From Chloroflexota bacterium (GTDB lineage: Bacteria; Chloroflexota; Dehalococcoidia; DSTF01; RBG-16-68-14): 10,002 bases of DNA. Below are positions 1-10,002 of the stretch, in pieces. The notes below the pieces were generated by a model. The model was given only the letters and a program-made list of their open reading frames with translations. It was not told the origin of the DNA and searched no databases. Position 1 is the stretch's first letter, and every line of letters begins with the position of its first letter. The position numbers and the translations under genes are program-made. Location: contig JACZTE010000016.1 in the NCBI GenBank assembly GCA_022573935.1, positions 1-10,002 of the forward strand, written 5' to 3'.

Positions 1-1
1 G

Positions 2-736
2 CAGAAGGCGCGGGGGGAGTACAAGCCTGCCGCCGAGCTGGCCGAGCTGTTGGTCGAGCGCCACGAGGGCTGGTCGGAGGAGGACTTGGACCCGGATCAG
101 GGCGACGACCCACACGATGATGTCATAGTGTTGCCTAAGTCCTGGGAGCGCGTGAGGGCGGAGAAGAAGCGAGAGATGGCGGCCCAGGTCAAGGAAGGGA
201 CGCTGCCAGGCAAAGGCAAGGGAAACAGGCTGTTGGTGCAGGTCGGGCCGTTTTACGACCGGCTGGGAGAGCCGGCGCCGGTCGAGCCTGAGTGGGCGAA
301 GGCGTACGACGTTCGGCCCGACGACCAGGAACGCGAGGTCAGGGCACACCGGCATTGGCGTGAGCGGGCGCGAGAGGCGTACCGCCGGGGCCCAACGGCG
401 CCGATCCCGTACCTGGCAGAGCTGGAGCTGGACACCGGCGAGCCGTCACAGATCGACGAGATCGTGGACGTGCACAAGAAGCTACTGCAGTCAGGCGTGG
501 TCGAACAGTGGCGCCGGCTTGGTGCCGTTGAGCAGAACATCGAGGCCGTGGCCGTCGAGTTCGACGGCGAGGACCCGGCGATCCCCGAGCTGCGCCACGT
601 TCTGACGCACAGCCGCGAGAAGCTCATCGACCTGCACAAGGAGACGCAGCGCTACACCGGGCCGTTCGAGCTGGTGGAGCCGGACGAGGAAGAGCTGGCC
701 TGGGTGCGGGAGATCATGGAGCGCGAGCCACCATAG
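2..736 (+). CDS. Unrecognised charged hypothetical protein, 5' end outside the window
   Basis: The reading frame is open from the left edge and ends at TAG 734-736, giving at least 244 residues. A TTG at 50 could serve as a start, but it has no clear ribosome binding site and the frame reads upstream as plausible protein (QKARGEYKPAAELAEL), so the gene probably begins outside the window. The product is very hydrophilic, rich in Glu, Asp and Arg, without cysteine, membrane segments or a signal peptide. The second half looks mostly helical, with heptad-like charged stretches around IDEIVDVHKKLLQSG and REKLIDLHKETQR. Codon use matches the GC-rich genes in the window, which supports real coding. 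I do not recognise the family and see no catalytic motif. It is convergent with the minus-strand operon, and nothing suggests a shared function. Confidence 0.6.
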   Translation, partial: QKARGEYKPAAELAELLVERHEGWSEEDLDPDQGDDPHDDVIVLPKSWERVRAEKKREMAAQVKEGTLPGKGKGNRLLVQVGPFYDRLGEPAPVEPEWAKAYDVRPDDQEREVRAHRHWRERAREAYRRGPTAPIPYLAELELDTGEPSQIDEIVDVHKKLLQSGVVEQWRRLGAVEQNIEAVAVEFDGEDPAIPELRHVLTHSREKLIDLHKETQRYTGPFELVEPDEEELAWVREIMEREPP

Positions 737-1064
737 CAGCGCCGGCCGCCATGCAGTTCGGTCCCTTCTCGCTGCCCATTAATGATGGAACCTGGTGCCT
801 CGGGCAAGAGCGATACATATTTCAGTCAGGCGATCCGGGACATGGGCTCATCCGCTGCGATGGGCGCTCCCTCGTCACCTAACCTGCTCGACTTCATGCT
901 CTGGCACACCCTCTCGCCGACGCCGCTAGGACACAGCGGCCTCGGTTTTCCGGAGAGGAGGATGTCGGCTGCTCAGGGTTTCTCTCGCCAAAGGGACATC
1001 CCAGGCCCCGACGCCTTGGCTGGCTCCGGAGTGGTATCGCGCCAGGCGAAAAGTAGCGCCGCCA
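737..1064. other. Gene-poor stretch between the left gene and the response-regulator fragment
   Basis: This stretch follows the stop of the left-hand gene and reaches the point where the response-regulator similarity ends. All six frames are short or read as low-complexity Ser/Thr/Arg/Pro shadows. A plus-strand frame from 782 stays open through the region and beyond, but its composition (Ser/Thr/Ala-rich, antisense to the regulator fragment) looks non-coding. I see no tRNA, terminal repeats or transposase motif. It may be decayed sequence left by the event that truncated the regulator, which is inference. Confidence 0.35.
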
Positions 1065-1185
1065 CCACAGCCACCAGCGCCTCCTCTCCGTCAGGAGCGA
1101 CATCGACGGCGTGGCCTTCTTCGGACAACCCCTGGCGGACAAACTCCGCGATCCTCCGCCCGTCTTCGACCAGTAGTACTCGCAC
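973..1185 (-). pseudogene. Truncated OmpR/PhoB-type response regulator (receiver N-terminus only)
   Basis: From a GTG at 1185 the frame reads VRVLLVEDGRRIAEFV and then a stretch ending HAVDVAPDGEEAL. This is the typical first 40 residues of an OmpR-family receiver domain: beta-1, the acidic E-D pair, helix 1 and beta-2. After about residue 40 (near position 1065) the similarity stops. The rest, to the stop at 973, is unrelated, so the phospho-acceptor Asp region, the conserved Thr and Lys, and the winged-helix DNA-binding domain are all missing. A normal member is about 220-240 residues; this one is 70. The residue after the E-D pair is Gly rather than the common second Asp or Glu. No good ribosome binding site lies before the GTG. 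It sits downstream of the oxidoreductase operon in the same direction, so it may be what is left of a linked two-component system. A functional short protein is unlikely. Confidence 0.6.
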
Positions 1186-1222
1186 AGCAGTGTATGGGGA
1201 GACTTCCAGACTCTCCTGCTTC

Positions 1223-1252
1223 CTTCATCAAGTATTGTCGCAACTGATGAAG
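1223..1252. repeat. 8-bp perfect inverted repeat upstream of the regulator fragment
   Basis: CTTCATCA (1223-1230) and TGATGAAG (1245-1252) form a perfect 8-bp inverted repeat around a 14-base spacer, which itself holds the near-palindrome TTGTCGCAA. It lies 38-67 bases before the GTG of the response-regulator fragment. It could be an operator or direct regulator-binding site, or a weak transcription stop. There is no U-tract on either strand, so a classic intrinsic terminator is not supported. Confidence 0.3.
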
Positions 1253-1301
1253 ACGGTATGAAGCCAGGGGCTTATGCGATGCTGGAGCTGCGCTCGGAGC
1301 C

Positions 1302-1323
1302 GAGGGCGCGGGCTTACGCCCTC
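1302..1323 (-). terminator. Possible terminator hairpin after the operon
   Basis: GAGGGCG (1302-1308) and CGCCCTC (1317-1323) form a perfect 7-bp GC-rich stem with an 8-base loop. On the minus strand it begins 36 bases after the stop of the last operon gene, which suits a 3' end. No run of U follows it, so it would at best be an atypical or mRNA-stabilising hairpin. Confidence 0.25.
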
Positions 1324-1358
1324 ACCGGGGACGGTCTGGCAGATGACCCATCCTGCGT

Positions 1359-2399
1359 CTATGATCCGGCCCCAGCCCGAAGCTCGGATGCCTGAAGCCG
1401 AGTGCCGATCCCACTGCCCAACTGAGCGGCACCGCTGAGGAAGGCCACGCCCAGCAGAATCAACAGGTGGTGATAGGTGGCCTCGGGCATGTATCCAGCG
1501 ATCAGCAGCAAGAGCAAGCCGGCCCCAATCCAGGACGAGGACGCATCGCCGCTCCGCAAGCAAGCCACCACGGTGAGCAGGTACAGAGCCAGCGAGAGGA
1601 GATACACCGGGAGCGGGAAGAAGAAGCTCATCCCTGTCGTCCAGAGGGCCAGAATCGATGTGGTGGATGCCGGGGCGAGACTGCCGAAGGCCACGGCCAG
1701 CACTAGCGCCGCCACGAGTGCCATCCCCGCCGGCCCCGCGCTTCGCCAGCGTCCGGCGCCCCAGGCCCAGAATGCAGCACCGCCAGATACCACGACGAAG
1801 CCCTCGCCAAGCCGCAGCGTAGCGATGCTGAGCGGCGGCACGGCCGCATAGTCGAGCAGTCGAACGGTGAGATAGCCCAATGTGTAGTACTGATAGCAGA
1901 CGTAGGCGGCAACGATCAGGCCAAGAGCCAGCCGCCCAGCCAGCGTCGTCTCGCGCTGGCTCACCAGCACGATCCCGACAAGAACGACGAGCAACGTCAT
2001 CGCGAACCCGAACAGGGCGTCGGCGGCGAGAGCACCTGTCGCCAGGCTCCAGCCGAGGCCCCAGAGCATCAGCACCGAGAGTGCAGCCACCAGCAGGCGG
2101 GCAACTTGGTTCTGCATCCGTAAAACCATCGATCCCAGCAGGAGCACAATCAGGATAGTCGCCAGAATAGACGCGAAGTTGAACGCCAACGACCCCAAGA
2201 ACGAGGCAGCCTCAAACCCGCTGTTCACCGCCTCTTCCCGTGGCAGGTAGACGCCGACTCGCGTTACCAGACGCAGCAAGACCACTTCAAGCAGGGCAGC
2301 GGCCAGTAGCGCGGCGGCCAACTGCCGCACGATGGCAGGATCGAGTCTGAGCCGCGCCAGTCTCCATTTGGCTAAGCGTGGCGCGGCTTGCCCGAGCAT
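1359..2399 (-). CDS. Polytopic membrane protein ending the oxidoreductase operon
   Basis: The 346-residue product is almost wholly hydrophobic, with about 10 predicted transmembrane helices. Rough positions are 25-46, 68-92, 101-121, 127-147, 154-172, 191-213, 223-243, 250-280 (one long or two short), 289-303 and 309-326. The N-terminus is basic (RLAKWRLARLRL), which would favour a cytoplasmic N-terminus. The only histidines are the adjacent pair at 310-311 (TYHH) in the last helix. NarI-type haem-b subunits need four, so a dihaem cytochrome b is excluded. No CXXCH haem-c motif or iron-sulfur motif is present. The ATG lies only 3 bases after the gamma-subunit stop, so translation is almost surely coupled to it. 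Its place suggests a membrane partner, assembly factor or quinone-site protein of the complex, but I recognise no family and the role is inference. Confidence 0.75.
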   Translation of the reverse strand: MLGQAAPRLAKWRLARLRLDPAIVRQLAAALLAAALLEVVLLRLVTRVGVYLPREEAVNSGFEAASFLGSLAFNFASILATILIVLLLGSMVLRMQNQVARLLVAALSVLMLWGLGWSLATGALAADALFGFAMTLLVVLVGIVLVSQRETTLAGRLALGLIVAAYVCYQYYTLGYLTVRLLDYAAVPPLSIATLRLGEGFVVVSGGAAFWAWGAGRWRSAGPAGMALVAALVLAVAFGSLAPASTTSILALWTTGMSFFFPLPVYLLSLALYLLTVVACLRSGDASSSWIGAGLLLLLIAGYMPEATYHHLLILLGVAFLSGAAQLGSGIGTRLQASELRAGAGS

Positions 2400-2402
2400 C
2401 GG

Positions 2403-3389
2403 CTACGCTGCCTTGCCTCGCGCTTGCATGAGATAGGCGCCTCCCGCCGCTGCCACCAGCACTAGTGCGCCCACCACTATGAGAATGATCGCCCAGGCGG
2501 GAAAGCCTCCGGTAGGCGCCTCTGCGATCTCAGAGGAGACGTCCAGGGTGAGGAATTGCGAGACCGACTTCATGCCGTCCCGCTCTTGCTTAGCGCCATC
2601 CCACACGGCGAAGGCGACGTTCGTGCTGCTTCCTATTGCGAATTGCGCGTACTCGCCCTCCGTCGCCAGGTCACGAGCGAACACGACTCTCCACCGTCCG
2701 TCACGCCACTCGCCCTGCCCCTGTACCATCTGGTCCTCTGCCGCCGTGAGTGTGCCGAAGCTGCCCGCCAGCAGGTTGTCGGCGGCGGTCTGCCGGGCTA
2801 GGCGCGCGGCGACATTGCCCACGGCTCTGGGGGGGTAAAACTCCTCCTCATCCTCGAATGGGTAGAAGTCGACCTGCATGTCGGGGTAGGCGTCCTCAAC
2901 GTCGACGAAGCCTTGCTCGATGTCGGCCTGCCAGGCCGCTTTCCACTGCCAGATGTTGACCGGCGCGTTGGGATCGCCCATGCAGAACGCCGGCACCCGT
3001 TCGCCCTCCGTCGCGGGGAACTGCACTGCCACCGCGTCGCTGAACTCAGTCTGGCGGCTCGCCAGCATGTCCTCGGTCTCGTCCTCCCACTCCACGCGAA
3101 TGTACAGGCGCTGGCCATCGTGTAGAGCGCGGGCGGTAATGATGCCCTCGCCTCCGGCCTTGGGCTGGATCGCCTGCTGGCCGCTCAGGGGAACGTTCAC
3201 CGGGGCGCCCCGCTTCCACACGTCAGCCGAGGGGTCGTCCAGGGGTATGGGCTCCTCGCTATGCTTCGCGACCAGCGTGACCGTCTGGGACGAGGCCAAC
3301 TGGACGTCCCGTATCGTCAGCACGAACGCCGCCGTGAGCGCCAGGAGCGTGATCCCAAGGGTTATCCACCTAGTCTGCATGTTCATCAT
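2403..3389 (-). CDS. nxrC: Gamma subunit: haem-b protein of the ethylbenzene dehydrogenase/NxrC type
   Basis: The 328-residue protein has an N-terminal hydrophobic segment (about 8-26, a signal peptide or anchor), a beta-rich domain and a C-terminal transmembrane helix (about 297-321) followed by a short basic tail. Between them it resembles the gamma subunits of type II DMSO reductase family enzymes (ethylbenzene dehydrogenase, chlorate/selenate reductase, NXR), which bind one haem b through Met and Lys. Met137 in AFCMGDP and Lys274 in DGMKSVSQF are the matching ligand candidates by motif and position. It would pass electrons between the iron-sulfur subunit and membrane or soluble carriers on the outer face. 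The chosen ATG has GGAGGAG ten bases upstream; a second ATG follows directly and a third at 3380. Its start overlaps the end of the chaperone gene by 20 bases, indicating coupling. The symbol follows the alpha/beta resemblance and is provisional. Confidence 0.8.
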   Translation of the reverse strand: MMNMQTRWITLGITLLALTAAFVLTIRDVQLASSQTVTLVAKHSEEPIPLDDPSADVWKRGAPVNVPLSGQQAIQPKAGGEGIITARALHDGQRLYIRVEWEDETEDMLASRQTEFSDAVAVQFPATEGERVPAFCMGDPNAPVNIWQWKAAWQADIEQGFVDVEDAYPDMQVDFYPFEDEEEFYPPRAVGNVAARLARQTAADNLLAGSFGTLTAAEDQMVQGQGEWRDGRWRVVFARDLATEGEYAQFAIGSSTNVAFAVWDGAKQERDGMKSVSQFLTLDVSSEIAEAPTGGFPAWAIILIVVGALVLVAAAGGAYLMQARGKAA

Positions 3390-4143
3390 CGTGTGCTTGC
3401 TCCTCCGGTGAACATGCCTCGCTTACCGGACAGCTGAACTCCTCCAGGGCGGGCCTTTCCAGGTGAGGGTCATTGAGCGGTACGTCCGGACGAACCTTTA
3501 GCAGGGCGATATCGGCTGCGATGAACGATTCGGTAAGCGATGCGACCGCGCCGAAGAAGCCACCGTTGGCCTTGGCGCGCAGCCGCTCCGCAAACACGCC
3601 TGCCCAGCGGCCCAAGTGATCGTGCATGAACTTCCGCTGTGCGCCACGGCAGAGGCGGGCGTTGCTCGGAACGTGATGGATCCAAGCATGGGCCTCCTTG
3701 TAGGTCAGGAGGTGCATGAACTCCAGCTCCACGCTAATGTGATCGGGCCGCTCCTTCTCCTCCAGCTCAACGCCGAAGGCGCTGAAGAAGCCGCGAATGT
3801 CGGCGAGCTCCTGGACCTCCTGGACGATTTGACTGGTCGTGTACACGGTCTCGCACGGCGGGCAGTCCACCGACATGATGTGCGAGAACACTCTCCGGTG
3901 TTCCGTCTGAAGGCTGACTGCATCGTTCGCGCGCAGTTGATCCTCGAGCGTCCCCAGCAACGGAAGTAGCTGGCCGGGGAGGTACGCTGCCTCCTCCAAT
4001 ACCTGAGGCAGATCGACGTTCCGCAGCTCTGCCACGGCCTCTTCGGTTGGGTAGGCAAAGCACTGCGACAAGACGCGATACGCTAGGCTTCGAGCCAACT
4101 CGCGATGCACTGCCTGCTCTGGCCTCACGCTCGTTCGAGTCAC
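3370..4143 (-). CDS. TorD/NarJ-family molybdoenzyme assembly chaperone
   Basis: The 257-residue, mostly helical cytoplasmic protein carries the features of the TorD/DmsD/NarJ chaperones. These are a segment around residues 95-102 (PPCETVYT), a 'QELADIRGFFSAFG' helix near 110-124, and the hallmark ERPDHISVELEFMHLL at 131-146. Family members bind the alpha subunit's signal region and hold it for molybdenum-cofactor insertion before Tat export. The alpha subunit here has exactly such a signal. The C-terminal tail has a Cys-x5-Cys pair (CPVSEAC, 238-244) and many acidic and His residues, which is an extra not needed for the family fold. The start is GTG at 4143, with GGAGGA nine bases upstream and 16 bases after the beta-subunit stop. 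Position between beta and gamma is typical for these operons (compare narGHJI and serABDC-like orders). Confidence 0.9.
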   Translation of the reverse strand: MTRTSVRPEQAVHRELARSLAYRVLSQCFAYPTEEAVAELRNVDLPQVLEEAAYLPGQLLPLLGTLEDQLRANDAVSLQTEHRRVFSHIMSVDCPPCETVYTTSQIVQEVQELADIRGFFSAFGVELEEKERPDHISVELEFMHLLTYKEAHAWIHHVPSNARLCRGAQRKFMHDHLGRWAGVFAERLRAKANGGFFGAVASLTESFIAADIALLKVRPDVPLNDPHLERPALEEFSCPVSEACSPEEQAHDDEHAD

Positions 4144-4159
4144 CGTACCCTGTCCTCCG

Positions 4160-5413
4160 TCAGATAGAGTTCTGATACTGGCTGGGCCGCTCGAAGAACG
4201 GCTCGACGACCGAGAGCCGGACGATCTCCTTGTCCTCCGAGTTGAAACCGACGATTGTGTCGTTGTACATCTCGAAGGGGCGGCCGTTGACCTCAGTGTC
4301 GACTACCTGCTCCCCCTCTTCGAATTCGTAGCGGAAGACGATCTGCTGGCTGGCGCGGAAGAGCTGCAGAATAGCGAGCAGCTCCCGCGAAGGGTTTGTG
4401 TACCGTTCGATAGCGTCGTCCACGCCGGGACCGAACATCTGGCGCAGGTACTGGCGCGGCACCCAGCGGGGCGGGATGTAGTAGATGTTCGGCTCGGTAC
4501 CGAACTGCGGGTAGAGAGGCAGGGCCACCCGCTCCTGGCGCACCAGGAAGTGCAGCGGGTTGTTGCGGTCCTCTGCCCACTCCCCGTTCTCGATCCGCAC
4601 CAGGCCCTGCAGCCGGATCTTGCCGACGCATGAGGCCATGCAGCGTGTCTCCATCGGTATCCCCTCGGTCAGCGGGTCACTGCCTTCGACGCGGGGATAG
4701 CAGCCAATGCACTTCTCGCTGACCTGTGTGTTGGGCCGGTACATCGACTTCTTGTAGGGGCACTGCTCGACACACTTGCGGTAGCCGCGGCAGCGCTCCT
4801 GGTCGATGAGGACGATGCCGTCCTCGGGGCGCTTGTAGATGGCGTTTCTGGGACACGCCGATACGCAGCCCGGGTAGGTGCAGTGATTACAGATGCGCTG
4901 TAGATAGAAGAACCAGGTCTTGTGCTCCGGCAGCTCGGCGCCATCGGAGACGTTCTCGTTTTGCCTTCCCTTGGGCCCTTTGGCCGTATCCTCGTACAGG
5001 TTTGGGGCCGTCCAGTCCTGATCGGTAGGAAGGTAGCCAAGAGCGTGCTCGTTGCCTTCCTTAGCGGCGGCCTCAAAGATGGTCATGCCGTTGAAGACAC
5101 CGTACGGTTGGCGGTCATCTTGCTGGGATGCGTCCCACCTCTGGCCGCCGGGGTTGGCCTCCTGTAGGAGCTTCAGCAGCTTCAAGTCCCAGTGGTGGGG
5201 ATAGCCGCCGTAGGGCTTGGTCTCGACGTTGTTCCACCACATGTACTCCTGACCGCGGCTAAAGGTCCATGTCGACTTGCAGGCCATCGTACACGTCTGG
5301 CAGGCGATGCAGCGGTTGATGTTGAACACCGCGACGAACTGCCGCTCCGGATGCACCTCCGAGAAGCGGTACTGCATCTCCCGTCCCAACTGCCAGTTGT
5401 ACACATCGGCCAT
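4160..5413 (-). CDS. nxrB: Beta subunit: four-cluster iron-sulfur protein, NXR/nitrate reductase type
   Basis: This electron-transfer subunit is 417 residues from the ATG at 5413. That start has AAGGTG about six bases upstream; a GTG at 5422 would add three residues but has no ribosome binding site. Counting from that GTG, cysteine groups are 38-41-44-48, 178-181-186-190, 211-217-221, and 238-241 with 261-265. Together they make ligand sets for three [4Fe-4S] clusters and one [3Fe-4S]. In the third group Tyr214 stands where ferredoxins have a Cys (CRGYRKCVEQC); NarH has Trp there and binds [3Fe-4S]. The stretches YNWQLGREM, MWWNNVETKPYGGYP and LPLYPQFGTEP closely recall Nitrospira NxrB from memory. 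There is no signal peptide, so export must occur with the Tat-tagged alpha subunit. It starts 39 bases after the alpha stop, where a short inverted repeat (5442-5454) overlaps that stop codon. Confidence 0.92.
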   Translation of the reverse strand: MADVYNWQLGREMQYRFSEVHPERQFVAVFNINRCIACQTCTMACKSTWTFSRGQEYMWWNNVETKPYGGYPHHWDLKLLKLLQEANPGGQRWDASQQDDRQPYGVFNGMTIFEAAAKEGNEHALGYLPTDQDWTAPNLYEDTAKGPKGRQNENVSDGAELPEHKTWFFYLQRICNHCTYPGCVSACPRNAIYKRPEDGIVLIDQERCRGYRKCVEQCPYKKSMYRPNTQVSEKCIGCYPRVEGSDPLTEGIPMETRCMASCVGKIRLQGLVRIENGEWAEDRNNPLHFLVRQERVALPLYPQFGTEPNIYYIPPRWVPRQYLRQMFGPGVDDAIERYTNPSRELLAILQLFRASQQIVFRYEFEEGEQVVDTEVNGRPFEMYNDTIVGFNSEDKEIVRLSVVEPFFERPSQYQNSI

Positions 5414-5452
5414 GGTTGTCACCTTGCGCCGCGCGGGCTTGAGCCGCTGCGG

Positions 5453-8400
5453 CTAGCTGCTCCCTTCCGTCTGCACGAAGCCGCCTGCCATGTATTTCTT
5501 CATATCATCGCTTTCCTTGGCCGGAGTCATGCCTGTAGTCGCCGGCTCCCATACACCCTTGCCTTCGAGGCCGCCGGGCTCGGCCTTCGAGATCTTCACC
5601 AGCGTCTCCTTAGGCACGGTGTTGATGGCGTGGTTGTCCGACTCTCCGCCGAACATGAAGCTCGGGGAAATCTTGCTCTTGTGGAACAGCGTGTCGGTCT
5701 GGTGCATCGGCATTGCCCAGTCGCGGGTGAGGCTCTGATGCGAGCCGTAGCGCAGGCTCGCCTGGTAGCCGGTGTCTTCGGAAACAGCGCGGCCGTCGGC
5801 GCGCGTTTCGTGGGCCTTCACCGACCTCTCGGTCGCCATGGAGGGTGCGTGCTTGATCATCAGCACGTTGTACGCGTAGGCGGGGTTGTAGCGGGCCCGC
5901 AGCATCAGACGCGCTACCTTGAAGAACGGGTCGTCCGGCTTCGCGTCCAGGTAGGGACGGTCAGCCGGGTTGGCATCGAGGTAGACGTAGTCGCCATCCT
6001 CGATGCCAAGATCTTTCGCCGCCTCGGGGTTGATGTGGACCTGGTGATCGCCGACGCCCGGCATCCGCTTGTCCTGTCGATACGGGTCGCCGAAGTTGGA
6101 GTCCCAGATCGCGTGCCAGTCGACGCTGCTCCACTGCGAGTGCACGCGGTGGCGGGTCTTCGGGGTGAGGAGGTAGAAGCTGAACCCCTGCTCCCAGAGC
6201 GGGTTCTTCGTGGTCTTCACTTCCGCCCACGACATCTTGTTGTTGGCGACCGTGCGCAGGTCGGCGTCCAGCACCTTCTCTTGCAGCATCTCCGGAGTGA
6301 TGCCCTGATTGTCCGGTCGAATGTAGGGGTTGGTGCTCACGATGACGTTGGGCAGGTAGGGCGTCGCCTCGGGCCCTTCCCGGTGCACGACGAAGTTCTC
6401 CCCGTGCTCGATCGCCTCCGGGATATCACAGTAGGCGTTCAGGCGCCCGGTATCGGTGAAGAACGGAACATTGTCGTGTGTTTGCTCGTAGAAGGCGATG
6501 CGCGGGTAGGTGCGGAACATCATCAGCGCGGCGCCCGGCTCGCCGTACACGCCGGCCATGATGTCGTCCACCTTGTAGCCCTTGGTGGTGGTAGAAGCGT
6601 CCAACAAGCGTTGGAGGTAGACCTCCGGCCGGCCCTCCAATGCGAACTTCCAGTAGTCGGCGAGGCGTCCGTCATTCAGGAGATCGCCCAGCTTTTTCGC
6701 TACCTCGGCGATGATGGTGACATCGTCCTTGCTGTCATACACCGGTTTGATGCCGCCCTTTCCCCAGATCTGGAGAAACGGGTTGGAGCAAGAGGCGGTC
6801 ACCTCCAGCGACTGGAACTCCATCCAGGAGTTGGCGGGCAGGATGAAGTCAGAGTATTCGCCGCTCGCCGTCATCTCGATGTCCTGGTCGATGATCATGT
6901 CGACCTTCGGGTTGACGTTCTTGATGATGCCGTAGGCCCACTTGGCGTTGTTGATGATGTTGACGTTGTTGAACCACATCACTTTCGTCGGCGTGGGCAT
7001 GTGGGTCTTGCCGGTGAAGATCTTTCTGCCGTGGGCTGGCGTGTCGACGATGAGCGCCTGGTCGCCGTGGTCCCAGTACGCCGGTTCCTCGCCCTTCGTG
7101 TGGCTCTTGACCTTGATGTCGCTGCCCGAGGCCTCAGGGTCGAGGTTCGGCTGGAGCGGGTCCTCGGCGACCCAGCCCTTGAACCCGGGGCCGGACCAGG
7201 GCGAGGCCTGGAAGAGAGCCGCCTTATAGTTTCCCGCCCACGTATGGCAGCCTGCCCCGGGCTGGCCGATGTTGCCCGTGAGCATCAGCGGGAGGTACGT
7301 CGCCCGGTTGTGCAGCGTGGCGTGGAACCAATGGTTGATCCCTTCGCCGATGTGGATGGCGACGGGCTTGATCGTGGCGATGTCGTTAGCAAGCCGCTCG
7401 ACGAGCTCCTTCGGCGCGCCGCAGATCTCCTCTACTGTGTCGAGGTCGTAATCCCGGAGGTGGATCTTGTACATCTCCCAGAGGGTCATCACCTCGACCT
7501 CGCTGCCGTCCGCGAGGCGCACCGTTTCCTTGTACTCCAGCGCCGGGTCGATCCCTTTCTGCCCCATTCGCTCGCCCACGTCGTCGCGGGTGATCGCTCG
7601 CAAGCTGGCGCTACCTCGGTCGAAGACCACGTAGTCGCCGAGTTGCTCGTACTGCTCCTGCTTGAGCCCCTGGAGCGCGAAGCTGGGTCCGTCTTGCGAG
7701 AGCCCCAGCTGGTAGCCCGGGAACAGCTCGTGGGCGCGCAGGCGCTTCAGGTTGTCGGTGCGCACCAGGAGCGGGAAGTCCGTGAACGCCTTGACGAACG
7801 GTTCGTCGTAGAGCCCGCGATCCATCAGGATCTTTGTGATGCCCAAGAAGATCGTCGTGTCAGAGAGGCCGGGCCGTATCGGAATCCAGTAGTCAGCCTT
7901 GCTCGCCGCCGGGCTGTACTCCGGCGTGATGGTGACGATCTTGCCGCCGCGCTCCATCAGCTCGTTGAAGAAGTGGTTCTCCGGCATCTTGTTCTCGACC
8001 AGGTTCTTGCCGCACTGGATGTGGAGCCGGCTGGTGCGCAGGTCATTGAAGTCCACGTCGGAGGTCTGTAGTCCGTGGACGAACGGGTGCCCTGGCGCCT
8101 GGTCGCCGTGCCAGGTGTAGTTGGACCAGTTGCGTCCGCCCAGCGCTTCGTCTGGATCGATGCCGCGCACGTGGCTGTCGAGGAAGGTGAGCATGTTGGA
8201 GAACCGATACATGCCGTACTTGCCGATAACTCCTAGCAGGCCCATGCCACCCCGCAGCTTGAAGGCGCGGGTGCCGGCGCCGTGCATCTCCTCGATCATC
8301 TCCGGCTGGTAGCCCTCGGCCTCAAGCCGGCGGACTCCTTCCTCGCCGCTGTAGAGCTCGGCGATGGCGATCATCCCGCGGGCGATGTATTCGTACGCCT

Positions 8401-8932
8401 CATCCCAGGAGAGACGGACGAACACGTCCTGGCCGCGAGCCGTGAACATGTATGTGTCGCGGTTCTCGGGCGTTAACTCGGGGAAGCCGGCGTCGGCCCA
8501 CCGCCTCCAACCTTCACGGACCATCGGATACTTGATGCGGTACGGCCCGTAGACCCGCCGGTGCATGGTCAGCCCCTTCTGGCAGCCGCGCGGGTTCCAG
8601 TGAGCGGTGGCCTTATTGCCGAGAAGGTCTGCATACTTCTGCACGTCGTAGTTCTGCTCGATGCGCGTGACGACGCCGTTGCGCGTGAACGCGCGCAGCC
8701 GGCAGGCGTGGGTATCGTTGGGCGAACAAACGAAGGTGAAGCTATCGTTGTAGGCGTACTGGTCGCGATAGACGGTCTCCCAATCCCGGTTCGGATAGTC
8801 TTCCAGGGGATTGCCGATGGAGACAGGCTGCAGGCGCCGCAGAGCCAGACCCGCTGGGCTGCCCATCATGATGGCAGTAGCTGCCACGCCACCGCTCAGT
8901 TTCAGAAAGGTTCGACGGCTTACCGATCTCAT
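5453..8932 (-). CDS. nxrA: Alpha catalytic subunit: Tat-exported Mo-bisPGD oxidoreductase, NXR/nitrate reductase type
   Basis: The 1159-residue protein starts with a perfect twin-arginine signal (SRRTFLK at 5-11, then a hydrophobic stretch to about 31), so the active site faces outside the membrane. The FS0 iron-sulfur motif is Cys69-x3-Asp73-x3-Cys77 with Cys117 in NPRGCQKG. NarG has His-x3-Cys-x3-Cys plus Cys, so Asp takes the place of one cysteine. Asp277 in NYTWHGDQAP aligns with the molybdenum-ligand Asp of the type II DMSO reductase family (NarG, EbdA). The following stretch, IQCGKNLVENKMPENHF, fits the cofactor-binding domain. The C-terminal dinucleotide-binding domain is visible from about 918, with RHRVHSQWSS and INPEAAKDLGIEDGDYV. 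Length suits NXR and archaeal-type nitrate reductases. The ATG overlaps the preceding stop by four bases and has GGGGGA upstream. Nitrite oxidation is the leading guess; nitrate, chlorate or selenate reduction remain possible. Confidence 0.92.
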   Translation of the reverse strand: MRSVSRRTFLKLSGGVAATAIMMGSPAGLALRRLQPVSIGNPLEDYPNRDWETVYRDQYAYNDSFTFVCSPNDTHACRLRAFTRNGVVTRIEQNYDVQKYADLLGNKATAHWNPRGCQKGLTMHRRVYGPYRIKYPMVREGWRRWADAGFPELTPENRDTYMFTARGQDVFVRLSWDEAYEYIARGMIAIAELYSGEEGVRRLEAEGYQPEMIEEMHGAGTRAFKLRGGMGLLGVIGKYGMYRFSNMLTFLDSHVRGIDPDEALGGRNWSNYTWHGDQAPGHPFVHGLQTSDVDFNDLRTSRLHIQCGKNLVENKMPENHFFNELMERGGKIVTITPEYSPAASKADYWIPIRPGLSDTTIFLGITKILMDRGLYDEPFVKAFTDFPLLVRTDNLKRLRAHELFPGYQLGLSQDGPSFALQGLKQEQYEQLGDYVVFDRGSASLRAITRDDVGERMGQKGIDPALEYKETVRLADGSEVEVMTLWEMYKIHLRDYDLDTVEEICGAPKELVERLANDIATIKPVAIHIGEGINHWFHATLHNRATYLPLMLTGNIGQPGAGCHTWAGNYKAALFQASPWSGPGFKGWVAEDPLQPNLDPEASGSDIKVKSHTKGEEPAYWDHGDQALIVDTPAHGRKIFTGKTHMPTPTKVMWFNNVNIINNAKWAYGIIKNVNPKVDMIIDQDIEMTASGEYSDFILPANSWMEFQSLEVTASCSNPFLQIWGKGGIKPVYDSKDDVTIIAEVAKKLGDLLNDGRLADYWKFALEGRPEVYLQRLLDASTTTKGYKVDDIMAGVYGEPGAALMMFRTYPRIAFYEQTHDNVPFFTDTGRLNAYCDIPEAIEHGENFVVHREGPEATPYLPNVIVSTNPYIRPDNQGITPEMLQEKVLDADLRTVANNKMSWAEVKTTKNPLWEQGFSFYLLTPKTRHRVHSQWSSVDWHAIWDSNFGDPYRQDKRMPGVGDHQVHINPEAAKDLGIEDGDYVYLDANPADRPYLDAKPDDPFFKVARLMLRARYNPAYAYNVLMIKHAPSMATERSVKAHETRADGRAVSEDTGYQASLRYGSHQSLTRDWAMPMHQTDTLFHKSKISPSFMFGGESDNHAINTVPKETLVKISKAEPGGLEGKGVWEPATTGMTPAKESDDMKKYMAGGFVQTEGSS

Positions 8933-9219
8933 GGTCGATCCCCCGTCTGCTGCCGGAGCCCTACTCTCATCTCGTCGACAGCCGCCACGAGGCTCTGAAC
9001 GAACTCTTCACCCTTGAGACGCAGGATGTTGTGCGGCAAGCGGAAGGAGGGACTATGGAACATCCGGAGAATGCGCTCCCCAGTCCAACCCATACGCGCG
9101 TACTCCTCCACAAACGACCACGCCATCTCCGTAAGCGCCTCATCGCCTGGATCCTCGTCCAGCCCTACGCCTACCAACTCCATCGGGTCCTCAGGATCCG
9201 CCAGTTTGGTGGTCATCAT
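8929..9219 (-). CDS. Small unrecognised protein leading the oxidoreductase operon
   Basis: The 96-residue soluble protein has an acidic N-terminus (LADPEDPMELVGVGLDEDPG), then a helical region with WSFVEEYARMGW (34-45), ERILRMFHSPSFRLPHN (48-64) and a helix to about 88. It has no cysteine, signal peptide or membrane segment. Its stop overlaps the alpha-subunit ATG in an ATGA, a strong sign that both are co-translated and that the small protein is part of the system. The ATG at 9219 is followed by another at 9216; GAGGG lies seven bases upstream. Length and position are compatible with a private assembly factor, a signal-peptide-binding partner or a regulator, but I cannot name a family. The compact pattern of aromatic, Gly, Pro and His residues around 42-64 looks like a conserved motif rather than random sequence. 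Confidence 0.75.
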   Translation of the reverse strand: MMTTKLADPEDPMELVGVGLDEDPGDEALTEMAWSFVEEYARMGWTGERILRMFHSPSFRLPHNILRLKGEEFVQSLVAAVDEMRVGLRQQTGDRP

Positions 9220-9259
9220 GCATCAGCCCTCAACGCAGCTTGTCCCCGTGGGAGCCGGG

Positions 9260-9277
9260 CCGGAATTCCCGGAATTC
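9260..9277. repeat. Tandem 9-bp repeat, CCGGAATTC twice
   Basis: CCGGAATTC occurs at 9260-9268 and again at 9269-9277 without a gap. The unit contains the palindrome GAATTC, so the block is both a direct and an inverted repeat. It lies 41-58 bases upstream of the operon's first start codon, where a promoter or operator is expected, and next to the CRP/FNR-like site. Confidence 0.4.
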
Positions 9278-9278
9278 A

Positions 9279-9296
9279 TTGTGCTTAGCATCACAA
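9279..9296. promoter_or_regulatory. CRP/FNR-superfamily-like binding site
   Basis: TTGTG (9279-9283) and CACAA (9292-9296) form a perfect 5-bp inverted repeat. Read as half-sites, TGTGC-N6-TCACA differs from the CRP consensus TGTGA-N6-TCACA at one base. Its centre is 68 bases before the ATG of the first operon gene, a sensible activator position. No clear -10 hexamer is seen downstream, so the match could be chance. Confidence 0.35.
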
Positions 9297-9315
9297 GCCA
9301 TCGATGGTCGAAATA

Positions 9316-9351
9316 GGGCCAAATGGCATGATGTCATGTGCCGTTTGGCCC
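9316..9351. repeat. Long inverted repeat upstream of the operon
   Basis: Arms GGGCCAAATGGCA (9316-9328) and TGCCGTTTGGCCC (9339-9351) pair over 13 positions with a single T·G wobble, around a 10-base loop that is itself palindromic (TGA...TCA). It lies about 97 bases before the operon's first start codon. No U-tract follows on either strand, so an operator or a DNA/RNA structural element is more likely than an intrinsic terminator. Confidence 0.5.
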
Positions 9352-9696
9352 CCAGGCCAGTTAGGCTGTGTTTCTGCAAAAGCAGCCGTCAAGAGAGGGA
9401 CGCAGCGGGGCGTGTAGGGTTGTCGGGGTCGCAGCGATCGGCAACCGTCAGAGGCAGTAAGCGCGCCGAGAGGAGAAGTTCTCGTTGGTGCGACGGCGGT
9501 CTAGAGAATCGACAAGTACGCGGGCCCCTACCCCTCCCGCCGCCGCGCGTACCAGGCCGCGCCGCCGAGGATGAAGGCACACTCCGAATCTTGATCCCTG
9601 CATTGACAGCCGCTCTCTGATAGGGTCACCACACGGTACCCAATCGAGGGCGAAATCAGTGCGCTGCCACAACTCTGCTTGACGCTACGGTGGCGA

Positions 9697-10002
9697 ATGC
9701 AGATAATCAGCGGGAAGCACAGAACTACCAGGAAGGGCGGGCACCCAACGAGGACGAAGTGGCTACTAATCGGCATTGGGCTTCTCGTTGGCGTGGTTAC
9801 CATAGCTGCCATAGCTTGTGACGACGACGATGAGAACGGCGGTGCCGGGGAGCTCACGGTCACCCTGTCAGAGATGGAAGGATCGGGCGTGACTGGGACA
9901 GCCACCCTCACCGAGGATGACGACGGGACCACACGAGTGGTGGTATCGATGGAGGGGCTACCGGAAGGGCCTCACGCCAACCACAGCCACCACGTCACTT
10001 GC
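9697..10002 (+). CDS. Probable lipoprotein with Cu/Zn-SOD- or CHRD-like domain, 3' end outside the window
   Basis: The frame from ATG 9697 is open to the right edge (102 codons). It has a basic N-terminus (residues 1-21), a hydrophobic segment from about 22 (WLLIGIGLLVGVVTIAAIA) and a Cys at 41 that could be lipidated, although Ala rather than Leu is at the -3 position. An acidic Asp/Glu/Gly linker (DDDDENGGAGE) follows. The mature part reads LTVTLSEMEGSGVTGTATL, then VVVSMEGLPEGPHANHSHHVTC. This beta-strand pattern with a Gly-Leu-Pro-x-Gly turn leading to a His cluster is seen in Cu/Zn superoxide dismutase-like and CHRD-type extracellular domains. The His cluster could bind metal. The ribosome binding site is weak; a TTG at 9679 is an alternative start. 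It is transcribed away from the oxidoreductase operon and a functional link is not shown. Confidence 0.7.
   Translation, partial: MQIISGKHRTTRKGGHPTRTKWLLIGIGLLVGVVTIAAIACDDDDENGGAGELTVTLSEMEGSGVTGTATLTEDDDGTTRVVVSMEGLPEGPHANHSHHVTC

What the first reader, a model, noticed from the sequence alone, without database searches (positions are those of the whole stretch)
1359..9219. Complete six-gene operon for an exported NXR-like type II molybdoenzyme
Alpha (Tat signal, Mo ligand Asp277), beta (four Fe-S clusters), chaperone, haem-b gamma and two extra genes form one tightly coupled unit. The beta subunit in particular recalls Nitrospira-type NxrB rather than NarH of Proteobacteria. If the host is not a known nitrite oxidiser, this could mark a new nitrite-oxidising or reversible nitrate-reducing lineage.
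Basis: partly seen in the sequence, partly recalled or inferred. Interest (0 to 1): 0.7.

Follow-up and report, generated by a model that had tools for sequence, protein, structure and literature searches.

The report
Exported nitrite-oxidoreductase operon of an uncultured Chloroflexota
The window carries a complete six-gene operon for an exported enzyme that interconverts nitrite and nitrate, of the type used by anammox and nitrite-oxidising bacteria; the enzyme type is already known to be widespread in uncultured bacteria, but two of its six genes belong to protein families without a name.

Summary
In detail: six tightly spaced minus-strand genes at 1359-9219. Alpha matches Kuenenia NXR-A over its full length (1786.7 bits; next PDB chain 192) and keeps the Mo, substrate and FS0 ligands. 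Beta has 15 Cys, as one [3Fe-4S] and three [4Fe-4S] clusters need. Gamma keeps both haem-b ligands. Trees put alpha in a clade with anammox NXR (support 100), outside chlorate reductase and NarG. Nitrospira and Nitrospina sequences could not be fetched.

"New nitrite-oxidising lineage" is only partly supported: relatives are common (574 of 586 stretches, capped), the closest named ones are Chloroflexota, and sequence cannot give the direction.

New here: (1) The 96-aa first gene belongs to an unnamed helical family. 14 of 14 strong hits in 897 genomes lie beside such an NxrA; 0 of 8 anammox-clade genomes have it. (2) The last gene is an unnamed membrane protein, following gamma in 22 of 65 loci. 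(3) The operon looks mosaic: alpha groups with SAR202-type operons, beta and gamma reject that (p-AU about 1e-6).

The parts
8929..9219 (-). First gene, 96 aa, unnamed NXR-linked small helical protein ('orf96')
   Evidence: No Pfam or NCBIfam match; 38 family members scanned, best E 0.0044 for 2 of 38. 1476 homologues. Homologues in 66 of 80 NXR loci. AlphaFold model of four helices, mean pLDDT 89.4.
5453..8932 (-). nxrA: catalytic alpha subunit, Tat-exported, Mo-bisMGD and FS0 cluster
   Evidence: 1786.7 bits to Kuenenia NXR-A 7b04 over residues 4-1155. N72, D277, C69/D73/C77/C117 aligned with Asn70, Asp275, C67/D71/C75/C115 (residues named). 84% to the best relative that bears a name, a Chloroflexi bacterium.
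4160..5422 (-). nxrB: beta subunit with four Fe-S clusters
   Evidence: 614.6 bits to Kuenenia NXR-B. 15 cysteines, conserved in 68 full-length rows with one gap. The ATG 9 bases inside the listed GTG start is another possible start.
3370..4143 (-). TorD/NarJ-type assembly chaperone (nxrD)
   Evidence: PF02613 74.8 bits. TIGR03482 type II DMSO reductase chaperone 98.3 bits, below its cut-off of 152.3.
2403..3389 (-). nxrC: haem-b gamma subunit with N-terminal signal-like helix and C-terminal membrane helix
   Evidence: PF09459 136.1 bits. TIGR03477 166.1 bits, just under 169.85. Haem ligands Met155/Lys305 of Kuenenia align with M137/K274 (ligands named). Hydrophobic stretches 8-26 and 300-318.
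1359..2399 (-). Last gene, 346 aa, unnamed polytopic membrane protein
   Evidence: No family match; 23 family members scanned, best E 0.0076 for 1 of 23. A hydrophobic frame of 306-350 aa follows gamma within about 215 bases in 22 of 65 loci with gamma. Invariant R43 R47 P53 E199 W253 G256 Y266 G302. Helical model, mean pLDDT 87.4.

Best explanation
This is the operon of a periplasmic (exported) nitrite oxidoreductase in an uncultured member of the Chloroflexota. Alpha receives its Mo cofactor with the help of the TorD-type chaperone and goes through the Tat pathway with beta carried along. It converts nitrite to nitrate, or the reverse, at the Mo held by Asp277, with Asn72 contacting the substrate. 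Electrons pass through FS0 (three Cys and Asp73), the four clusters of beta and the Met137/Lys274 haem b of gamma. Gamma is held to the membrane by a C-terminal helix and probably by the polytopic protein of gene six. From there they would go by cytochrome c to the aerobic terminal oxidase (nitrite oxidation, the more likely direction) or come from the respiratory chain (nitrate reduction). The 96-aa protein of gene one has no visible export signal and is most likely a dedicated assembly factor or a small subunit carried along by alpha. Shown by computation: gene content, homology, ligand conservation, tree position, tight linkage of gene one to this enzyme type. Inferred: reaction, direction, membrane anchoring by gene six, role of gene one, host.
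For: Full-length match to a biochemically studied NXR. 64.5 and 64.6% identity to two Kuenenia hertensis NxrA copies and 28% to NarG and ClrA, against 40-43% to seven distant Chloroflexota alphas. Active-site and haem ligands conserved. Clade support 100 in the quick tree of 112 rows and 100/100 in the careful tree of 43 rows. A, B, chaperone and gamma recur together in most of the 80 loci, as far as the contigs reach. A haem-copper oxidase subunit in the genomes of the two nearest kin, G001 and G002, and no NirK there over the cut-off.
Against: No activity data. RuBisCO was found in 0 of 8 kin genomes, so there is no support for autotrophy by that route. NCBIfam type II DMSO reductase models score below their cut-offs. 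True Nitrospira and Nitrospina sequences could not be fetched, so bracketing by proven enzymes rests on anammox alone. Two of the 8 kin genomes have strong NirK-like matches below the cut-off (G009 E 9.9e-77; G003 E 4.1e-54, in two pieces with a stop) and one has NirK over it (G004), so some relatives may denitrify. The window's host genome is not held.
Confidence: 0.8

Rival explanations
1. The same enzyme works in the cell as a periplasmic nitrate reductase: electrons from the chain enter through gene six and gamma, and nitrate is reduced on the outside.
For: Kuenenia NXR reduces nitrate too (PMC8387239). PMC10839748 judges that the NXR/NAR-like enzymes of Nitrospinota outside Nitrospinia likely reduce nitrate. 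A freshwater Chloroflexi study filed such genes under denitrification (PMC6169038). NirK-like genes in 3 of 8 kin genomes, one over the cut-off. A dedicated membrane protein after gamma could be a quinol link (inference).
Against: The membrane protein family has no invariant His for bis-His haem b. The two nearest kin genomes carry an oxidase of the COX1 family and no NirK over the cut-off. Met/Lys ligation likely gives the haem b a high potential (PMC8387239), which suits electron flow to cytochrome c.
Confidence: 0.35
2. A type II molybdoenzyme for another substrate (chlorate, selenate, dimethyl sulfide, hydrocarbon) that only resembles NXR.
For: Gamma and chaperone belong to families shared with ethylbenzene dehydrogenase and other type II enzymes.
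Against: Alpha identity 28% to ClrA against 65% to anammox NxrA. The substrate Asn is kept in 99 of 100 clade rows but is G in ClrA. ClrA and NarG lie outside with full support, though on long branches.
Confidence: 0.04
3. The 96-aa gene is a translation artefact or a chance neighbour with no tie to the enzyme.
For: Not annotated with any family.
Against: 1476 homologues in a database search. Present in 66 of 80 loci from many phyla. 14 of 14 strong hits in 897 genomes sit beside NxrA. Confident helical model.
Confidence: 0.03

Closest known systems
Kuenenia stuttgartiensis NXR-ABC (PDB 7b04, PMC8387239)
   Same: Alpha, beta and haem-b gamma all match by sequence. Same Mo, substrate, FS0 and haem ligands.
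   Different: Here gamma goes on for 51 residues past the match and ends in a membrane helix, while the Kuenenia chain ends 14 residues past it. A membrane protein follows gamma here. Anammox-clade loci have another gene order where alpha and beta are on one contig, and 0 of 8 anammox-clade genomes have the 96-aa gene. NXR-T was not looked for.
Nitrospira / Nitrospina periplasmic NXR
   Same: Tat-exported alpha, beta thought to be carried along, haem-b gamma and TorD-type chaperone, as described in passages of PMC3578206 and PMC12342949.
   Different: N. defluvii NxrB is reported with Asp45 among the ligands and NxrA with QN where the window has QT (PMC6050957). Whether they carry the 96-aa gene was not tested, since no sequence could be fetched; both papers mention proteins of unknown function in nxr-linked clusters.
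Nitrotoga / Nitrocaldera-type periplasmic NXR (PMC6050957, PMC11009272)
   Same: Operon of A, B, C and chaperone, periplasmic. Operons of this outline occur in Chloroflexota loci L103-L108 (in L107 the contig ends within gamma).
   Different: Those Chloroflexota alphas share only 40-43% with the window and form a separate clade. The 96-aa gene is absent from all 7 genomes in which only this type was found. That these loci are of the Nitrotoga type is inferred from tree position and from the 40% given in PMC8387239; no Nitrotoga or Nitrocaldera sequence was compared.
Ethylbenzene dehydrogenase / chlorate reductase (type II DMSO reductase family)
   Same: Gamma and chaperone families.
   Different: Alpha and beta are far more distant.
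CbsA/CbsB cytochrome b558/566 of Sulfolobus
   Same: Gamma also matches the CbsA model TIGR03154 at 43.3 bits, far below its cut-off of 468.4. A membrane protein follows gamma as, from memory, CbsB follows CbsA.
   Different: No sequence or fold link between gene six and CbsB was found; CbsB itself was not fetched.

Membership tests
Periplasmic NXR of the Nitrospira/Nitrospina/anammox type | Alpha branches with proven NXR of this clade | tested here: met
   100-row clade with 9 anammox rows, support 100; 100/100. Nitrospira and Nitrospina rows could not be included.
Periplasmic NXR of the Nitrospira/Nitrospina/anammox type | Tat signal on alpha, none on beta | tested here: met
   SRRTFLK motif; TAT_signal 21.3 bits, slightly under its cut-off of 22.7. 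No signal seen at the start of beta (by eye on the translation).
Periplasmic NXR of the Nitrospira/Nitrospina/anammox type | Mo ligand Asp, substrate Asn, FS0 of three Cys and one Asp | tested here: met
   D277, N72, C69/D73/C77/C117.
Periplasmic NXR of the Nitrospira/Nitrospina/anammox type | Haem-b gamma with Met/Lys ligands | tested here: met
   M137 and K274 align with Met155 and Lys305.
Periplasmic NXR of the Nitrospira/Nitrospina/anammox type | Nitrite oxidation activity | not testable with these tools
   Needs enzyme or culture.
Nitrospira-type NxrB in the narrow sense | Asp at the position of N. defluvii Asp45 in cluster IV | tested here: not met
   All 15 ligand positions are Cys; the Asp45 statement is from a passage of PMC6050957.
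Chlorate / ethylbenzene type II enzymes | Alpha inside their clade | tested here: not met
   ClrA outside with full support. Ethylbenzene dehydrogenase (166 bits) and 4ydd (192 bits, perchlorate reductase from memory) compared by PDB score only, against 1786.7 for NXR-A. SerA and DdhA not tested.
Membrane-bound cytoplasmic NarGHI / Nitrobacter-type NXR | FS0 with His at the first position and NarI-type gamma | tested here: not met
   Cys69 where E. coli NarG has His; gamma is EB_dh-type. No Nitrobacter sequence was compared.

The most novel reading that the evidence does not exclude
The 96-aa protein is a dedicated, so far unnamed component (assembly factor or fourth subunit) of the periplasmic NXR. 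It was present when this clade of enzymes spread through many phyla and was lost in anammox bacteria, so that it marks a large set of uncultured putative nitrite oxidisers. In the window's lineage the catalytic subunit was replaced inside the operon by one of SAR202 type, which also moved this gene in front of alpha.
Probability: 0.4. Interest if true: 0.6.

Novelty: new member of a known kind. Interest (0 to 1): 0.42.

Why it matters
[quoted passage not shown] The operon shows that the anammox-related type of enzyme in Chloroflexota often comes with two further conserved proteins of unknown role, one of them closely tied to this enzyme type. This gives a candidate gene marker to separate this NXR type from Nitrotoga-like and NarG-type genes in metagenomes, and two candidates to test for assembly and for electron transfer to the membrane.

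Tried and rejected

Nitrospira and Nitrospina: no sequence could be reached. The phylum of G011 (locus titled Nitrospinota) was searched for them (7 of 18 genomes with a match), but one of its hits (L082) has the same coordinates as the Tectomicrobia locus L069, so these 18 genomes are probably not Nitrospinia. A protein search with seven relatives of the 96-aa protein from non-Chloroflexota loci listed no Nitrospira or Nitrospina by name among the 120 best of 748; most rows have no name, so this decides nothing.

Idea that a remnant of a replaced alpha lies upstream of gene one: the window's upstream stretch gave nothing better than E 2.3; in L001 the best was E 0.003 over 44 residues about 3 kb upstream, which may be another molybdoenzyme and was not followed. 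The mosaic reading therefore rests on trees and gene order alone. The groups for the AU tests were named after seeing the first trees, and the tests used chosen subsets: 20 alpha rows (of 112), 32 beta and 31 gamma rows. Grouping with the Tepidiforma-type set is only weakly supported in beta (73/84) and in gamma neither shown nor rejected (p-AU 0.22). Replacement of beta and gamma in the SAR202 lineage instead is not excluded.

Rfam and tRNA scans of the window: nothing. Near DNA match to plasmids: only two short pieces within beta.

Limits of the linkage count: the 897 genomes are 400 Chloroflexota, 299 of the phylum of G014 (chosen because its locus had the gene) and 198 of the phylum of G440 (whose own locus lacks it). 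Some of the hit genomes also gave rows to the profile that found them (G001, G009 and G014 for certain; G315 by its matching coordinates with L048), so the 14 are not all independent finds. One further weak hit (G132, E 7.6e-4) has no NXR gene nearby and is taken as chance. NxrA itself was counted only in the Chloroflexota set, at E <= 1e-200, which misses fragments such as that in G168.

Papers looked at by passages without bearing on the enzyme in Chloroflexota: PMC12766754 (nitrite oxidation ascribed to Methylomirabilota) and PMC12501874.
Full report
What is there. The minus strand from 9219 to 1359 carries six genes in one direction: a 96-aa protein, alpha of 1159 aa, beta of 420 aa, a 257-aa chaperone, gamma of 328 aa and a 346-aa membrane protein. 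By these coordinates the junctions are an overlap of 4 bp, gaps of 30 and 16 bp, an overlap of 20 bp and a gap of 3 bp. The longest ATG frame in 100 order-1 Markov controls was 392 aa, so the longest frames are not chance; the shorter ones are supported by their homologues.

What alpha, beta and gamma are. Against all PDB sequences, alpha matches subunit A of Kuenenia nitrite oxidoreductase (7b04) at 1786.7 bits over residues 4-1155. The next match (4ydd, a type II enzyme that I recall as perchlorate reductase) has 192, ethylbenzene dehydrogenase 166 and the best NarG chain 126. Beta matches NXR-B at 614.6 bits, next 214.5. Gamma matches NXR-C at 111.9 bits, next 70.3. The alignment puts D277, N72 and C69/D73/C77/C117 on the Mo ligand Asp275, the substrate-side Asn70 and the FS0 ligands C67/D71/C75/C115 described for Kuenenia (passages of PMC8387239). 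M137 and K274 of gamma fall on the haem ligands Met155 and Lys305. Beta has 15 Cys, conserved in 68 full-length rows but for one gap. From established knowledge, three [4Fe-4S] and one [3Fe-4S] need 15 ligands.

Where it branches. A database search scored 7994 candidates and gave 2699 homologues; the best 120 were listed, at 69% identity or more, and the best that bear a name are Chloroflexi bacteria (84%, 81%). They come from Chloroflexota, Omnitrophota, Acidobacteria, Methylomirabilota, anammox Planctomycetota and others. A tree of 112 alphas was built from the window, 79 of the 80 loci (the partial L065 was left out), 16 of the 120 listed proteins and 16 further loci. It puts the window in a 100-row clade with 9 anammox rows (support 100). 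Seven distant Chloroflexota alphas plus one from a Natronococcus plasmid are its sister, and NarG, ClrA and two haloarchaeal alphas lie outside, most of them on long branches. A careful 43-row tree agrees (100/100). The beta tree agrees in outline, but its 71-row fork has 94 (not starred) and its careful search did not finish. Identity of the window alpha to the two Kuenenia hertensis copies is 64.5 and 64.6%, to NarG and ClrA 28%, and to the seven distant Chloroflexota alphas 40-43%. PMC8387239 gives about 60% between Kuenenia and the nitrite oxidisers and 40% to Nitrotoga, so the window lies about as near to Kuenenia NXR as cultured nitrite oxidisers do. No Nitrospira, Nitrospina or Nitrotoga sequence could be fetched; that comparison rests on the paper.

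The small first gene. The 96-aa protein has no Pfam or NCBIfam match; among all 38 members of its alignment the best Pfam E-value is 0.0044 (2 of 38) and the best NCBIfam one 0.092. It has 1476 homologues, none with a Pfam domain among the 120 listed. It is found in 66 of the 80 fetched loci. In 63 of these it lies downstream of alpha, as a rule between alpha and beta; in L001, L002, L065 and the window it precedes alpha. Whole-genome counts: 12 of 400 Chloroflexota genomes have a match. Ten lie within about 90 bases (match to match) of an alpha of this clade, and an eleventh (G168) stands near a contig start next to the C-terminal end of such an alpha. The twelfth, weak at E 7.6e-4, has no NXR gene nearby. 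The 7 Chloroflexota genomes in which only the distant alpha type was found have none; in G386, which has both types, the gene sits at the copy of this clade. Further hits: 1 of 299 in the phylum of G014 (G014 itself) and 2 of 198 in the phylum of G440, all three beside alpha and beta. In sum 14 of 14 strong hits, though some of these genomes also gave rows to the profile. Of the 14 loci without the gene, nine are the rows of the anammox clade (three of them titled only Planctomycetota or Planctomycetia and placed there by the tree). I searched 13 genomes for these loci (L077 left out as a second contig of the L076 isolate): 0 of 8 anammox-clade genomes have the gene; of the other five, one (G437) has it beside beta and chaperone on another contig. 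The model is a four-helix protein, mean pLDDT 89.4, without a PDB match at E <= 0.001. With no visible export signal, it is best read as an assembly factor or a subunit carried along with alpha; which of the two is not decided. One paper search with the phrase 'between nxrA and nxrB' and three other terms counted that phrase in none of the 20 papers listed of 55. The passages read on Nitrotoga and Nitrosediminicolota operons name A, B, C and chaperone. Those on Nitrospira and Nitrospina also mention proteins of unknown function in nxr-linked clusters, which I could not compare; the family may be among them.

The last gene. A hydrophobic frame of 306-350 aa follows gamma within about 215 bases in 22 of 65 loci with gamma (picked by length and hydropathy); all but the unassigned bacterium HR29 (L016) are titled as Chloroflexota groups. 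L002 has its start before the contig ends. Aligned with the window's they share R43, R47, P53, E199, W253, G256, Y266 and G302, although identity to the window is 20-29% for all but L001 (54%), and tblastn at E <= 1e-3 sees only 13 of 80 loci. No family matches (best E 0.0076 in 1 of 23; 0.088 in 1 of 23), no PDB match at E <= 0.001. There is no invariant His, so a bis-His haem is unlikely. Gamma has an N-terminal signal-like helix and a C-terminal membrane helix, unlike the operon-encoded gamma of Nitrospina, which is thought soluble (PMC3578206). I infer that gene six anchors gamma or passes electrons on.

A mosaic operon. In alpha, the window with L001 and L002 groups with SAR202/Dehalococcoidia-type operons (L003, L005, L009, L067; 95/94); forcing it with the Tepidiforma-type set is rejected (p-AU 0.010, 20 chosen rows). 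In beta and gamma, forcing it with the SAR202 set is rejected (p-AU 1.1e-6 and 1.8e-6, 32 and 31 chosen rows). Gamma identity is 39-47% to the 11 Tepidiforma-type loci with gamma and 29-34% to the four SAR202-type ones. Gene six was not seen after gamma in those four SAR202-type loci; of the 11 Tepidiforma-type ones, 7 have it and 4 do not (L006, L007, L012; L062 only a 174-aa hydrophobic frame). The chaperone and the 96-aa protein favour neither set clearly. Since gene one stands before alpha only in this lineage among the fetched loci, an alpha put in between gene one and beta would explain order and trees together. Caveats: groups were named after the first trees, and no remnant of an older alpha was found.

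Function and direction. Kin genomes G001 and G002 have a strong COX1-family match (14 of 14 searched genomes had one over the cut-off, the two anammox genomes G012 and G013 only at E about 1e-13). RuBisCO: 0 of 8. NirK: over the cut-off in 1 of 8 (G004), strong but below it in G003 and G009, and at most E 6.9e-4 in G001 and none in G002. Hadal MAGs assigned to Chloroflexi RBG_16_64_32, the source name of one of the window's close alphas (P0011), were reported with the 3-hydroxypropionate pathway (PMC8276468). This fits an aerobic host in the nearest kin and makes nitrite oxidation the more likely direction, but it is weak evidence. PMC10839748 states that NXR and NAR are hard to tell apart by sequence and favours nitrate reduction for some relatives; PMC10732223 could not assign a direction and hypothesises NxrA for its cluster.

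Compared with the literature (passages only: PMC8387239, PMC11009272, PMC6050957, PMC3578206, PMC6169038, PMC8276468, PMC9562985, PMC10839748, PMC12342949, PMC12766754, PMC12501874, PMC10732223; all other papers were seen only in the listings). A Chloroflexi member with NxrB-like, chaperone and NxrC genes but no NxrA was noted in 2013 (PMC3578206). Nitrate reductase/nitrite oxidoreductase genes in Chloroflexi or in many MAG phyla are reported in PMC6169038 and PMC8276468. [quoted passage not shown] The enzyme in the window is thus a new member of a known kind. What I did not find in print, and the passages named, is the tie of the 96-aa family to this enzyme type.

Noticed in passing
window 973-1185, minus strand: A 70-aa frame matches only the first 36-43 residues of response-regulator models (best 30.4 bits, all far below their cut-offs): it looks like a broken remnant of a regulator gene downstream of the operon.
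   Followed up: no
L013, L015, L016, L030, L040, L042, L057, L062, L073 and L069, L079, L117-L120 (alpha): In 15 of 100 clade alphas the FS0 ligand Asp is Cys, giving four Cys. The passage of PMC8387239 that I read names only 3Cys/1Asp or 3Cys/1His, so this looks like a third FS0 type in two separate groups of the tree.
   Followed up: partly
L108 and L109 (genome G386): One Chloroflexota genome holds both the anammox-related and the distant (Nitrotoga-like) operon; only the first has the 96-aa gene.
   Followed up: partly
L122 5001-8494 (Natronococcus occultus plasmid 2): An NXR-like alpha match over the whole query, 36.8% identical in two pieces, lies where the PLSDB gene table lists no gene, next to a listed beta and TorD gene; the frame may be interrupted.
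   Followed up: no
L073 (alpha): The only one of 100 clade rows whose substrate-side Asn is replaced (Thr).
   Followed up: no
window 2-736 plus strand and 9679-10002 plus strand: Two frames beside the operon, each cut by a window end, without any Pfam or NCBIfam match.
   Followed up: no
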